Assembly (NCBI GenBank): GCA_000613465.1
Contig: BAJA01000002.1
Span: forward strand, 186,001 to 250,000
Reading direction: 5' to 3'
Length of the DNA: 64,000 nucleotides
Origin: Bacteroides nordii WAL 11050 = JCM 12987
Lineage (GTDB): Bacteria; Bacteroidota; Bacteroidia; Bacteroidales; Bacteroidaceae
A program made the translations under genes and the position numbers. The notes beneath the pieces were generated by a model. That model worked only from the letters and a program-made list of their open reading frames with translations, was not told the DNA's origin and did not search any database. This document shows positions 1-64,000 of the stretch, one piece after another (positions within the stretch are counted from its first letter, which is position 1; each line of letters begins with the position of its first letter).

Positions 1-17
1 TAAACTCTGTGAAACTC

Positions 18-49
18 TGTGCTACTCTGTGGTGAAATTCGTATCTTTG
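18..49 (+). promoter_or_regulatory. Bacteroides-type promoter of the FKBP gene
   Basis: TATCTTTG at 42-49 fits the Bacteroides -7 consensus TAnnTTTG. TGTG at 18-21 sits 20 bases upstream where the -33 TTTG is expected. The ATG at 96 follows about 45 bases later. The upstream half overlaps a dispersed CACAGAG repeat (1-38). Confidence 0.6.
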
Positions 50-95
50 CAGCTACGCGGATTATGCGTAAGTACTAACTATATACTAAAAACAA

Positions 96-671
96 ATGGA
101 AACAGTAGAAAACAAGTACATCACTGTAGCGTACAAACTGTACACAATAGAAGATGGAGAAAAAGATTTAGTAGAAGAAGCAAAAGCAGAAAATCCATTC
201 CAATTCATTTCCGGTTTGGGTACTACGCTCGAAGCTTTCGAAAGCCAGATAGCATCACTCAACAAAGGAGATAAATTTGAATTCATCATTCCGTCACAAG
301 AAGCTTACGGTGAGTATAACGAAGAACATGTACTGGATTTACCGAGACACATCTTTGAGATTGATGGTAAATTCGACAGTGAACGTATCTACGAAGGTAG
401 TGTAGTACCTTTGATGGACGCCGAAGGTCATCGTATGAACGGAACAGTAGTAGAGGTAAAGCCTGATACAGTAGTAGTTGACATGAACCACCCATTGGCA
501 GGAGCTGATTTAAACTTCGTGGGTGAAGTTACAGAAAGTCGTCCGGCTACAAACGAAGAAATACAGGAAGTTGTAAATATGATGGGCGGCGGTGGCTGTA
601 GCTGCGGTTGTGGAGACTGTGGTAGCGACTGCGGTGACCATGGATGTGGAGATGGTTGCGGATGCCATTAA
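96..671 (+). CDS. FKBP-type peptidyl-prolyl cis-trans isomerase (SlyD-like)
   Basis: Cytosolic prolyl isomerase and chaperone of the SlyD type; no signal peptide is visible. The 191-residue protein has the FKBP half at about residues 1-65, the inserted chaperone flap at about 70-120 (motifs such as AYGEYNEEHVLDLPR), the return of the FKBP fold (HPLAGADLNF), and a C-terminal tail from about residue 163 made almost only of Gly, Cys, Asp and His. SlyD tails of this kind bind nickel, zinc or copper; metal binding here is inferred. The start at 96 is preferred over 29 because 29 lies upstream of the -7 element at 42-49. The gene stands alone and converges on the desulfidase-like gene across a long hairpin. 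Confidence 0.9.
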   Translation: METVENKYITVAYKLYTIEDGEKDLVEEAKAENPFQFISGLGTTLEAFESQIASLNKGDKFEFIIPSQEAYGEYNEEHVLDLPRHIFEIDGKFDSERIYEGSVVPLMDAEGHRMNGTVVEVKPDTVVVDMNHPLAGADLNFVGEVTESRPATNEEIQEVVNMMGGGGCSCGCGDCGSDCGDHGCGDGCGCH

Positions 672-675
672 TTTA

Positions 676-762
676 GTTGAAAATTGAAAGTTGAAAATTG
701 AAAGTTACTATGCAGTGTGATAGCGCAGCCAGTTTTCAATTTTCAACTTTCAATTTTCAATT
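676..762. repeat. Intergenic hairpin with GTTGAAA/TTTCAAC arms
   Basis: Arms built of repeated GTTGAAA/ATTGAAA words (676-704) pair with TTTCAAT/TTTCAAC words (731-762). The loop contains TACTATGCAGTGTGATAGCG, a core shared with hairpins at 16.5, 19.9, 28.5, 34.5, 55.9 and 59.0 kb. It lies between two convergent genes and could act as a bidirectional terminator. Confidence 0.75.
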
Positions 763-764
763 CC

Positions 765-2049
765 CTAACAGTTCTTATGTGTCATTATGTCCAATACTAC
801 TCTATCCGTTTCATTCATTCCCTGCGAACCAATACGGGTTAGGTTGCGAATACTTTGATCCACATCTTCGTCAATAATACCCTCCACGGACGTCACACAA
901 CGATTCTCCATTGCCATCACAGCAGATAAAACAGCAGTAGAAACTCCCGTTGTCACTTTTAAGGCACAACTGGGTTTTGCACCATCACAAATCATTCCGG
1001 TTAAATTGGCAATCATATTTTGTACAGCGAAAGCTACTTGTTCATAACTTCCCCCCATCAGCCATGTGATCCCACAACTGGAACCTGTAGCAGCTACTAC
1101 ACAACCGCAAAGAGCTGATAAACGCCCCAGACTTTGTTTTATATAAATCACTGTAAGATGACTCATCATTAAAGCTCTTATTAATTCCTCTTCTGATTTT
1201 CCATTCTCTTCTGCAAAGACAAGGACAGGTAAAGTAGCCGAAATGCCCTGATTACCACTTCCCGAATTACTCATTACAGGAATCATAGCCCCTGCCATAC
1301 GGGCATCACAAGCTGCCGAAGTATAAGAAAGAATGTGAGAAAATACACTATCACCCATAATCTGATGTTCATACCTCCCCCGGAGCATTCTTCCAATGCA
1401 TGCCCATACTCTCCATGAAAAGATTGCTCGGCAGCAGCCTTATTTAGGCGGCAGTCTCAAGGATAAAACGAATTTCATCCAACGGAGCTTCCAAAGCAAA
1501 ATCATACACCTTTCTCAGATTTAGTTCCAAAGGTTCTTGTTCGTCTTCTTCTGTTCCGGATTGTTGTTTATCAAGCAATACTTCTTCACCACGCGCTATA
1601 TATATAAAGGTAGTATGTCCACCGGCAATAATTGCCGTAGCTTTTTTATCTCCCGCTTCACAAATAACTTCAATATAAAGTTTTTCCGCTATATCCTCTT
1701 TTAAGGAAATACAAATACGTTTCTCATCAATAAACCGCTTACCTCGTTCTACTGCTTCCGGCGTACTATCTCTCAACACTTCAAGCTGATATTCTGATTT
1801 TCCGACAATAGCCCCCAAAGCCACTGCGATAGGAAGCCCGATCATGCCTGTCCCCGGGATGCCTACTCCCATTGCATTCTTTAAAATATTAGCACTCAAA
1901 AGAACTCTTATATTTTCAGGGATTGTGCCAAGTGTCTCCGCTGCCTTCGATACACATAATGCTACCGCAATAGGCTCTGTGCAGCCAATAGCCGGAATAA
2001 CTTCGCGTTGTACTAAATCTATTATTTGTTTCCTTTCTGACTCAATCAT
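765..2049 (-). pseudogene. UPF0597 / L-cysteine desulfidase-like family protein, split by two single-base deletions
   Basis: Family COG3681 (UPF0597, YhaM-like), which includes archaeal L-cysteine desulfidase, a [4Fe-4S] enzyme. The N-terminal part (2049 to 1444, 201 residues) holds the IGCTEPIA motif and the C-terminal part (1388 to 765) holds ACDARMAG and the MICDGAKPSCALK cysteines. Together they make the usual length of about 430 residues. The first part stops at TAA near 1444 because one base is missing near 1448 (ETAR... becomes ETAA-stop). A second base is missing near 1390-1395. Adding one base at each point restores a continuous protein. The two events are only about 55 bases apart. 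Substrate (serine or cysteine) is not determinable here. Start chosen at MIESERKQ. Confidence 0.85.
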
Positions 2050-2801
2050 GAATTTTCTCTTTTTTAAATTTCTACAAAAGTAAAGAATATACTTATAAAC
2101 ATGAATTATATTTTCAAGTTTTACACAAAATATCGAGATATTATATACCTATCCCCCCTTAATTTCTTTCTTATTCAACTGCTTTCTTGCTAACAATGAA
2201 AAGCTATAAGATACAAAATAAACTTAGATGTAATATAATGCGAATCAGTAGTTAAAAACCGGACTTAACTTAATCGTATATATTTGTTCAAAACAAGGCG
2301 ATATAAACTACCTTTTATCAGGAAGAAAACTACTATTCTCTCTTTTATAATCTATAACCAAAACTTCTGATTCTATAACCGGAACTTTTGGTTATAAAAC
2401 TTAAAGTTTTAATCTTATAACTGAAACTTTTGATTATAGTTTACCTTTAATTGTCCGTAACTTTACTTCCTAAGAAAAGATATTAATGTAAGGAAGAAGC
2501 AGATTTTATATATAAATGTCTTGAGTGTTGCGGATAAACTATCAGCAATCCCTTTAGTTCATTCTGTACAGGTTTAGACCAAATATCGAACTGCTGATTC
2601 GCATATATAATATTTTATATCTTTTGTGCCTATATATCTTTTTAGTATGCATATATATTATCCCCGATCATTTACTATAATAAATTCGAAGTTACTTTAG
2701 GATTAGACTACAAAATCAAAAGAATAGACCTACATTTAATCCGACTCACAGGCATTATTTTAAGGAATAGTACAAAAAGAACATAAAAAAGGAAAGCAAG
2801 A
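2050..2801. other. Long intergenic region with a 21-bp array and 16-bp inverted repeats
   Basis: No credible gene was found in this AT-rich stretch. It contains a 21-bp tandem array at 2351-2434. It also has two copies of a 16-bp word in inverted orientation (ATGCGAATCAGTAGTT at 2238-2253 and its near-complement at 2589-2604) enclosing that array. Confidence 0.6.
2351..2434. repeat. Four-unit 21-bp tandem array (TCTATAAC..AAAC)
   Basis: Units begin at 2351, 2372, 2393 and 2414, so the period is exactly 21 bp. Units 1, 2 and 4 share the form yTATAACyrrAACTTyTGrT; unit 3 is degenerate. The TCTATAAC core matches the putative AraC boxes at 12.8 and 9.0 kb, which are also 21 bp apart. A possible operator array. 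Confidence 0.7.
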
Positions 2802-2832
2802 TTTGATAAATGAAATTTTAAACTTAACTTTG
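2802..2832 (+). promoter_or_regulatory. Promoter of the PCMD lipoprotein operon
   Basis: TTTG at 2802-2805, a 19-base spacer, then TAACTTTG at 2825-2832. This is a full match to the Bacteroides consensus, 58 bases before the ATG at 2891. Confidence 0.75.
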
Positions 2833-2890
2833 CGCCAAAGTTTTCTCAAAATATTCTATATTATAAATTTATAATCAACAATTTAACGGA

Positions 2891-4054
2891 ATGAGATTTA
2901 GAACTATAATAATAAGTCTGTGCATTTGTCTAAGTTTTAGTTCTTGCATACGTGAAGAAGCGGCTAACACTGAAGCTGATATCGAATCTTGTACAGTTTC
3001 CGATCCCTCAGTGTTGAAAATGCAGCCAATTATTACTAATAATACGGTAATAATCATGGCGCAATCAACCATTGACATCACGCACTTTGCTCCTGAATTC
3101 ACATTAACCAAAGGGGCCACTATTGAACCACCCAGCGGAACAGTAAGAGATTTCTCAAATCCACAAACTTATATAGTAACATCGGAAGACAGACAATGGA
3201 AAAAGGAATATACTGTCTATGTTGATATTTCTGATATTAAATTAGATTTTAATTTTGAGCATTGGGAAATAATAGAAGGAGCCAGAGGTAAACAATGGTA
3301 CGGTTTTTATGAAATCTCAGAACAGGAGCAGAAACAGTTTATTTGGGCAACAGCTAACAGTGGATATGCCCTGACCGGATATGTTACTCCCGAAGGAGAA
3401 AAACTCACTAATCCTCTTATTTATCCAACTATCTCCTATGAAGCCGGTCATTCCGGAAAAGGAGTGAAACTTGAAACCAAACCGACCGGTGCATTCGGTG
3501 ATTTGGTAAAAATGCCTTTAGCTGCCGGAAATTTATTCATAGGTTCCTTTGATGCCCAAGTAGCAGGTCAAGGCCCCGAAGAGGCATTAAAGTCAACATT
3601 ATTCGGACTTCCGATCGCTTACAGTCCCAATAAAAAACCTAAGGCTTTTAATGTATGGTATAAGTATACTCCCGGAGAAGTATTCAGAAATGAACAAAAA
3701 GAAGAAGTGCCAGGTAAGGAAGACATATTCGATATGTATTCAATTCTTTATGAACCAACCGATGGGAAAGTTCTGGATGGTTCTATACAGTTCGATGATC
3801 CTTGCATTATAGCTATCGCTCGTATTAAAAACGCCAAACCTGCTTCTGAATACACATACCGATCAATACCTTTTGAATACCGTAAAGAAATTGATCCATC
3901 CAAACTGGTAACAGGTAAGTATTATACAGCAATTGTATTTTCGTCCAGTCTGGAAGGAGCATATTTCAGAGGTGCTATCGGAAGTACCCTTATCATTGAT
4001 GAGGCTACAATTGAACTCGAAGACATAGAAAACATAGAAGACCATCTTAATTAA
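2891..4054 (+). CDS. PCMD-domain lipoprotein
   Basis: Predicted surface or periplasmic lipoprotein. The signal peptide ends in a lipobox (SFSSC, Cys at about residue 19). An N-terminal beta-sandwich-like segment at about residues 30-115 contains the phrase VTSEDRQWKKEYTVYV, typical of the small domain that precedes PCMD. The remainder (about 118-380) resembles the PCMD fold (putative carbohydrate metabolism domain, Pfam PF13201 as recalled), with FNFEHWE near its start. The function of PCMD is not established; sugar binding is only suggested by the name. First gene of a three-gene operon (8 bases to the next ORF) behind a clear promoter. Two larger secreted PCMD proteins lie nearby. Confidence 0.7.
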   Translation: MRFRTIIISLCICLSFSSCIREEAANTEADIESCTVSDPSVLKMQPIITNNTVIIMAQSTIDITHFAPEFTLTKGATIEPPSGTVRDFSNPQTYIVTSEDRQWKKEYTVYVDISDIKLDFNFEHWEIIEGARGKQWYGFYEISEQEQKQFIWATANSGYALTGYVTPEGEKLTNPLIYPTISYEAGHSGKGVKLETKPTGAFGDLVKMPLAAGNLFIGSFDAQVAGQGPEEALKSTLFGLPIAYSPNKKPKAFNVWYKYTPGEVFRNEQKEEVPGKEDIFDMYSILYEPTDGKVLDGSIQFDDPCIIAIARIKNAKPASEYTYRSIPFEYRKEIDPSKLVTGKYYTAIVFSSSLEGAYFRGAIGSTLIIDEATIELEDIENIEDHLN

Positions 4055-4062
4055 AACTATCA

Positions 4063-4827
4063 ATGAACAAGAAAATAACCTTTATACTTCTGTGCCTGAT
4101 TGTAGCTACTGTTGCTCAAGCTCAGGAAGATCGCAACAAGAATATTCTTAAATCACTGACAATAGGACTTGAATATCGTTTAAAAGCCGGATTTAACATA
4201 GGTGGGACATCTCCTATCCCCCTACCTGTTGAAATAAGAAAAATCAATAGTTATAAGCCTACAACAGCCTTCTCTATAGAAGGAGATGTAGTAAAAACGT
4301 TCGATAATAAGTGGGGAGTTAGCGCAGGGATCCGTTTAGAGACAAAAGGTATGGAAACGGATGCTACTGTGAAAAACTATCACATGAAAATGATTGCCAG
4401 TGACGGCGGCGAAATGGAAGGACAATGGACAGGAGGTGTAACAACAACCGTTAAACAATCGCTGTTAACTGTCCCTGTTTTAGCTCTTTACAAAGTGAGT
4501 AAGCGTTGGGAATTAGAGTTAGGCCCCTGGTTTTCTTACGTTCTATCAGGTGAGTTCTTTGGAGAAGCCTACGACGGTTATCTCAGAGACGGTGATCCGA
4601 CAGGAGAAAAAGCAAATGTAAGTTCTGCTACCTACAACTTTAATGATGATTTAAGACGTTTCCAATGTGGTATGCAATTAGGTGCGCAATGGAGGGCCTT
4701 TTCTCACCTAAATGTAACTGCCAGCCTTACCTGGGGAGTAGTACCTATTTTCAAAAAAGATTTTGACACCGTTACATTTAATATGTTTCCTATTTACGGA
4801 AACATTGGTTTCGGTTATGTGTTCTAA
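4063..4827 (+). CDS. Outer-membrane beta-barrel protein (PorT-like)
   Basis: A 254-residue protein with a Sec signal peptide (MNKKITFILLCLIVATVAQAQ) followed by alternating amphipathic strands and ending in a C-terminal aromatic (GFGYVF), as in Bacteroidales PorT/OMP_b-brl_2 barrels. Strand-like segments such as SLTIGLEYRLKAGFNIGG and WGVSAGIRLETKG recur through the sequence. Second gene of the operon, between the PCMD lipoprotein and the calycin-like protein, so it may anchor or assist them. No enzyme motif is visible. A barrel is inferred from pattern, not from a search. Confidence 0.65.
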   Translation: MNKKITFILLCLIVATVAQAQEDRNKNILKSLTIGLEYRLKAGFNIGGTSPIPLPVEIRKINSYKPTTAFSIEGDVVKTFDNKWGVSAGIRLETKGMETDATVKNYHMKMIASDGGEMEGQWTGGVTTTVKQSLLTVPVLALYKVSKRWELELGPWFSYVLSGEFFGEAYDGYLRDGDPTGEKANVSSATYNFNDDLRRFQCGMQLGAQWRAFSHLNVTASLTWGVVPIFKKDFDTVTFNMFPIYGNIGFGYVF

Positions 4828-4853
4828 AGAATAAACGATAAAAGAAAAAGATT

Positions 4854-5549
4854 ATGAAGAAAAAATTACTTACAGCAATTATTGCGTTCATAGCAATCAC
4901 AATGTCCTCATCAGCTTACGCACAAGTAAGTCAGGAAGCAGCAGGAACTTACAACGGTACGCTGACAGTTTCGCAAGATGGAAATACAATGGGAAAACCC
5001 AGTACAGAAAATGTATACCTCACGGCAACAGACGATTCTCACGTTACGTTAGAAATAAGGAATTTCTCATTTAACATGGGAACAGTTCTTGAGTTAGGAG
5101 ATATAGTAATCCCGGAAGTGGAAATACAGAAAGAAGGAAATGTAATTACTATTCTTCCTAAAGAATTAAAAATGACGCTGAACATAGTAGGTGAAGTTAC
5201 TGTACACCTTAATACATCAACAATTGTTGATAAAAAGATAGTATTATCTTTAAATGTAGAAACCATTTTCCCTGTTGAATTATTCATTGATGTGGATTTT
5301 GAAGGAACAATGACTGCAACTGGTATCTCAGACGTAACTATAAATAAACCTACAGTTTATTATAATCCTTCAATAGATGCTTTAATGGTGCAAGGTGCAG
5401 AAAATCAAAAGTATGATATATATAATGTCACTGGTATGCAAATCCTATCAGGAGTTTTAAATACAGAAGAAGTTAGTGTATCTACTCTATCCAGAGGTTT
5501 GTATCTTATAAAGATTGGTAATACTACGGTAAAGTTTATAAAAAAATAA
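4854..5549 (+). CDS. Secreted calycin-like protein with C-terminal sorting-like domain
   Basis: A 231-residue secreted protein with signal peptide ending SSAYAQ. Residues about 24-155 form a lipocalin/calycin-like all-beta domain (AAGTYNGTLTV, then strand pairs up to DFEGTMTATGI). The last 65 residues have the pattern of a type IX secretion C-terminal domain: KYDIYNVTGMQILSG, then LSRGLYLIKIGN and a basic end KFIKK. Most Bacteroides lack type IX secretion, so the tail may be only a structural relic or a surface-display signal. Third gene of the operon, 26 bases after the barrel gene, closed by a strong terminator. Confidence 0.65.
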   Translation: MKKKLLTAIIAFIAITMSSSAYAQVSQEAAGTYNGTLTVSQDGNTMGKPSTENVYLTATDDSHVTLEIRNFSFNMGTVLELGDIVIPEVEIQKEGNVITILPKELKMTLNIVGEVTVHLNTSTIVDKKIVLSLNVETIFPVELFIDVDFEGTMTATGISDVTINKPTVYYNPSIDALMVQGAENQKYDIYNVTGMQILSGVLNTEEVSVSTLSRGLYLIKIGNTTVKFIKK

Positions 5550-5564
5550 ACTCAAAATATCTCT

Positions 5565-5619
5565 AAAATAAAAGCTCCCTACAGATTTAGAAAAATAATC
5601 TGTAGGGAGCTTTTATTTT
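5565..5619 (+). terminator. Strong intrinsic terminator
   Basis: Arms at 5565-5587 and 5597-5619 pair perfectly over 23 bases around AAAGCTCCCTACAGATT. The hairpin is flanked by A-rich and T-rich tracts (TTTTATTTT), so it can work in both directions. It ends the operon at 2891-5549. Confidence 0.85.
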
Positions 5620-6040
5620 GGTTCATTACTTCTCATTGCGTTAACACCGTTAACGAAGTTTTTAACATTCAAATTCTTACCTTACAAGATTGTACATTTT
5701 AGCACCACAAGAATGTACAACCTTATATGGCAAAAGTGTACATTTAACACTAACATAAGTGTACACTCTTATAGGACTAAAAATATAGGATCATAACTAT
5801 CTGACAAACAAAATATTAAATCAACAAACATATTCTATTCCGGATTTTCTTCCTCCAATGTCTATAATTGCTTTTTGAACAACTATCCATATATCGAAGG
5901 GATTAGAATGAACACCTTCTTTCACTATCTGCTTTAGATAAAACTACGGTATTACACAAAAAACACAAGTTATATAGAATAGCGTAGTCCTTTTATCTAT
6001 TTGAACCACCGCACTACTCTATATAACTTGTGCCAAAGTT
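5620..6040. other. Convergent intergenic region holding a 23-bp array and a long hairpin
   Basis: There is no gene here. It contains the TGTACA array (5686-5777) and a hairpin whose arms are at 5964-5987 and 6014-6032 (CACAAGTTATATAGA against TCTATATAACTTGTG). It lies between the calycin-like gene and the 3' end of the first PCMD/MBG gene. Confidence 0.6.
5686..5777. repeat. 23-bp-phased TGTACA array A (4 units)
   Basis: TGTACA occurs at 5691, 5714, 5737 and 5760, exactly 23 bp apart. Each copy is preceded by AAGAT, AAGAA, AAAAG or ATAAG. The same spacing and motif recur at 22.2, 25.9 and 44.8 kb. It sits between two convergent genes. Confidence 0.8.
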
Positions 6041-6042
6041 AG

Positions 6043-6077
6043 ATAGCAGCCAGCTCTTTTATCGCGCCAGCTGCTAT
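6043..6077 (-). terminator. Hairpin after the PCMD/MBG gene
   Basis: ATAGCAGC at 6043-6050 pairs with GCTGCTAT at 6070-6077, a few bases beyond the stop codon of the minus-strand gene. There is no strong T-run, so termination is only likely. Confidence 0.4.
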
Positions 6078-6082
6078 TTCAA

Positions 6083-8812
6083 TTATCTAACAACTATTTT
6101 AGCTACATAAGATCCAACACGTACCACATACATAACATCTTTATCGATATTAGTAGAAATCACGTTATCTGTTCCTTCGTAAACCTTCACACCTTGTGTT
6201 GTATACACTTCAATTGTTTCAGTAGCTTCATTATTAGCTACACAAATCGCTCCGTTTTCACTATATACGCGAACATCAGAAAGCGAATTGTTATCAATTC
6301 CGGTAGGAGCCGTTATCTTCAGTACACCATTTACATAAGTAACTTCATAATTGGCAGCTGTACCTTTGGTTATAGCAATTGCAAACTCGTCACCAACTTT
6401 CGCATCAGATGGAATTTCCTTTTCAAGAGCAGCAACAGGAACTTTTGTACCAAATGCTTTTGCTACATCTTCATCGTAAACAAATCCATCGTATGTCAAC
6501 TCAAAGGTTTCAGGTGCCGGACTTCCAATAAGTAAAGCCACATCTTTAGCTGTAACTGTAAGCGGAGCTTTAGCAATAGGAATGTCTACACGTTTTGACA
6601 GAGCCATATATTCATCATTAGCAGCAACCTTAATGGTTACATAAGTAGATGCATATGCAGATTTAATAGTCAAAGTTTTACCAGACACAGTAAGTCGGCT
6701 GGTACTTGAAGGAGTAATGGTATAATCAACAGATTCACCCTTATCATTCTTCACGATAAAAGGAGCTTCAAAAGGAGCATCACCATATACTTTCTCTATC
6801 TTTTCCGCGTTTTCTACTGTATATGCCTTTAAAGCTTTTACAGTCAATCCTGTATAAGTCTTGAATTCATAATTATCCAATACCTTTTGAGGGAATTTCA
6901 CTGTCAGAGGAACAACTTCTCCAACTGCTGCAGTTTTAGGTGCTTTGTCAAATACTACATTAACCGTATCATTACCTAATGCTTCCATCACAGCAGCATC
7001 CTCTTTATATACAAATCCACTATAAGTAATTCTATAGTCAATATCAGACCCATATACGAAAAGCCCCTGAGCATCATTCTTGTTCAAATTAACTTTCGTA
7101 CCATCCAAGTCATAATAAGGATAGACTGTCAGGAATGTTTTCCGGATTTCGGCACCATTATTGACAAAAGTTACATTATAGTTATTAGTTGAAACGGTTG
7201 TCAATGGATCACTTGAACCGGTAAATGAGAAGACAATGGGACGATAGTTTCCTATAACCTCATCCGTTGCCTCTTTTCCGGCAGCACCACTTGATATATA
7301 AATATTCTTTGTATCAAATATCTTATGTACCACATCGACTATCGTACCCTCACCATCATCATTTTTCAGTCCTTCATATTCAAATTCAACCCCATAGTCC
7401 GTACCATTGGCAGCTACTGACGAAGAAGTATTGAAGCTTATCGTCTTACCACGCTGACACCATGCCTTCAAAGTCATAGTCAATGATGCTTTTTCAATGG
7501 TCACCGTCACTGGGTCAGAAACAGCAGGTAATGCACCTTCTTTCTCCTGATGTGCCACTACAGTAGTAGTACCTGCACCAATAGCATAGAATTTCTTCGT
7601 TTCGGAATCATACTTCAGCACTTTGTCACTTCCAATTGTATAAGTGAACGGCACCTCTGTATTGGTTGATGTAAATGGTATTTCAAACCCATCACCATAT
7701 ACTTGAGACATATCAGCAGGAGCGGTTATATCGCCCACATAACTTCCTTTAAAGGTCAACGTATAGACATACGTCTTATTCACATCAGAAGTAGCATTGT
7801 CAGCACAAGTCACAGTCAGAGTCTTTATTACTTCATTAGCATCTTCCTTTGTTGTAGCTTCAGTTACCACTGCATCTTTACCAAAGGCTTTAGCTACAAT
7901 CGCTTTATTGTGCTCGTTATAAGCCAGGTTATATTCAAACTTATCCGGATCGAATCCCGTAAGTTCTTCGCCACCCAACGTTACCGAACTCAATTTAGCA
8001 TTATAAACAAGTGCAGCATCGTCTACCCACAATGTATTTTCTTTACCGATATCAGCACGTACCCAATAGTTACCTCCTGAGAATACTATATTCATCTTTT
8101 CAGGAACCAATTTTCCGTTTTCACCCTCTACATAGTTGACCGGAATAGAAAGACGTACCCAACCGTCTCCTTCAGTTTCTTTAGTAATGGTGTATTCAGT
8201 ACTGGCAATCAAGACACCATCACCTTTTGTTTCGGCAGGGATAATTTCCTTTCCTAATATAGCCCGATCCTGATCGTCCACCTCTACATAGGTAACATCA
8301 TTACCACTATGAGAATTAATTATTTTAGATTTAAAAGTTCCCTTCCACAGGTATACCAATACCTTAGCTGTCTCATTGGGCTTTTCTGTTCCTAATTTAC
8401 GTTTATAATACACAGTCAGAGAATCCGGACGATAAGTGAAATCAATACCACCGTTTACTCCACCATTACTCATATCATTCCCCCCCAGCATACCGGACAT
8501 ATCAGCAAAAACCCACATTTTGCCTAAAGTGACAAAAGCAGGAGCATTAGCACCTATTCCCAACATACCAACATAATCATTCATAATTTTAGCACCGGTT
8601 CCTGTACGGCCTGCATCAGGAAATACAAACTCCTTACCTACTATAATCTGGTATACATTTGAAGCGGTCCACCCTACAGGTTGTTTACCTACCAGCTTTC
8701 CCTCAGCAGGATAGCAATCTTCCCACTCTTCAAAATCTCCTTTAATTTGCTGTGCCAACGCACTTCCTGCGTACAACACAACACACATCATTAAAGTAAT
8801 AAATTTCTTCAT
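6083..8812 (-). CDS. Large secreted PCMD/MBG-domain protein with C-terminal sorting-like tail
   Basis: A 909-residue protein with a signal peptide ending SALAQ. Residues about 22-270 form a PCMD domain (QIKGDFEEWED, IGANAPAFVTLG, LWVDDAALVYNAKL). A cadherin-like beta-sandwich follows at about 275-355. Then come MBG-type repeats recognisable by VYGD..F, ISYSGFVY-like and NYEV..VNG phrases, from about 360 to 835. The last 65 residues (about 845-909) resemble a type IX sorting domain (IEVYTTQGVKVYEG ... YVVRVGSYVAKIVVR). The surface role is unknown. It is divergent from the AraC gene at 9099 with paired TCTAT boxes between them, so it is probably that regulator's target. The same two-gene module is repeated immediately downstream. 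Confidence 0.75.
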   Translation of the reverse strand: MKKFITLMMCVVLYAGSALAQQIKGDFEEWEDCYPAEGKLVGKQPVGWTASNVYQIIVGKEFVFPDAGRTGTGAKIMNDYVGMLGIGANAPAFVTLGKMWVFADMSGMLGGNDMSNGGVNGGIDFTYRPDSLTVYYKRKLGTEKPNETAKVLVYLWKGTFKSKIINSHSGNDVTYVEVDDQDRAILGKEIIPAETKGDGVLIASTEYTITKETEGDGWVRLSIPVNYVEGENGKLVPEKMNIVFSGGNYWVRADIGKENTLWVDDAALVYNAKLSSVTLGGEELTGFDPDKFEYNLAYNEHNKAIVAKAFGKDAVVTEATTKEDANEVIKTLTVTCADNATSDVNKTYVYTLTFKGSYVGDITAPADMSQVYGDGFEIPFTSTNTEVPFTYTIGSDKVLKYDSETKKFYAIGAGTTTVVAHQEKEGALPAVSDPVTVTIEKASLTMTLKAWCQRGKTISFNTSSSVAANGTDYGVEFEYEGLKNDDGEGTIVDVVHKIFDTKNIYISSGAAGKEATDEVIGNYRPIVFSFTGSSDPLTTVSTNNYNVTFVNNGAEIRKTFLTVYPYYDLDGTKVNLNKNDAQGLFVYGSDIDYRITYSGFVYKEDAAVMEALGNDTVNVVFDKAPKTAAVGEVVPLTVKFPQKVLDNYEFKTYTGLTVKALKAYTVENAEKIEKVYGDAPFEAPFIVKNDKGESVDYTITPSSTSRLTVSGKTLTIKSAYASTYVTIKVAANDEYMALSKRVDIPIAKAPLTVTAKDVALLIGSPAPETFELTYDGFVYDEDVAKAFGTKVPVAALEKEIPSDAKVGDEFAIAITKGTAANYEVTYVNGVLKITAPTGIDNNSLSDVRVYSENGAICVANNEATETIEVYTTQGVKVYEGTDNVISTNIDKDVMYVVRVGSYVAKIVVR

Positions 8813-8895
8813 ACACTTCTCTTTTTAATATAAATACAATCTTTCGTGAACCATAAACCGGAAATCCCCTATTGATTCACATCATTCATAAAAAC

Positions 8896-9076
8896 GTTGC
8901 AAAGTAACAACCGTTTTTGTTTTCAGTCAAGGTCTATTTCTGTAATCTTATATCCCATTACTAAGGTATTTTATCATTTTACCCTATAAATCACCCAAAT
9001 AAGGGTATCTATTACCACTTTTTCATGTCCTATAACTAAAATAAAAATACCTATTCATAAAATACTTGTATATTTG
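8896..9076. promoter_or_regulatory. Divergent promoters with four 21-bp-paired AraC-type boxes (module 1)
   Basis: Boxes: TCTAT at 8933, CCCAT at 8954 (21 bp apart), CCTAT at 9029 and CCTAT at 9050 (21 bp apart). The leftmost box touches the -33 region of the minus-strand promoter (CAAG 8928-8931, then 20 bases to CAAAGTAA at 8900-8907, read on the minus strand). The rightmost overlaps the -33 position of the plus-strand promoter whose -7 is TATATTTG (9069-9076). The layout matches module 2 base for base in spacing. Confidence 0.65.
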
Positions 9077-9098
9077 GGCGTTGAAAAAGAGAATACAC

Positions 9099-9956
9099 AT
9101 GAAAAAGGAATTACCCAAAATAGACATCAGTGAAGATTTTGTAATAGGCAGTAATGCTGATATAGATCCTAATATACTAAATCTCTATACCAGCTATCCA
9201 TGCCGACTTAAAGCCGAAGTCTTTGTACTCTGTATGGGAGGGAGTATTGAAGCCAGCATAAACCTTTCGGACTATACCATAAAGAAATATGATTTCGTAA
9301 CGCTCTCTCCGGCGAGTATTATTCAGATTAATAAGATAGAAGGTGATTTAAAACTCTATTTCATGGTATTTTCTTCCGATTTTATTAACGGGATAAGTAA
9401 AACCAAAGCTATTATTGACCTTATTTATATAACTAAAAATCACCCGGTATTATCGCTGCCTCAGGAGTTTGCCAATATTTATGAAGAGTTCTTTCTACTC
9501 ATGATGAAAGTATATTATAAGAAGCGGTCTCCTTATAATCCAGAGATACTAAAATGTATGCTGTTATCTATTCTGTACAGACTGAGTGATATGTATCATG
9601 AACGCCCTGTTCGAAACAAAAGCAGTTTAAACAGAGGTGAAGATATATGTAAAGCATTTGGAAATTTGGTAATTCAGCACTACACACAGGAAAGAAATAT
9701 TTCATATTATGCACAACAACTAAACATAACGCCTTCCCACCTGAGCAATACCGTAAAACATATCACAGGGAAGACCGTCATGGATATCATTTCAGAAGTG
9801 GTCATTGTTGATGCACAAGCACAGCTAAAGTCAACCAATACACCTATACACGAAATTGCAGATTCATTAAACTTTCCGAATGTATCTTTCTTTGGGAAGT
9901 ATTTCAAACGACTCACAGGAATGAGTCCTCAGCAGTACCGAAACAGTGATAAATAA
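9099..9956 (+). CDS. AraC-family transcriptional regulator (module 1)
   Basis: A 285-residue DNA-binding regulator. An N-terminal cupin-like domain at about residues 20-150 (VLCMGGSIEASINL, FVTLSPASIIQINKI) is followed by a C-terminal pair of helix-turn-helix motifs. The second helix region reads FPNVSFFGKYFKRLTGMSPQ and ends QYR. It is not part of a two-component protein: there is no receiver domain. The start at 9099 is preferred over 9066 because 9066 lies upstream of the -7 element TATATTTG at 9069-9076, and because the paralogue at 12942 starts at the matching residue. About four of five residues match that paralogue by eye. It is divergent from the PCMD/MBG gene. Confidence 0.85.
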   Translation: MKKELPKIDISEDFVIGSNADIDPNILNLYTSYPCRLKAEVFVLCMGGSIEASINLSDYTIKKYDFVTLSPASIIQINKIEGDLKLYFMVFSSDFINGISKTKAIIDLIYITKNHPVLSLPQEFANIYEEFFLLMMKVYYKKRSPYNPEILKCMLLSILYRLSDMYHERPVRNKSSLNRGEDICKAFGNLVIQHYTQERNISYYAQQLNITPSHLSNTVKHITGKTVMDIISEVVIVDAQAQLKSTNTPIHEIADSLNFPNVSFFGKYFKRLTGMSPQQYRNSDK

Positions 9957-10013
9957 AAGTAAAAAAGTATAGTAAACTAAAAACCAATAAAGGTCCCTCT
10001 TCCTACTAATAAG

Positions 10014-10044
10014 AAAAGCCAGCTAATCCGATCAGCTGGCTTTT
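10014..10044. terminator. Bidirectional terminator between convergent genes
   Basis: AAAAGCCAGCT (10014-10024) pairs with AGCTGGCTTTT (10034-10044). A and T tracts flank it on the two strands, so it can serve both the AraC gene and the second PCMD gene. Confidence 0.8.
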
Positions 10045-10064
10045 CGTTCATATTTATTTCAGGT

Positions 10065-12680
10065 TTACTTTGTCATTACGCGTGTTACATAAGAACCTAT
10101 TTTTACAAGATAAATTGTATTTGAAGATAATCCATGGATAGTCATCGTACCATTAACAGTAGATTGTGCAACCAACATTCCTTGTACGGAATATACTTCA
10201 ATAAGCTCTTCCAACTGTGCTCCTTCAACAACCACACCACTTTCTATACCTTTTATGCTCAATGAGTTATATGTATTTTGTTCAACACCTACACCGCCTT
10301 TGAATGTTAAAGTATAAGTATGATAGTTTGCAGCGTTATCAGCAATATCATTACCTTTCACTGTTATAGTTAGCACTTTGCCAGCAGCAGTAACTTCTAC
10401 TGTAGCACCTTTACCATCTGCTTCTGCAACAACATCTGCCACAACAGGCATAACACCATCTACTGCATATTCATAAGTATCTTTGTCGAAACCAGTTAAT
10501 GCAGTACCACTAATAGTTATTGATTTGAGTTTAGAGTTATAAACGAAAGCTACATTGTCAGCACTCAGCGTATTGCCATTACCAATTCTGGTACGATTGA
10601 AATAATCCGCACTAGATATGATCACATTAGCCTTCTCCGGTTTCTCATCACTTACATAGTTCAATGGAACGGATATACGTGTCCAGTCAGCCAATTCCTT
10701 AACGGTTTCTTCGGCAGATGCAATTAAAGTAATGCCTCCTGCAGCCTCTCCGCCATTCTTTGTTCCGAGAATGTCGATATCGCGATCAATTAGCAACTGC
10801 CAGGACGAGCCTGTTGATGTAAATAGATCTCCTGTAGCCGGAGCCATGGAAGTAGATGTACCTTTCCATAAATAAGCAATAATTTTTGCTTCTTCATTAA
10901 GATTCGTACCTGCAAGTTTACTCCCTGCATCTGCATAAGTACGCTTGTAATAACCTATAATAGAGTCTGGCTGATAAGAGAAGTTAACCCCTCCGATAGT
11001 TCCACCGTCACTATCATCTGTATCCGGTATTCCACCTGGATAAATTGATGACATTAAACCTATCATATCTGCATACACCCAAGGCCTACCTAATGCAATA
11101 TATCCCGGTGCATTAGATTCAATCCCCATTGCTCCCGGACGTCCATTAATCATCTTCACAGCCAATTTATCATCACCTACAACATGAGATTCTTTTTCAA
11201 CCATGACAAAATTCATACTTCCCATCTGAGTTACATTGGATGAATACCAGCCATCTGCTACTGTGCCCCATCTTTCCTCATTCAGAGCATCGGGTCCCCA
11301 CTGTACCTGCTTTTCAAAATCCCCTTTGATCTGAGAACCATTCATTATTTTATCCGAAGGAGTGAATTTCAGTGTATATGTATGATCTGCCCCATTCACT
11401 TTATCTGTCACCACAATTGTAACAGTGTGTTCTGAAGTGCTCAGTTGCATGTCTACTGATGTCAAATTAGGATCAGAATTAACCGATACCACCGGATAAA
11501 CTCCATTAGTCATTTCAAGACCGTCATAAGAAGTGACAGCAGGATCAAAATCTTCAAGTTTAACATCATTCAATGCAATAGCAGTAGCACCAAAAGTAGT
11601 ACCTTTTCTAACCAATGAATAGACATGCTGATTAGAAGCACCATCGTTGCCGGTAACTACAATCTTCATAATATTATCACCTTCCTGAATGTCGACTTTA
11701 GCACCTTTACCATCAGAAATCGCTACGATATCATCCTTAGCAGGAAACTCGCCTTGAAGTACATACATATAGGTATCTTTATTAAACCCCTCTAAAGGTG
11801 TACCATTAATAGTAATTGATTTTAGTTTTGAGTTATAAATAAATTTAAAATCATCAGCCCATAAAGTATTACCTTTACCAATAGTTTTGTCATTAAAATA
11901 TTCTGCACTGGAAATAATTACATTTGCTTTTTCCGGCACTCCATCTGTTAAATAATTCACAGGAAGACTAACATAAGTCCAATCTTCATAATCTCCTTCA
12001 ATAAATTTATCAACAGTAGCGACTAATGAAAAATCTTCACTTTTAGTAACACCTTCTGTGATCATACCTAAAACATCCTTATCACGGTCAACCATTTCCT
12101 GAGGTTCTACATCCTCTTTCTCTTTTAAGCTCAATCCACTTTTTACTTGCGATTTAGTAGTTCCTGTCCAGAAATAAGCTAAAATTTGAGCTTTTTCATT
12201 CAAATTTTGTTCACCCTCCTTCTTTCCTGTATCCACACCGTGTTGTCTTTTAATATAACCCACAATAGAGTCTGGCTGAGAAGTGAATTCTACACCTCCA
12301 TGAGTTCCTCCATCGCTAGCCAAAATCTTACTACCACTACCAAATAGGACTAATTTACACCATGCATAACTCCAAAACTCTCCTAAGCTAACAAAAGCAG
12401 GAGCATTTGCTCCCAACCCCATTGCACCGCAAAAATCGTTCACCATCTTTATACTTTTACCACCTGTAGTAGTACGATCTGCATCTCCAAAAACAATAGG
12501 AAATTTTAGCACACGATCTACATTAGATGCATACCACCCTTCTGGATAGATACCATCTGTTTTCTCCCAAGTATTTTGAATATCAAAATCTCCTTTGATC
12601 TGTGACGATACATTTCCTTGTGCCGAAGCCCATGAACAACTTACTGCTGCACAAAGCACCATAAGTAACTGTTTCTTCAT
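10065..12680 (-). CDS. Large secreted protein with two PCMD domains
   Basis: An 871-residue protein with a signal peptide (SCSWASAQ). Two copies of the PCMD domain are visible: about residues 28-290 (SSQIKGDFDIQ ... TLWADDFKFIYNSKLKSI) and about 450-705 (SQIKGDFEKQVQWG ... TLSADNVAFVYNSKLKSI). Each is followed by a cadherin-like beta-sandwich of about 80 residues. A sorting-like tail ends the protein (LIEVYSVQGMLVAQS ... IYLVKIGSYVTRVMTK). Unlike the protein at 6083 it lacks the MBG repeats and carries a second PCMD unit instead, so the two modules diverged by domain gain or loss after duplication. Divergent from the AraC gene at 12942, the likely regulator. Biological role unknown. Confidence 0.75.
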   Translation of the reverse strand: MKKQLLMVLCAAVSCSWASAQGNVSSQIKGDFDIQNTWEKTDGIYPEGWYASNVDRVLKFPIVFGDADRTTTGGKSIKMVNDFCGAMGLGANAPAFVSLGEFWSYAWCKLVLFGSGSKILASDGGTHGGVEFTSQPDSIVGYIKRQHGVDTGKKEGEQNLNEKAQILAYFWTGTTKSQVKSGLSLKEKEDVEPQEMVDRDKDVLGMITEGVTKSEDFSLVATVDKFIEGDYEDWTYVSLPVNYLTDGVPEKANVIISSAEYFNDKTIGKGNTLWADDFKFIYNSKLKSITINGTPLEGFNKDTYMYVLQGEFPAKDDIVAISDGKGAKVDIQEGDNIMKIVVTGNDGASNQHVYSLVRKGTTFGATAIALNDVKLEDFDPAVTSYDGLEMTNGVYPVVSVNSDPNLTSVDMQLSTSEHTVTIVVTDKVNGADHTYTLKFTPSDKIMNGSQIKGDFEKQVQWGPDALNEERWGTVADGWYSSNVTQMGSMNFVMVEKESHVVGDDKLAVKMINGRPGAMGIESNAPGYIALGRPWVYADMIGLMSSIYPGGIPDTDDSDGGTIGGVNFSYQPDSIIGYYKRTYADAGSKLAGTNLNEEAKIIAYLWKGTSTSMAPATGDLFTSTGSSWQLLIDRDIDILGTKNGGEAAGGITLIASAEETVKELADWTRISVPLNYVSDEKPEKANVIISSADYFNRTRIGNGNTLSADNVAFVYNSKLKSITISGTALTGFDKDTYEYAVDGVMPVVADVVAEADGKGATVEVTAAGKVLTITVKGNDIADNAANYHTYTLTFKGGVGVEQNTYNSLSIKGIESGVVVEGAQLEELIEVYSVQGMLVAQSTVNGTMTIHGLSSNTIYLVKIGSYVTRVMTK

Positions 12681-12741
12681 ACTTTTTTTTGTTTTTTAAA
12701 TTAACTATTCCAATTCCATCTTTATTTCAAAAAAGACATTG

Positions 12742-12915
12742 CAAAATACGGTATTTTTGAATCTCCTCACAAGGTCTATTCCTTCTAATTTATGTTCTAT
12801 TACTTAATTCTTTTATTTATCTCTCTATATATTACACAAATACAATAAATATATTCTTTTTTCATGTTCTATAACTTAAACGCCCATGTCTATTCATTAA
12901 TTATTTCTATATTTG
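12742..12915. promoter_or_regulatory. Divergent promoters with four 21-bp-paired AraC-type boxes (module 2)
   Basis: TCTAT cores begin at 12775 and 12796 (21 bp apart) and at 12868 and 12889 (21 bp apart). Full boxes include TGTTCTATTACTTAAT at 12793-12808 and TGTTCTATAACTTAAA at 12865-12880. The first box abuts the -33 of the minus-strand promoter (CAAG 12770-12773, spacer 20, CAAAATAC 12742-12749). The last overlaps the -33 position of the plus-strand promoter (-7 TATATTTG 12908-12915). The arrangement suggests one regulator acting on both promoters, including its own. Confidence 0.7.
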
Positions 12916-12941
12916 AACACACATTAAACATTTAAACAATT

Positions 12942-13799
12942 ATGGAAAAGATATTGCCCAAAATTGATATAACCGAAGATTTCGTGATTGGAAGTAATGC
13001 GGACATAGACAATAGTATACTAAGCCTTTATACCCAATATCCTTGCCGGCTTAAAGCTGAAATTTTTGTGCTTTGTATGGGAGGAAGTCTGGAAGCTACC
13101 ATCAACTTAACAGATTATACTATCCGGGAAAATGATTTTATCACACTTTCTCCGGGAAGCATCATCCAGATAAACAAGATCGAAGGTAAATTAAAACTCT
13201 ACTTCATGGTATTCTCTTCCAAATTTATTGAAGGAATAAGCAAAACAAAATCAATTATTGACCTTATCTATATAACCAAAAACCATCCGATACTATCGTT
13301 ACCAAAGGAATTCGCCTGCATTTATGAGGAATTTTTCACACTCATGATGAAAATATATTATAAAGAACATTCTCCTTACAACCCCGAAATATTGAAGTGT
13401 ATGCTTCTTTCAATTCTATACAGACTGAGCGATATGTATCACGAACGTCCCATACGGAGTGAAACAGCATTAAGTAGAAGCGAAGAGATATGTAAAACAT
13501 TCAGTCATCTGGTAATTCAACACTATACCACAGAAAGAAATATCTTATATTATGCAAAACAGATGAATATAACACCTACTCATCTGAGTAACACTGTAAA
13601 ACATGTTACCGGAAAGACTGTCATGGATATTATATCAGAGGTTGTAATAGTAGATGCCAAAGCACAACTAAAATCAACCAATATACCCATACATGAAATT
13701 TCAGACTCCCTGAATTTTCCTAATGTGTCTTTCTTTGGAAAATATTTTAAGCGCCTTACCGGTATGAGCCCTCAACAATATCGAAACAGCGATAAATAA
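12942..13799 (+). CDS. AraC-family transcriptional regulator (module 2)
   Basis: A 285-residue paralogue of the regulator at 9099 with the same cupin-like N-terminal half (VLCMGGSLEATINL) and the same C-terminal helix-turn-helix pair (SFFGKYFKRLTGMSPQQYR). The last 21 residues are identical in the two proteins, including the second recognition helix, so they probably read the same DNA box. This makes cross-regulation between the modules likely. Divergent from the double-PCMD gene. A sugar or other ligand for the cupin half cannot be named. aroC follows on the same strand after 75 bases but has its own -7 element. Confidence 0.88.
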   Translation: MEKILPKIDITEDFVIGSNADIDNSILSLYTQYPCRLKAEIFVLCMGGSLEATINLTDYTIRENDFITLSPGSIIQINKIEGKLKLYFMVFSSKFIEGISKTKSIIDLIYITKNHPILSLPKEFACIYEEFFTLMMKIYYKEHSPYNPEILKCMLLSILYRLSDMYHERPIRSETALSRSEEICKTFSHLVIQHYTTERNILYYAKQMNITPTHLSNTVKHVTGKTVMDIISEVVIVDAKAQLKSTNIPIHEISDSLNFPNVSFFGKYFKRLTGMSPQQYRNSDK

Positions 13800-13874
13800 A
13801 AGTAAAGTTATCAACTATAGTGTTAGATAAATTGTTATATTTGCAATATACAATCTCTTAAATTACACAACATC

Positions 13875-14951
13875 ATGTTCAATTCATTCGGAAACATATT
13901 CAGACTCACCAGCTTTGGAGAATCTCACGGGAAAGGCATCGGAGGCGTTATTGACGGCTTTCCGGCAGGTATCAGGATTGACGAAGAGTTCGTCCAAAAA
14001 GAGCTCAGTCGTCGTCGTCCGGGACAATCGGCTATTACCACCTCACGCAAAGAAGAAGATAAAGTAGAGTTTCTTTCAGGGATCTTCGAAGGGAAATCTA
14101 CCGGTTGCCCTATCGGATTTATTGTATGGAATCAGAATCAGCATTCCAACGATTACAATAATTTGGAGTATGTATATCGTCCATCGCATGCCGATTATAC
14201 TTATAAAGTAAAATATGGCATTCGCGATCATCGTGGTGGCGGACGATCTTCTGCACGAGAAACTATTTCACGTGTTGTTGCAGGTGCATTAGCTAAATTA
14301 GCATTAAAGCAATTGGGCATTCATATCACAGCTTATACATCACAAGTGGGCCCCATCAAGCTGGAAGGAAATTATACTGATTATGATCTGGATCTGATTG
14401 AAAGTAATCCCGTACGTTGTCCTGACCCGGAAAAAGCAAAAGAGATGCAAGACCTTATTTACAAGATAAAGGGAGAAGGGGATACCATTGGCGGAGTATT
14501 GACTTGTGTAATCAAGGGCTGTCCCATCGGATTGGGACAACCGGTATTCGGAAAGCTACATGCTGCACTTGGAAACGCCATGCTGAGTATCAATGCTGCC
14601 AAAGCTTTTGAATACGGTGATGGATTTAAAGGCCTAAAGCAAAAAGGTTCGGAACAAAATGATGTGTTTTACAATAACAACGGACGTATTGAGACACGTA
14701 CGAACCATTCGGGAGGTATCCAGGGTGGTATCAGTAACGGACAGGATATCTTCTTCCGCGTTGCGTTCAAACCGGTAGCTACAGTATTGATGCAGCAGGA
14801 AACCGTGAATATAGACGGTATCGATACTACTTTAAAGGCACGCGGACGCCATGATCCTTGTGTATTGCCCCGTGCAGTACCTATCGTAGAAGCAATGGCT
14901 GCTATGACAATACTCGACTATTATTTACTGGATAGAATGACACAGTTATAG
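13875..14951 (+). CDS. aroC: Chorismate synthase
   Basis: Last step of the shikimate pathway: converts 5-enolpyruvylshikimate 3-phosphate to chorismate, using reduced FMN. At 358 residues it has the normal length. Family signatures are present in order: [20 protein letters not shown] at the N-terminus, [13 protein letters not shown], and [29 protein letters not shown] -7 element lies at 13836-13843. aroE, another shikimate gene, is at 59947 in this window but not in the same operon. Confidence 0.97.
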
Positions 14952-15090
14952 TTTAGCAGTCAGCAGTTAGTAGTCAGTAGCTGGAATCCTTTCGGGCATA
15001 TCAACACATACATGCTGCATAGATTCTATCTACTAACTACTAAATTCCAACTTCTTATTCTATCTACTAACTACTAAATTCTAACTTCTT
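14952..15090. repeat. Intergenic repeat (TAGTTAGTAG / CTACTAACTA words)
   Basis: GCAGTTAGTAGTCAGTAG at the left is complementary in style to two direct copies of TCTATCTACTAACTACTAAA (about 15025-15080) at the right. It belongs to the same class of arm-variable intergenic hairpins; the middle contains CATACATGCTGCATAG, loosely like the shared loop core. Confidence 0.5.
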
Positions 15091-15097
15091 ATTCATT

Positions 15098-16459
15098 ATG
15101 AGTTATATTAAAGACTATATTGCGGCTAATGAATCGAAAATGATGGAAGATTTGTTCAGCCTCATCCGTATCCCAAGTATCAGCGCTTTGCCGGAACATC
15201 ATGATGATATGTTGGCCTGTGCACAACGCTGGAGTCAACTATTGCTGGAAGCCGGAGCAGACGAAGCTATCGTTATGCCTTCAAAAGGAAATCCAATGGT
15301 GTTCGGACAGAAAATTGTAGATCCGAATGCCAAAACAGTACTTGTGTATGCGCACTACGACGTAATGCCTGCTGAGCCACTGGAGCTTTGGAAGAGTGCT
15401 CCCTTTGAACCGGAAATACGTGACGGTCACATTTGGGCACGAGGTGCAGACGATGACAAAGGACAAGCATTCATTCAGGTGAAAGCCTTCGAGTATCTGG
15501 TCAAAAATGAGTTATTGAAAACGAATGTAAAATTCATTTTTGAAGGAGAAGAAGAGATTGGTTCACCAAGCCTTGAAGCATTCTGTGAAGAGCATAAGGA
15601 GCTATTGAAAGCAGATGTCATATTGGTATCCGATACCAGTATGTTAGGAGCTGATCTGCCTTCACTTACTACCGGATTAAGAGGTCTTGCTTACTGGGAA
15701 ATAGAGGTAACAGGCCCCAATCGTGACCTCCATTCCGGACACTTTGGGGGTGCGGTAGCCAACCCTGTCAATGTGCTTTGTGGCATGATCAGTAAAGTGA
15801 TAGATGCCGACGGACGTATCACAATTCCAGGTTTCTATGATGATGTGGAAGAGGTACCTCAAGCCGAACGGGAAATGATTGCACATATTCCATTTGATGA
15901 AGAAAAATATAAAGCAGCTATCGGCGTAAAAGAATTATCCGGCGAAAAAGGATACAGCACGTTGGAACGCAACAGTTGTCGTCCTTCATTCGATGTTTGT
16001 GGTATATGGGGAGGTTATACAGGAGAAGGTTCGAAAACCGTTCTTCCTTCAAAAGCATTTGCCAAAGTATCCTGCCGACTGGTTCCACACCAGGATCATC
16101 ATAAAATATCAGAACTATTTGCCAATTACATCCGTGCTACCGCTCCGGATACTGTTCAGGTGAAAGTAACTCCCATGCATGGCGGACAGGGATACGTATG
16201 TCCCATCTCTCTCCCTGCTTATAAGGCTGCCGAAAAAGGATTTGAAATCGCATTTGGAAAAAAGCCACTCGCAGTACGCCGCGGAGGAAGCATCCCCATT
16301 ATCTCTACATTTGAACAAGTGCTTGGCATCAAAACAGTACTGATGGGATTCGGACTGGAATCGGACGCTATTCATTCTCCCAATGAAAACTTCTCACTGG
16401 ATATCTTTAGAAAAGGTATTGAAGCAGTGGTGGAGTTTTATAAGGAATATGGGAAATAG
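15098..16459 (+). CDS. M20-family dipeptidase / metallopeptidase
   Basis: A cytosolic zinc-dependent dipeptidase of the M20 family (PepV/CNDP-like), 453 residues. Metal ligands are visible: AHYDVMP, ARGADDDKGQ, EGEEEIGSPS, VSDTSM and a late His in SDAIHSPNEN. The lid/dimerisation segment carries RDLHSGHFGGAVANP. The gene lies after a stretch of repeated CTACTAACTACTAAATTC words (14952-15090) and its stop codon is inside the next hairpin. No partner gene is obvious, and substrate specificity cannot be read from sequence alone. Confidence 0.92.
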   Translation: MSYIKDYIAANESKMMEDLFSLIRIPSISALPEHHDDMLACAQRWSQLLLEAGADEAIVMPSKGNPMVFGQKIVDPNAKTVLVYAHYDVMPAEPLELWKSAPFEPEIRDGHIWARGADDDKGQAFIQVKAFEYLVKNELLKTNVKFIFEGEEEIGSPSLEAFCEEHKELLKADVILVSDTSMLGADLPSLTTGLRGLAYWEIEVTGPNRDLHSGHFGGAVANPVNVLCGMISKVIDADGRITIPGFYDDVEEVPQAEREMIAHIPFDEEKYKAAIGVKELSGEKGYSTLERNSCRPSFDVCGIWGGYTGEGSKTVLPSKAFAKVSCRLVPHQDHHKISELFANYIRATAPDTVQVKVTPMHGGQGYVCPISLPAYKAAEKGFEIAFGKKPLAVRRGGSIPIISTFEQVLGIKTVLMGFGLESDAIHSPNENFSLDIFRKGIEAVVEFYKEYGK

Positions 16460-16546
16460 TGATTAGCGAATAGTGATAAGTGATTAGTACCATGCGGAAT
16501 ATAGCGCAGCCATTAATCACTTATCACTATTCGCTAATCACTATTT
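16455..16546. repeat. Intergenic hairpin with AGTGATTAG arms
   Basis: Arms made of TAGTGATTAGCGAATAGTG-type words pair with their complement at 16512-16546. The loop TACCATGCGGAATATAGCGC continues into AGCCA, matching the core seen at 704-731. It overlaps the stop codon of the M20 gene and separates convergent genes. Confidence 0.75.
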
Positions 16547-16547
16547 C

Positions 16548-17599
16548 TCACGGCAATCTGAACAGGAACGTAAATGACTTACCATTCTGGAAATCTTTAT
16601 AAGCATCTCCTGCATAAATCTCTCCATTGGTCAATGACAATTTCTTCACACTTGCTTTCGGACTAAAATCTACTTTCTTCAAGTCTACCCAGAAAAGATT
16701 GGGAGTCAAGGTTGATTCAAAGTAATATACTTTATCTTTCTGATCGGATACAGAACGCCAGCGGGTGGAAGAAATATGAGGTTTATCCGGAGTAGAAATA
16801 CCAAAAGGAACAGATACATTTCTCATTATGCTTAATACACTGGGAACGGCAATTTTAGGATCAGCTGTTTGAGGAATAGCATGTACGTAGAATGAGGCAC
16901 GTACAAAACGATCACTCGAACGGTTTGTACCGGGTAACATCTGTAACCCTCCCACTTCTTTCCAGTAATCATTGACGGCTAACTGAAGATCATAACGTGG
17001 AGAATTCGTCATCACCTGATATTCTTTACCTTCGTGAATGATAAGATTCCCATCAATATATTCCAACACAGCACTATTTCCGGTTTCATCCGTAATAGCC
17101 ATATGCAAAGTAGAAGCTGAACCATTGGGCAGATTAGGTGCGTCAATACGGAAGTTTTCTTTCTTTAACTCTTCCACAGCTTCACGTACAGTAGCAAAGT
17201 TATCAAGTACATATTGTGTCCAGATGGCAATTCCCATTGCCGGACGGGTATCATTCGGGCGAATGTAGTTAGATTCCGGCAAAAATAACAAGCTGGCTAC
17301 AAGCCCCTTCTCATTCATTCCATCACAGGCGCCATATCATAGGCGGAGGCGACAATACTTCCATATTTGGAAGTCCAATTCAAGGCCTCTCCCCTATCAT
17401 AGCTCACCCGCTTAATGCCACGAGGAAACAGATAAAGATTGGACATTATATCCTCCTTCCAATCCATTGTTCGTCCGGTCACAACCATATTTTCCGGACC
17501 AATGTATACAGCACGGGTACAAGCTTCGGACTTCTGCATTCCTATTGAGAACGCAGCAACAAGTGCCGTCAAGGCAACCATTTTCTTTGTTACTTTCAT
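16548..17599 (-). pseudogene. Choloylglycine hydrolase family (bile salt hydrolase-like), frameshifted
   Basis: An N-terminal-nucleophile amidase of the bile salt hydrolase/penicillin V acylase family. It has a signal peptide ending QKSEA, then the nucleophile Cys (ACTRAV) and the conserved GRTMDW. The frame breaks near 17326: the first part runs ...ASAYDMAPVME and stops, the second begins MNEKGLVASLLFLPES. Adding one base in the CACAGG context restores APCDGMNEKGL, as in homologues. Later family motifs (VMTNSPRYDLQL, LPGTNRSSDRFVRA) are intact, so error or a very recent mutation is likely. Start placed at MKVTKK. If functional it would act in the periplasm; bile-salt specificity is inferred from Bacteroides relatives. 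Confidence 0.85.
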
Positions 17600-17647
17600 C
17601 ATTATTATCTTATTAAAAAGTTTATTTCTAACATAAGTCGGATATGT

Positions 17648-17813
17648 TTCACCACAGAGTAACACAGAGTTTCACAGAGTTTTAAGTCTTTATTGAAACG
17701 CGGATGAACGCAGATTTTCGCAAAGGGAAACAAATGTATGATAAAGAACTACAGCCTTTTAATCTGCGTTTCATCAGATAAATAAAACTCTGTGTCCTCT
17801 GTGGTGAACTCAA
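17648..17813. repeat. Composite palindromic dispersed repeat
   Basis: CACCACAGAGTAACACAGAG with following CACAGAG words, then GAAACGCGGATGAACGCAGA, then their inverse (AATCTGCGTTTCATC, then CTCTGTGTCCTCTGTGGTG). It is a nested palindrome of about 165 bases. Half or whole copies occur at 1-38, 26070-26175, 45267-45345, 56700-56835 and 63350-63430. Confidence 0.75.
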
Positions 17814-17876
17814 TCTTATATCTACTTCTTCAATAAGAACAATCAATAAGAAGAACTGGTTTATCAAAAGACAGGT

Positions 17877-19856
17877 TTATTTATACAATCCGTAGGTAGT
17901 ACGCAATACCTGGAATTCGGTACGGCGATTGATAGCATTACAAATTTCCTGCTGCTCCGGAGTAAGAGTCTTTATGAATTCCTCTGTCAGCACATTACCT
18001 TCTTTAAGGAAAGGAGCCGATTTCAATACTGATTTATTCACTACTTTCGGCTTGCTCTCTCCATATCCTTTCGCAGTAAGTCGGTCTGTAGAAATTCCTC
18101 CCTTAATTAAATAACGGACAACAGACTCCGCCCGACGCTGAGAAAGGCGTTCGTTATAAGCATCATTTCCTTTATAATCACAGTGAGCTGCCAATTCAAT
18201 AGTCACATTCGGATTATCATTCAGCAGACGAATCAGTTCATCAAGTGCAGTTGCCGATGCAGGAGTAAGGTCGGCACGGTCAAATTCATAAAAGATATTT
18301 TCGATAAGTACCGGACGGGTAATAGAAGCCAATGGAAATTCAACTTCATAGTTGCGGTCTACCTGAGCAGTATCTGTGATAAGTTCCTGTTTGCCATTCA
18401 AGTATCCACGGCAAGAAGCTAACATTACATAGCGTTGTCCCGGATTAAGACGTTGGACAAACGAACCGTTTTTCTTCACATCTATTTTCAGATACGTACC
18501 ATCGTCACCCACCAGTGTAACTACTGCTTCGGGCAATGCATCTCCCTCCTTGTCATACACCCAGCCGGTGAGAGTATGATTAACTTCAGGGAGCTCAAAA
18601 CTATAGATATGATCCCAACCACGGGCATCTCCACGATTGGAAGAGAAAAAGCCCCGCTGACGTCCCGGTTCAAAGGTCATACCAAAATCATCTCCCATGG
18701 AATTAACCGGGAAACGCATATTTTCTACTTTCCACCTACCGGATACAGAATCCAGATCGGCACGGAAAATATCAAGTCCTCCCATACCAGGATGACCATT
18801 AGAAGAAAAGTACAACTCTCCTTTAGGACCAAACGTAGGAAACATTTCGTCACCCGCTGTATTAATATCAGGTCCCAAATTGTCTACATACCCGAAACCG
18901 TCCTTAACTACATTGATCCGCCACAAATCGAGTCCGCCGTATCCTCCCGGCATATCAGAAACAAAATAAAGAAAATCTCCCTGCGGAGACATAGCAGGAT
19001 GAGCCACAGAAGAGAGCGAATCATTCAGAATAGCACACTTAGTGGGTGTTCCCCAATTGGCTCCGGTTCGTGAAGAGGCATATATCTCAGCATATACCGG
19101 TGCCTCTGGCGATGTGCGGCAACGAGTAAGATACATGGTTTTACCATCTGCAGAAAAGGAGCAGGCACCGTCTTCAAATTCACTGTTTACTTCTGATTCC
19201 AACGGTTCCGGCTTTTGCCAGTTCTTTTTTTCATCCCGTTTAGAATAGAATATATCTGCGCTTTTCATGCCGGTGATTCCGTTCAAATCATTTCCCTTTG
19301 CTTCGTTTCGGGTAGAAGTAAAATAGACAATATCGGCATCTTCACCCGCATACATGGGAGAATAGTCACTACGCCGGGAGAAAAAGATGGGTTCCCTCTT
19401 TACGATATGCCTCGTAGGATGCTCTTTCCACTCTTGTGCCTGTTGGCAAGAAAAAAGTCCATTCAACGCCAATGTGTCATTGGGCTGATATTGAAGATAA
19501 GTTTCATAAGAAGAGACAGCAGGTTTATATTCTCCATTTTTACGCTGACTCTCAGCCAGATAAAAGAAAGTAACTGAATCCGGATAATGATAACGGATTG
19601 CATTCATATAAGCCCCTTTTGCCCGGACATTATAGTTTATCAGGCGATAACAGCCTGCCATTTTATAAGCAATCTCGCCTCGGAGTTTTCGTTGTTTGGG
19701 AGGAGTACCGGCATAAGCTTTCCGATAATATTTAGCTGCATCAAAATATTCGCCACGGGCATAACTCTGCTCGGCTTTCTTCAAGCTACGCCCTGCTCCA
19801 CAGGAAGCAAGCAAGAAAAGGGCAAGTATATAGATGAGTTTACGGTACATAGACAT
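17877..19856 (-). CDS. OmpA-family lipoprotein with TPR, PD40 propeller and peptidoglycan-binding domain (PorE-like)
   Basis: A 659-residue lipoprotein (lipobox LLASC, Cys about residue 19). The order of parts is TPR-like helices (about 25-135), a beta-propeller of PD40 repeats (about 155-420: YSPMYAGEDADIVYFTS, GELYFSSNGHPGMGGLDIFR, QRGFFSSNRG), a small CarboxypepD-like domain (about 430-510) and an OmpA C-terminal domain (about 530-645). The OmpA part has IELAAHCDYKG and NERLSQRRAESVVRYL, which bind peptidoglycan. This is the architecture of Porphyromonas PorE, a type IX secretion accessory. A direct role in secretion here is unproven because the core type IX genes are not in the window. 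Start could also be six bases later (MYRKL). Confidence 0.85.
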   Translation of the reverse strand: MSMYRKLIYILALFLLASCGAGRSLKKAEQSYARGEYFDAAKYYRKAYAGTPPKQRKLRGEIAYKMAGCYRLINYNVRAKGAYMNAIRYHYPDSVTFFYLAESQRKNGEYKPAVSSYETYLQYQPNDTLALNGLFSCQQAQEWKEHPTRHIVKREPIFFSRRSDYSPMYAGEDADIVYFTSTRNEAKGNDLNGITGMKSADIFYSKRDEKKNWQKPEPLESEVNSEFEDGACSFSADGKTMYLTRCRTSPEAPVYAEIYASSRTGANWGTPTKCAILNDSLSSVAHPAMSPQGDFLYFVSDMPGGYGGLDLWRINVVKDGFGYVDNLGPDINTAGDEMFPTFGPKGELYFSSNGHPGMGGLDIFRADLDSVSGRWKVENMRFPVNSMGDDFGMTFEPGRQRGFFSSNRGDARGWDHIYSFELPEVNHTLTGWVYDKEGDALPEAVVTLVGDDGTYLKIDVKKNGSFVQRLNPGQRYVMLASCRGYLNGKQELITDTAQVDRNYEVEFPLASITRPVLIENIFYEFDRADLTPASATALDELIRLLNDNPNVTIELAAHCDYKGNDAYNERLSQRRAESVVRYLIKGGISTDRLTAKGYGESKPKVVNKSVLKSAPFLKEGNVLTEEFIKTLTPEQQEICNAINRRTEFQVLRTTYGLYK

Positions 19857-19890
19857 TATATATAAACAGAATAAAGGGAGAAATATTGTA

Positions 19891-19965
19891 TTAGTGATGA
19901 GTGATTAGTACCATGCGGTATATAGCACCGCCGCTAATCACTTATCACTAATCACTCATCACTAT
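19891..19965. repeat. Intergenic hairpin with AGTGATGAG arms
   Basis: Arms TTAGTGATGAGTGATTAG and CTAATCACTTATCACTAATC surround the loop TACCATGCGGTATATAGCAC, a variant of the shared loop core. It lies between two genes on the minus strand and overlaps the topB stop codon. Confidence 0.7.
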
Positions 19966-22145
19966 TCCTTAATCACTACCCTATATCCACATCCATTCTT
20001 CCATTCAGAACATCCGTAAGCTGTCTTACCTTTTATTATTGTTCCTTTGCCACAAAGAGGACAAGGCTGACCGATCAAAGAATCATTGTTTGCAACATTA
20101 CCGGGAGTGACTGCCGGAGTTGAAGGAACATCTATAGACACTACGGGTGGTTGCTGTACGGATGATACCCCGGTATTTGAAGCCACTTTCGGTTTCTTTT
20201 CTTTAGCAGCAGGCTTACGTTCTCTTTTCTTTGGCTCTTTCTTTTTGCCCGCCTCCTCTATCTGAACTGCTTCCTGAATGGTAATACGCCGATTGGTATT
20301 GTCAGACAGCACACTCGTCACAATCTCCGAAACCATCTGTTTCAGTTCCTCCAGAAACTGACGGGCATCATAAGTTTTTTTTTCTATCTCACGAAGTTTC
20401 TTCTCCCAGATTCCGGTTAGTTCAGCCGATTTGAGAAGTTCCTCATGAATAATCTGTATCAATTCCACACCTGTAGGCGTAGCTATCAGATTCTTCTTCT
20501 CTTTACGGATATAGTTACGTTTGAACAATGTCTCAATGATGGCAGCACGGGTAGACGGACGCCCGATACCATTTTCTTTCAATGCATCCCGAAGTTCGTC
20601 GTTATCGACTAATTTACCAGCCGTCTCCATGGCACGAAGCAGAGTAGCCTCGGTGTAAGGACGAGGGGGTTGAGTCCATTTCTCATTCAAATCAGGAATA
20701 TGAGGACCATTCTCACCTTTTACAAAAGCTGGAAGTACATTCTCCTCTTCTCCTTCTTTCTCTTCGGTAGGGTCTTTCACATCTTTGGCAAAAACAACCC
20801 GCCATCCAGGTTCCAGAATCTGTTTACCGGTTACCTTAAATTCAATTCCGTCTACTTCACCCATTACGGTGGTAGTAGATATTTTACAATCGGGATAAAA
20901 CACGGCAATAAACCGACGAGCAATCAGATCGAACACCCGGCGTTCCATATCCGTCAGGTTCTGTGGAGGTACTCCGGTCGGGATAATAGCATGGTGATCG
21001 GTCACTTTCGAGCTATCAAACACCTTCTTAGATTTGGGTAAAGTAACACCAGCCAAAGGAGCGGTCAGTAACTCATAGTCACGAAGCCCTTTTAGAATAT
21101 TAGGACACTTCGGATAAATATCATCACTCAAAAAAGTAGTGTCTACACGCGGATAGGTGGTCACTTTCTTCTCATAAAGTGATTGAATCAGTTTCAATGT
21201 TTCGTCAGCCGAATAAGCGAATTTCTTGTTACATTCTACCTGCAACGAGGTCAGGTCGAAAAGACGGGGAGCATACTCTTTCCCATCTTTTTTGACTACG
21301 GAGGTCACTGTGAAAGGCAGATTCTTAATACGTTCTACCAAGGCTTCCCCCTCTTCACGACTGGCAATGGGATCAATGCCCGGATTCTCTGTCCGCTTTA
21401 CTTTCCCTCCTGATTTTTCTTCTTCTGCAACCAGTTCTTCATCACTTTTCCGGATAAGAGCCGAAAAAACAGTATCCCGATAGGTTGTTTTCAGTTCCCA
21501 ATACTGTTTAGGCTGGAAGTTCTCGATCTCCAATTGACGATTCACAATCAGTGCCAATGTAGGTGTCTGTACGCGTCCTATAGATAATACTTGCTTGTTC
21601 TGACCATACTTGATCGTGTACAGGCGGGTAGCATTCATGCCCAGAAGCCAATCGCCTATAGCACGGGACATTCCGGCTTCATAGAGCGATTGAAACTCTG
21701 CCTGATCCTTTAATTTAGCAAATCCCTCCTTTATGGCCTCCTCCGTCAACGAGGAAATCCAAAGACGCTTCACCGGACAACGGGCTCCGGCTTTTTGCAT
21801 CACCCAACGCTGAATAAGTTCTCCTTCTTGCCCGGCATCACCACAATTTATGATTTCATCTGCGCTTTGCATCAGCCATTCAACTGTACGAAACTGCTTT
21901 TCATAGGTAGGATTACTTATCAGTTTTATTCCAAAACGGGGGGGGATCATCGGAAGACTACCCAGACTCCATGATTTCCAGTTAGGCGTATATTCATGTG
22001 GTTCTTTCAGTGTACAAAGATGGCCAAAGGTCCATGTCACCTGATATCCGTTTCCTTCTATGTATCCGTCTTTCCGTTCTTTAGCACCTAAAATATCAGC
22101 TATATCACGTGCCACTGAGGGCTTTTCGGCAATGCAAACTATCAT
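19962..22145 (-). CDS. topB: DNA topoisomerase III
   Basis: Type IA topoisomerase that relaxes and decatenates DNA; 727 residues. It has a Toprim domain at the N-terminus (VCIAEKPSVARDIA; GDAGQEGELIQRWV), the core signature SIGRVQTPTLALIVNRQLE near residue 190, and the active-site Tyr in TTYPRVDTTFLSDD at about residue 335. There is a Lys/Pro-rich linker (KKKEPKKRERKPAAKEKKPK) and a C-terminal four-Cys zinc ribbon (CPLCGKGTI ... YGCSEWKNGCGY). Its promoter is clear, and a two-unit 23-bp TGTACA array ends at the -33 box. Confidence 0.95.
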   Translation of the reverse strand: MIVCIAEKPSVARDIADILGAKERKDGYIEGNGYQVTWTFGHLCTLKEPHEYTPNWKSWSLGSLPMIPPRFGIKLISNPTYEKQFRTVEWLMQSADEIINCGDAGQEGELIQRWVMQKAGARCPVKRLWISSLTEEAIKEGFAKLKDQAEFQSLYEAGMSRAIGDWLLGMNATRLYTIKYGQNKQVLSIGRVQTPTLALIVNRQLEIENFQPKQYWELKTTYRDTVFSALIRKSDEELVAEEEKSGGKVKRTENPGIDPIASREEGEALVERIKNLPFTVTSVVKKDGKEYAPRLFDLTSLQVECNKKFAYSADETLKLIQSLYEKKVTTYPRVDTTFLSDDIYPKCPNILKGLRDYELLTAPLAGVTLPKSKKVFDSSKVTDHHAIIPTGVPPQNLTDMERRVFDLIARRFIAVFYPDCKISTTTVMGEVDGIEFKVTGKQILEPGWRVVFAKDVKDPTEEKEGEEENVLPAFVKGENGPHIPDLNEKWTQPPRPYTEATLLRAMETAGKLVDNDELRDALKENGIGRPSTRAAIIETLFKRNYIRKEKKNLIATPTGVELIQIIHEELLKSAELTGIWEKKLREIEKKTYDARQFLEELKQMVSEIVTSVLSDNTNRRITIQEAVQIEEAGKKKEPKKRERKPAAKEKKPKVASNTGVSSVQQPPVVSIDVPSTPAVTPGNVANNDSLIGQPCPLCGKGTIIKGKTAYGCSEWKNGCGYRVVIKE

Positions 22146-22167
22146 CCTTTTATCATTTTTAGTGATG

Positions 22168-22199
22168 CAAAGGTAGATAAATTTAAGGTATAGCCCAAA
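22168..22199 (-). promoter_or_regulatory. topB promoter
   Basis: On the minus strand TTTG (complement of 22196-22199), a 20-base spacer, then TACCTTTG (complement of 22168-22175), about 23 bases before the topB start codon. The TGTACA array B begins at the same base where the -33 box ends. Confidence 0.75.
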
Positions 22200-22244
22200 A
22201 GAGTGTACACTTTTGTCTGATGAGAGTGTACACCGAAGATATTA
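22199..22244. repeat. 23-bp-phased TGTACA array B (2 units)
   Basis: TGTACA at 22204 and 22227, 23 bp apart, in the contexts AAGAGTGTACACTTTTG and GAGAGTGTACACCG. It lies in the divergent region between topB and the GH84 gene. Confidence 0.75.
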
Positions 22245-22362
22245 TATTTTTCACTAGGGACATTCTTATCTTATCTGCTTTACTAAAAGGCGAGGGATAG
22301 TTTGACTTATTCTCCAACCGTCTATTATTAAAGATTACCTTTTCTTAAAAATAACCCGTACC

Positions 22363-25300
22363 ATGAAGAACATCCTTTTATTTACTCTATTATTATGCTG
22401 TGTTACACTCAGGTCACAAACGTATAGTATCTATCCCATTCCTCAAAAAACAACCATGAATGGCAATAGTATAGAAATGACCCGGGAAGTAAATCTTATT
22501 AAGGAACCCGGAATAAATGAAATGATCAGTAATCGCATTCAGGAGGTTCTGACCAATGCCGGGATCAATTTTACCATCAGTGATGTATTTACTGATGACA
22601 AAACAAATATTCTTATAGGAATCAATGGCTCTAAAGGAATCGCAGACAATTATACATCCGACCATTCACTCTCTAAAGATGTTTTCACCGTTACATCCAA
22701 TAAATTCGACCCCTATCTGTTACAGATAAATAAAAACCATAACAAGGGCGATATACTCATTTTAGGTGATAACAGCGGATCGGCCTATTATGGACTGGCC
22801 ACATTGGAACAAATACTGGAACAAGCTGATAATAACCACTTATCAACCGCCACTTTTGAGGATTATGCCCATACCCAATACCGGGGTATCGTTGAAGGCT
22901 TCTACGGACATCCCTATAGTGTGGAAAGTAGACTTAGCCTGTTGGATTACTGTAAACGATATAAAATGAATATGTTTGTCTATGGTCCTAAAGCAGATCC
23001 TTATCATGCAGGAAAATGGCGGGAAGATTATCCGTCGACTCTAACAGATCAGCAACGCTATATGGGATTGATCACACAAGACGATTTACGCAGCCTGGCT
23101 GCTAAAGCCAAAGCCTGTAATGTAGATTTCGTATGGTCTATTCATCCGGCTCTGGAAGGTGGAGGTATAAATTTCAGTAATTTAGATCCTGGAATCGAAG
23201 ACATTATACACAAATTTGATGCTTTGTATAAGTTAGGAATACGGCACTTTGGCGTATCTATCGATGACATGAACGGCCATCCGTACAATCAATCGGAATT
23301 GGCAGACAAGACTCAGACAAAACTATATGAGAAGTTCAACAAAACCGGAGTCACTGAAGATGACAAAGTGGGGCCTTTATTATTTGTTCCTACCCAATAT
23401 GCATTGAATTACGGTACCGGAACACTTTCGGCCTTCAAAAACATACATAAAGATGTGGTGGTAGCCTTCACCGGTTATGACTGCTTTTCTAATATCCGGG
23501 GCAGTGCTTGCGATCGGATGGCAGATCTGATAGGACGCAACCCTGTCATGTGGTGGAACAATCCGGTAAACGATGATTATGACGAATTTCTTTATATGCA
23601 CGGACTCACTGCACGCTGGAGTATAGAGGATAAAAGCCCGGTCTCTTCTCTGCAAGGACTGATATTAAACCCCATGAATCAGGGACAAGCCTCTAAAATA
23701 GCCTTATTCGGTGCAGCAGATTACTCATGGAATCCTTCAAAGTTCAACGAATCCGATAATTGGGAAGCTTCACTTGCTTCTATAGTGAAAGAACCGGAAC
23801 TGCAAGATGCACTTAAAACCTTTATTAATATAGTAAGCGCATATACCACTCATGATACGCGAACACCGGAAGGTGAAAAGTTCGCACCTCTTTATACTGC
23901 CTTTCAATCATCTTATTCCAAAGGCAATGTACCTGACGCGACGGAACTAATAAACGAGATGAAAAAAGCGAATGCTGCCTGCAAATTATTAGAATCATTA
24001 AAAGAGAGTGAAAACCAGGAGTACAACCTGTTTTATGAAGATATAAAAAGCTGGCTTGCCAAGGTGGAATCAATGACAGATATTGTTGTTAAGTCAATCA
24101 GTTTTATGAAAAACAATGCAGGGCTTTCTGCATGGACAGACTTTGCTGAAGTTCAGGCAAAAGCACAAAAGATACACAATGATTCTGCCTTTCTGTTGAG
24201 TGTGTTTGAAGGTAAAGGTACCAGCACATACGAGGTGTTTAAAGAGGTTCAGCCAACTCCCAAATATCTGGACCCGTTTGTAGATTTCCTGGCTGACAAA
24301 ATAAAGGATTATGCTCCGCAACTTCCGGACAGATCACGCGAGATGGAAATTATCACCAATATCTACAATTTATCGGGGGTATCCATTGAAACGAATGACA
24401 TGACAAGATTATCCGGTCTGAACACTGTTACATTAAAACCGGAAGAATACGTAGGCATCTATTTTAATGCAATCAAAGAAGTGGCAGTCGAGTTTCTACC
24501 TACAAATCTTACGAGTACGCTATCTACAGAGTATTCTATGAATGGAAAAGAGTGGAGTACTTTTATACCGGACCATAGCATTGCTCAGGAAATGGCCTAT
24601 TTCCGTATCAAAAACAAAAGTAAATCCACACATGCTATTCCAATAAATGAAATCTCATTCAGAATGCCAGCGTCAGAAAGTTCAATTCCTATAAACGTAA
24701 CAACGAATATGGGAACTTACCAAACATACAATATAAAGAATGTAATAGACGGAAATTACGCCACAAAATTCTGGAGTGACAAAGCACAAAAGGCAGGTGA
24801 ATATATCCAACTGGACTTTGGTTCGTCCGCAGCCCGTTATCAGATCACCCTGCATTTTGCCGAAGGAGATACACCTACAGGAGAAGCACAGATTCAGTTC
24901 TCTGATGATACACAAAGCTGGACAACTATAAGTACATTCACTTCTTCGGATATTTCAGATAAGCTATATACCTGCAATGCCAATGGCCGGTTTGCCAGAT
25001 ACGTTCGCTTGTATTTGCAATCTGTGGGAGGAGGAGACTGGTTCCAATTAGCAGAATTTGAAGTGACAGGTGCCCGTATCACTCCTGTCGCGGAAGACAA
25101 TGAAGGAAACCCGGTGGCTTTATTGGACGACCGTAGCCTTTCGTCGGGTTATAAAGGTAAAGGAGAAGGGCATATTATCTATCGTTTTATTGAGAACATT
25201 GCAATAAATGAAATTCAAATCTTTCATAACAGCATGTTCACGTCCGCAAGCGCTAAGCCTACCATAATGATATATGCCAATGGGAAATGGATTGCCAAAG

Positions 25301-25692
25301 GAGAGCTGGATGCTCCCTGTACTTCCGTTCCAGTCTCCGATTTGAAGAATATCTCGCAACTAAAGATTAGTTGGAATAAAGACAATATACCGGTTCTTTA
25401 TGAAATAATGCCTATCGGAGAGCCGTATGTGGAAGAAGTATCCCCTCCTACCGGTATCCTTTCTGAAACAAGTTCTTCAAATGCTTCAATTTTTATTGAA
25501 GGAAATTATGTACGGATAGAATCCCGGATATTAATAGAGAGGATAATCATTACAGATCTATCAGGACAAAAAATAAAAGATATAAACGTAAATCAGAACT
25601 CCATAGAAATTCCGATACATGAAAAACAGGTTTTGATAGTAAACGTATATCTTAATAATAATGAGACGGTAACAGCCAAAGTAGCACGATAA
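22363..25692 (+). CDS. GH84 beta-N-acetylglucosaminidase, secreted
   Basis: A 1109-residue secreted glycoside hydrolase family 84 enzyme that removes beta-linked GlcNAc with help from the substrate acetamido group. The signal peptide is followed by a GH20b-like N-terminal domain (about 25-155). The catalytic barrel (about 170-460) has EGFYGHPYSVESR and the paired catalytic Asp residues in SIDDMNG (about 301-302). Helical and linker regions follow, then an F5/8-type-C-like domain (about 765-900: NVIDGNYATKFWSD, GRFARYVRLYL), another beta domain, and a C-terminal sorting-like tail (IIITDLSGQKIKDI). It probably acts on host glycans. No SusC/SusD pair adjoins it. Its own promoter is not clear. 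Confidence 0.9.
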   Translation: MKNILLFTLLLCCVTLRSQTYSIYPIPQKTTMNGNSIEMTREVNLIKEPGINEMISNRIQEVLTNAGINFTISDVFTDDKTNILIGINGSKGIADNYTSDHSLSKDVFTVTSNKFDPYLLQINKNHNKGDILILGDNSGSAYYGLATLEQILEQADNNHLSTATFEDYAHTQYRGIVEGFYGHPYSVESRLSLLDYCKRYKMNMFVYGPKADPYHAGKWREDYPSTLTDQQRYMGLITQDDLRSLAAKAKACNVDFVWSIHPALEGGGINFSNLDPGIEDIIHKFDALYKLGIRHFGVSIDDMNGHPYNQSELADKTQTKLYEKFNKTGVTEDDKVGPLLFVPTQYALNYGTGTLSAFKNIHKDVVVAFTGYDCFSNIRGSACDRMADLIGRNPVMWWNNPVNDDYDEFLYMHGLTARWSIEDKSPVSSLQGLILNPMNQGQASKIALFGAADYSWNPSKFNESDNWEASLASIVKEPELQDALKTFINIVSAYTTHDTRTPEGEKFAPLYTAFQSSYSKGNVPDATELINEMKKANAACKLLESLKESENQEYNLFYEDIKSWLAKVESMTDIVVKSISFMKNNAGLSAWTDFAEVQAKAQKIHNDSAFLLSVFEGKGTSTYEVFKEVQPTPKYLDPFVDFLADKIKDYAPQLPDRSREMEIITNIYNLSGVSIETNDMTRLSGLNTVTLKPEEYVGIYFNAIKEVAVEFLPTNLTSTLSTEYSMNGKEWSTFIPDHSIAQEMAYFRIKNKSKSTHAIPINEISFRMPASESSIPINVTTNMGTYQTYNIKNVIDGNYATKFWSDKAQKAGEYIQLDFGSSAARYQITLHFAEGDTPTGEAQIQFSDDTQSWTTISTFTSSDISDKLYTCNANGRFARYVRLYLQSVGGGDWFQLAEFEVTGARITPVAEDNEGNPVALLDDRSLSSGYKGKGEGHIIYRFIENIAINEIQIFHNSMFTSASAKPTIMIYANGKWIAKGELDAPCTSVPVSDLKNISQLKISWNKDNIPVLYEIMPIGEPYVEEVSPPTGILSETSSSNASIFIEGNYVRIESRILIERIIITDLSGQKIKDINVNQNSIEIPIHEKQVLIVNVYLNNNETVTAKVAR

Positions 25693-25875
25693 AGCACTTT
25701 TATTGATCAACTTTTATCAAAGATAGTCTTTATGCGAATCAGTAGTTGAAATTCTATTTTAACCCAATCAGCATTGAGCTTAATAACCTCTGCTGTTACC
25801 ATCAGGCTCTTACACCGTATCAATAAAGTCCTGTCTTATAGAGTATCGTAGGAGGCCTCGGTGTGTAACATTGTT

Positions 25876-25967
25876 TTAGATGTACATGTAAAGCAGTACG
25901 ACATGCACATGTGGGACAGTACGACATGCACATGTGGGACAGCACGACATGTACATGTAAAACAAGG
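25876..25967. repeat. 23-bp-phased TGTACA/TGCACA array D (4 units)
   Basis: TGTACATGT at 25881 and 25950 and TGCACATGT at 25904 and 25927, all 23 bp apart. Units 2 and 3 differ at one base only, so this copy expanded recently. It lies between convergent genes. Confidence 0.8.
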
Positions 25968-26030
25968 CTGCTCACCAGGGAAAGGAACGTTCCTTCCTGA
26001 GAAAGCCAAGGTACAACACCGAGCGGTGAT

Positions 26031-26060
26031 GTGCTTCCCGCACGGGGAGGTACGCCAGGC
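26031..26060 (-). repeat. Dispersed CCTCCCCGTGCGGGAAGCAC repeat
   Basis: A 30-base element with an internal CCCGTGCGGG-type hairpin. Near-identical copies lie at 35258-35286 and 56842-56871, all intergenic. Confidence 0.7.
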
Positions 26061-26257
26061 AATGGTTTATAGAAACGCAGATAAGCGCAAATTCACGCAA
26101 AGCATATCATCGCTCAAATATAGTACAGCCATTTAATCTGCGAAAATCTGCGATCATTTGCGTTTCAATAAAACGCTGTCACATAGTATGAACTAAATTT
26201 GAAGTAGTGCTTAGAAAAGATACACACTGTTAATTTATCGTTTTCAGTCAGGTATTT

Positions 26258-26548
26258 TCATCTGAATATAATATTTGTAATCACCGTAGCTCCCACCTTT
26301 TGATTCAAATTACGGACTAATAATTCACGTCCCATCATCAATTCCTGACGGAGTGCAGCAGAGGTAAGATGTACATAAAGTATTTGATTACGAATGTATA
26401 ACTCTTTTGTATAAGAAGCGATTGCCGGCCCCAATATCTGTGGCCAGGCATCCAATAACCGTTGTTCATTCAGAGGAGACTCCAGACTTTCCTGGCGGAG
26501 AAACTGCTGAATCAGTTTTCCGATTGGCTCGGCATTATTTCTTTTCAT
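26258..26548 (-). CDS. DUF721 (DciA-like) protein
   Basis: A 96-residue basic protein of the DUF721/DciA group, small proteins often next to recF or dnaA and, in other bacteria, linked to loading the replicative helicase. Visible family features are LLDAWPQILGPAIASYTKEL and VHLTSAALRQELMMGREL. Its start overlaps the recF stop by four bases (ATGA), so the pair is translationally coupled. This supports a role in replication or repair, but DciA function in Bacteroides is inferred. Confidence 0.8.
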   Translation of the reverse strand: MKRNNAEPIGKLIQQFLRQESLESPLNEQRLLDAWPQILGPAIASYTKELYIRNQILYVHLTSAALRQELMMGRELLVRNLNQKVGATVITNIIFR

Positions 26549-27657
26549 ATTTCCCTGTCTTTCATTTCACTGATTTCACCTTGCTCTACCCGGAACATTT
26601 TATAATCACTGCCTACTTTATATAATATGCGGTCCAGATGTTCCCGGTTCGTATCCGTTATAAATATTTGTCCAAAACTGTCGCCTGCCACCAATTTTAC
26701 AATCTGCTCTACGCGCGATGCATCCAACTTATCAAAGATATCATCCAGCAGCAGCAGAGGAACAGTGCTACCGGTACGTTTCAAAAAATCAAACTGTGCC
26801 AGCTTCAATGCCACAAGATACGTTTTATTCTGTCCCTGAGAACCTTCTCTTTTTATAGGAAAATCTCCCAATAACATATTAAGTTCATCTTTATGAATGC
26901 CACGCAAAGAATATCCCATAATCCGATCACGTACCCGGCTCTCTTTCAATACTTCCAGCAAAGAGGCATCACGCGCATGAGAATCGTATGACAATCCTAC
27001 CCTCTCCTTATCCTGCGAAATATAAGAATAAAAAGACTGGAAAATCGGAATAAACTCCCGGATAAACTCTTCCCGCTTACGATACACTACCTCACCAGCC
27101 TGTGCCATCATTTCTTCCCACACCAGAAACAATTCCTCTTCTACCGGAAGCTCACTTTTCAATAGTGTGTTACGTTGTGCCAATGCTTTATTATAACGGA
27201 TCAATGCTTCCAGATATTCCTTATCATATTGAGAGATAACCACATCCATAAAGCGGCGACGTTCATCACTCCCTCCCGCAATAAGTTCCGAATCAGCAGG
27301 CGAAACCATCACCAAAGGCAAAAAACCAATATGATCGGACAAACGGCTATATTCCTTTTTATTACGTTTAAACTGCTTTTTAGCACGACGCTTCATACCA
27401 CAGTAAATTTCCTCAGGTGTACCGTCCGGTGCCTCATAAAATCCCTGTATTACGAAAAAGTCCTGTTCATGCCGTATGTTTTGCGAATCAATCGGATTAC
27501 CGGCACTCTTACAGAAAGAAAGAAAATAAACAGCATCCAGCAGGTTTGTTTTCCCCATTCCGTTTAGTCCAAAAAAGCAATTCAGCTTAGCAGAGAAATT
27601 CAGTTCTACCTGCTCCAGATTCTTATAATTCAGTATGGATATACGTTTCAGTATCAT
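26545..27657 (-). CDS. recF: DNA replication/repair protein RecF
   Basis: SMC-like ATPase that loads RecA at gaps through RecOR; 370 residues. It has Walker A GLNGMGKT at residues 30-37, the RecF signature FVIQGFYE region, ABC-type signature near GSQGQNKTYLVALKLAQ and Walker B LLLLDDIFDKLD. Length is normal. First gene of a two-gene unit with the DUF721 gene, and divergent from the TPR protein gene. Confidence 0.95.
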   Translation of the reverse strand: MILKRISILNYKNLEQVELNFSAKLNCFFGLNGMGKTNLLDAVYFLSFCKSAGNPIDSQNIRHEQDFFVIQGFYEAPDGTPEEIYCGMKRRAKKQFKRNKKEYSRLSDHIGFLPLVMVSPADSELIAGGSDERRRFMDVVISQYDKEYLEALIRYNKALAQRNTLLKSELPVEEELFLVWEEMMAQAGEVVYRKREEFIREFIPIFQSFYSYISQDKERVGLSYDSHARDASLLEVLKESRVRDRIMGYSLRGIHKDELNMLLGDFPIKREGSQGQNKTYLVALKLAQFDFLKRTGSTVPLLLLDDIFDKLDASRVEQIVKLVAGDSFGQIFITDTNREHLDRILYKVGSDYKMFRVEQGEISEMKDREI

Positions 27658-27760
27658 GTTTACGCATTAAGTTGGTTACAAAAGTAGAAAGATTTTCGTG
27701 GTTTTAGGGTGTAAAACAAAAAAAGATGCCTCTAAATTTCGTTTGTAGATATAAAAAAAC

Positions 27761-27768
27761 TACTTTTG
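27761..27768 (+). promoter_or_regulatory. -7 element of the TPR protein gene
   Basis: TACTTTTG fits TAnnTTTG. The nearest upstream TTTG (27742-27745) is only 15 bases away, so the -33 is weak. The element decides the start codon of the next gene (27819, not 27726). Confidence 0.55.
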
Positions 27769-27818
27769 CGAGTCGAAATATCAAAGTCAGAATAATAACA
27801 AAAAAGAATCATATAAAA

Positions 27819-28502
27819 ATGGCAGAACAAAAGCACCACAATGAACAAATGAATGTGGAAGATGCACTGACACAGTCGGAAGCATTTCTTATCAAAAACA
27901 AAAAAGCAATCATCGGCGGAGTTGTTGCCGTGATTATTATCGTAGCAGGTTTCATCATGTACAAACACCTTTATGCCGAACCTCGTGAAGAAAAAGCACA
28001 AGCTGCTCTTTTCAAAGGTCAAGAACTGTTTGAACAGGATAATTTCGAGCAAGCATTAAATGGTGACAGTATCGGCTACACCGGTTTTCTGAAAGTAGCC
28101 AGTGATTTCAGCGGAACTAAAGCTGCCAACTTGGCTAAAGCCTATGCAGGCATCTGCTATGCACATCTGGGCAAATATGATGAGGCGATTAAATATCTGA
28201 ATGATTTTGACGGAACAGATCAAATGGTGGGTCCTGCCGTTCTTGCTGCCGCAGGTAATTGCTACGCACAATTGGATCAGCTTGACAAAGCAGCTTCTTC
28301 TTTATTGAAAGCTGCCGACAAAGCAGATAGCAATACATTGAGTCCTATTTACCTGTTGCAAGCTGGAGAAATCCTGGTAAAACAAGGAAAAATAGAAGAA
28401 GCAATCAAAGCATATACAACCATTAAGGATAAATATTTCCAGTCTTATCAGGCAATGGATATCGATAAATACATCGAGCAAGCTAAACTTCTGAAAAAGT
28501 AA
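27819..28502 (+). CDS. TPR-containing single-pass membrane protein
   Basis: A 227-residue inner-membrane protein. A short acidic N-terminus is followed by one transmembrane helix (about residues 31-50: AIIGGVVAVIIIVAGFIMY) and then tetratricopeptide repeats (AYAGICYAHLGKYDEAIKYL; VLAAAGNCYAQLDQLDKAAS; YLLQAGEILVKQGKIEEAI). The topology recalls YfgM-type ancillary proteins, but no function is assigned. The start at MAEQKHH is used because an upstream in-frame ATG at 27726 precedes the -7 element. ribH follows after a hairpin with the shared loop core. Confidence 0.8.
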   Translation: MAEQKHHNEQMNVEDALTQSEAFLIKNKKAIIGGVVAVIIIVAGFIMYKHLYAEPREEKAQAALFKGQELFEQDNFEQALNGDSIGYTGFLKVASDFSGTKAANLAKAYAGICYAHLGKYDEAIKYLNDFDGTDQMVGPAVLAAAGNCYAQLDQLDKAASSLLKAADKADSNTLSPIYLLQAGEILVKQGKIEEAIKAYTTIKDKYFQSYQAMDIDKYIEQAKLLKK

Positions 28503-28519
28503 ATAAAGTATCAACCAAT

Positions 28520-28577
28520 AGTGAAGAGTGAAAAGTACTCTGTAGCCTTGTAGCGCAGTAGCTTTTCACTCTTTATT
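28520..28577. repeat. Intergenic hairpin with GTGAAAAG arms
   Basis: AGTGAAGAGTGAAAAG pairs with GCTTTTCACTCTTTATT. The loop contains TACTCTGTAG then TTGTAGCGCAGTAG, a diverged form of the shared core. It lies between two co-directional genes. Confidence 0.65.
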
Positions 28578-28594
28578 TTTAACTCATAATGATT

Positions 28595-29089
28595 ATGGCT
28601 ACAGCTTATCACAATTTATCAGACTATGATTTCAATTCTGTTCCTAATGCAGAAGAGATGAAATTTGGTATTGTTGTTTCTGAATGGAACGATAAAATTA
28701 CAGGTGCATTGTTGAATGGTGCAGTAAATACATTAAAGAAACATGGTGCAAAAACAGAAAATATTCTGGTAAAAACAGTACCCGGAAGTTTTGAACTTAC
28801 TTTCGGAGCTAACCAAATGATGGAAAATTGCGACGTGGATGCAATTATAATAATTGGTTGCGTAATAAAAGGAGATACTCCACATTTTGATTATGTTTGT
28901 ATGGGAGTAACCCAAGGAGTTGCCCAATTAAATGCAACAGGCGATATACCAGTTATTTACGGACTTATTACCACCAATACAATGGAGCAGGCAGAAGATA
29001 GAGCCGGTGGTAAGCTGGGTAATAAAGGAGACGAATGTGCAATTACTGCAATAAAAATGATCGATTTTGTTTGGAGTTTAAATAAATAG
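28595..29089 (+). CDS. ribH: 6,7-dimethyl-8-ribityllumazine synthase
   Basis: Penultimate enzyme of riboflavin synthesis, condensing the ribityl-aminouracil with dihydroxybutanone phosphate; forms an icosahedral or pentameric shell. At 164 residues from MATAYHN it has the normal length. Signatures are [33 protein letters not shown], the catalytic-His loop GDTPHFDYV and [17 protein letters not shown]. An upstream in-frame ATG two codons earlier is possible. The tRNA promoter begins inside its 3' end. Confidence 0.96.
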
Positions 29090-29100
29090 TTGTATCTTTG
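29066..29100 (+). promoter_or_regulatory. Promoter of the tRNA-Tyr/tRNA-Gly pair
   Basis: TTTG at 29070-29073, a 19-base spacer, and TATCTTTG at 29093-29100. The -33 box lies inside the last codons of ribH. Confidence 0.8.
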
Positions 29101-29161
29101 CACCGCAATTGAGAAACAAACCAGCTTAAGTGAAAGCAAAAGGTACTCAAAAGCAAAAAAA

Positions 29162-29244
29162 GGGCAAATACCAGAGTGGCCAAATGGGGCAGACTGTAAA
29201 TCTGCTGTCTTTCGACTTCGGTGGTTCGAATCCATCTTTGCCCA
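29162..29244 (+). tRNA. tRNA-Tyr (anticodon GTA)
   Basis: Acceptor arm GGGCAAA (29162-29168) pairs with TTTGCCC (29237-29243). The anticodon loop is ACTGTAAAT with GTA, a long variable arm follows as expected for type II tRNA-Tyr, and the T arm carries GGTTCGAATCC. The length is 83 bases; CCA is not encoded. Confidence 0.95.
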
Positions 29245-29252
29245 CAAAAATT

Positions 29253-29325
29253 GCGGAAGTAGCTCAGTTGATAGAGCATTAGCCTTCCAAGCTGAGGGTC
29301 GCGGGTTTGAGCCCCGTCTTCCGCT
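29253..29325 (+). tRNA. tRNA-Gly (anticodon TCC)
   Basis: Acceptor GCGGAAG (29253-29259) pairs with CTTCCGC (29318-29324). The D arm is AGCTCAGTTGATAGAGC, the anticodon loop CCTTCCAAG has TCC, and the T arm is CGGGTTTGAGCCCCG. It lies eight bases after tRNA-Tyr and is likely co-transcribed. Confidence 0.95.
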
Positions 29326-29334
29326 CTCAAGAGA

Positions 29335-29368
29335 AGAGAATCTGAGGTATCAGGTTCTCTTTTTTTAT
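29335..29368 (+). terminator. Intrinsic terminator of the tRNA operon
   Basis: AGAGAATCTGA pairs with TCAGGTTCTCT (one bulged mismatch), followed by a run of seven or eight T. Confidence 0.85.
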
Positions 29369-33210
<3,842 letters not shown>

Positions 33211-33330
33211 TGAAAGGATGTACGATTGGATGTACGATTGAAGTAACTCTTTTAAAAGCCTGTTTCAGCAATGTTAGAGACAGAGTAATCCCAATCGTAC
33301 ATCGTAAATCGTCTAATCGTAAATAAATTC
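33211..33330. repeat. Intergenic repeat with GTACGATTG words
   Basis: GGATGTACGATTGGATGTAC pairs with CAATCGTACATCGTAAATCG across about 50 bases. It is one more arm-variable hairpin between GH2 and the kinase; related CGATTTAC words recur near 36210 and 58018. Confidence 0.5.
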
Positions 33331-33373
33331 ATTCTATTAAGAAATTAATTCATCAACTTTAAAAATAAAAATC

Positions 33374-34462
33374 ATGAAAAATCTATTCGACATCGTTTCG
33401 CACTTCGAAACAAAAGGTACTATCAGCGAAATAAAACCGCTGGGTGCCGGACTTATTAACGACACATACAAAGTGAGTACTGCTGAAGCTGACGCACCGG
33501 ACTATGTACTCCAACGTATCAACCATGCCATCTTCCAGAATGTGGAGATGCTGCAAAACAATATAGCAGCTGTAACCAGTCATATCCGCCGAAAACTGCA
33601 AGAACAGGGAGAAACAGATATCGATCGTAAAGTCCTGACTTTTGTAAAAGCTGACGGAGGTAAAACATATTGGTATGATGGTGAAAACTACTGGCGTATC
33701 ATGGTTTTCATCCCCCGAGCAAAAACCTATGAAACAGTTAATCCGGAATATTCTTATTACGCCGGAGTGGCTTTCGGTGATTTCCAGGCAAAATTGGCCG
33801 ATATTCCGGAAACATTGGGAGAAACAATTCCCGATTTCCACAATATGGAGTTCCGGTTGAAACAGCTTCGTGATGCCGTAGCTGCCAATGCAGCCGGCAG
33901 ATTGACTGAGGTTCAATATTATATCGACGAAATAGAAAAGCGTGCCGATGAAATGTGTAAGGCAGAGCGTATGTACCGCGAAGGAACCCTTCCTAAACGT
34001 GTATGCCACTGCGATACCAAAGTGAACAACATGATGTTTGACGAAGATGGAAAAGTACTCTGTGTCATCGACCTGGATACAGTAATGCCGAGTTTTATCT
34101 TCTCCGACTATGGAGATTTTCTACGCACAGGAGCCAATACCGGTGACGAAGATGATAAAGACCTGAATCGTGTGAACTTCAACATGGAAATTTTCAAAGC
34201 ATTTACCAAAGGGTATCTGGAAGGAGCACATTCATTCCTGACTCCGGTAGAGATAGAAAATTTACCTTACGCAGCCGCTTTGTTCCCCTATATGCAATGT
34301 GTACGTTTCCTTGCCGATTACATCAACGGAGATACTTACTACAAAATCAAATATCCCGAACATAATCTGGTACGCACCAAAGCCCAATTCAAGCTATTGC
34401 AAAGCGTAGAGGAACACACTCCGGAAATGGTAGCATTTATTCACGAATGCTTAAAGAGTTGA
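33374..34462 (+). CDS. NahK-like phosphotransferase (putative N-acetylhexosamine 1-kinase)
   Basis: A 362-residue kinase of the aminoglycoside phosphotransferase/choline kinase fold. Key motifs are the catalytic loop VCHCDTKVNNMMFDE (Brenner-type HxDxxxxN) and the metal-binding Asp in VIDLDTVMPSFIFSDYGD. The N-terminal nucleotide region is IKPLGAGLINDTYKV with LQRIN. It resembles bifidobacterial NahK, which phosphorylates GlcNAc and GalNAc at C1 in lacto-N-biose use. Its place after a beta-galactosidase supports this; the exact sugar is inferred. The spacer contains GGATGTACGATTG repeats. Confidence 0.8.
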   Translation: MKNLFDIVSHFETKGTISEIKPLGAGLINDTYKVSTAEADAPDYVLQRINHAIFQNVEMLQNNIAAVTSHIRRKLQEQGETDIDRKVLTFVKADGGKTYWYDGENYWRIMVFIPRAKTYETVNPEYSYYAGVAFGDFQAKLADIPETLGETIPDFHNMEFRLKQLRDAVAANAAGRLTEVQYYIDEIEKRADEMCKAERMYREGTLPKRVCHCDTKVNNMMFDEDGKVLCVIDLDTVMPSFIFSDYGDFLRTGANTGDEDDKDLNRVNFNMEIFKAFTKGYLEGAHSFLTPVEIENLPYAAALFPYMQCVRFLADYINGDTYYKIKYPEHNLVRTKAQFKLLQSVEEHTPEMVAFIHECLKS

Positions 34463-34541
34463 AAGTTGAAAATGGAAAGTTGAAAGTTACTATGCAGTGC
34501 AACTTATTGTTCACTGTCAATTGTCAATTATCAACTGTCAA
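34462..34541. repeat. Intergenic repeat with GTTGAAAG and CAATTGTCAA words
   Basis: The left half GTTGAAAGTTGAAAATGG resembles the 0.7-kb hairpin, followed by the core TTACTATGCAGTGCAAC. The right half uses CTGTCAATTGTCAATTATC instead of the complement of the left arm, so the two arms no longer match. Confidence 0.55.
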
Positions 34542-35217
34542 TTGAAAAACCTCCTTCTTTCCAAATATAAACAATAGGACGGCGGATAAACGGTTTCAGT
34601 TTTTCCGCTGTTTCTTTTTCCATGTATTCAGGAGTGGCCAGTGTGAAAGTAAGCGTATGATCCGTTGCCGACAAATCGGCTTTCATAAGCAACATATCAG
34701 CCTGCAAACGAGCCTCACTATATTCATAAGATGAAGCCGAATCAGGAGTATTCAGAAAATTATTCATTACAGGCAGTGCCGTAATAAAATCAGATAAAGG
34801 AAGTTCTTTCCAGTCAGTGGTATAGAACTGAATACTACTATCACATGCCGGAGCACAAGCAGTAGACACCGTACAAATAACCTGTGTAGAATCATTAACA
34901 GCCAACAGTTTCATTTGCCAAGTACTTTGCGGAGTCATCTGAATACGAATATAATCTTTGTTCAGATCCGTCATTTCTGATTCTCCCCCAAAACGATTTT
35001 CCACCTTTGCTTTCATTTTACTCTCCAGAAAATCAATAAAATCAGCACGATTCACTGCCGTAAGCAGTGGAGAAAGAGAATCAGGCATACTGACAAATAC
35101 TGCCTTAGCCTCCTGCTGCGCCCGAAGCGGAGCAAACAAAAACAAACCCAAGCCTAAAAAAAACACACCCAAGCTTACTCTTTTTTTGACTAAGTCCCAT
35201 TTATCTATCTTTTCCAT
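34531..35217 (-). CDS. DUF3256 family protein
   Basis: A 228-residue exported protein of the Bacteroidales-restricted DUF3256 family (recalled, not searched). An N-terminal hydrophobic signal (VSLGVFFLGLGLFLFAPLRAQ) precedes an alpha/beta domain. It contains RADFIDFLESKMKAKVENRFGG, KDYIRIQMTPQSTWQMKLL and a Cys-containing segment TACAPACDSS. It ends PIVYIWKEGGFSIDS. No catalytic motif is recognised and the function is unknown. It is convergent with the kinase gene. Confidence 0.7.
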   Translation of the reverse strand: MEKIDKWDLVKKRVSLGVFFLGLGLFLFAPLRAQQEAKAVFVSMPDSLSPLLTAVNRADFIDFLESKMKAKVENRFGGESEMTDLNKDYIRIQMTPQSTWQMKLLAVNDSTQVICTVSTACAPACDSSIQFYTTDWKELPLSDFITALPVMNNFLNTPDSASSYEYSEARLQADMLLMKADLSATDHTLTFTLATPEYMEKETAEKLKPFIRRPIVYIWKEGGFSIDS

Positions 35218-35257
35218 CCTTCATCATCTATTTATATTAATCTTAATCTGACCCATC

Positions 35258-35286
35258 GCCTGCCGTACCTCCCGTGCGGGAAGCAC
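35258..35286 (+). repeat. Dispersed GCCTGCCGTACCTCCCGTGC repeat
   Basis: Same 29-30 base element as 26031-26060 and 56842-56871, with the GGGAAGCAC end repeated twice here (GGGAAGCACCGGGAAGCAC). Confidence 0.7.
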
Positions 35287-35296
35287 CGGGAAGCAC

Positions 35297-36194
35297 CTAT
35301 TTTGTTCCCAAATATAGGAAGAACATTCCAATCAGCACCAGAATAAGGTCAATTGCTTTACTTTTTAAATTCTTTTCACGGAAGAACAACGCTCCGAAAA
35401 GGAAAGACACAACCACACTACCACGCGCACCATAGAAACAATAGAAATCATGGAATCTTCGTAACTCAATGCATAGAAATATACAAAATCGGCAGCACAT
35501 AGAAAGACTGAAATCAAGATGATCGTCCAGTCCCAACGGAAAGGAGTGGTCGTTTTACGCTTCGGCCACCAAAGTAATGCAGGATAGGACACATGATAAA
35601 CACCTGATACACATTGTACCACGACTGTACTAACATTGGATTGAGATGTTTCATCAGGTATTTGTCATACAGACCACTAACAGCCCCCATCACAGCAGCC
35701 AATACAATAAAAAAGATCCACTTATCGTGTTTAAAGTCGATACCTTCTTTTTTCCCCGACCGACTCAGCATAAAAAAAGAGATAATAGCCATCAGTACTC
35801 CAATCCATTGATAGAGATTCAGACGTTCTCCGAATATCAGCATCGCTCCTACCAATACCATCACCGGACGGGTGGCATTAATAGGCCCTACAATGGTCAA
35901 CGGTAAATGTTTCATTCCGAAATAACCGAATATCCACGAAGAAAGAACAATAAACGACTTTATTACAATATACTTGTGTACATCCCAGCCGGCAACAGGA
36001 ACTTCGAACATTGTCCCGCCCAATACATCAGGAGTATATACAGACAAGAGTATAAAAGGCAAAAAGATCAGACTCGAGAAAATCGTATTCAAAAATAACA
36101 CCGGAAGCACAGCATTGTCTTTGAGAGACTGCTTTTTGAACACATCATAAAATCCTAATAAAGCAGCTGAGAGGAAGGCAAGTAATAACCACAT
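35297..36194 (-). pseudogene. EamA/DMT-family transporter, two frameshifts
   Basis: A ten-helix drug/metabolite transporter-type membrane protein of about 300 residues. The first 190 residues are intact (MWLLLAFLSAALLGFYDVFK, GPINATRPVMVLVGAML, KYLMKHLNPMLVQSWYNVYQ). One base is missing near 35590, where the true path is QVFIM then SYPALLWWPKRK. A second is missing near 35426, where SIVSMVR must continue RGSVVVSFLFGALFF to the end LIGMFFLYLGTK. Each needs one added base. Substrate unknown. The cluster of clean single-base losses favours sequence error over decay. Confidence 0.8.
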
Positions 36195-36246
36195 GAGTTT
36201 ATTTACAATTAGACGATTTACTATTTACGATTGAAGATACTTTTTT

Positions 36247-36999
36247 TCATATGAGAAAGAGATGTCGAGGATATTCTACGCTGACCAGAAAGAGGGCGTT
36301 ACCAGGGGCAGAAGTACCCGCTTTACAACGGTCTTGCTGTTCGATGATCTGGCGGAAGCCTTCTACAGTAAGTTTACCACGGCCCACTTCAAGCAGAGTA
36401 CCCACTATCGCACGCACCATGTTGCGCAAAAAACGATCAGCCTGGATAGTAAATACCCAGGTAGTATCATCTACCTGTGTCCACTCTGCATGCATAATTC
36501 TGCAAAGATTAGTTTTCACATCCGTATGAAGTTTACTAAAACTTGTGAAATCCGAATAATCAAACAAGGTTGCAGCCGCTCTATTCATCAGTTCAAAATC
36601 CAATGTGCCATAAACCCGACAGCGATACTGACGATTGAAAGGATATTTGGTGGTAGTGACATAATATTTATAAGTACGTGCCGTTGCATCAAAACGTGCA
36701 TGTGCATCCTTCTTCACCCGGCAAACTTTAAAAACCGAAATATCCGGAGGTAATAAACGATTCAGTTTATCGGTAACAATCAACGTATCGAGTTCTTCTT
36801 CATTGTCAAAGTGTGCTACCATCAACGAGGCATGTACACCTGCATCCGTTCTTCCGGCTCCTATCACTTCTACTTCCCTTCTGAGAAAAGTGGACAATGC
36901 TTTCATCAGACACTCCTGCACACTGCTTCCATTGGGTTGAATCTGCCAACCGTGGTAGTTGGTTCCGTCGTAAGCCAAATAAATGAAATATCTTTGCAC
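36247..36999 (-). CDS. truA: tRNA pseudouridine(38-40) synthase
   Basis: Makes pseudouridine at positions 38-40 of the anticodon arm. At 250 residues it has the normal length. The catalytic Asp is residue 52 in [12 protein letters not shown]. Other signatures are [28 protein letters not shown] and [17 protein letters not shown]. It lies downstream of the two-component regulator gene and may be a separate unit. Confidence 0.96.
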
Positions 37000-37053
37000 G
37001 CTTTTATCCGATTATTGGTTTTCGCGTGCAAAGGTAATTATTTTAATCGAGAA

Positions 37054-40000
37054 TCAGGAATTATCCGTTGAATTCGCATAAGTAGAGGGTGTCGAACCAA
37101 ATGTATCCACAAAGTGCTTACGGAAAGTAGGTATATCATTATATCCCACCATCTCAGCCACTTCCTGAACAGCATACACCTTCTGTTTCAGCAGTCCAGC
37201 CGCTTTTTTCATACGTACCCCTCTTATCAGCTCTATAATCGTGAAGTCCGTACTCTGCTTTACTTTTCGATACAACGTAGGTTGACTCATATTCATATCT
37301 GATGCCAATCGCTTCACATTGAAATCCGCTTCACGGATATTCTCTTCTATAATTTTCACCAACGAAGCAATGAACGGATCTTCCATTTTTACCTCTTCTG
37401 TACCCTCATCTGTTTCACTATTACCATGTTCAGGCAACACCAGCAATTTGGTATACATCTGTTTCAGGTTCACACGCCCATTTATCAAATTCCGTACTTT
37501 TGCTTTCAGTATACTCGGAGTAAAAGGTTTCAGAATATAATCATCTGCACCCAGTTCAAGTCCTCTGACGATGTCTTCGTCTTCCACCTTCGCTGTCAGC
37601 ATGATAAACGGAATATGACAAGTATCCAATCCTTCCTTCACCTCCTTGCAGCATTCAAATCCGTCCTTAACGGGCATCATCACATCACAAAGAATCAGGT
37701 CCGGCTGCTCCTTGATGGCCATATCCACACCTTCCTGTCCATTGGTAGCCATTATTATGTTATAATCCTTCCCAAACAGAACTTTCAGATAGAGACGGAT
37801 ATCTTTATGATCTTCTACAATCAATAAGTTCTTCTTTGCTCTCGCAACAGCAGGGGTTTCAACAGGTATATGCACCACAGTCTCTTCCGGTCTGGGCACT
37901 TCCCGAGGCACTTCTGCCTCAACTACCGGCACTACCGCCTCCTCTACTTCCTTCGGTTCATCCTCTTCCACGAACAAAATATTCGGATCATTTTCCAGCA
38001 CTTCTTTTCCAATAGGAATATTTACAGTAACCTCCGTTCCTGTTCCTTCTTCACTGTTCAGGCTTATTGAACCATGATGAAACAGAATAACTTGTTCCAT
38101 CACATCATATCCCAATTCAATCCCTGTCAGATCTGTCTGAAGTTCTTCATCACTGTCTGCCTGACCTCCTTCACCTGGCTTTTTCCACTATCCGACACAG
38201 TAATTGTACAATAAGCTACTCCGTTGTTCACCGTCTCCTGCATTGACAAATGTACTGAACCTGACAGACGTACATGATTGAACGCATTAGAGAGCAGATT
38301 ATGCAACACAAATCGGATTCTATTACTATCTACCCAGATCTCAAGTTCTTTTTTAGTCTTTTTATCATAATGAAAGTCAATCTGATTCATGCGTACCAGT
38401 TCGCTCACCGCAAAAACTACTTTGTCCAAAATCTTATCAGCAGTATTACGAGATACTTCCAGCTTTTCCGCCAAAGGGCGTTGAGTATAAATAGCTAATA
38501 ACTGATTACATGCATCCAGCATCCCAAGAGAGTTTCTGTATGCCACACGTACCTTCGACAGAATTCTGGTCGACAAATCATTCTCCTGCGACATTTCCTT
38601 CAATGGCGCAATAATCAGTGAAAGTGGCGTACGCAATTCCTGTACAAACAACGTGAGCAGCTGATTGCGCATCGCTTCTATTTCTTGTTTTTGTTCTTGT
38701 TTCATCTTTGCAAGATTTAGTGTTTCTTTCAGCTCCATCTCACGAGCTTTATGCATCTCACGTTTTTTCCCCTTACGCTCCATGTAATAATATACAATGA
38801 AGAGTATCCCTAAAAACAGGGCCATATATCCCAGATAGGCCCAACCTGTTTTCCACCAATGTGTATTCACACGAATAGACATTTCAATCATTTCTCCTTC
38901 ACTGGCATCCGGATAGATCAGTTTCACTTGCAGTGTATAGTCTCCTACAGGCAGATGTCTGTACGAAATACCATTTTCCAGCGTTCCTATTTTCCATGCC
39001 TCATCCGGCAATAACCGATAAGCTATTTTCCGTTGCATCATGCCAAACTGCAAATCTGAAAAATAAAAAGTGAAATCATTATTATCAGCATCAAATACAA
39101 ACTTCTGCTGCAAATTGGGCGAGGTAGTCAGCAATATCTGCCCATTCCTCTTTTCTCCCACAGGTACAGATTCACCATTTACCCACAATTCCGACACCAC
39201 CAACCGACTTTTATTTCGGGTACTCTTAGCCATCAATGGGTCAAAATAAATCAATTCTCCCGAATTCCCCCACAGCAACCGACCGTCCCGAAGACGGCAT
39301 ACTTTATCACAATCTCCAAACAAAGCATAATCATAAAATGTAGTCCGGTCATTTCTTATTGTCATAATCCCCGAATTACTTCCCAACCAGGTATTTCCAT
39401 TCTGATCATCAACCATACAGAAAATATGTCCGCTACTCAAACCATTCATCAAAGTAAACACACTTTCCACTTTATCCTTTTCACGTCCGTCTATGCGAAA
39501 TATTTTATCAGAGTAAGAAGCAAATATTTGATTGTAACTATTAACATAAATAAAATTTACCGGCGATACATTCAACCCGGCATCCCGTTCATAGTTTCCA
39601 AACAAAGTAATATCGGTTCCCTGTACATCAATACGCTTCAATCCAAGATTCGTACCCACCCATATATTTCCTTCTTTATCTTCTGCTACGGCACGCACAT
39701 CTTTCACCTTCACGCCTTTATCTTCCAATTGTACCAGCCGACTGGTATTTCCTTTGCTATCAAAAAGAATCAGTCCCTCTGCTGTAGCAATCCACAAGCG
39801 ATTTCTGGAATCCAGGCAGAACTGACGGATAGAAGCTGAAAAATTAGTCCTACCAGCAGGAGCCAACTTATAAGATTCCACCTTTTCTGTTACCGGATCA
39901 ATATATAAAACTCCGGCATGCTCATCACCCAGCCATAAGCATCCATTTCTATCTTTATAAATCCTGTAGTTCTCGTTTACCTTTATCCCTTTCGTCCATG

Positions 40001-41195
40001 GTACAAAAGAAGTATTTTCTGAAAGAACCGTTGAAGTACTTCTCCATACTTGTCCTTTATTCGTAGCGATCCACACACAGCCTTTCATATCTTCCTCAAT
40101 GGCGGTAACATCTGCATTAAACCGTTGTTGCAGACGATTGCATGCATCTTTAGTAAAATCAACTTTAAGTGCCCCACCTCCAAACGTACCTACCCACAAC
40201 ATTCTTTGCGAATCATCCCACAGCAAACTCGTCACTTTTTTCGCCACCTTAAAATTATATGGTTGCTCTACATAATCCATTCTATAAGCGGATTTAGTCA
40301 GATCTTTAGAATCGAATTCCAGACGAAACAACCCTGTCCAGGCAGCTACATAATAAGTATTTTCATCCAGACAGATAACATCCGTCACATACGTATCCTG
40401 CAATGGCGAATACCCACCCGCCTCATGCAAGGTATGAAATGTTTGCTGTTTGAGATTATAACATTCAATGTTGGCCCTCGACGAACAGATCCACAAATAA
40501 TCTCCATGTTGATAGAGAGTTGTTATTTTGCTATACTCCGCTTTAAGCATCTCAACTTTTCCGGAGATAACATCATAAATCGCCACTTTCGAATTGTCTA
40601 CGCTGACAAAAAGAGTCTCACTGCCTATTCCGCATAGTTTTGAAATGTTTCCCTTTACTATAGGCTCAACCGATAAAGTAAATGTGATACACTCCTCTCC
40701 CTCCTTTTCAGAACGGACAGCTTTCCCTATATAGAGCCCACTGCTGGTTCCGACACAAACAAAGTCTTTGCTTACTATATATAAAGAGGTGATACTTTTC
40801 GTATCAAATGACGAATCAAAGTTTACAGGTAGATAAACCTCTTTATTCGTATCAAAGCAGACAATCCCCCGTAAAAGACGGAGGTAAAGCAAACCATCAG
40901 TATCTTCTGAAATAGAATAAACGGCATCCAACACCGGTTGTGAAGAAGAATCATAACGAGAAGTCAAAGGGTAATTCAACAATCGAAAACCGTCATAACG
41001 ACTGAGGCCCATATCTGTAGCAAACCAAACAAATCCTCTCTTTCCGTTATGGATATCATAAATAGTATTGTTATTCAACCCACTATTCATCGTAACAGGA
41101 AGCATGTTACCATAAAATGAGAAGGAATAAGAAAAGTACGGAGCCCCCAAAAGGCAGAGTATTAGCAATGAAAATTTAATCAAATGCTGTTTCAT
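37054..41195 (-). pseudogene. Hybrid two-component regulator (HTCS), frameshifted, with non-canonical kinase residues
   Basis: A one-polypeptide sensor/regulator of about 1,370 residues. It has a signal peptide, two Reg_prop propellers (GLSRYDGFRLLNY, WVGTFGGGALKV), a Y_Y_Y domain, a membrane helix (YMALFLGILFIVYYY), HisKA, HATPase, a receiver (LILCDVMMPVKDG; KPFTPSILKAK) and an AraC-type DNA-binding end (GYNDIPTFRKHFVDTFGSTP). The frame is broken near 38133: ...MKNFRQI stops, and LTGIELGYDVMEQV continues after adding one base. The H-box reads FVQELRTPLS, with Gln (codon 38640-38642) where the phospho-accepting His is expected. The G1 box is DSGKSQ rather than DxGxG. The start at MKQHLIK follows the signal-peptide pattern. 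It may control a neighbouring locus; the target is unknown. Confidence 0.85.
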
Positions 41196-41357
41196 CTGTG
41201 TGGAAATAGTGATAACTACATTATTATTTGTTCGTATTAAGACACAAATATATACAAAAACTACCAGATACAAAACAAATAATAAATAAACTTATATTTA
41301 TTATCCATATCGAAATGCTCAGTCAAAAAAGCAATGTCTGCATTATCATAATAAAAT

Positions 41358-41383
41358 CCCCTGCAGGCAAAAACCTACAGGGG
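41358..41383 (-). terminator. Intrinsic terminator of the lipoprotein gene
   Basis: CCCTGCAGG and CCTACAGGGG (41358-41367 with 41374-41383) form a stem. On the minus strand it is followed by ATTTTATT. It ends the gene at 41491-42111 and isolates it from the HTCS gene. Confidence 0.75.
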
Positions 41384-41490
41384 AATAGTTTGTTCTTGTT
41401 TTCGGTGTCCCTCAACTATTTATACAAAAAGAATCAATTGTTTGTTTCAGTGTTCCCCACCTTATTATTTTTTTATCGTACAATAAATAA

Positions 41491-42111
41491 TTACTTGCTA
41501 TATTTTAATAGTTGAAAACTATATGTTCCTTCTTCTGTCAGAAAATTGTAATTGCCTTTGAATACCACCGGTACTTTCACCAATACATTACCTTCATCTT
41601 TTACTTTGAAATACAGGTAACTTTCTGATTCGAATCCATAGGTATTACCGTCACCCCCCTTCACCGGAGAGAGTGACAAACCTTGTGCACGCCAGTCGAA
41701 TAAATTGGAAGAGAAAGAATAATCAGTACCCCAATAATATACCTTATTATTATCAAAGCTGAATTTTAGCTCAACGCTCAGTGCAAAACCTTCATTCACA
41801 CTGCTACGGGTAGAAGCCTGATAGTTGCCGGACATGACCACTTTCTCATAACCATTCTCCGAGGTACGTATACAATTGTGTTGAGTATTGCTGTTCTGAC
41901 GCAAAGCCTCGAGAACATTACGCATATCTTCTGTTGAAACTGATGGAATATTGTCAGCACCTGTAATACTATATGTAACGTTCTCTACGCCATAAGCACT
42001 CCTTACTGATTCGAAAAGGGAAGTTTGTTCTACTATGTCATTGTCTGCACTTGTGCAAGAAGTAAAACCAAATACTAATGCAATTACGATAAAAGAATAA
42101 ATAGTCTTCAT
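41491..42111 (-). CDS. Hypothetical lipoprotein
   Basis: I do not recognise a family. The 206-residue protein has a signal peptide with lipobox FGFTSC (Cys about residue 19). A short helical part follows (DIVEQTSLFESVRSAYG, TEDMRNVLEALRQNSN), then beta-rich sequence (VELKFSFDNNKVYYWG, ESYLYFKVKDEGNVLVKVPV) ending TYSFQLLKYSK. Its upstream region holds a 21-base word TTTGTTTTGTTTGTATTCCT (42163-42182) that recurs with one change at 52866-52886. It could be an envelope stress or surface lipoprotein, but nothing in the sequence decides this. Confidence 0.6.
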   Translation of the reverse strand: MKTIYSFIVIALVFGFTSCTSADNDIVEQTSLFESVRSAYGVENVTYSITGADNIPSVSTEDMRNVLEALRQNSNTQHNCIRTSENGYEKVVMSGNYQASTRSSVNEGFALSVELKFSFDNNKVYYWGTDYSFSSNLFDWRAQGLSLSPVKGGDGNTYGFESESYLYFKVKDEGNVLVKVPVVFKGNYNFLTEEGTYSFQLLKYSK

Positions 42112-42525
42112 AATGGGTCCTCCAATTTTTTTATTACTAATACTTGTTTGTTATCACCAAAGTTTGTTTTGTTTGTATTCCTCGTGGGGACCTTCATTTG
42201 TTTGTTTCTGATGCAAACGTAAAGACTTTATTTGATTAAAAAAACTTTTTTGAAGAAAAAATGAATGATTCACCCATCTTTTTTGAATGATACACACCCC
42301 ATACAAGCACTTGGACAGAATATACAACTTATTAAACACCCATCATATCTGAATTAAACACAAACGAATACAAAAACACCACCTATAAAAATATGAATTA
42401 TACACCCATCAATAAGATTAAAATACATACTATACGAAATCATCCCTCCGAAATGATATATCAATTGCAAGAATCACCTCCGAACAAAGATGAATATGCC
42501 AATTAATGGATAAAAAGAATCCGGT
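42112..42525. other. Intergenic regulatory region with 22-bp array
   Basis: No gene. It holds the 22-bp-phased CACCCATC array (42263-42416) between the lipoprotein gene and the DUF3575 promoter. Confidence 0.6.
42263..42416. repeat. 22-bp-phased GAATkATwCACCCATC array (about 7 units)
   Basis: Units start at 42263, 42285, 42307, 42329, 42351, 42373 and 42395. GAATGATTCACCCATC, GAATGATACACACCCCAT, TTATTAAACACCCATC, GAATTAAACACAAAC and GAATTATACACCCATC are clear; the third and sixth are degenerate but keep phase. It lies about 85-90 bases upstream of the expected -33 of the DUF3575 gene. Confidence 0.65.
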
Positions 42526-42533
42526 TACCTTTG
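42526..42533 (+). promoter_or_regulatory. -7 element of the DUF3575 operon
   Basis: TACCTTTG matches TAnnTTTG and is 31 bases before the ATG. No TTTG is seen at the -33 position, consistent with activation from the upstream array. Confidence 0.55.
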
Positions 42534-42564
42534 CACTAAAACAAAACAAAACCTACCACGCATA

Positions 42565-43134
42565 ATGGAAAATAAAAGAAAACTGTTTTTATTCGTTTGT
42601 TTGTTCGCTTCCACCTTATTATATGGGCAGGTAGTGGGTATAAAAACAAATGTGTTAATGGACATTACCAAAACCATCAATCTCGGAGCTGAAATCGGCT
42701 TGAGTAAAAAATCTACTCTGGACCTGTATGCCAACTACAACCCCTGGAAAGACAGTAACAACAAAATGTTCAAGATGCTCGCATTCCAACCGGAATACCG
42801 CTATTGGTTCTGCGATCGTTTTAACGGGCATTTCATCGGCATACATGCACACGGAGGCATTTATCAGGTAGCCGGTATCGATATGCCCTGGGGAATCTGG
42901 AAGGGCCTGAAAGACCACCGTTACAAAGGACATTTCTATGGCGCCGGTATTTCCTATGGTTACCAATGGATCATGAGTAAACACTGGAATATCGAAGCCA
43001 ACATCGGCGTGGGCTATGCCCGTGTCAAGTATGAGCAGTTCTCCTGTGTAGAGTGTGGCGGTAAACTTGGCGAAGGCTACAAGAATTATTTCGGCCCAAC
43101 CAAAGCTTCGCTCAGCTTAATCTATTTATTTTAA
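42565..43134 (+). CDS. DUF3575 outer-membrane protein
   Basis: A 189-residue exported protein with a signal peptide (LFLFVCLFASTLLYG) and a beta-barrel-like pattern of strands. Family-typical phrases are VGIKTNVLMDITKTINLGAE, LDLYANYNPW, FQPEYRYWFCDRFNGHFIG and a final aromatic (SLSLIYLF). DUF3575 proteins are commonly encoded beside DUF3868/OmpA-type proteins and fimbrial genes in Bacteroides (established association, as recalled). It is 18 bases upstream of the DUF3868 gene, and a fimbrial operon follows. A role in fimbrial assembly or anchoring is inferred. Confidence 0.8.
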   Translation: MENKRKLFLFVCLFASTLLYGQVVGIKTNVLMDITKTINLGAEIGLSKKSTLDLYANYNPWKDSNNKMFKMLAFQPEYRYWFCDRFNGHFIGIHAHGGIYQVAGIDMPWGIWKGLKDHRYKGHFYGAGISYGYQWIMSKHWNIEANIGVGYARVKYEQFSCVECGGKLGEGYKNYFGPTKASLSLIYLF

Positions 43135-43152
43135 ACAAACGCTGCAAACGAT

Positions 43153-44601
43153 ATGAAAAAAGTAATATACCTCTTATTATTAGTAATATTGCCGGGGCTG
43201 AGTGCCCAGGCACAAACTGTGTACAAAGATCAGGTACGTGTTGAGAATCAATCCATCACCCGGAGTGACGACAATCGCCTTACGATTGCTATGGATATCA
43301 TCATGCAGGCAAACATGAAGATTTCATCCAACCGTTCTGCCACCCTCACCCCGATACTGGAAGCCAACGGTCACACAAAGGCACTTTCTCCGGTTGTAAT
43401 TTACGGACGCCGCCGTGCGCTTGTCAACGAACGTGGCAATACAGTTCCCAAAGACGCTTTCGTTATTCTACGTCGCAAACGCAAAACAGAGCAACGGGTC
43501 AGTTACCTCGTACAGCTTCCTTACGAAGCCTGGATGCAAAAGGCCAATCTTGTAATGGATGCCGACCTTTGCGGTTGCCGCAATATCGTTGAAGCCAATA
43601 CACTCGATCCGATTGCCACATTAAATATCGAACGCATTAAACTGCAACCGGCCATCGCGTACATCACGCCCAAAGCCGAAGAAGTCAAACATCGTGCTGT
43701 GGAAGGTAGTGCTTTCCTCGATTTCCCGGTCAACAAAACAATAATCTATCCGGAATACCGTCGCAATCAGGCAGAATTAGCTAAGATACGCGCCACTATT
43801 GATACCATTCGTAACGATAAGAACATCTCCATCACAGGGATTCGCCTCGAAGGATATGCCTCTCCCGAAGGTAGTTACGCCAACAATGATCGTCTGGCCA
43901 AAGGTCGTACCGCTGCTCTGCTGAATTATGTACGCAATTACTATGATTTCCCGGAAGGGCTACTCACCATGGCTTCTACTCCCGAAGACTGGGCAGGATT
44001 CCGCAAATTTATAACGAACTCTGCATTGCCACAAAAGGAAGAGATCCTACAAATGATTGATTTGGACGAAAAAGACATGGATGCCAAAGAGAAACGCATC
44101 GCCCGTCTTGTAGGTCCCGAAACATACCGCTTTTTGCTAAACGAATGCTATCCGGCTCTGCGCCACTCAGACTATACAGTGGCATACACCGTACGCGGAT
44201 TCAACCTTGATGAAGCAAAAGAGATTATCAATACCCATCCGCAACAGCTGAGTCTACAAGAGATATTCAATGTAGCACAAACCTACGAACAGGGTAGCGA
44301 AGAGTTCAACCATGCCTTCCAGGTAGCAGCACTTATGTTCCCGAATGACCCGACAGCTAATCTGAACGCAGCAGCTATGGAGATTCAGCGTGGTGGTGAT
44401 CTTACTATCGCCAAAAAATATCTCACTAAAGCCGATGCTAACGAAGGAGCTACTCAAAACAATTTAGGGGTAATAGCACTGATAGAGGGTGATCTTGATA
44501 CAGCACAACAATATTTCACTCGTGCCAAAGAAGCAGGAGTATCAGAGGCAGAAGTCAACTTACAGGAAGTAGCCAAACAACGCAACTTCCCAGTAGAATA
44601 A
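43153..44601 (+). CDS. DUF3868/OmpA-like protein with TPR repeats
   Basis: A 482-residue exported protein with a signal peptide ending LSAQAQ. It has an N-terminal DUF3868 domain (about 25-170), an OmpA-like segment (about 190-285: ISITGIRLEGYASPEGSY, NDRLAKGRTAALLNYV) that may bind peptidoglycan, and C-terminal tetratricopeptide repeats (about 390-475: NDPTANLNAAAMEIQRGG, TQNNLGVIALIEGDLDTAQQ). It pairs with DUF3575 and probably anchors a fimbrial or envelope assembly to the cell wall. A strong terminator follows, so the fimbrial genes have their own promoter. Confidence 0.8.
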   Translation: MKKVIYLLLLVILPGLSAQAQTVYKDQVRVENQSITRSDDNRLTIAMDIIMQANMKISSNRSATLTPILEANGHTKALSPVVIYGRRRALVNERGNTVPKDAFVILRRKRKTEQRVSYLVQLPYEAWMQKANLVMDADLCGCRNIVEANTLDPIATLNIERIKLQPAIAYITPKAEEVKHRAVEGSAFLDFPVNKTIIYPEYRRNQAELAKIRATIDTIRNDKNISITGIRLEGYASPEGSYANNDRLAKGRTAALLNYVRNYYDFPEGLLTMASTPEDWAGFRKFITNSALPQKEEILQMIDLDEKDMDAKEKRIARLVGPETYRFLLNECYPALRHSDYTVAYTVRGFNLDEAKEIINTHPQQLSLQEIFNVAQTYEQGSEEFNHAFQVAALMFPNDPTANLNAAAMEIQRGGDLTIAKKYLTKADANEGATQNNLGVIALIEGDLDTAQQYFTRAKEAGVSEAEVNLQEVAKQRNFPVE

Positions 44602-44650
44602 AGCAAAGATACTTTTTTTCTCATTCCAAATATCTCAATAAATTGTTTTT

Positions 44651-44698
44651 AAAGAAACCGCCGGATGAATATTCCCCCATTCATCCGGCGGTTTCTTT
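44651..44698 (+). terminator. Intrinsic terminator after the DUF3868 gene
   Basis: AAAGAAACCGCCGGATGAAT (44651-44670) pairs fully with its complement at 44679-44698, ending in TTTCTTTTA. Confidence 0.88.
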
Positions 44699-45605
44699 TA
44701 GTTGTCAAATAAGTAAGTATCCTACTCTCCGAAAAGACAGACCAAAGAGCACAAGAGTAACCATCAACCCATACAACCAGCTTATTTTCAGCGATATAAA
44801 ACCCATTTATATTATATACGCAAGATTGTACACTTTTGCATGTGTTAACTGTACGTTTTTGTACTATAAAAGTGTACTAACATACTTTACAAAAGTGTAC
44901 AAACTTGCCGAACAGGAATCTGGCGTTAACACTTAGTGTTAATAATATTAATTCAATCCATCATATTTTGATACTTATTAAAATCACAACTATCTTTTCA
45001 GCACTCCTTCCACCTCCAAAGAACAAAGTCCGGACAAATTCTATTACTTAGTGCTAATACTCTTGTATTCAGCCAACAACAAAGTCTATTTCCTGATTTA
45101 AAAAAACCTATTTTAAGGACTCGTTAAATACGTACTTATTGCATAGAAAGGATGGATAGTTTAACTTCAAAAATACTATACCTTATATTCCTAAATACAA
45201 AAGCCTCAAATGGAGTGTTAAAAAGCTATTGACAAGGAGACAAGTTAACAGGTTTTGAATATATTTCACCACAGAGTAGCACAGAATTTTATTATCCGGA
45301 TAAAACGCAGATTAACGTGAATGATCGTAGATTTAAAATTCCCCCCACATACCATGTTAAATTCATCATCAGATTCTCATTGAATCCAAACCCAAAAAAC
45401 AGATATAATTCAGCAAAAAAGAATCTGTTTTAGATGAAAAACATGAGTGAGAAATGCGTGAAAACACCCCTGTATCATGAGAATTAAGCCGTATTTCATT
45501 CATTTTTGACTGAAACACACACCACAAAAGCCCTACTTTACATTTTGCAGAAAACATCGCACATTTTTGAAAAAAACACCAATGAGCGGACTCATGACTT
45601 CCCTC
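44699..45605. other. Long intergenic region before the fimbrial operon
   Basis: No convincing gene in about 900 bases. It contains the 23-bp array C (44822-44913), GTTAAC words near 44925 and a CACCACAGAG/AACGCAGATT half-element (45267-45345). Two AAAACACC-like words 22 bp apart (near 45555 and 45577) recall the 22-bp array at 42.3 kb. Confidence 0.55.
44822..44913. repeat. 23-bp-phased TGTACA array C (4 units)
   Basis: TGTACA at 44827, TGTACG at 44850, TGTACT at 44873 and TGTACA at 44896: three successive steps of exactly 23 bp. Contexts are AAGATTGTACACTTTTG, CTGTACGTTTTTG, AAAAGTGTACTAAC and AAAAGTGTACAAAC, closely like arrays A and B. Confidence 0.8.
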
Positions 45606-45613
45606 TATCTTTG
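45606..45613 (+). promoter_or_regulatory. -7 element likely driving the fimbrial operon
   Basis: TATCTTTG matches TAnnTTTG. There is no TTTG at the -33 position. Transcription from here would give a leader of about 350 bases before the major fimbrillin ATG at 45971. Confidence 0.45.
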
Positions 45614-45841
45614 CAATGTCGAAAGACAAGAAGGATATGCCTCTCCTTAAAATATAAAAGCATGAAACTTCTCTTCCTTATATAATAGAAGTTTCTGCAA
45701 AACAAAAAAGAGCATAGTTAAAGAACAAAACAATAGTAAACAATAAAACAAACAAAAAACATTTCAAAGAAAAAAGAAACTTTTATTCGGAAGCTCTCTC
45801 CTTATTAGATAAGACACTTCCAAATCTACCGAACTCCACAC

Positions 45842-45952
45842 ATGAACAGAACCCACACTATTATACTAAATAATAATGTCGCTCTCTCAAAAAAAGTAAG
45901 GACCGCACTCCTTGAAAGTGCAAAATCAAAAACAAGAATCAAAAAGTATTAA
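45842..45952 (+). CDS. Possible small basic leader peptide (36 residues)
   Basis: An open frame of 36 codons (MNRTHTIILNNNVALSKK, then VRTALLESAKSK and a basic end) stops 18 bases before the major fimbrillin start. It has nine Lys/Arg and one Glu. No clear ribosome-binding site and no family is recognised, so it may be chance or a leader peptide within the long untranslated region. Confidence 0.25.
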   Translation: MNRTHTIILNNNVALSKKVRTALLESAKSKTRIKKY

Positions 45953-45970
45953 TATTTAATTTTATAGATT

Positions 45971-47281
45971 ATGAAACTAAGAAGTTTATTTTTAGCAGGA
46001 TTAGCAGTAATGGCTATGGCATCTTGTAGCAATGAAGATGATGCAATCGTTAATGGTGGTGAAAATGCAGCAAAAGATGCAGCATTACAATTCTCAATTG
46101 GTTTTCCTCAAACCACAAGAGCTACAACAGCATCAGGAGACAAGTCAGATGAGGGTTTAAGTTGCGAGCAAAAAGTAAACACAATCTCCTTTGTGTTAAA
46201 ATACAACGATAACACCCCTACAGCTGTTTATGACTTTGACAATAACACTGAAGCAGCTCCTGGCTTTACTCAAGAAGGCCTAATTATTAAGACCGAAAAA
46301 GTTGAAGTAAATTCAGGTATTGCAAAAATATTTGTATTCATTAATCCTGTAACAAAGATTACTACTGAAAATTACGCAAATCTTCAAGAAACTGCTACAT
46401 ATAGCAATATGGATGATTTAGGTGATATTGCTAATCCAAAAGATTCAAAATTCTTAATGTTTGGAGAAGGTTCATGTACAATCAAAGGTGGTCAAGACAA
46501 TGAAGCCGATGTTACTGTATCCCGTATTGCTGCAAAACTTGCAGAACAAACAGCAAAAGATAAAGAGTTTACTATTGAAAATAGTACAGATAAATTCGGT
46601 TCTGCAATCAAAGTAAAATTATCAGAATATTCATATGTAAATTTGAACAAAACTACTAACGTCACAAATAGTACTACCATTTTTACTCCGGCAAATACAG
46701 GATATTTCCAATATTTTAAAGAAGAACAAGCTTATCAAACATTTGATGGACTTACTACGATCAAAGAAATGAATGTTGAGGAAGCTAATAAAGTAACTTA
46801 TTGCTTAGAGAACAATAATGCAGCAGCTCCTACTATGATACTTTACAAAGCTCAAATTACAGAATTCCCCAACTATACAGAGGGTAACAACTTCTACATA
46901 GATGCTGACGGTATATTGTATCCAAGTTTTGATGTTATGAATGCTAAAGACGGCAAATTCTTTGGTCAATTAACAAATAAAGAAATATATACCGGAATAG
47001 ATAATCAAACAGCATTAAGCGATAACAGTTCTTACGAAGATTTCAATAAATATGGTATTCAAAAATACACAAAAGGAATTTGTTACTACAGAGCAGAAAT
47101 AAAAACAGGTGCTGAAACTAAGATTGTTCATAATAACTATTACAAATTATCAGTATCAAAAATTACAGAGTTAGGTGATCCAGGTACTAATATCCCGACT
47201 CCAGGTAATCCACTTACTTATCTGAAACTTAACATAACAGTTGCACCTTGGACTGTTTGGAATAACGATATTATTCTCTAA
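45971..47281 (+). CDS. Mfa1-like major fimbrial subunit (fimbrillin family)
   Basis: A 436-residue lipoprotein fimbrillin. The lipobox is MAMASC (Cys about residue 19). The possible maturation site is Arg in FPQTTRATTASG, where Porphyromonas fimbrillins are cut by Arg-specific protease to start polymerisation. The body is a two-domain beta-sandwich. The C-terminal strand TYLKLNITVAPWTVWNN is typical of Mfa1-type subunits that donate a strand to the next subunit. First of at least five co-directional genes (next 144 bases on). It is assigned by architecture and order. Which protease matures it in this organism is unknown. Confidence 0.82.
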   Translation: MKLRSLFLAGLAVMAMASCSNEDDAIVNGGENAAKDAALQFSIGFPQTTRATTASGDKSDEGLSCEQKVNTISFVLKYNDNTPTAVYDFDNNTEAAPGFTQEGLIIKTEKVEVNSGIAKIFVFINPVTKITTENYANLQETATYSNMDDLGDIANPKDSKFLMFGEGSCTIKGGQDNEADVTVSRIAAKLAEQTAKDKEFTIENSTDKFGSAIKVKLSEYSYVNLNKTTNVTNSTTIFTPANTGYFQYFKEEQAYQTFDGLTTIKEMNVEEANKVTYCLENNNAAAPTMILYKAQITEFPNYTEGNNFYIDADGILYPSFDVMNAKDGKFFGQLTNKEIYTGIDNQTALSDNSSYEDFNKYGIQKYTKGICYYRAEIKTGAETKIVHNNYYKLSVSKITELGDPGTNIPTPGNPLTYLKLNITVAPWTVWNNDIIL

Positions 47282-47425
47282 TTGCATCACACATAAACAA
47301 ACTCCAAGCGGGGGAACAAGAAGTTCCCTCCTCCTTCTTTCCCCCGCCTCTCTTTTTTCTCTCAAGGTTTGATACCTAAAGATCCCAAACAAGACAATAA
47401 GCTCATAGCAAAAAATAAAGAAAGC

Positions 47426-48514
47426 ATGAAACGAATACTCACTACCATACAAAAAGAAGCAAACAAAATACTGCTACTAACAGTATTGGCTGGTGCAATG
47501 GCATCCTGTGATTCTATCCTGGACTTCGAAGAAGGCGATTGCAGCATCGAATACCGCGTAAAGTTTGTGTATGACAGAAACATGGCTTTTGAAGATGCTT
47601 TCGCAAAAGAAGTAAAAACTGTAACACTATATGCCTTCGACGACGAAGGAAAATTCGTCTATCAGAAGACAGAAGAAGGTGAAGACAGATTAGGAACCGG
47701 AGAATACACAATGTCTGTAGACATCGAGCCGGGCGACTATCACCTCGTAACCTGGGCCGGACTGGATGACCAGTCTTTCGCCGTCCCTTTGATGACTGCC
47801 AACTCCAGAATTGAAGACCTCACCGCATTGACTTTACGTAATAAAGAATCTCAAACTCGTGCTAACGGCGAAGAAGGAAAATACATCGTAAAAGATCCGC
47901 TCTCACCCCTCTGGCACGGAGAAGTTACCAAGCAATCATTCACTCGCAGCGGCAGACAGAATATCGTTACCGTTCCTTTGACAAAAAATACCAATACCAT
48001 ACGTGTTGTAATTGCACAAGTCAATCAAAATCCCGATAAACCTATCACCCGTGCCAACGCTATCAGTAAAGAGCGGTTTTCATATACCCTCTATGATGAC
48101 AACGGCTGGATGAACTACGATAATACACTGCTGAAAGACAACCTGCTTACCTATCTTCCCTATGTCACAGAAGATACAAGCATTAGCACACGTGCTTTCA
48201 GTGCAGATGGTACTACAGAAAGTGAATATCCTGCAGCTGTAGCCGAAATTAGTGTAGGACGTCTGCTCAAAACCCAAAAGCCGGAACTGAGAATTGTAGA
48301 CCAGCAAACAAACAAGAATTTACTTGCCAATGGTTCACTGATCGGATATCTGAGCCTACTGCAACCAAGCCAACTCAATATGCCCCTCGAAGAATATCTG
48401 GATCGCGAAGATAATTTCGGAATGATTTTCTTCGTCGACGAGAACATGACACTGATCAGTACCAAAATTCAGATCAATGACTGGATCGTGAACATAAACG
48501 ACTTCGAACTCTAA
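47426..48514 (+). CDS. FimB/Mfa2-family fimbrial anchor subunit
   Basis: A 362-residue lipoprotein with lipobox GAMASC (Cys about residue 28) followed by DSILDFEEGDCSIEYRVKFVYD, a pattern of FimB/Mfa2 anchors (DxxxxC...Y.V.F.YD). Two beta-sandwich domains follow (TLYAFDDEGKFVYQKTEE, GDYHLVTWAGLDDQSF). Mfa2 anchors the fimbria to the outer membrane and limits its length; that role is inferred here. The start at MKRILTT is preferred over 47369 because the latter adds a charged, non-signal extension. Confidence 0.85.
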   Translation: MKRILTTIQKEANKILLLTVLAGAMASCDSILDFEEGDCSIEYRVKFVYDRNMAFEDAFAKEVKTVTLYAFDDEGKFVYQKTEEGEDRLGTGEYTMSVDIEPGDYHLVTWAGLDDQSFAVPLMTANSRIEDLTALTLRNKESQTRANGEEGKYIVKDPLSPLWHGEVTKQSFTRSGRQNIVTVPLTKNTNTIRVVIAQVNQNPDKPITRANAISKERFSYTLYDDNGWMNYDNTLLKDNLLTYLPYVTEDTSISTRAFSADGTTESEYPAAVAEISVGRLLKTQKPELRIVDQQTNKNLLANGSLIGYLSLLQPSQLNMPLEEYLDREDNFGMIFFVDENMTLISTKIQINDWIVNINDFEL

Positions 48515-48527
48515 AAAGAACAAAGCA

Positions 48528-49598
48528 ATGAGATATTCAAAACTAACATATTGTCTGTTGGCATTCCTCTGCCTGGCTACTACATCCTGTATACAGAATG
48601 AGCTGATAGAAGAGTACCCTATAGAACAAGAGAATCCGGTTCAGGTTCATCTCACGTTGAATATGCCACAGGCTACTTCAACAGACATTCAAGCCGGTAC
48701 AGCAGGCGAACAGTATATAAATGATGTACATGTATATGTTTTCAGTCAAAATGGTTCTTTTATAGAAAAAGCCAGCAAAGTATATATCAGCGGAACAGAT
48801 GGAGATGCTACCCGTACCATCATTGGAGTACTGGAAAGTGATTACCAACATCAGAGTAACGGTATAGAAATAGTAGTACTTACTAATTTGACGGCAAGAA
48901 GTATAACGGCTCCGATTTCGGTAGTAAACAAAAAAGCCCTATACAACCAATTGGAATATGCATATACCTCTGGTCAAGGTGATTGGGTATTTCCAACACA
49001 GGGCACTAATAAGAAGTATATCCCGATGTGGGGCACTTGTTCTCTTGATGCCATTCAAGAAAAGGATATCAATCAAGCAAGCTTATCACTCATAAGAGCC
49101 ATCGCAAAAGTAGACGTAACACTGAATAGTGGAACCGGGTTTGATCACTTTAAATTAGAAACAGTCAAAGTATGCAATTACAATACAAAAGGATATTGTA
49201 TACCTGTCAGTAATGAAACAATGACTACTCCTTCCATACCTCAGAGTGCTTTAATGCAAGGAAATATAACATTCACAGCAACCACCAGTGAGCAAAAAGC
49301 TGGTATACAAAATAAAATCTACATCCCCGAGTATAAGAATAAAGATGTAAGTGACAACCAGATTTCCTATCTTGAGATAACAGGTGAACTGACTACATCA
49401 CTCTCGGAAAAAATACAGAAAGTATACAGGATAGATTTCAAGGTAAACGGCAAAGGAGATACCTTTGACATACTTCGAAACAATTGGTATAAATTCAACA
49501 TCACAAGTATAAGCCAGGATGTCAATGTAACTACTCAATGTAGCTACGAAGTAGAAAGATGGGACTATATTAATGTAGATGTACCACCATTTAATTAA
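48528..49598 (+). CDS. Fimbrial accessory/tip subunit lipoprotein
   Basis: A 356-residue lipoprotein (lipobox LATTSC, Cys about residue 21) with fimbrillin-like beta-sandwich sequence: VQVHLTLNMPQATSTD, INDVHVYVFSQNGSF, SLIRAIAKVDVTLNSG and WYKFNITSISQDVN near the end. The phrases fit FimA/Mfa3-4-type minor subunits. It sits 13 bases after the anchor gene and 18 before the large tip gene, so it is probably incorporated between shaft and tip. The exact subunit class is uncertain. Confidence 0.75.
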   Translation: MRYSKLTYCLLAFLCLATTSCIQNELIEEYPIEQENPVQVHLTLNMPQATSTDIQAGTAGEQYINDVHVYVFSQNGSFIEKASKVYISGTDGDATRTIIGVLESDYQHQSNGIEIVVLTNLTARSITAPISVVNKKALYNQLEYAYTSGQGDWVFPTQGTNKKYIPMWGTCSLDAIQEKDINQASLSLIRAIAKVDVTLNSGTGFDHFKLETVKVCNYNTKGYCIPVSNETMTTPSIPQSALMQGNITFTATTSEQKAGIQNKIYIPEYKNKDVSDNQISYLEITGELTTSLSEKIQKVYRIDFKVNGKGDTFDILRNNWYKFNITSISQDVNVTTQCSYEVERWDYINVDVPPFN

Positions 49599-49616
49599 TT
49601 AAAGGAGAATTTACGC

Positions 49617-52541
49617 ATGAAAAAGCAAAACAATATATTTGCATACGCAAAACAGACATTCAGCCTTATACTGGCAATTCTTTTCTGTACAGCCTGTACA
49701 GACGAAACCTATCAGGACGAAAACCAGGTAGAAGAAGGGATACCTGTAGAAGTTGACTTCCAATTCAACACATCGGAGATGCAGAAAGTCAATACACGGC
49801 TCAGCGATGCCGGAGAATTTCAGGTAAATGATTTATATCTGTTTATTTTCAATTCTCAAGGTGAAAAAAAGCAAGGCAGCCACTATTATAACAGTGATGC
49901 GCTAACCGGTTTTGGGCATACCAATGGAGATCAATCCTCTCCAACCAAGGGTACAATAACAGGTATACAAACCACCAGTGGAAAAAGTTATATTTATGGC
50001 ATAGCCAATGTTGAAGGTAATGAGTTGGATAAAAAAGGAGAATTAAAAGCTAAACTGGATCGAGTTAATTCAGTCAATGAATTAAAAGCTATTTTTACAA
50101 CATTAAATAACGATGGAAATATAAACCGCGAGACTCCCCGCTTACTAATGAGCGGAACATTTGAAAGTGCGGATAACACTATAACAAACGAAGCAAAGGC
50201 AGAAGGTACCTGCTATATACCTGTTCGTGGTGGTGCTATAAATGGAACTTTACGCCTATGCCGTTTGGACTCTCATATCCAATTTAAAATTAATTTAGGA
50301 GACAAAATAGAGAAATTTGAATTGACAAGTTGGCAAGTTTACAACATTCCTACCAGCTCTTACCTTATAGCTCATACTGACAATTATCCTGAAACAACTT
50401 ATTCAAACAGTGGAGAACAGAACAGTGGCATTACTATAGACAACAATGTATATTCTTTTGGTTTCTACATGCAGGAAAATCTAAAAGATGCCATAACACA
50501 GGATAGAGAGGGAAATGTTCTCTCTAAATATACAGATAGAGAAAAAGAATATAAAAACGAAAGTGGAGGAAATACAGGAGAATACAGACATGTAGAAGAA
50601 AATGCTACCTATGTAGAGATAAAGGCCAAAATGAATATAACAAATGCATCAAATCCGGATGGAATTAGAACTGCAGACGTCAAATATATCATACATTTAG
50701 GAGGAGGAGCAGATGACATTGAGAACTTCAAAAGCAAGCGTAACAAAAAATACACTTACAATGTTACAATCAACGACGTAGAGAGTATTATTGTTGAAGT
50801 ACAAGGTGGTGAAGATGAAGAAGGTGCCAATCCGGGAGTTGAAGGCGATGTAGTAGATGCTAAGACCATTGTATACTCTTTGGATGCCCACTACAATTGT
50901 ATCAATTTAGGATTTACTTACGAAGAAATCAAAGAGTTGTCATTCATCATACAATCTCCATTTGCTGATGATGCAATATATAGTGAAACAGGTAAACTGC
51001 CAGGAACAGAAAAAGATGCAGGAGATTACAAATGGATTAAACTCCAAAGAACAACAGATGCCCAAACATTGGCAAAATACAGAGAAAAGGGAACAACTCC
51101 TATCTATTTGTATGATTTAAAAAAAGACATGGAATCCCGTGGAGCAGATTTAGGATATAATCAAAAAAAGACTTATTATTACACAATCTTCATAGATGAA
51201 TATTATTATGATACTCCCCCCACAGACAAAGCTGCCAGAGAATGGACGGACAAAAGTCATTACTGGAAGTATTTTGTGAATAAAGAGAACCGTAAACTAC
51301 TATTATTCCTCTCACCTCAATACAGTGCAGACAAAGAAAGTAGTTATTCGGAAGCGAAATATATGTTCACCCAAAGATCAATCCAGACTTACTACAGTAC
51401 TACCGACCTAAACGACGATGGAAATGCTTTAGGTATGGAGCATGTGAATGAAACAGGTATACCATCCTGGAAGTTAACAAGCAGTAACAGACCAAATGGC
51501 GACCGGGCCAGTAGTGCCCGGGGAAGTGAATATTATGGTTCATGGTCTGTAGATAATGGATTTTACAATACATATAGTTATGTAAAAAACAATAAGTGGA
51601 ATTCCTATATAACATACACTGCTGATGCTAAAGGATATACATATTCCATGAAGGATGTTGCAGCTATAGCCGAATGCCTCTCCAGAAATAGAGACGAAGA
51701 TGGAGATGGAACTATTGATATGGATGAAGTGAAATGGTATCTGCCAGCCAGTGCACAATTAATGAGTATGTTTTTAGGTGCAAAAAGTTTACCATCTCCA
51801 TTATTTGACGATAGTTCTATCACAAGTGGAGTAACCGGTGACGACACCCGCTATCATTACATTACAAGTGACGGATTAAAAATCTGGTCAGAAGAAGGAT
51901 GCTCTTTTAGTGGTTTTTTAGGAGGTACCGAAGGAAATACCAAATTCTATTCTCCGCAGCAACTAAGATGTGTCCGTAATTTGGGTTTAACCAATGCAAA
52001 TGCAGATCAAAAGGCTAAGACAGTATCACCTGCCTATACAAAGAGTAACAATAATTTCAGAATGAGTTATATGACCCCTCAAAACATACGACCGGGAAAA
52101 GTGGAAGCAGAATTAGAGCGTCATGATAATTTTAGTGATACTAACAGACCCTACAAAGCATTTCAAATGGCAAACAGTTTTGTAGATCAAAGAGAGGGAA
52201 GTGGCGTTGTATGGAAAAGTATTTTTGATATCGACACCTATCATAATAGTAAATGCAAAAACTACACAGAAGGTGGTTATAAATGGAGAGCTCCTAATCA
52301 GCGCGAGTTGATGATTATGTTTCTCAATGATAAAACGAACGTTATTCATTCATATGATTATGATTATTATAGTGGAGGATATAAATATACTGACAGATCC
52401 TTTTCCCGTACTCATTGGAGATTCGGAGATACTGATATAAATAAAAAGAGACACTTTGGTATAGATGGAGAAGTTTTATTTTTAGATAGCTATAATAGTT
52501 CTTATAAGATGACTATACGTTGTGTACGCGATATAGATTAA
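49617..52541 (+). CDS. Large fimbrial tip protein (DUF4906-like) with calcium-binding-type loop
   Basis: A 974-residue lipoprotein (LFCTAC, Cys about residue 25). N-terminal fimbrillin-like beta domains (VEVDFQFNTSEMQKVNTR, NDLYLFIFNSQGEKKQG, LCRLDSHIQFKINLGDK) are followed by a DUF4906-like middle. The C-terminal module has SRNRDEDGDGTIDMDEVKWY, a DxDxDGxIDxxE loop like an EF-hand, then WYLPASAQLMSMFLGA and a repeat of RCVRxL near its end. The ending resembles tip adhesins of Bacteroides Mfa-type pili. The binding partner is unknown. Fourth gene of the operon. Confidence 0.75.
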   Translation: MKKQNNIFAYAKQTFSLILAILFCTACTDETYQDENQVEEGIPVEVDFQFNTSEMQKVNTRLSDAGEFQVNDLYLFIFNSQGEKKQGSHYYNSDALTGFGHTNGDQSSPTKGTITGIQTTSGKSYIYGIANVEGNELDKKGELKAKLDRVNSVNELKAIFTTLNNDGNINRETPRLLMSGTFESADNTITNEAKAEGTCYIPVRGGAINGTLRLCRLDSHIQFKINLGDKIEKFELTSWQVYNIPTSSYLIAHTDNYPETTYSNSGEQNSGITIDNNVYSFGFYMQENLKDAITQDREGNVLSKYTDREKEYKNESGGNTGEYRHVEENATYVEIKAKMNITNASNPDGIRTADVKYIIHLGGGADDIENFKSKRNKKYTYNVTINDVESIIVEVQGGEDEEGANPGVEGDVVDAKTIVYSLDAHYNCINLGFTYEEIKELSFIIQSPFADDAIYSETGKLPGTEKDAGDYKWIKLQRTTDAQTLAKYREKGTTPIYLYDLKKDMESRGADLGYNQKKTYYYTIFIDEYYYDTPPTDKAAREWTDKSHYWKYFVNKENRKLLLFLSPQYSADKESSYSEAKYMFTQRSIQTYYSTTDLNDDGNALGMEHVNETGIPSWKLTSSNRPNGDRASSARGSEYYGSWSVDNGFYNTYSYVKNNKWNSYITYTADAKGYTYSMKDVAAIAECLSRNRDEDGDGTIDMDEVKWYLPASAQLMSMFLGAKSLPSPLFDDSSITSGVTGDDTRYHYITSDGLKIWSEEGCSFSGFLGGTEGNTKFYSPQQLRCVRNLGLTNANADQKAKTVSPAYTKSNNNFRMSYMTPQNIRPGKVEAELERHDNFSDTNRPYKAFQMANSFVDQREGSGVVWKSIFDIDTYHNSKCKNYTEGGYKWRAPNQRELMIMFLNDKTNVIHSYDYDYYSGGYKYTDRSFSRTHWRFGDTDINKKRHFGIDGEVLFLDSYNSSYKMTIRCVRDID

Positions 52542-52562
52542 CAATCAATAAAATACAATATT

Positions 52563-52832
52563 ATGGAAATACTCGATATCTTAACTCGCGAATCAGAAAA
52601 TACACAGCAAGTGTATCTGTACGAAGAAGAAGGTCACTGGTATGCCTATGAACGTTCTGCACAACTTATAAAACAGTTATTTAAAGGACTTGTAAAAATC
52701 AAACAATTCGTGAACACGACGTATGATATTATACTTGACCGCGTAGAAATTGACTTAGGTACACTTATTGAGAAATGTCCTATCACCTTGTGTTCCGATT
52801 CGGAAATGATGATAGAATATCCTAAATCATGA
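52563..52832 (+). CDS. Small conserved-looking protein of unknown function (89 residues)
   Basis: A cytosolic 89-residue protein with no signal peptide. It starts MEILDILTRESENTQQVYLY and carries HWYAYERSAQLIKQL and a C-terminal ITLCSDSEMMIEY. Small Bacteroides proteins with a similar YLY..xxWYAYERSA phrase are common in my recollection, but I cannot name a family or function. It is 21 bases after the tip gene and probably in the fimbrial transcript. A cytosolic protein at the end of an otherwise fully exported operon suggests a regulatory or coupling role; that is inference. Confidence 0.65.
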   Translation: MEILDILTRESENTQQVYLYEEEGHWYAYERSAQLIKQLFKGLVKIKQFVNTTYDIILDRVEIDLGTLIEKCPITLCSDSEMMIEYPKS

Positions 52833-52886
52833 TAAAGATCATCCCTTTTTAACAAGAATATATTGTTTGTTTTGTTTGTGTTCCTC

Positions 52887-52938
52887 ATCCCACTTACCAA
52901 TACCGTCTGAGAAGATAGTGGTAAGTGGGTGGGGATTT
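52887..52938 (+). terminator. Hairpin ending the fimbrial operon
   Basis: ATCCCACTTACCA pairs with TGGTAAGTGGG and then TGGGGAT, followed by TTTTC. A related right arm (TAATGGTAAGTGGGTGGAGA) occurs at 53614-53633 after the PIN gene. Confidence 0.6.
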
Positions 52939-52975
52939 TCAACATTTATCACACAGGCAATAAGATAAGAAGTAT

Positions 52976-52983
52976 TATCTTTG
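52976..52983 (+). promoter_or_regulatory. -7 element of the toxin-antitoxin pair
   Basis: TATCTTTG matches TAnnTTTG and is 37 bases before the ATG at 53021. No -33 TTTG is seen. Confidence 0.5.
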
Positions 52984-53020
52984 CTTAGTAATTTATACAA
53001 TCCATAAATAATCAGAAGCT

Positions 53021-53156
53021 ATGAAAGAAAAAAGCGGAAGAAGAAAAGGTTGAAACGAAGGAGCTTAAAACAAAAAAGAAAGTCAGTAAAACACTTGAAG
53101 CTGCAAGAAAACTGAAGGGAAGTCTTATTGTAAATGACACAAAGTTTTTATTATAG
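53021..53156 (+). pseudogene. Antitoxin remnant, frameshifted
   Basis: The ATG at 53021 runs into a stop after ten codons. Removing one base from (or adding two to) the A-run at 53028-53033 gives a protein of about 44 residues: a Lys/Glu-rich start, then SKTLEAARKLKGSLIVND and a Leu-rich end. The last part resembles the C-terminus of short antitoxins that wrap PIN toxins. The stop codon is four bases before the PIN gene, the usual antitoxin-toxin arrangement. The N-terminal DNA-binding part seems missing or very short. Confidence 0.5.
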
Positions 53157-53160
53157 AACA

Positions 53161-53582
53161 ATGAGATATTTGATAGACACAAATATTTTTGTGTATTTGG
53201 CAACCGATGTAGATTCTTTAAGTAGAGATGTATTATCTTTACTCGAAGAACCGAATACTTTATTGTATATCAGCGTAGAATCAGTGCGTGAATTGATTGT
53301 AGGATATAGAAATAAAGGACTGTGTTCCAAACGTTGAAACTCTATAGAAGAAATGGTCACTGCCATCGAGAAAGAATATTATATCAAAAATACTCCCTTA
53401 AAAGGGAGCATATGGGTATTTATGCCCATATGGAAATCAATGAGAGCCAAGGACATAAGGATCCTTCAGATCATGTTATTATAGCACATGCATTAACTGA
53501 ACATTTACCACTTATATCAAGCGACACGCGTTTTGAGCTTTACCGTAAACAAGGACTCGATCTGATCGTCAACAAGAAATGA
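53161..53582 (+). pseudogene. PIN-domain toxin (VapC-like), disrupted by stop and frameshift
   Basis: A PIN-domain ribonuclease of about 140 residues. Acidic residues are recognisable: MRYLIDTN, ESVRELIVG, KDPSDHVIIAHA and ISSDTRFELY. An in-frame TGA stands at 53335-53337 (where RWNSIEEM is expected). A missing A in the A-run at 53400-53403 shifts the frame after IKNTPLK. Either change removes the two last acidic residues, so the toxin should be inactive. Two lesions, including a nonsense codon, plus a frameshifted antitoxin make true decay more likely than sequencing error. Confidence 0.75.
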
Positions 53583-53717
53583 AGATCCCCCCTGACAATA
53601 TCGTCGACGGATATAATGGTAAGTGGGTGGAGATTTATTATAAAATATATAGGTTCGTATCCGCTAAAGTTGTATATTTGAAAAGTAAAATAACAACAAA
53701 TCACTAATACAAACGCC

Positions 53718-54215
53718 ATGAGCAGTAATATTTTTCTAATCATCGCACTTGTCACAACAGGTATTTTCGTTGTTCAGTTCATTCTATCCATCTTTTTTGG
53801 TGATTTTGATGCTGACGCAGATATTGACACAGACATAGGCAGTGTAGTTTCTTTCAAAGGGTTAACTCATTTTGGTATCGGATTTGGATGGTATATGTAT
53901 CTGCAACAAAGTACAGATGCAACAGCATATATTATTGGCATACTCGTCGGATTGCTATTCGTATTTGCTGTGTGGTATCTCTACAAAAAGGCTTATCAGC
54001 TACAGCAAGACAACCACTCAGAAAAAACAGAACAGCTTGTAGGGCGGGAATGTACTATCTACTTCAGCCGGGGTGAAGGAAAATATACCGTACAGGTGAA
54101 ACGCGATGGCGCAATGAGAGAAGTGGATGTTATATCTGAATCAGCCAAGAATTACCAAACAGGAGATAAAACTGTTATTGCCTCTTATAAAGAAGGAGCG
54201 CTTTATATTAGTTGA
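53718..54215 (+). CDS. NfeD-like membrane protein, flotillin partner
   Basis: A 165-residue membrane protein: a first helix (FLIIALVTTGIFVVQFILSI), an Asp-rich linker (FDADADIDTDIG), a second helical region (YIIGILVGLLFVFAVWYLY) and a C-terminal OB-fold-like domain (LVGRECTIYFSRGEGKYTVQ). NfeD-like proteins such as Bacillus YuaF are encoded with flotillins and help organise membrane microdomains. The flotillin gene follows after 88 bases of GTTGACA-type repeats. The role here is inferred from that pairing. Confidence 0.8.
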   Translation: MSSNIFLIIALVTTGIFVVQFILSIFFGDFDADADIDTDIGSVVSFKGLTHFGIGFGWYMYLQQSTDATAYIIGILVGLLFVFAVWYLYKKAYQLQQDNHSEKTEQLVGRECTIYFSRGEGKYTVQVKRDGAMREVDVISESAKNYQTGDKTVIASYKEGALYIS

Positions 54216-54280
54216 CAGTGGACAATGGACAGTTGACAATGGACAGTGGACAGTGAAAATCTTAAGAACTCAGAAACTCA
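54216..54280. repeat. GGACAGTTGACAATGG tandem words
   Basis: Tandem heptamer-like words (TTGACAGTGGACAATGGACA and repeats) between the NfeD-like and flotillin genes. This is an arm-like half without an opposite arm. Confidence 0.55.
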
Positions 54281-54303
54281 AATAACTTAAAAACTCAAAT
54301 AAC

Positions 54304-55935
54304 ATGACTCAGGAAATGATGATTATGGCTGCTATTCTGGTGGCAGTTATTTTACTTACATTTATCGGAATTCTTTCCCGCTACCGTAAATGTAAAAGTG
54401 ACGAAGTACTCGTAGTTTACGGTAAAACAGGTAAAGACAAAAAATCGGCAAAACTCTATCATGGTGGCGCGGCTTTCGTATGGCCTATCCTACAAGGATA
54501 TGAATTCCTATCGATGAAACCCATGCAGATAGACTGCAAACTGACAGGAGCACTTTCAGCACAAAACATCCGTGTAGATGTGCCAACCACTATTACTGTA
54601 GCTATCAGTACTGATCACGAAGTAATGCAGAATGCAGCAGAACGTATGCTGGGCCTTACAATGGATGATAAACAGAACTTGATTACAGATGTGGTATACG
54701 GACAGATGCGTCTGGTTATTGCCGACATGACAATTGAAGAACTGAACTCCGATCGCGATAAATTCTTGTCAAAAGTAAAAGATAACATTGATACTGAACT
54801 GCGTAAATTCGGTTTATATCTGATGAATATCAACATCAGTGATATCCGCGATGCAGCCAACTACATTGTCAATTTAGGTAAAGAAGCCGAAAGTAAAGCA
54901 CTGAACGAGGCACAAGCGAACATTGAAGAACAAGAAAAATTAGGTGCTATCAAAATCGCAACTCAGATAAAAGAACGTGAAACCAAAGTTGCCGAAACTC
55001 GTAAAGACCAGGACATCGCCATTGCCGAGACAAAGAAGTTACAGGAAATTTCGGTCGCTAATGCAGACAAAGACCGTATCTCACAAGTAGCAATTGCCAA
55101 TGCGGAAAAAGAGGCACAGGTAGCAAAAGCAGAAGCAGATAAGAACATACGCATTGAGCAGGCGAATACGGAAAAGGAAAGCCGCGTGGCAGAACTAAAT
55201 TCTGACATGGAAATCAAACAGGCAGAAGCTGCCAAAAAAGCAGCCATCGGGCGAAATGAGGCACAAAAAGAAGTTGCCAAATCGGACGCTGAACTGGCTG
55301 TGACACAAGCCAATGCCGATAAAGAGGCCGGAGAAGCTGCTGCAAGATCAGAAGCTGCCGTGCAAACAGCCCGTGAGACTGCACAGAAAGAGGTGGAAGA
55401 GGCCAAAGCGAAAAAGGTGGAATCCTCTTTGAAAGCAGAAAAAATAGTTCCGGCAGAAATAGCCCGACAAGAAGCTATCCTGCAAGCAGAAGCCGTAGCA
55501 GAAAAAATAACCCGCGAAGCGGAGGCGCGTGCAAAGGCTACTTTAGCGCAAGCAGAAGCAGAAGCAAAAGCTATTCAGATGAAGCTGGAAGCAGAAGCGG
55601 AAGGTAAAAAGCGTTCGTTGCTGGCAGAAGCAGAAGGCTTTGAAGCTATGGTGCGCGCAGCAGAATCCAATCCGGCTATCGCTATCCAGTATAAGATGGT
55701 AGACCAGTGGAAAGAAATTGCCGGTGAACAGGTGAAAGCATTTGAACATATGAATCTGGGAAATATCACAGTATTTGACGGAGGAAACGGTAGCACAAGC
55801 AATTTCCTTAGTTCGCTGGTAAAAACGGTAGCACCAAGTTTAGGAGTTCTTGATAAACTGCCCATTGGAGAAACTGTGAAGGGAATTATAAACCCGGAAA
55901 GTAAAGAAGAAAAAGAAGAAGAAAAGAAAAAATAA
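54304..55935 (+). CDS. Flotillin / SPFH-domain protein
   Basis: A 543-residue membrane scaffold protein. An N-terminal membrane segment (MMIMAAILVAVILLTFIGIL) is followed by the SPFH/band-7 domain (about 30-190: VVYGKTGKDKKSAKLYHGG, LYLMNINISDIRDAANYI). A very long Ala/Glu/Lys coiled coil follows (about 195-450; words such as AEADKNIRIEQANTEKES), then a C-terminal oligomerisation part (NPAIAIQYKMVDQWKEIAGE). It forms large oligomers in membrane microdomains. Length is normal for the family. Partner of the NfeD-like protein upstream. Confidence 0.93.
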   Translation: MTQEMMIMAAILVAVILLTFIGILSRYRKCKSDEVLVVYGKTGKDKKSAKLYHGGAAFVWPILQGYEFLSMKPMQIDCKLTGALSAQNIRVDVPTTITVAISTDHEVMQNAAERMLGLTMDDKQNLITDVVYGQMRLVIADMTIEELNSDRDKFLSKVKDNIDTELRKFGLYLMNINISDIRDAANYIVNLGKEAESKALNEAQANIEEQEKLGAIKIATQIKERETKVAETRKDQDIAIAETKKLQEISVANADKDRISQVAIANAEKEAQVAKAEADKNIRIEQANTEKESRVAELNSDMEIKQAEAAKKAAIGRNEAQKEVAKSDAELAVTQANADKEAGEAAARSEAAVQTARETAQKEVEEAKAKKVESSLKAEKIVPAEIARQEAILQAEAVAEKITREAEARAKATLAQAEAEAKAIQMKLEAEAEGKKRSLLAEAEGFEAMVRAAESNPAIAIQYKMVDQWKEIAGEQVKAFEHMNLGNITVFDGGNGSTSNFLSSLVKTVAPSLGVLDKLPIGETVKGIINPESKEEKEEEKKK

Positions 55936-56009
55936 TGTGCCAATATAATCAATGTGCCAATTGGCTGCGCAATGTATGTACAGCTTAATTGGCATATTGG
56001 CACATTATT
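55935..56009. repeat. Intergenic hairpin with TGTGCCAAT arms
   Basis: TGTGCCAATATAATCAATGT and AATTGGCATATTGGCACA form the arms. The loop TTGGCTGCGCAATGTATGTA is the shared core in reverse orientation (its complement reads ...TGCGCAGCCAA). Confidence 0.65.
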
Positions 56010-56030
56010 AAATTAGAAATAGAATTTATC

Positions 56031-56698
56031 ATGCGTTTTTATCATTATCCAGTCTATTTATTCTTATTTATAACTTTCATTAGCTTTGCCGGATGCAAGG
56101 AAAAAGACAAATCGCTCAAACTAAACGAGCCACGAAATATAAAAGGGGTTATCAGTTATAAACGTTCATTTGGCGATCTGAACGATATTCACCTTAAAGC
56201 AGCACAAAGTTTAGGAATCCGCCCGTTAACTTCACGCGAAGAAGCTGAACGAATGAAAGGAAAACTGGTACACATCAAAAACAATGATTGTTATACCGTT
56301 GATTCACTTACACATTCCATCCCCTTCCTGGTACCACGCGCCAGTGACTTACTTAACACAATAGGAAGCAATTTTCTTGACTCACTCACAGCAAAAGGAT
56401 TAAATCCAAATCAAATAGTCATCACTTCTGTTCTCCGTACAGAAGATGACGTAAAACGTTTGAGGCGCAGAAATATAAACGCATCCAAAAACTCGGCCCA
56501 CTTCTATGGAACAACATTCGACGTTAGCTGGAAACGCTTCAAAAAAATTGAAGATGAGACGGACGACCTTTACAGGATGTCAGTGCAGACACATTAAAAC
56601 TCGTACTGTCGGAAGTGTTGCGCGACCTGAGAAAAGAAGACAAATGTTATATTAAATATGAGCTAAAGCAGGGTTGCTTCCATATCACAACAAGATAA
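56031..56698 (+). pseudogene. DUF5715 / M15-like peptidase lipoprotein, frameshifted near the end
   Basis: A lipoprotein (SFAGC, Cys about residue 21) with the pattern of DUF5715, related to M15/VanY-type peptidoglycan carboxypeptidases. Motifs are VITSVLRTEDDVKRLRRRN and SAHFYGTTFDVSW, the latter carrying the HxxGxxxD metal-ligand spacing. One base is missing near 56574: the open frame ends LYRMSVQTH, whereas adding one base gives DVSADTLKLVLSEVLRDLRK and a last His in CFHITTR, which would complete the M15 zinc site. The start at MRFYHYP gives a signal peptide. Sequence error is the simplest explanation. Confidence 0.7.
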
Positions 56699-56699
56699 T

Positions 56700-56966
56700 G
56701 AGGCATTACACCACAAAGATCTATTTATCTGATGAAACACGAATTAACGCAAATTGACGCGAATTAAAAAAGATGTTATTTTATCTTTTAAGTCTCTGCT
56801 TTAGCGAGAATTTGCGTTCAGCTGCGTTTTAATCAAATATCACCTGCCGAACCTCTCCGTGCGGGAAGCACTCGTAACCATACGTTGTAAATTTATTCTG
56901 CCGGAACACCTAAAGTATCCAAACCTTTTCACTAAATTTGCAGATATTTTTCTTTAATACAACTCA
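56700..56966. repeat. Composite palindromic repeat and GTGCGGGAAGCAC element
   Basis: Between the DUF5715 and phoH genes: a CACCACA/GAATTAACGCAAATT palindrome with its inverse GAATTTGCGTTCAGCTGCG (about 56700-56835), then ACCTGCCGAACCTCTCCGTG with GCGGGAAGCAC (56842-56871). No gene is seen. Confidence 0.65.
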
Positions 56967-57980
56967 ATGATAGAAAAACTGATTGTTCTTGAGGATATTG
57001 ATCCGGTTATTTTTTATGGTGTAAACAACGCCAACATACAGTTAATTAAAGCTTTATATCCAAAGCTACGCATTGTTGCCCGTGGCAATGTTATCAAAGT
57101 TCTGGGCGATGAGGAAGAAATGTGTGCCTTTGAAGAAAACATCATTAAACTTGAGAAATATTGTGCCGAATATAATTCGCTGAAAGAAGAAGTCATTATC
57201 GACATCATTAAAGGAAATGCTCCACAGGCTGAACAGACCGGGAACGTGATTGTATTCAGTGTAACCGGAAAACCTATTATCCCCCGCAGTGAAAACCAAC
57301 TGAAATTAGTACAGGGATTTGCCAAAAACGACATGGTGTTTGCCATCGGTCCTGCCGGATCGGGAAAAACTTATACAGCGATAGCGCTTGCTGTTCGTGC
57401 ACTTAAAAATAAAGAAATCAAAAAAATAATCCTTAGCCGCCCTGCCGTAGAAGCCGGTGAAAAATTAGGTTTTCTTCCCGGCGACATGAAGGAGAAGATA
57501 GATCCGTATTTGCAACCTCTTTATGATGCCTTGCAAGACATGATTCCTGCTGCAAAACTAAAAGAATATATGGAGCTTAATATCATCCAGATCGCTCCGC
57601 TCGCTTTCATGCGCGGACGTACACTGAATGATGCCGTCGTAATCCTGGACGAAGCACAAAATACAACTACTCAACAAATAAAGATGTTTCTTACCCGCAT
57701 GGGTATGAATACCAAAATGATCGTGACCGGAGATATGACACAGATTGATCTCCCCATTTCACAAACATCGGGTTTAGTACAGGCACTCCGCATATTGAAG
57801 GGGGTAAAAGGTATCAGTTTTGTAGAACTAAACAAAAAAGATATCGTACGCCATAAATTAGTAGAGCGTATTGTAGATGCCTATGAAAAGTTTGACAAAG
57901 AGAGAAAAACAGCTAAAGAGGGAGCAAGAGTTACCAATGAGAAAACAGAAGTTATCAATAATAAGCCTAAAGCTAACTGA
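56967..57980 (+). CDS. PhoH family ATPase (YbeZ-like)
   Basis: A 337-residue cytosolic P-loop ATPase of the PhoH/YbeZ group linked to RNA metabolism and ribosome maturation. An N-terminal KH-like region precedes Walker A GPAGSGKT (residues 128-135), GEKLGFLPGDMKEKIDPYLQ, Walker B VVILDEAQNTT and VTGDMTQIDLP. Length is as usual, with a Lys-rich C-terminal extension. purC follows on the same strand after about 95 bases. Confidence 0.94.
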   Translation: MIEKLIVLEDIDPVIFYGVNNANIQLIKALYPKLRIVARGNVIKVLGDEEEMCAFEENIIKLEKYCAEYNSLKEEVIIDIIKGNAPQAEQTGNVIVFSVTGKPIIPRSENQLKLVQGFAKNDMVFAIGPAGSGKTYTAIALAVRALKNKEIKKIILSRPAVEAGEKLGFLPGDMKEKIDPYLQPLYDALQDMIPAAKLKEYMELNIIQIAPLAFMRGRTLNDAVVILDEAQNTTTQQIKMFLTRMGMNTKMIVTGDMTQIDLPISQTSGLVQALRILKGVKGISFVELNKKDIVRHKLVERIVDAYEKFDKERKTAKEGARVTNEKTEVINNKPKAN

Positions 57981-58076
57981 TAATAGAATTCTCTTGTAAA
58001 TCAGTTCAACTCCTGTCGTAAATCGTCAACAGACCTATAGTCATGACCGTAGAAAACAAATTGTAAATTATATAAG

Positions 58077-59018
58077 ATGAAAGCATTAACTAAAACTGAA
58101 TTCAACTTTCCGGGACAGAAAAGCGTATATCACGGAAAAGTACGTGATGTTTATAACATCAACGGTGAAAAACTTGTTATGGTAGCTACCGACCGTATTT
58201 CGGCCTTTGATGTGGTGCTACCTGAAGGTATTCCTTACAAAGGACAAATGCTGAACCAGATTGCTGCCAAATTCCTTGATGCAACAACTGACATCTGCCC
58301 GAATTGGAAACTTGCTACCCCCGACCCAATGGTTACGGTAGGTGTACTTTGCGAAGGTTTCCCGGTTGAAATGATTGTACGTGGCTATCTTTGCGGTAGT
58401 GCATGGCGTACTTACAAAAGTGGTGTACGCGAAATCTGCGGAGTAAAACTTCCGGATGGAATGCGTGAAAATGAAAAATTCCCGGAACCAATCGTAACTC
58501 CTACTACCAAAGCAGAAATGGGATTGCATGACGAGGATATCTCCAAAGAAGAAATTCTGAAACAAGGGTTAGCTACCCCTGAAGAATACGAAATTCTTGA
58601 AAAATATACATTGGCCCTCTTCAAACGCGGAACAGAAATCGCAGCAGAACGTGGGTTGATACTCGTTGATACGAAATATGAATTTGGTAAACACAACGGC
58701 ACCATCTACCTGATGGATGAAATCCACACTCCGGATTCAAGCCGCTATTTCTACTCTGAAGGTTACCAGGAGCGTTTTGAAAAAGGTGAAGCACAAAAGC
58801 AACTCTCTAAAGAATTCGTACGCGAATGGTTGATGGAAAACGGATTCCAGGGAAAAGACGGCCAGAAAGTACCTGAAATGACCCCGGAAATCGTACAAAG
58901 CATTAGTGACCGCTATATCGAACTTTTCGAAAACATCACCGGAGAAAAATTTGTTAAGGAAGATACGAGCAATATAACGGAACGTATATTTAAGAACGTT
59001 TCTACGTTCTTAAAATAG
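58077..59018 (+). CDS. purC: Phosphoribosylaminoimidazolesuccinocarboxamide synthase
   Basis: ATP-dependent ligation of aspartate to CAIR in purine synthesis. The protein is 313 residues, the longer form found in Bacteroidetes. Motifs are [65 protein letters not shown] and [12 protein letters not shown]. Another purine gene (purM-like) starts at 63590, though not in the same operon. A hairpin with the shared core follows. Confidence 0.96.
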
Positions 59019-59128
59019 TTGAAAACTGAAAGTTGAAAGTTGAAAATTAGCTGCACTATTATACTGTATAATAACTTCCAATTCTCAACTTTCAACTTTC
59101 AATTTTTAACTTTCAATTTTCAATTAAA
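59019..59128. repeat. Intergenic hairpin with GTTGAAAG arms (inverted core)
   Basis: GTTGAAAACTGAAAGTTGAA at the left pairs with TTCTCAACTTTCAACTTTCA at the right. The loop TAGCTGCACTATTATACTGT is the reverse complement of the 0.7-kb core; 22 of 28 positions agree and all six changes are transitions. Confidence 0.75.
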
Positions 59129-59129
59129 T

Positions 59130-59867
59130 ATGAATTACCCCCAGGAAAAAATCAAGCCTTACGCCACAGACGGCAAGAAAAGTGAACAGGTAGAACAAAT
59201 GTTCGATAACATCGCTCCTGCGTATGACATGCTTAATCATACCCTCTCATTGGGTATCGACAAAAGCTGGCGACGTAAAGCGATCAACTGGTTACGTCCT
59301 TTCCGCCCACAGCGTATTATGGATGTAGCTACCGGTACTGGTGACTTTGCTATCCTCTCCTGCCGTATGCTCCAACCCAAGCAACTTATCGGGACGGATA
59401 TCTCTGAAGGCATGATGAACGTGGGGCGTGAAAAAGTAAAAAAGGAAGGTCTCGCAGAAAAAATCTCTTTTGCCCGTGAAGACTGTACCTCTCTCTCGTT
59501 CGCTGATAACAGTTTTGACGCTATCACCGTTGCCTTTGGCATTCGCAATTTTGAGGATCTGGACAAAGGACTTTCCGAAATGTGCCGTGTACTCACTCCT
59601 GGCGGGCACTTGGTGATACTGGAGTTAACAACCCCTGACCGTTTCCCAATGAAACAACTATTTGCTATTTACTCCAAAATTGTCATCCCTGTTTTAGGCA
59701 AATTATTTTCTAAAGATAACAGTGCTTACCACTACCTGCCACAAACCATCAAAGTTTTTCCGCAAGGCGAAATCATGACAGGTATTATATCAAGGGCAGG
59801 ATTTAGTCAGGTGCAGTTTCGACGACTGACATTCGGCATCTGTACGCTTTATACAGCAACCAAATAA
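59130..59867 (+). CDS. ubiE: Demethylmenaquinone methyltransferase
   Basis: SAM-dependent C-methylation of demethylmenaquinone, the last step of menaquinone synthesis (also called menG). At 245 residues it has the usual length. Motifs are [23 protein letters not shown] motif [34 protein letters not shown] and [14 protein letters not shown]. The start at MNYPQEK is used because the in-frame ATG at 59040 would put the intergenic repeat inside the protein. Confidence 0.94.
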
Positions 59868-59946
59868 TATACCAATGTGCGCTGTTACAGACAATAAAAA
59901 AAGATGTAACACACAGTAATTGGCATATTAAATAATTATTAATTCT

Positions 59947-60690
59947 ATGCAAAAGTACGGCTTAATTGGTTATCCGTTGAAGCATTCGTTCTCTATCGGA
60001 TATTTCAACGAAAAATTCCGCTCAGAAGGGGTTGATGCTGAGTATGTGAATTTTGAAATCCCCAGTATTAATGACTTCATGGAGGTCATTGAAGAAAACC
60101 CCAACCTATCAGGATTAAACGTAACAATTCCTTATAAAGAACAAGTGATTCCGTTTCTGGATTCTTTGGACCCGGACACAGCCAAAATCGGTGCAGTAAA
60201 TGTGATCAAAATAATCCGTCAACCCAAAGGTAAGGTTAAGTTGGTTGGCTATAACTCCGATATTATTGGCTTTACACAATCAATACAACCGCTATTACTC
60301 CCTTCGCACAAGAAAGCTTTGCTTCTGGGCACAGGTGGTGCATCTAAAGCTGTATTTCACGGACTAAAAAATCTGGGTATTGAAAGCGTATTCGTTTCGC
60401 GTACACATAAACCGGGTATGTTGACTTATGAAGAGCTAACCCCCGAAGTTATGGCCGAATATACAGTTATTGTTAACTGTACTCCTGTAGGCATGTATCC
60501 CAAAGTTGATTTTTGTCCTAATATTCCTTACGAGTATCTCACACCAAACCATTTGCTCTACGATTTGTTATATAATCCAAACGTCACGCTTTTCATGAAA
60601 AAAGGAGAAGAGCGGGGCGCTATCACAAAAAACGGATTAGAAATGCTCCTTCTGCAAGCATTTGCAGCTTGGGAGATATGGCATAAGTAA
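59947..60690 (+). CDS. aroE: Shikimate dehydrogenase
   Basis: NADPH-dependent reduction of 3-dehydroshikimate. The protein is 247 residues. The substrate site is YGLIGYPLKHSFS; catalytic Lys is in LNVTIPYKEQV; the nucleotide loop is LLLGTGGASKAV; VNCTPVGMYP and the C-terminal NGLEMLLLQAFAAWEIW are also present. It overlaps functionally with aroC in this window. The hydrolase gene starts five bases later and is probably co-transcribed. Confidence 0.96.
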   Translation: MQKYGLIGYPLKHSFSIGYFNEKFRSEGVDAEYVNFEIPSINDFMEVIEENPNLSGLNVTIPYKEQVIPFLDSLDPDTAKIGAVNVIKIIRQPKGKVKLVGYNSDIIGFTQSIQPLLLPSHKKALLLGTGGASKAVFHGLKNLGIESVFVSRTHKPGMLTYEELTPEVMAEYTVIVNCTPVGMYPKVDFCPNIPYEYLTPNHLLYDLLYNPNVTLFMKKGEERGAITKNGLEMLLLQAFAAWEIWHK

Positions 60691-60695
60691 GATAT

Positions 60696-61658
60696 ATGAG
60701 GAAAAGAAATAAAAAAAACTGGATAATAGGTGCAATTGTTTTTTTGCTGGTGCTCACCGGCTGTACTGTTGGTGGAAGTTATTATATGCTTAACTTCTCA
60801 CTAACCCCCAATGCAAAAATACGTGCCAAAGACGCCGACTCATACGAGTATATGTATGCTAACTATCCCTTCCTGCGTCCTTGGGTGGACAGCCTCAATA
60901 AGGTAAATGCCTTGAGAGATACATTTATCCTAAATCCCGAAGGGATACGGCTACATGCATATTACATTGCCGCTCCCAAACCAACAAAGAAAACAGCTGT
61001 CATTGTACATGGTTATACCGATAATGCCATACGTATGTTCATGATTGGTTATCTGTATAATCATGACTTGCAATTTAACACTCTTCTACCGGACTTACAA
61101 CACCAGGGCGAGAGTGGTGGTCCTGCCATACAGATGGGTTGGAAAGACCGGCTCGATGTAATGCAATGGATGCACGTAGCTAATCATATTTACGGTGACA
61201 GTACACAAATGGTAGTTCATGGTATTTCAATGGGTGGTGCCACCACTATGATGGTAGCCGGAGAAGAACAACCGAAGTTTGTACGATGCTTTGTTGAGGA
61301 TTGTGGCTATACCAGCGTATGGGATGAATTTTCACATGAATTGAAATCATCATTCCACCTGCCCAAATTCCCTTTGATGTACACTACAAGCTGGCTTTGC
61401 GAACAAAAATACGGATGGAACTTTAAAGAAGCATCTTCACTGAAACAAGTAGAAAAAGCAAAACTTCCCATGTTCTTTATACACGGTGATAAAGATACCT
61501 ATGTACCCACATGGATGGTTTATCCTCTTTATGAAGCAAAATCTGATCCTAAAGAGCTTTGGATCGTTCCGGGAGCTACCCATGCCGTCTCTTATAAAGA
61601 GAACAAAACAGAATACACGAACCGTGTAAAAAACTTCGTTGACAAATATATCGAATAA
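60696..61658 (+). CDS. Alpha/beta hydrolase, membrane-anchored or exported
   Basis: A 320-residue serine hydrolase. An N-terminal hydrophobic segment (IGAIVFLLVLTGCTVGGSYY) may be a lipoprotein signal (LTGC) or a membrane anchor. Catalytic elements are the oxyanion loop VHGYTDNA, nucleophile Ser in VHGISMGGA, acid Asp in FIHGDKDTYVP and His in GATHAVSY. It resembles the YqiK/BAAT-like cluster of Bacteroides hydrolases, but the substrate is unknown. It follows aroE by five bases. Confidence 0.85.
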   Translation: MRKRNKKNWIIGAIVFLLVLTGCTVGGSYYMLNFSLTPNAKIRAKDADSYEYMYANYPFLRPWVDSLNKVNALRDTFILNPEGIRLHAYYIAAPKPTKKTAVIVHGYTDNAIRMFMIGYLYNHDLQFNTLLPDLQHQGESGGPAIQMGWKDRLDVMQWMHVANHIYGDSTQMVVHGISMGGATTMMVAGEEQPKFVRCFVEDCGYTSVWDEFSHELKSSFHLPKFPLMYTTSWLCEQKYGWNFKEASSLKQVEKAKLPMFFIHGDKDTYVPTWMVYPLYEAKSDPKELWIVPGATHAVSYKENKTEYTNRVKNFVDKYIE

Positions 61659-61672
61659 AAGAGAATAGTAGC

Positions 61673-61680
61673 TATATTTG
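61673..61680 (+). promoter_or_regulatory. -7 element of the TPM gene
   Basis: TATATTTG matches TAnnTTTG. It places transcription start after 61680, so the start codon is the ATG at 61701 and not the in-frame GTG at 61680. Confidence 0.55.
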
Positions 61681-61700
61681 TGGCAATAATAAAGACCATT

Positions 61701-62621
61701 ATGAAGCAAATACTCACTTTTATACTTCTTACACTACTCTATCTGCCCTTACAAGCACAAGAAAAGGTATACACAGTAGATAATATCCCCAAAGTACATT
61801 TACAGAATAAGTTTCAATATGTATGCAATCCCGCCGGTATCTTGTCACAAGCCGCATGTGACAGTATTGACCGCATGCTTTACAATCTGGAAGAAACAAC
61901 AGGTATAGAGACAGTAGTTGCCGTAGTACCTTCGATCGGTTCGGAAGATTGTTTTGAGTTCGCTCACCAACTACTTAATAAGTGGGGAGTCGGAAAGAAA
62001 GGAAAAAACAACGGACTGGTTATTCTTTTGGTAACCGACCAACGTTGTATTCAATTCTACACTGGCTATGGACTGGAAGGCGATTTGCCAGACGCAATCT
62101 GCAAACGAATACAAACGAAATCAATGATTCCCTATCTGAAAGTAGAAAACTGGAACGAAGGAATGGTAAATGGTTTACGCGCTGTGTGTCAACGTCTTGA
62201 TGGTTCAATGGTAAATGAGGATACCTCCGACGAAAATGAGGTTTCCGGACTGGCAATCCTATTGGCAATCATAGGTTTTATTGGAGTAGCATCCGTCATC
62301 AGTATCCTGGCCATCAGGGCAAGTACCCGTTGTCCTCAGTGTGGGAAACATAAGCTACAACGCACAGGCAGTACAATGATATCCAGACGCAATGGAGTAA
62401 AAGTAGAAGATGTAACATATACTTGCCGCAACTGTGGGCACACAGTGGTACGCCGTCAGCAGTCATATGATAATGACTATCACGGAGGAGGCAGAGGTGG
62501 CGGAGGTCCGTTCATCGGCGGCTTCGGAGGCGGTAGCTTCAGTGGCGGTGGAGGTGGTTTCAGTGGAGGCAGCTTCGGTGGTGGAATGGGTGGCGGCGGC
62601 GGAGCCGGCTCACGTTTTTAA
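61701..62621 (+). CDS. TPM-domain protein (YgcG-like) with zinc ribbon and Gly-rich tail
   Basis: A 306-residue membrane protein: a signal peptide (FILLTLLYLPLQAQ), a TPM domain at about residues 35-165 (CNPAGILSQAACDSIDRML; NNGLVILLVTDQRCIQFYTG; YGLEGDLPD) and a transmembrane helix (AILLAIIGFIGVASVISILA). A four-Cys zinc-ribbon (CPQCGKHKLQ ... CRNCGHTV) and a Gly-rich tail with repeated GGGFSGGSFGGG words complete it. TPM proteins are commonly next to LemA, as here (75 bases downstream). The role in envelope homeostasis is inferred. Confidence 0.9.
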   Translation: MKQILTFILLTLLYLPLQAQEKVYTVDNIPKVHLQNKFQYVCNPAGILSQAACDSIDRMLYNLEETTGIETVVAVVPSIGSEDCFEFAHQLLNKWGVGKKGKNNGLVILLVTDQRCIQFYTGYGLEGDLPDAICKRIQTKSMIPYLKVENWNEGMVNGLRAVCQRLDGSMVNEDTSDENEVSGLAILLAIIGFIGVASVISILAIRASTRCPQCGKHKLQRTGSTMISRRNGVKVEDVTYTCRNCGHTVVRRQQSYDNDYHGGGRGGGGPFIGGFGGGSFSGGGGGFSGGSFGGGMGGGGGAGSRF

Positions 62622-62696
62622 AACTTCGTTCTCCCCTTTAGAGACCAAGAGGTAGAAATAAAGAATGGAAATACAATAATAATAACAAAGAAGAAA

Positions 62697-63278
62697 ATGA
62701 AAAAATCAATTATCATTATCATTGCAGTAGTGGCAGTTATCGTTATATGGGCTGTCAGTATGTACAACGGATTGGTTACAATGGACGAGAATGTAAATAG
62801 CCAGTGGGCAAATGTAGAAACACAGTATCAACGCCGTGCCGACCTTATCCCCAATCTGGTAAACACAGTAAAAGGATATGCTTCTCATGAGAAAGAAACA
62901 CTTGAAGGCGTAGTAGAAGCACGTAGTAAAGCTACTCAGATGCAGGTCAATGCAAGTGATCTTACTCCCGAAAAATTAGCTGCATACCAGAAAGCACAGG
63001 GAGCAGTAACTTCAGCATTAGGTAAATTACTTGCCATCACAGAGAACTATCCTGATTTGAAAGCCAATCAAAATTTCCTTGAACTTCAGGCCCAACTGGA
63101 AGGTACTGAAAATCGCATCAATGTAGCACGTACTAATTTCAATAATGCAGCACAGGAGTATAATACAGCTATCCGCCGTTTCCCAAAAAGTCTGTTTGCA
63201 GGTATGTTTGGTTTCGATAAACATGTCTATTTTGAAGCAGCCGAAGGCACTGAAGCAGCTCCGGAAGTGAAATTTTGA
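62697..63278 (+). CDS. lemA: LemA family protein
   Basis: A 193-residue membrane protein with one N-terminal transmembrane helix (IIIIIAVVAVIVIWAVSMYN) and an extracytoplasmic four-helix bundle. Family signatures are NVNSQWANVETQYQRRADLI, PNLVNTVKGYASHEKETLE and QLEGTENRINVARTNFNNAA. The function is unknown in general. It is paired with the TPM protein upstream, a recurrent partnership. Confidence 0.94.
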   Translation: MKKSIIIIIAVVAVIVIWAVSMYNGLVTMDENVNSQWANVETQYQRRADLIPNLVNTVKGYASHEKETLEGVVEARSKATQMQVNASDLTPEKLAAYQKAQGAVTSALGKLLAITENYPDLKANQNFLELQAQLEGTENRINVARTNFNNAAQEYNTAIRRFPKSLFAGMFGFDKHVYFEAAEGTEAAPEVKF

Positions 63279-63532
63279 ACTAAAAAGAGTGAATTGCTGA
63301 AGGAACGGGAAGCTATAGAGTAGCTTTATTAAGTCAGACAGCAATTCGATTGAAACGCAGATTAACGCCAATTATCGCAGATTGAAAGTTTATCTTTTTT
63401 GCGAGAATCAGCATTAATCTGCGTTTTATTGTAATCTCTTATTTCTACCTGTTAACACACCCCAAACGACCTGTAAAATATGACTTATGTTCCGGTTAAC
63501 TGATTAACCGGTTAACTTGTTAACTTATTAAC
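63279..63532. repeat. AACGCAGATT palindrome and GTTAACNN octamer repeats
   Basis: GAAACGCAGATTAACGCC at about 63353 faces AGCATTAATCTGCGTTTTA at about 63410. Then an 8-bp tandem (GGTTAACTGATTAACCGGTT and following TTAACT words) occupies 63494-63533 and runs into the -33 box of the purM-like gene. Confidence 0.6.
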
Positions 63533-63563
63533 TTGTCCGTACAAAAAAAAAGCCGTACTTTTG
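63533..63563 (+). promoter_or_regulatory. Promoter of the purM-like gene
   Basis: TTG at 63533-63535, a 20-base spacer, and TACTTTTG at 63556-63563, 27 bases before the ATG at 63590. Confidence 0.7.
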
Positions 63564-63589
63564 CCGCCGTATACAAAATCCTATAACTC

Positions 63590-64000
63590 ATGAGTAATCA
63601 ACGATACATGATGCGGGGCGTTAGCGCATCAAAAGAAGATGTGCACAATGCCATCAAAAACATTGACAAAGGTATCTTTCCTCAGGCATTCTGTAAAATT
63701 ATTCCTGATATCCTGGGAGGAGACCCGGAGTATTGCAACATTATGCATGCCGACGGTGCCGGAACAAAATCTTCTCTAGCCTATATGTACTGGAAAGAGA
63801 CGGGTGATCTCTCCGTATGGAAAGGCATTGCACAGGATGCACTGATTATGAATATCGACGACCTGCTTTGCGTGGGGGCTGTTGATAATATTCTCGTATC
63901 ATCCACTATCGGACGCAATAAACTTCTCATTCCCGGAGAAGTGATTTCTGCCATCATCAACGGTACAGATGAGTTACTTGCCGAGCTCCGTGAAATGGGG
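63590..64000 (+). CDS. AIR synthase (PurM)-like protein, 5' part only
   Basis: The first 137 residues of a PurM/SelD-fold ATPase, phosphoribosylformylglycinamidine cyclo-ligase-like. The window ends in frame inside it. Motifs are MRGVSASKEDVHNAIKNIDK, MHADGAGTKSSLAYMYWKE and ALIMNIDDLLCVGAVDNILV. The last is the PurM substrate/metal segment; HADGAGTK matches the PurM loop. Bacteroidetes carry this long PurM-like form. An alternative is another member of the AIR synthase superfamily, but context and motifs favour purine synthesis. Confidence 0.85.
   Translation, partial: MSNQRYMMRGVSASKEDVHNAIKNIDKGIFPQAFCKIIPDILGGDPEYCNIMHADGAGTKSSLAYMYWKETGDLSVWKGIAQDALIMNIDDLLCVGAVDNILVSSTIGRNKLLIPGEVISAIINGTDELLAELREMG

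Follow-up and report, generated by a model that had tools for sequence, protein, structure and literature searches.

Palindrome arrays with a 22/23-bp step in Bacteroides nordii and their probable pairing with HU-HIG proteins

INTRODUCTION

Four TGTAC cores, each 23 bp from the next, stand upstream of a fimbrial operon in the 64,000-nucleotide stretch of Bacteroides nordii DNA analyzed here (the window). The locus raises two questions, namely, what would read such a run of sites (array C) and whether the run belongs to the operon that follows it. The original prediction favored a protein-binding array over slippage, and its candidates included operators of a LytTR or LuxR-type regulator and an iteron-like or nucleoid-organizing site.

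RESULTS

Array C is a run of four dyads with counterparts in the window

The TGTAC cores of array C lie at 44827, 44850, 44873, and 44896 of the + strand, which bears out the predicted positions and 23-bp step. TGTAC-N17..19-TGTAC pairs occur 12 times in the window versus 0.29 expected, and a count of 12 was reached in 0 of 100 shuffles. The predicted conservation of the TGTACA 6-mer held for its first five bases in all four cores, which read in order TGTACA, TGTACG, TGTACT, and TGTACA, and failed for the final A in cores 2 and 3. Each unit consists of 18 bp of imperfect palindrome (consensus CAAGAG-TGTACA-CTCTTG) and a variable 5-base spacer, which add up to the step of 23. The distance of about 700 bp to the fimbrial -7 element was also predicted correctly. 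The features of the window are as follows.

Array C: 44821..44907, no strand assigned; four 18-bp imperfect dyads with 5-bp spacers, dialect 1, consensus CAAGAGTGTACACTCTTG.
Family II MITE-like element around array C: 44679..44978 (approximate), + strand; ends set by alignment.
Array A: 5685..5771, no strand assigned; four dyads, cores at 5691, 5714, 5737, and 5760.
Array B: 22198..22238, no strand assigned; two dyads only, cores at 22204 and 22227.
Array D: 25875..25961, no strand assigned; four dyads, dialect 2 (ACATGTACATGT).

Arrays A, B, and D are the three further sites for which the same core and step had been claimed. All three exist, and array A has four TGTACA cores (5691-5765); the shared core did not hold throughout, as array B has only two cores (22204-22232) and array D (25881-25955) is written in another dialect, two of its four cores being TGCACA. 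Array A sits between convergent genes, inside a reversed family II element (about 5606-5899), and array D lies within a family III element (about 25774-26103). At array C, the left end of the element (ATTCATCCGG.., TAGTTGTCAAAT..) is similar to the family II consensus end, and the right end is degenerate. Array B is flanked by two divergent ORFs, one of 727 aa (topoisomerase-like by eye) and one of 1109 aa; a search of its flanks for similarity to the element families found none, and it could be a true operator use of dialect 1. The window also holds a near-perfect intergenic 34-bp tandem repeat at 15023-15094.

Arrays are dispersed over the B. nordii genome in three element families

Genome-wide, 132 TGTACA-N17-TGTACA pairs were counted in B. 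nordii against 85 for the backwards-read control, a score that we attribute to ACATGTACATGT arrays, which contain the backwards pattern. Forward matches to TGTACA-N17-TGTAC numbered 137 in B. nordii, compared with 0-3 in 37 of 40 congeners and 5-8 in the remaining three. At least 49 arrays were gathered from about 0.83 Mb, a set that includes the window and leaves out contig C118 and most of C117 beyond it. Exactly four cores were present in 43 of the 49, with one mismatch allowed per core and one of 50 rows (L067 5721, taken for a chance match) dropped. All-against-all comparison and alignment placed 47 of the 49 in three families that have nothing but the array in common; assignment was by hand and is weak for several copies, and array B is one of the two arrays outside the families.

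Family I: about 113 bp, 22 copies.
Family II: about 280-300 bp, 19 copies, with imperfect inverted-repeat-like ends.
Family III: about 330 bp, 6 copies, palindrome ACATGTACATGT.

Family II cores are nearly invariant, whereas alignment identity between copies is roughly 63-81%; the consensus ends resemble GATTCATCCGACAAAT in inverse orientation, and many copies are degenerate. The predominance of exactly four cores, and their outlasting the flanks, fit a protein-binding array better than slippage, as had been proposed. The genes recurring next to B. nordii arrays form small clusters only, which by eye are common families (SusC/TonB-like proteins, sensor kinases, and sigma factors).

At the array C locus of the three nearest relatives (L105-L107; 72-74% identity in the upstream gene), no array was found with a detector that is insensitive, the same dyad detector at a stricter setting having recovered only 6 arrays in 45 B. 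nordii sources. The flanking matches are about 310 to 650 bp closer together in these relatives. Because the locus there shows no array by this detector and its flanks are closer, array C is most simply explained as a lineage-specific insertion and not as a conserved fimbrial operator. Absence from orthologous loci had been proposed as evidence against the array altogether; the absence seen here, at this identity and with this detector, fits such an insertion and does not indicate a chance origin.

Other repeats were also observed in this genome. A third dialect of 22-bp units with GTTTCTCGTAGAGAAAC occurs at L036 11809, L054 3971, and L056 6873. A duplicated segment of about 660 bp (L043 10426-11084 and L051 9258-9937, about 81% identical) holds GTTTCTC..GAGAAAC-type repeats, one copy ending at a dialect-1 array and the other at a single dialect-2-like palindrome. 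Contigs C69, C78, C81, C85, C87, C88, C100, and C109 start 4-320 bp from an array, and an HU-HIG gene of C116 likewise stands at the end of its contig; arrays seem to break the draft assembly.

The geometry is shared across Bacteroidales and the dialect is not

Within the genus, 33 of 158 genomes, B. nordii included, have triple TGTAC-N18 arrays, and other species use the 23-bp step with other palindromes (ACACCCGGGTGT, GTTGTACAAC, AGATGTACATCT, and ACGTACGT). When 84,980 species were scanned for three TGTACA cores, at least 98 stretches came up; among the matches listed (80 titles), 56 were from Bacteroidota, 8 from Treponema, and 16 from others, and many of the listed Bacteroidota matches were clear dyad arrays by palindrome read-out. 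TRF was applied to random 200-kb samples of four congeners, and arrays with 2.8 copies or more that lay outside long ORFs were considered: their periods peaked at 22 bp in three congeners and spread over 22-24 bp in the fourth (G046). The palindrome detector, run on the same samples, yielded a single 23-bp array and nothing at steps of 18-22 or 24-30. Given the 22-bp peak, we state the geometry as 22/23 bp and not 23 bp. On these sequence comparisons, the common trait appears to be a 22/23-bp dyad geometry in many dialects rather than one motif.

The region upstream of mnmA was surveyed in the 29 species that had sequence there, and 22/23-bp arrays with a copy number of about 2.7 or higher turned up in 10 (G069, G112, G154, G070, G018, G066, G155, G022, G056, and G014). 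These arrays are of several dialects, and their left neighbors differ at L113, L265, L269, and L272, which makes the position alone uninformative. At L265, L269, L271, and L272, 22-bp arrays of several dialects occupy one place before mnmA. Two further observations concern single records. In Candidatus Bacteroides intestinipullorum (L100, G058:C71:42573-42945), arrays of two dialects stand about 90 bp apart. A record labeled Eubacteriales (L158) carries the B. nordii dialect and a segment 82% identical to B. nordii intergenic DNA and is, for these reasons, probably mis-binned Bacteroides.

Arrays stand upstream of many HU-HIG genes

In a set of 98 loci chosen by TGTACA arrays alone, we found 10 HU-like ORFs; in nine of these, the array lies 42-229 bp 5' of the start. 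An array is also kept in place before an HU-HIG gene, divergent from mnmA, in G069, G112, G154, and G070. A virus record (phage or prophage) carries two dialects, AAAGTGTACACTTT with a 23-bp step (two arrays, five dyads each) and TAAAGTATATACTTTA with a 22-bp step (three arrays); one array per dialect stands directly before an HU-like gene of the record. The virus arrays and the mnmA-divergent array before HU-like genes led us to test HU-HIG genes for arrays. The virus scan gave 0 matches to the exact B. nordii dialect; further virus contigs with 23-bp-step TGTACA arrays were seen at L285, L289, L290, and L293.

PF18291 and TIGR01201 are known families, and HU-HIG is, going by the Pfam entry name, a described clade. 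Bacteroides genomes contain 8 to 45 PF18291 matches each (60 genomes, ordinary HU included). Upstream periods from 15 to 40 were compared at the top HU-HIG gene in each of 30 genomes. A period of 22 came out best in 30 of 30, and the score was 28 or more of 46 in 29 of 30; this test is dialect-free, and many of the 30 genes are orthologues. Downstream of the same genes, 22 was the top period in only 5 of 30, with scores of 22-24. Among controls, a 22/23-bp array was found upstream of 11 of 476 ordinary ORFs (200 codons or more), in 30 of 3000 random windows, and at 0 of 24 ordinary HU genes of the class, one of these 24 loci having only 194 bases upstream.

The association does not extend to every family member. 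In four further genomes, where 30 of 55 PF18291 matches were taken in, 14 of the 30 HU-HIG genes scored 28 or more at 22 or 23 bp (one of the 14 scoring higher at another period) and 16 did not. B. nordii itself has 15 PF18291 matches, counted as 12 HU-HIG and three ordinary HU genes; two of the 12 are cut by contig ends, leaving 10 testable. A 23-bp array lies directly upstream of three of these 10, written in the family III dialect (dialect 2) in two cases; by our array rule the other seven have none, one of them showing a 21-bp period. A class-wide search gave four loci matching from the profile start: a 22-bp array was present at one locus of the same genus and at an HU-HIG gene of another family of the order (G248), and no array was found at two HU-HIG genes from other orders.

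At 26 of 36 HU-HIG genes with an array, a TAnnTTTG -7 element ends close to where the leader array starts. Dispersed arrays border on such an element in 3 of 44 cases, against a background of 20 of 450 60-mers; they are not placed like operators. A leader array would lie over the transcription start and therefore where an autorepressor operator would be placed.

The PF18291 cut-off of 26.2 bits was exceeded by all seven predicted reader proteins tested; of the virus HU-like proteins, one scored above it (53.1 bits) and that of the second dialect below it (20.8 bits). A structural model of the L195 protein (mean pLDDT 71, 4 sequences) matched an HU chain with Z up to 9.2 over 83 residues (rmsd 2.7) and also matched IHF, TF1, and the Bacteroides vulgatus protein 4fmr, the HU/IHF/TF1 matches ranging from Z 9.2 to 5.8. 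This modest model of one family member supports an HU/IHF fold for HU-HIG.

Leader and dispersed arrays share a dialect in several genomes

In G053 (B. graminisolvens), G082 (B. sp. 519), and G076, the dispersed arrays are written in a common dialect, ACACCCGGGTGT or one close to it. The same dialect forms a 23-bp array upstream of one HU-HIG gene per genome (L385, L375, and L378, respectively) among the 7-8 examined in each. The three proteins are alike at their start and are 56-62% identical to the G076 protein. Leader and dispersed dialects also coincide for dialect 2 of B. nordii, in G069/G070, in a Parabacteroides MAG (L148), in Phocaeicola coprophilus (L190, L196), and in the Loclat MAG (L192, L195). 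Between two sister species, the HU-HIG upstream arrays differ in dialect and the HU-HIG protein is 70% identical; eight other matched ORFs are 81-99% identical, making HU-HIG the most diverged of the nine. This one case suggests that reader and dialect may change together.

For the dialect of array C, the predicted reader is the HU-HIG gene L318 (G000:C116:253497-253862). Its protein matches PF18291 with 70.8 bits, its start (YVVTKKVDKTKGE..) is of the same type as that of the CCCGGG readers, and it is 39%, 35%, and 31% identical to the G082, G053, and G076 proteins, respectively. The contig leaves only 104 bp upstream of L318, in which a weak 23-bp periodicity (simple-shuffle p 0.0015) and no clear dialect-1 dyad were found.

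DISCUSSION

We infer that array C is probably a tandem-dyad site for an HU-HIG paralogue (PF18291 / TIGR01201), carried inside a dispersed MITE-like element. The bound unit would be a 16-18 bp palindrome with a 5-6 bp spacer, and dimers of array-linked HU-HIG proteins would bind about four such palindromes set 22-23 bp apart; runs of palindromes two helical turns apart could be filled cooperatively, as with lambda repressor. With its leader array at about the transcription start, an HU-HIG protein would shut its own gene. Dispersed copies of one dialect would be bound by the HU-HIG protein of that dialect and might act as nucleoid or chromatin sites, as regulatory sites, or as accessory sites of the carrier element; among the candidates of the original prediction, the nucleoid-organizing site comes closest.

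An unlikely alternative is that the arrays are selfish REP/MITE-like repeats spread by a transposase in trans, whose palindromes serve only that enzyme and whose adjacency to HU-HIG genes is due to chance. Such repeats would be dispersed and missing from the relatives' array C locus, as observed, and the inverted-repeat-like ends of family II, the contigs that start at arrays, and the excess of convergent over divergent settings (17 versus 6 of 40 arrays by rough ORF calls, the other 17 having both genes in one direction) point the same way. However, the IS200/RAYT transposase (PF01797) gave 0 matches in the B. nordii genome (93% complete), and a REP/RAYT identity was rejected on this ground. 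Moreover, the arrays are tied to one gene family and lie 5' of the gene in all nine close cases, leader arrays of 22- and 23-bp dialects sit mostly at a fixed place past the promoter element, and they are conserved in place across species G069, G112, G154, and G070.

Quite improbable, in our estimate, is an RNA-level element, that is, a run of hairpins in the mRNA 5' leaders of HU-HIG genes and the 3' regions of other genes, bound as RNA by HU-HIG or by some other protein. The arrays at HU-HIG genes follow a -7-like element and are thus probably transcribed, and the dyads could form 9-bp stems with 5-nt loops. Arm symmetry in the B. nordii arrays gives a divided answer: matching across the spacer exceeds expectation at arm positions 2 and 4 (z 3.3 and 4.2), but positions 1 and 3 fall under expectation on both axes (0.25 and 0.28 across the spacer versus 0.44 and 0.50 for non-adjacent arms), and the commonest arm pairs would give a mismatch on either strand. 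On the core axis, matching is below expectation at two positions and never above it, and we read the below-expectation arms as avoidance of perfect inverted repeats. In other species, neither the core axis nor the spacer axis shows excess matching over non-adjacent arms. Searches for RNA families returned two tRNAs only in the window, tmRNA and BTnc049 in seven array loci, and no Rfam match at the arrays looked at.

Finally, an operator array of the ordinary kind, read by a LytTR, LuxR, or other regulator of the fimbrial operon, for which the fixed step, the conserved core, and the distance of array C to the fimbrial -7 element could speak, is highly improbable, since the same arrays adjoin varied genes genome-wide with only common families recurring among their neighbors, -7 elements are no feature of dispersed array edges, array C is one of many dispersed copies and was not found at the locus in three relatives, and its center is palindromic by consensus while LytTR sites are direct repeats.

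Returning to HU-HIG proteins as readers of the arrays, the arrays at HU-HIG gene starts point to an undescribed protein-and-site system. In the open-licence literature, we found no paper giving HU-HIG a specific site or joining HU-HIG with arrays, and a multi-copy HU-related family paired with private dispersed dyad arrays seems to be new. The link would give a concrete target site to much of PF18291, a family expanded in Bacteroides, would make the HU-HIG regulon predictable from sequence, and would account for a class of dispersed repeats, array C among them. It would also provide a natural series in which protein and site vary as pairs, suited to work on the evolution of DNA recognition. 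More speculatively, and with somewhat less than even confidence, we propose that Bacteroidales use a private DNA "address" code, in which many HU-HIG paralogues each read their own 22/23-bp dialect in leader and scattered arrays, often of four units, and phages do likewise; reader and dialect would co-evolve fast, giving each species or phage a separate chromatin or regulatory network.

Several known systems offer partial parallels. HU binds DNA with little sequence preference, and TF1 of phage SPO1 is a site-preferring phage member of the HU/IHF family. The HU-HIG model matches HU, IHF, and TF1 structures, and the virus record has its own HU-like copies; unlike HU, each array-linked HU-HIG gene comes with a palindrome array of its own. 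Lambda CI binds short runs of sites at its own promoter, each site taking a dimer, measuring about 17 bp, and lying 20-24 bp from the next; the HU-HIG leader arrays can be likened to such runs, but the CI fold is unrelated to HU-HIG, and dozens of dispersed chromosomal arrays are found on the HU-HIG side only. The nucleoid-occlusion sites of Noc and SlmA are palindromic, scattered over the chromosome, and read by one protein, as proposed for the dispersed arrays; they are, however, single conserved sites with readers unrelated to HU, while the arrays come in fours with changing dialect. REP/BIME sequences with RAYT are likewise dispersed intergenic palindromes of species-specific sequence, from which the arrays differ by their link to HU-HIG genes and by the lack of a PF01797 match in B. 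nordii.

A further parallel comes from another Bacteroidales genus, in the BrickBuilt MITE of Porphyromonas gingivalis, whose 23-nt tandem repeats are intergenic, dispersed, and set in MITE-like flanks as in B. nordii (PMC4596501). The parts of that report considered here describe no link of BrickBuilt to an HU-like gene (PMC4596501), in contrast to the HU-HIG arrays. The original prediction knew of no described Bacteroides element of this form and was nearly right, as BrickBuilt repeats have the consensus AGAYCATARTATCCTCTCRTRTG in 1 to 22.8 copies (PMC4596501), whereas the B. nordii arrays are centered on TGTACA and keep to four cores in 43 of 49 cases.
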